A stretch of 7,717 nucleotides of DNA. It comes from Candidatus Desantisiibacteriota bacterium (lineage in GTDB: Bacteria > JACRDZ01). The stretch is taken from contig JACQWU010000033.1 of NCBI GenBank assembly GCA_016209155.1, positions 10,521 to 18,237 of the forward strand. Direction: 5' to 3'. The translations under genes and the position numbers were made by a program. Under the pieces are notes generated by a model. The model searched no databases. It saw only the letters and a list, made by a program, of their open reading frames with translations, and was not told where the DNA came from. Positions 1 to 7,717 of the stretch are shown here, in pieces; the stretch's first letter is position 1, and the number at the start of each line of letters is the position of its first letter.

Positions 1-68
1 AATGGATATGCACTGATACCGAAGGAAAAGTTGAAGAATTTATTATTAAAACAAAAGAATGCGATTAA
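1..68 (+). CDS. C-terminal fragment of an unidentified rightward gene
   Basis: Reading from base 3 gives an open frame that ends at TAA 66-68 with the peptide WICTDTEGKVEEFIIKTKECD. Its codons (GAA, AAA, GAT, ATT) match the usage of the real genes in this window, so I prefer it to the competing frame from base 1, which runs open to 88-90 and cannot be ruled out. The product is too short to assign. If real, the gene converges on the membrane-protein gene ending at 117. Confidence 0.35.
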   Translation, partial: WICTDTEGKVEEFIIKTKECD

Positions 69-94
69 ATTTAATTTTATTCCAAATTAAATTT
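67..94. terminator. AT-only inverted repeat between convergent genes, weak terminator candidate
   Basis: AAATTTAATTT (67-77) and AAATTAAATTT (84-94) are perfect reverse complements separated by 6 bases. The hairpin lies between the end of the left partial gene and the end of the leftward membrane-protein gene, where a bidirectional terminator would be expected. It has no G-C pairs and no clean T-tract directly after either arm, so it may simply reflect AT-rich composition. Confidence 0.25.
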
Positions 95-116
95 TGCATT
101 TTGAATTCAGCTTTTT

Positions 117-746
117 TTAAGAAGTCGTAGTGGGATTTGCTGCTGTAGCTGCTGCGGCAGCTGCCGGTTTAGGTTTGGCAGCTCCCAGGGTTGTTATTTT
201 TTCCGGAGCTTTATCAGCCGGAGGAGCTATTGTATATTCAGGTTTACCGGTAAAGTGTAAAAAAATATCCAGTATAAAAGAAAAACATGTATCAATCACT
301 GATCCTATACCGCAGCTTATTCCCCCTGCAACACCGCCTATTAAAATACCATCTCCGAGATTGGAATCGATAGCAATTGTACTTACATAAATATCCTGGC
401 TGTAAAAAAAAGAAAAAAAAGGATGATTTAAAAAATATGCAAAAAATCCGCCCAGGGTCATTCCGAAAAGTATTCCTCCGATGACACTCATAACATTACT
501 GATAAATCTTTCAAAAAAAATTCTAATCTTACGTGTACGGGTTATTCCGCATATAAGCGAACCTAAAATTACGCCGGCAAGTCCGCCAAAAACACTGAAG
601 ATAATTGAATAGTAGATTACACCGGCTTTAATTTCTCCAAGTAGAATAGCTCCGTAAAAACCGCCAAAAATCCCACTTACTGTGGCTAAAGTCTCGATTA
701 TTCTCTCTCTTACAGTTTCAGCAAAGAGTTTTCTCTTACCAATCAT
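117..746 (-). CDS. glycine-rich multi-pass membrane protein with Ala/Pro tail, function unknown
   Basis: I place the start at 746 (MIGKRKLFAE, 209 aa) because GGGAGG lies 6 bases upstream. The frame stays open to an ATG at 821, but that start lies deep inside the TPR gene and lacks such a site. Hydrophobic segments lie at about residues 18-36, 42-68, 82-106 and 131-165. They are dense in glycine (GIFGGFYGAILLG, FGGLAGVILG, GGVAGGISCGIG), which suggests tightly packed, glycine-zipper-like helices. A short basic loop (TRTRKIRIFFER, 69-80) probably faces the cytoplasm. The last 35 residues are a low-complexity Pro/Ala/Lys/Thr tail with a run of six alanines. The start overlaps the end of the TPR gene by 11 bp, so the two are probably translationally coupled and may act together, perhaps at the membrane. 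I do not recognise the family. Confidence 0.75.
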   Translation of the reverse strand: MIGKRKLFAETVRERIIETLATVSGIFGGFYGAILLGEIKAGVIYYSIIFSVFGGLAGVILGSLICGITRTRKIRIFFERFISNVMSVIGGILFGMTLGGFFAYFLNHPFFSFFYSQDIYVSTIAIDSNLGDGILIGGVAGGISCGIGSVIDTCFSFILDIFLHFTGKPEYTIAPPADKAPEKITTLGAAKPKPAAAAAATAANPTTTS

Positions 747-1437
747 TAGATCCTCCCGGGATTGTTTTTTCAATAAATGTTCTGGCTTGCTTTGCCCACT
801 TACTGTTAAGATCAAGCTCAAGATATTTTTTAAAGCTCACCAATGCTTTTTCCTTTTCCCCCATCTTTTCATAACATATTCCAAGTCCGTAATAAGAAAA
901 AGCAAATTTATTATTAATTTTTATTGTCTGCTCATACTCATACACTGCCTGATGAAACATACCTAATTTCCTGAAAACATTGCCCAGATTCTGATGTATT
1001 TCAGGAGGTCCGGGTTCCAGTTCAACTGCTTTTTGATATTCGCTTAACGCGCGCTCCATCTCCCCTTTTTCTTCAAATACCGCGCCAAGATTTTGATGCG
1101 CGGAAGCAAATCCCGGATCCAGTTCACATGCTTTTTCCAGTTCTAAAGCAGCTTCATCCAGTAAATTCTTTTCTAAATAAATAAGTGCCAGATTATAATA
1201 TGCATTCACATAATAAGGATTAATCTCTTTTGTTTTTTTATATTCAAATATTGCGCTTTGAATCTGTTTTTTTTCACTAAACGCAACTCCAAGATTAAAA
1301 TGAGCTGAGGCATAATTCTCGTCAAGTTTTATAGCTTTTTTAAATTCAACAATAGCTTCGTCAAAAAACTTCTTTGTAAAATGTTCAAGCCCTGCTGTCA
1401 AATGCTTAAAAGCATCTTCATTTTGAGTTTCATTCAT
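736..1437 (-). CDS. tetratricopeptide repeat (TPR) protein
   Basis: This 233-aa protein consists almost wholly of six 34-residue TPR units. The period is exact: SAHFNLG at 44, NAYYNLA at 78, SAHQNLG at 112, EIHQNLG at 146 and SYYGLG at about 181, with a first unit at about 10-43. Each unit shows the usual pattern of small and aromatic residues (A-x-x-x-F/Y at helix B and a closing L/I-D/N/E-P-like turn). TPR arrays form superhelical scaffolds that bind partner proteins; no enzymatic domain is present. There is no signal peptide or membrane helix, so it is probably cytoplasmic. The only upstream ribosome-site candidate is a weak GGGAT. It lies 105 bp downstream of carA, with a nested palindrome between, and overlaps the following membrane-protein gene by 11 bp. 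The binding partner is unknown; the membrane protein is the obvious candidate by position. Confidence 0.9.
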   Translation of the reverse strand: MNETQNEDAFKHLTAGLEHFTKKFFDEAIVEFKKAIKLDENYASAHFNLGVAFSEKKQIQSAIFEYKKTKEINPYYVNAYYNLALIYLEKNLLDEAALELEKACELDPGFASAHQNLGAVFEEKGEMERALSEYQKAVELEPGPPEIHQNLGNVFRKLGMFHQAVYEYEQTIKINNKFAFSYYGLGICYEKMGEKEKALVSFKKYLELDLNSKWAKQARTFIEKTIPGGSNDW

Positions 1438-1465
1438 ACTATCCCGATCTGAATTTGTTTTATTT

Positions 1466-1523
1466 TTGTAGGGGTTCGATTTATCGAACCCGATAACTGG
1501 TTTGATAAATCAAGCCCCTACAA
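1466..1523. repeat. 58-bp nested inverted repeat (MITE/REP-like hairpin element)
   Basis: Two 25-bp arms, 1466-1490 and 1499-1523, are reverse complements at 22 of 25 positions around an 8-base loop, with perfect TTGTAGGGG / CCCCTACAA termini. Each arm is itself a small hairpin: GGTTCGA-TTTA-TCGAACC on the left, GGTTTGA-TAAA-TCAAGCC on the right. There is no T-tract on the leftward transcript after it, so it is not a normal terminator for carA. It may be a dispersed repeat or a processing or stability element between carA and the TPR gene. Confidence 0.7.
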
Positions 1524-1542
1524 TTAAAAAATAAGCATTCCA

Positions 1543-2619
1543 TCAATTCCCCATCAGCTTTGTAAATTCCCTGAAAAGATAATCAGAATCATGCGGTCCT
1601 GGAGAAGCTTCCGGATGATATTGCACAGAAAAAGCAGGAATTTTTTTACACCTGATACCTTCCAATGTTTTATCATTTAAATTAATATGCGTAAGTTCCA
1701 CATTATCCTTACTAAGAGAATCTATATCAACGCAGAAACCATGATTCTGAGCTGTTATTTCCACTTTCTGAGTCTCTAAATTTAACACCGGATGATTACC
1801 GCCCCGGTGTCCAAATTTTAGCTTATATGTTTTCCCTCCCAGGGCAAGTCCCAATATTTGATGTCCGAGACAAATCCCGAAAATAGGTTTTTTACCCAAC
1901 AACTTACTTATATTTTTTATCGCATATGTTACAGCAGAAGGATCACCGGGTCCATTGGAGAGAAAAATTCCGTCAGGATTCATTGCCAGTACTTCTTCAG
2001 CGCTTGTCTCGGCTTTTACAAGCCGCACATTACAATCATGGGAAACAAGCCGTTCGATTATATTATATTTTATTCCATAATCATAAGCCGCCACCCTGAA
2101 TTTCGCATCTTCCCTGCCCCATAAGGTTTTTGGTTCACCGGTAACTTCTTTAACAAGGTCCTGTCCGATAATTCCCGGTGAGCTGTGTATTTTGTTCAAT
2201 AATGAATCTTTATTGAAATCCAAAGTGGAAATAATTCCCTGCATTGCCCCGCGGATACGGATATGCCTTGTGATAGACCGTGTATCTATACCTTCAATTG
2301 CTATAATATTATTTTCAACCAGATATTCATGAAGACTGCAATTAGACCGCCAGTTACTGCAAATTTTCGAATATTCCTTAACAATAAGTCCCTTTGCAAA
2401 TATTTTTCTTGACTCAACATCTTCCTTATTTATACCGTAATTACCGATAAGAGGATAAGTCATAGTAACGATTTGTCCGTAATATGAAGGATCAGTAATA
2501 ATTTCCTGATACCCTGTCATACTGGTATTAAAAACTACTTCCCCGACACTTTCTCCATGCGCTCCGAATGCTTTCCCTTCAAAAAAAGTACCATCTTCCA
2601 GTACAAGATATGCTTTCAT
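1543..2619 (-). CDS. carA: carbamoyl-phosphate synthase small (glutaminase) subunit
   Basis: The 358-aa protein has the family's usual length and layout. The N-terminal CPSase small-subunit domain (about 1-135) contains [18 protein letters not shown] (34-51) and the [12 protein letters not shown] segment (110-121). The C-terminal class I glutamine amidotransferase domain (about 174-358) contains SNGPGDP (221-227), the nucleophile elbow GICLGHQ with Cys250, and [13 protein letters not shown] with His335 and Glu337 completing the triad. It hydrolyses glutamine and passes ammonia to CarB, which makes carbamoyl phosphate for arginine and pyrimidine synthesis. The start is supported by GAGG 7 bases upstream and a full-length N-terminus. 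A near-consensus promoter lies about 110 bp upstream. carB, often the next gene, does not follow; the TPR gene does, so CarB must be encoded elsewhere. Confidence 0.97.
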
Positions 2620-2672
2620 TTATATCCTCTATAAAATTTTATGAAGAACCCTTTAATGGCACTTCCAGATAA

Positions 2673-2687
2673 TATCGCGAAGCGATA
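2673..2687. promoter_or_regulatory. small hairpin in the carA leader
   Basis: TATCGC-GAA-GCGATA is a perfect 6-bp stem with a 3-base loop (TTC in the leftward transcript). It lies inside the predicted 105-base 5' leader of carA, about 55 bases before the start codon. No T-tract follows, so it is not an obvious attenuator. It could stabilise the leader or be part of a dispersed repeat. Confidence 0.4.
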
Positions 2688-2731
2688 CCTTAATTTTGAC
2701 TTTTAATTTTTGTATTTTGCATTAATTTTAT

Positions 2732-2760
2732 ATTATGCCATAGCTGATATTTTATGTCAA
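2732..2760 (-). promoter_or_regulatory. sigma70-type promoter for carA
   Basis: Read on the minus strand, TTGACA (2760-2755) is a perfect -35 box. It is followed by a 17-base spacer and CATAAT (2737-2732), a five-of-six -10 box, with an extended -10 TG one base upstream (TGGCATAAT). Transcription should begin near 2725, giving a leader of about 105 bases. It is the best promoter match in the window and probably drives carA, the TPR gene and the membrane-protein gene. Confidence 0.7.
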
Positions 2761-2762
2761 TA

Positions 2763-2790
2763 TTGATTGCTTTTTAATATAGAATATAGT
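2763..2790 (+). promoter_or_regulatory. possible rightward promoter for the metallophosphoesterase gene
   Basis: TTGATT (2763-2768) and TATAGT (2785-2790) are separated by 16 bases. Its -35 starts only two bases from the -35 of the leftward carA promoter, so the two would be back to back. Transcripts would carry a leader of about 140 bases containing the repeat cluster at 2806-2916. The match is moderate in an AT-rich region. Confidence 0.35.
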
Positions 2791-2805
2791 AAAAATAGAA
2801 ATATA

Positions 2806-2916
2806 CTTCAGCCTTCTGTCTAAATACCTGAATTAATTCAGGTAAATAGACTGAAGGGAGAAGGTTTTTAGGTACTGGTTAATATCCTTCAGTCTTCAAC
2901 CTAAACACCTTAATAA
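2806..2916. repeat. cluster of related direct and inverted repeats with a perfect 20-bp palindrome
   Basis: TACCTGAATTAATTCAGGTA (2825-2844) is a perfect palindrome. It is the core of a 46-bp imperfect hairpin (2812-2857) with 20 of 23 positions paired. The segment 2806-2833 recurs directly at 2887-2914 with 22 of 28 identical bases. AGACTGAAGG (2848-2857) is also perfectly complementary to CCTTCAGTCT (2886-2895), and 2863-2873 matches the complement of 2899-2909 at 10 of 11 positions. The cluster fills the predicted leader of the metallophosphoesterase gene. It may be a dispersed repeat or a structured leader; it matches no riboswitch class I recognise. Confidence 0.65.
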
Positions 2917-2934
2917 CTGCACCCGGAGTTATAT

Positions 2935-4092
2935 ATGAGAATAGGATTGTCATTTATATTATTTTTTACAATATTCATAACTATTTATGGCGGGGTACAT
3001 TATTACATTTTTTCAAATATTGTAAAACTTATAAAATTATCTTTAAAATTAAAAATTATTTTAGTTGTATTATTTATTTCCATGACTATTTCTATGCCAT
3101 TAAGCAGGATTACTGAATATTTGTACCCGGATACCGGTAAAAAATTAACTTTGGCTTCATATATATGGATGGGGTTCATTTTCTATGTATTCATACTTTT
3201 TCTCATACGGAGTATATTATTATATTTAGAAAAAATAATAGGTATATTAAAAAGACAGGAACTATTCTTCATTAAAAATATCCTGTCAAATTCAATAGTC
3301 TTACCTTTAATTATCCTTTTATCAGTTATAACCTGCATATACTCATATAATGAGGCATTAGATATAAAAATAAATACTTTGCAAATACCCGATTATAGAT
3401 CGCACCCGGTAAATATTATTCAAATTTCCGATGTTCATCTTGGAACTATTGTCGGGCATGAAAGATTATCAAAAATAATTTCGCTTATCAATGATGCAAA
3501 CCCGGATATATTGGTAATTACCGGCGACTTGATTGATAGTGATCTGGACAATATTGATAAACTCTCCCCTTTGCTCTCAGCCGTTAAACCCCGATATGGC
3601 AAATATGCGGTTACAGGAAACCATGAATTTTACGCAGGCATAGATAAAGCTCAAAAGTTTTATAAAGATGCCGGAATAAAACTCCTGCGCGATGAAGTCG
3701 AAATTATTCCCGGAATTTTAAATATAATAGGAGTTGATGATCCAGCCGTTAAAATTATTGGAACAAATATTAAAAGAAAAGATATATATCAATTAACGAA
3801 AGAAACAGATAAAAAATTATTCACTCTGCTATTAAATCATCAGCCTAAAGATTTTGATATAGCAGAATCCCTTGGTGTAAACATGCAGTTGAGCGGGCAC
3901 ACGCATAACGGGCAGATATTTCCTTTTAATCTGCTGGTTTATATTTTCTATCATCCTGTTACAGGATTACATAAAATCAATAATGCCTTTTTATACATCA
4001 GTAAAGGTACGGGAACATGGGGTCCGCCCATGCGTTTTCTATCTCAACCTGAAGTTACATTAATAAAAATAACGGATAATATGAAACCTTGA
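2935..4092 (+). CDS. membrane-anchored metallophosphoesterase (YkuE/YaeI-like)
   Basis: The 385-aa protein begins with about four transmembrane helices (roughly residues 3-28, 40-58, 72-98, 115-137). A calcineurin-like phosphoesterase domain follows from about 158. The binuclear metal-site motifs are in the expected order: SDVHLG (Asp166, His168), TGDLID (Asp198), GNHEFY (Asn229, His230), NHQP (His302) and GHTHNGQ (His322, His324). All metal ligands are therefore present. This layout of an N-terminal helical bundle plus a C-terminal phosphatase is that of the COG1408 group. Related YkuE and YaeI proteins have been linked to UDP-2,3-diacylglucosamine or related lipid/cell-wall phosphoester hydrolysis, but the substrate here cannot be read from sequence. 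The start is supported by GGAG 7 bases upstream. The next gene is a lipid-linked sugar transferase, so an envelope role is plausible. Confidence 0.88.
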   Translation: MRIGLSFILFFTIFITIYGGVHYYIFSNIVKLIKLSLKLKIILVVLFISMTISMPLSRITEYLYPDTGKKLTLASYIWMGFIFYVFILFLIRSILLYLEKIIGILKRQELFFIKNILSNSIVLPLIILLSVITCIYSYNEALDIKINTLQIPDYRSHPVNIIQISDVHLGTIVGHERLSKIISLINDANPDILVITGDLIDSDLDNIDKLSPLLSAVKPRYGKYAVTGNHEFYAGIDKAQKFYKDAGIKLLRDEVEIIPGILNIIGVDDPAVKIIGTNIKRKDIYQLTKETDKKLFTLLLNHQPKDFDIAESLGVNMQLSGHTHNGQIFPFNLLVYIFYHPVTGLHKINNAFLYISKGTGTWGPPMRFLSQPEVTLIKITDNMKP

Positions 4093-4118
4093 CAAACAGA
4101 CTATTGTACAGTTAAAAT
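4089..4118 (+). promoter_or_regulatory. promoter for the GT2 gene, overlapping the upstream stop codon
   Basis: A perfect -35 TTGACA (4089-4094) contains the TGA stop (4090-4092) of the metallophosphoesterase gene. After 18 bases comes TAAAAT (4113-4118), a five-of-six -10 box. Initiation near 4125 gives a leader of about 44 bases and lets the glycosyltransferase be expressed independently of the upstream gene. A 15-base palindrome, TAATCTT-A-AAGATTA (4123-4137), covers the predicted start point and could be an operator or a 5' hairpin. Confidence 0.5.
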
Positions 4119-4168
4119 ACATTAATCTTAAAGATTATTTCCAGCACTTTTAGGAACAAAGGGCTATA

Positions 4169-4879
4169 ATGAAACCGATAGTAGTTATTCCAACTTATAA
4201 TGAACAGGAAAACATTCGTAAGTTGGTTGAAATCATACTCAAGCTTGAACCGCAGTTTTCAATAATAATCGTTGATGATAATTCACCTGACGGAACAGGG
4301 AAAATTGCCGATGAATTAAAAAACGAAAACCCTGGCAGAGTATATGTAATTCACAGGCCCGGAAAAATGGGACTTGGAAGAGCATATATAGACGGATTTA
4401 AATATGCTTTATCGCTTGATGCGGATTATATCTTTGAGATGGATGCTGATTTTTCACATTCTCCTGAAAAACTTCCTGTATTCTTAAAAGAAATGCAGGA
4501 TGCGGATATTGTCATCGGATCAAGATATATAAATGGTGTAAGTGTAATTAACTGGCCTCTGCGCCGCCTTTTTTTAAGCGTGCTGGCCAGCTATTATGTC
4601 CGTTTTATAACAGGAATGAACTTACATGACAATACAACAGGTTTTAAATGCTTCAAGAGAAAAGTCCTTGAAAATATTAAACTTGATTCAATAGATTCAG
4701 ACGGATATTCATTCCAAATCGAAATGAATTACAGAGCCATAAAAAAGGGATTTAAAATTAAAGAAGTCCCCATAATATTCATTGACAGACACAGCGGTTC
4801 CTCTAAAATGTCAAAAGCCATTATAAGAGAAGCAATTATTATGGTATGGAAACTCAAGTTTGGACTTTATAAAAAATAA
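4169..4879 (+). CDS. GT2 polyprenyl-phosphate mannosyltransferase (dolichol-phosphate mannose synthase-like)
   Basis: The 236-aa protein is a single catalytic domain of the DPM1 type. In order it shows IPTYNEQENI (7-16), VDDNSPDGT (35-43), HRPGKMGLGRAYIDGF (62-77), the metal-binding MDADFSHSPE with Asp92 and Asp94, GSRY (117-120), NWPLRR (128-133), TTGFKCF (156-162), DGYSFQIEM (178-186) and the C-terminal DRHSGSSKMS (206-215). Enzymes of this family move a hexose, usually mannose from GDP-mannose, onto a polyprenyl phosphate at the cytoplasmic membrane face, giving the donor for periplasmic glycosylation. No C-terminal membrane domain is present, as in the short soluble or peripheral forms. 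The AAGGG ribosome site about 6 bases upstream is weak. Other GT2 sugars (glucose) are possible. It ends 8 bp before the end of the convergent glucosidase remnant. Confidence 0.9.
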   Translation: MKPIVVIPTYNEQENIRKLVEIILKLEPQFSIIIVDDNSPDGTGKIADELKNENPGRVYVIHRPGKMGLGRAYIDGFKYALSLDADYIFEMDADFSHSPEKLPVFLKEMQDADIVIGSRYINGVSVINWPLRRLFLSVLASYYVRFITGMNLHDNTTGFKCFKRKVLENIKLDSIDSDGYSFQIEMNYRAIKKGFKIKEVPIIFIDRHSGSSKMSKAIIREAIIMVWKLKFGLYKK

Positions 4880-4907
4880 AAAACCCCTTATTCCGATTTT
4901 TTTGTTT
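4867..4907. terminator. possible bidirectional terminator between convergent genes
   Basis: The genes converging at 4879 and 4888 are flanked by an A-tract (about 4871-4883) and a T-tract (about 4898-4908), separated by the short CCCC-containing middle. Transcripts from either side would carry an A-rich arm pairing with a U-rich arm and would end in U-rich sequence. The stem is A-U only, so termination strength is uncertain. Confidence 0.3.
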
Positions 4908-7588
4908 TATTACGCACTCCGAGTTCCTGGATTAAATTTGCCACAAGTCCGGTCCATCCGGTTTGGTGGCTTGCGCCAAGGCCTGCTCCCGCCCCGGGCT
5001 TTCCAACTACTGCTCCGAAAATAGCGCCAAGGAACGTCGCTCCCAAAAACCAGAGTACGCCAATGGCAAGGCCGACAGCAGCGCCTATCATCTACCTTAA
5101 AATCATCTCCCAGATATTGATTGAATTTTCGTAATGATTCGATTATCATATAGTTTATTGGGAGCCACACAGGCCCGCGCCAGTTGGAATTCCCGCCCAT
5201 TAATTTTACATAATTAGATTCCGCTGGTTCATATTTAACTTGAAAATTCATATTATTAAGTTTTACATCATTGTTTTCAAGGTGGTATTTAGATAAGGAT
5301 CTAATGCCAAAAGGGCTTAAAAATTCACTCTTGTTCAGCATTCGCCGCAGAATTTTAGGTAATTTTGTTTTGTCTACTATAGATATTGTTCCATTTATAA
5401 TATCCGGAGCCTTATCAGTTATTACCTGACGTATCAAGTCCTCCATATTTATGTTCGCGTTGTCATCAATTAAATCTTTGCGATTTTTTGCAAACCAGCG
5501 CAAGAATCCATATAAATTATAAAATGAATTGGCATCCAGAACCTTTTGTTTTATTTGCTCAATAGCAAAAAGCGGAACAAGTCCGACAATAGAAAATACT
5601 TTTAATCTTCCGTAGGTATTGGCACAGTCCATAAAAAATCCCTCTTCATCATCCCAGAGACCATTATTGCCGATAGTATTCATTGATTTGCATATATACA
5701 TGAAATGTGTAAGATATTTACGCAGGGAATCTTTATATTGAAACGCTGCTTTATTACCTTTTTTATCATTTGAATCTTTAATTTTCACATCAATAAGTTC
5801 GTTTGCAATTTTCATCATATTCAGGCAGAACATTGCCACCCATGCTGTTCCATCTGCCTGCTCAACTTTTTTCCCTGATGGATCTTTATCAAAAATGCGA
5901 ATGTTATCTAAACCTAAAAAACCTCCTTCAAAAATATTATTCCCGTCATCATCCACTTTATTAATCCACCAGGTAAAATTCATATTGAGTTTATTAAAAA
6001 CACGTTCAAGAAAAAGTGTGTCTCCCTGCCCGTATATCTCTTTTTCATTTTGATATACCTGCCATGCCGCCCATGCATGCACAGGCGGATTAATATTACA
6101 GAAATCCCATTCATATGCCGGTATCTGGCCGTTTGGATGCTGATACCATTCCATTACAAGCAATTCCAGCTGATGTTTGGCAAAATCCGGATCTATAATT
6201 GAAAGTGTGGTAGTGTGGAATGCAAGGTCCCATGCGGCAAACCATGGGTATTCCCATTTATCGGGCATTGAAATAACATCTTTGCAGTACAAATGAGACC
6301 AGCGTATCATTTTATCATCGTTTTGATGTTCATATGAAGGCGGCACCTTATCTCCATTCAGCCAGCGGTGTACTATAAGATAATATAATTGCTTGCTCCA
6401 CAGCATTCCTGAAAAAGCCTGACGCTGAATCCGGCACATATCGGACTGATAAGCATCTTTGGTTTTATCATAAGGACAAATCGCGTCATAAAATTGATCC
6501 GCTTCCTGCGCTCGGCGCTCAAATGTAGAATCAAAACCATCAAATGGACTGGATAAAAGCCGGTCAGAAAGTCTCAATGTTACAACTTTACTTTCTCCCG
6601 GAAAAAGCTGCAGTATATAATAAGCAGATGCTTTTGTTCCAAGTTTTTGCGGATTTATTGTTAAGTTTGTGCCGCTTGAGATTATATAATCATTTATCCC
6701 GTCTTTTACAAATTGAGATTGATTATCCCCCCATCCAAAACGTTTAAAATTTGTTTCATTTTCAGTAAACAAAACATCATTGCTGTTAAAACAATACAAC
6801 CATCGTTGTGCGAGTATAACAAAATCTTTATTTGTCAGTGGATCTAATCCTTTAATATCGGAGATTTCAATGGTTTGAACGTTGTTAAAATTATTTCTTA
6901 ACTGTAAGGAAGGTTTTATATAATTATTATTCCAGCCCCATGTGTTGCGAAACCACAACGTTGGCAATAAATGTAAAGTCTTCGTCTCATTTCCCCTGTT
7001 GGTGATATTTATTTTAATAAGAATATCTTCAGGTGTATTTTTAGCATATTCAATTAAAACATCGAAATATTTGTTTTGATCCATAACACCTGTATCTATC
7101 AGTTCAAATTCAAGAGGATTTTTGGAATAACTGTTTTTAGTAAGAACCTCATATGGATATTCATAAGGATATTTATAAAGATATTTCATGTATGAATGTG
7201 TCGGAGTATTATCAAGATAGAAGTAATACTCTTTAACATCTTCTCCGTGATTACCTTCATTATTAGTCAAACCAAAAAGCCTTTCTTTTATGATTGGATC
7301 TTTACCATTCCACATGGCTATGCCAAAGCACAACAATTGCTGAATATCAGATATCCCCGCAATTCCGTCTTCACCCCAGCGATACACCCGTGAACGGGCA
7401 TGGTCATGGATAAAATCATTCCACGCATTCCCGCTTTGCTTATAACATTCACGCACAGTTCCCCATTGCCGCTCACTTAAATATGGGCCCCAATGCCTCC
7501 ATGTTTGAGTAATTCCATCACTTGTTAAACGTTTACGTTCTTCCGTATTATTAATTTTTTTGAGTTTATAATAATCTTGATTTGTCAT
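4888..7588 (-). pseudogene. GH63-like (MGH1-type) glucosidase, disrupted near the 3' end
   Basis: From ATG 7588 (AGGAGGG 7 bases upstream) an intact frame encodes a typical member of the large bacterial GH63-like 'glucosidase' family. It shows WGPYLSERQWGTVRE (33-47), HDHARSRVYRWGEDGIAGIS (61-80), KERLFGLTNNEGNHGEDVKEYYFYLD (101-126), TLWFRNTW (210-217), YPWFAAWDLAFH with the presumed general-acid Asp454, and NWRGPVWLPINY (802-813). Family similarity stops at GDDFKV (827-832). The same frame then runs 60 residues of Cys/Arg/Trp-rich nonsense to a stop at 4910. The family C-terminus, [19 protein letters not shown], instead lies in the +1 frame and ends at TAA 4888. Roughly 60 expected residues, including the presumed catalytic Glu region, are missing. 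The family acts on alpha-glucosides or related oligosaccharides, and the upstream gene is a probable debranching enzyme. As read, the product should be inactive. Confidence 0.85.
4936..5092 (-). other. GC-rich replacement segment within the glucosidase gene
   Basis: About 61% of bases 4941-5090 are G or C, far above the AT-rich surroundings. In the +1 frame, after an in-frame TAG just before ATG 5091, it encodes a Gly/Ala-rich hydrophobic stretch ([20 protein letters not shown] and on to GAVVGKP, about 32 residues). This has no counterpart in the glucosidase family. It then joins the real family C-terminus at about 4990. The hydrophobic part resembles a glycine-zipper membrane helix, such as those in small DUF456-like membrane proteins, but it is too short to assign. 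The left edge of the intact gene abuts a 7-bp direct repeat, ATCATCT at 5087-5093 and 5102-5108. A separate 67-aa gene is unlikely because its C-terminal half is glucosidase sequence. Confidence 0.6.
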
Positions 7589-7600
7589 TCTTAGTCCCTC

Positions 7601-7717
7601 CTATTTTTCAACTAAAATAAGAATACTGCGTTCATGCATAAGATAGAATTTATCAATTATGGTTTCTCTATTTTCAAAATTACCCTGCACTTCCATCCAT
7701 TCTGCCGTATCAATAAT
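7601..7717 (-). CDS. C-terminal end of a probable glycogen debranching enzyme (GlgX/isoamylase type, GH13)
   Basis: The last 38 codons of a leftward gene enter from the right edge and end at TAG 7603-7601. The peptide contains IIDTAEWMEVQGNF and ends HERSILILVEK. The pattern of an 'xDT' strand, a variable Glu/Asn-rich loop and a closing 'Y....RSI.IL' strand is what I expect at the C-terminal beta-domain end of GlgX/TreX-type debranching enzymes and related GH13 proteins. The fragment is too short for certainty, and another GH13 enzyme is possible. Only 12 bp separate its stop from the glucosidase start, and the glucosidase ribosome site lies in that gap, so the two were probably one operon for alpha-glucan breakdown. 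Confidence 0.5.
   Translation of the reverse strand: MIDTAEWMEVQGNFENRETIIDKFYLMHERSILILVEK

Follow-up and report, generated by a model that had tools for sequence, protein, structure and literature searches.

We analysed a window of 7,717 nt that covers bases 10521-18237 of a scaffold 18,237 nt long. The scaffold belongs to a draft genome obtained from a metagenome (3.08 Mb in 352 contigs, 78.8% complete). The part of the window considered here holds two convergent genes, a GH63/MGH1-like glucosidase and an intact family 2 glycosyltransferase whose end lies 9 nt from the stop codon of the glucosidase (Table 1). The long reading frame of the glucosidase (7588-4910, minus strand) has 892 codons with no stop before 4912. 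Its first 832 codons are intact, and the remainder is composed of sequence that the family does not have.

Table 1 Features of the glucosidase locus, in window coordinates
Feature	Position	Strand	Evidence
Family 2 glycosyltransferase, intact, convergent	4169..4879	+	PF00535, E 2.8e-35; end 9 nt from glucosidase stop
Family C-terminal tail of the glucosidase	4888..4989	-	+1 frame, resumes at GAGLGASHQ (4989); natural stop 4890-4888
Out-of-frame extension of the 832-codon frame (DDRRCCRPC...), not family sequence	4910..5092	-	ORF translation
Replacement segment, ~103 nt, GC-rich, unrelated to the family	4990..5092	-	GC 0.58-0.63 vs 0.33-0.34
GH63/MGH1-like glucosidase, intact N-terminal 832 codons	5093..7588	-	PF22422 and PF03200 matches, homologue identity

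Other features of the scaffold were noted alongside this locus. The product of a minus-strand gene at window 117-749 matches nothing in Pfam or NCBIfam; it is a membrane protein with several helices and a tail rich in Lys, Pro and Ala. By eye, we recognized a palindrome-bearing intergenic element (GTAGGGGTTCGAT..ATCGAACCCG...GGGCTTGATAAATCAAGCCCCTAC) that occurs twice, at window about 1467-1522 and scaffold about 6964-7020, and a dispersed intergenic repeat with arms like CCTTCAGCCTTCAGCCTAAATACC in at least three copies (window about 2810-2910, scaffold about 4780-4855 and 10141-10225). A region at scaffold about 1560-1790 (minus strand), also judged by eye, resembles a frameshifted remnant of a YgiT/MqsA-type zinc-finger gene without a start codon. 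Beside a gene for an AprB-like ferredoxin, a gene for an AprA-like FAD subunit (scaffold 8380-10134, plus strand) carries a single interrupting TGA in frame at 9181-9183, where the closest homologue (48% identity) has Gly. Selenocysteine at this site was unsupported, given that Gly and the lack of a SelB match above the cut-off, and the TGA more probably reflects a nonsense change or an error in the consensus.

The assignment of the glucosidase rests on matches to two family models and on homologues. The reading frame matched PF22422 with an E value of 3.9e-20 (73 bits, cut-off 27) and PF03200 over positions 361-431 of 492 (29.1 bits, cut-off 22.4). The intact part shares 44-57% identity with homologues. 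These come from Firmicutes, Bacteroidota, Nitrosomonas, Bryobacteraceae and Verrucomicrobiales, and plasmid-borne homologues occur in cyanobacteria, Rhizobium and Burkholderiaceae. The closest homologue is that of Ruminiclostridium sufflavum. Proteins annotated as GH63-like 'glucosidase' of about 890-910 aa (R. sufflavum, cyanobacterial and Rhizobium plasmid copies) share with the window gene 45-57% identity over residues 8-833, both Pfam matches and the C-terminal tail. Eukaryotic processing alpha-glucosidase I (GH63; 4j5t, 7t66, 5mhf) also gave a profile match over the C-terminal segment, but its identity is only 12-15%. A comparison of the same locus in relatives yielded nothing, the gene being absent from the three same-phylum genomes searched.

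We then located the break in the family sequence. The initial annotation had placed it after GDDFKV at codon 832 (base 5093), followed by about 100 bp of unrelated sequence and a tail that resumes at about 4990 in the +1 frame. Our alignments agree on each point: nearly all of those with homologues end at residue 830-833, which is GDDFKV (bases 5110-5093), and the intervening stretch and the restart of the tail lie where Table 1 gives them. The size of the loss was obtained from two conserved landmarks. In all 13 homologues covering this part of the protein, SNWRGP and GA[SG]HQTGWT are 99-100 residues apart. The window has them starting at 5188 and 4977, a distance of 211 nt against 300 expected. 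About 64 residues (192 nt) have been lost, close to the 60 or so estimated earlier, and ~103 nt gained. The net change of -89 nt shifts the tail to the +1 frame. The window gene has lost both the residues and the frame, whereas the GH63-like homologues keep the spacing. The possibility that homologues naturally lack the segment, which the initial annotation had named as grounds for dropping its claim, is rejected, since all 13 retain it. The lost segment was also sought on the other contigs of the same genome and was not found.

The tail is part of the same glucosidase gene: over 25 residues it shares 88% identity with the corresponding part of the R. sufflavum homologue, it ends at the natural position and it is followed by an intact glycosyltransferase gene. 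At the DNA level, 4989-4946 matches a Rhizobium glucosidase gene. The identity of 88% over 25 residues, together with a lesion seen in no homologue, rules out a chance resemblance.

The lost stretch contains LFYEYFHGDNG of the homologues. A homologue-profile alignment places its Glu opposite that of YENYSPIDGHGTGAEHFTGWT (yeast glucosidase I) and that of WEQYNPETGKG (Chaetomium glucosidase I), the YENY/WEQY Glu, in line with the earlier suggestion that a catalytic Glu had gone. Previous reports revealed that the C-terminal Glu of GH63 enzymes is the general base, represented by Glu419 in mycobacterial glucosylglycerate hydrolase (PMC6608630), and that the equivalent position is common to GH63, GH78 and GH37 (PMC7263609). 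In the window, the segment that should carry this residue ahead of the GWT motif is replaced. The match to PF03200 ends at model position 431, compared with 488 in the R. sufflavum homologue, a difference that is weak alone as a second homologue also reaches only 429. A structural model of modest confidence was made for the R. sufflavum homologue (mean pLDDT 64.6); in it, helices 830-842 and 860-874 fall within the lost stretch, ahead of the last helix 892-910. When this model of the homologue was compared with solved structures in view of the (alpha/alpha)6 barrel expected of the family, its nearest neighbours were GH63 glucosidases I, with Z about 15 over 552-607 residues and rmsd 4-6. From what is known of the family, the glucosidase as written should be inactive, because the Glu aligned with the GH63 general base falls in the lost segment.

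Next, we considered the origin of the replacement. The segment itself has a GC content of about 0.58, and the 105-nt island around it, at 0.63, exceeds every other such stretch in the 373 kb of the genome that were sampled (mean 0.33, sd 0.074). Its composition is unlike the genome, which is one of the signs of a local assembly error. In the +1 frame it encodes a hydrophobic, glycine-zipper-like peptide with a weak match to PF13436, below the curated cut-off. GC content alone is no proof of foreign origin, because a peptide rich in Gly and Ala by itself increases GC at the first two codon positions. The GC3 of the segment was 0.51 over 35 codons, which only 0.6% of the scaffold's coding windows reach. 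The replacement resembles a fragment of a coding sequence whose source organism is richer in GC. We found no support for a copy from elsewhere in the genome, by template switch or repeat: no protein copy appeared at E values up to 1, nor any significant DNA copy, and the replacement shared exact words of no more than 10 nt with the scaffold and 13 nt with 40 sampled pieces. Phage, plasmid, E. coli and vector-like DNA gave no significant match, viral contigs likewise, and no known phage family was found. A search for the donor peptide in 386 genomes was not informative, the best other hit having an E value of 0.013 and 48-52% identity over 25 residues.

Two kinds of event had been proposed for this locus, a deletion with replacement or a wrong join of two molecules, either recent or artificial, and nothing in our data contradicts either. 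We regard a local assembly error in the deposited sequence as the best reading, at a probability of roughly 0.57, with a recent, real deletion and replacement as a close rival. On this reading the gene itself is an unremarkable GH63-like glucosidase, and its last catalytic segment was replaced only in the assembly, where a wrong path was taken or a short scaffold gap was wrongly closed. Between GDDFKV and GAGLGASHQ the assembly would have skipped about 192 nt of true sequence and taken up ~103 nt belonging to a different molecule in the community, which would move the true tail to the +1 frame. The missing segment, the shifted frame, the alien composition and the scaffolded draft state of the genome are observed; that the organism lacks the replacement is what we infer. 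The earlier proposal needs one refinement: after a single join of two molecules the sequence could not return to the same tail, so any artefact must take the form of a local A-B-A error or of a gap that was closed wrongly.

Several observations argue for such an assembly error. The draft is in 352 contigs and gapped. N runs were present in 9/41 sampled pieces of the genome (one wholly N, 2774 nt, possibly withheld sequence; the other runs 9-106 nt), and 21 N at scaffold 10500-10520, directly before the window and inside the AprB-like gene, indicate that the contig is itself a scaffold. The replacement has an alien GC content and no other copy in the genome. In addition, there is no sign of decay after the event, because the 832 codons contain no other stop, as had been noted before and as our ORF scan agrees, and no frameshift, and the tail is still 88% identical. 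It has been reported that local assembly errors corrupt protein-coding genes in uncurated metagenome genomes, more so with IDBA-UD (PMC7111523). The window resembles those cases in having, on an N-gapped draft scaffold, a gene corrupted by a short, genome-alien stretch; their defining sign, however, is a lack of support by any single read or spanning pair. Against an assembly error, the A-B-A return would take either two wrong transitions or a gap closed wrongly, which is rarer than a simple misjoin, and no collection that we searched contained a donor sequence.

A real and recent inactivation, in which ~192 nt were deleted and ~103 nt of foreign or distant DNA captured to leave a young pseudogene, is a serious possibility, although we put it somewhat below even odds. 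It would account for the precise join, whose flanks are continuous with the gene. Possible routes include double illegitimate (microhomology) recombination during DNA uptake, or end joining. In Acinetobacter, transformation reportedly integrates short foreign segments by double illegitimate recombination, which counts in favour of a real event. The AprA-like gene, as a second damaged gene on the scaffold, would fit a genome with broken genes, but its TGA may equally be a consensus error. The absence of decay elsewhere in the glucosidase gene speaks against a real event, as does the failure to find a donor in the same genome, phages, plasmids, E. coli, viral contigs or the 386 genomes. The more specific proposal, that a short foreign patch was captured by double illegitimate recombination in an uncultured phylum and caught before decay, appears unlikely.

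It is highly improbable that the join, or the 67-codon +1 frame (4888-5091) alone or through frameshifting, makes a working protein. The replacement and the tail do lie in a single open frame, which has an ATG at 5091. A frameshifted product, however, would still be missing the penultimate helix of the barrel as well as the catalytic Glu. The 67-aa product has no family match above cut-off, its last ~33 residues are the glucosidase tail plus a C-terminal extension, and the arrangement occurs in no homologue.

Together, these results indicate that the locus is not a new biological system but a draft-genome mistake, as the preferred reading of a local assembly error has it, or a young broken gene. 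They also call for caution, as automatic annotation would list an 892-aa glucosidase where the deposited sequence is without the catalytic base. If the event is real, it would document a gene lost only recently and offer a clean case from nature of a short foreign patch being captured.
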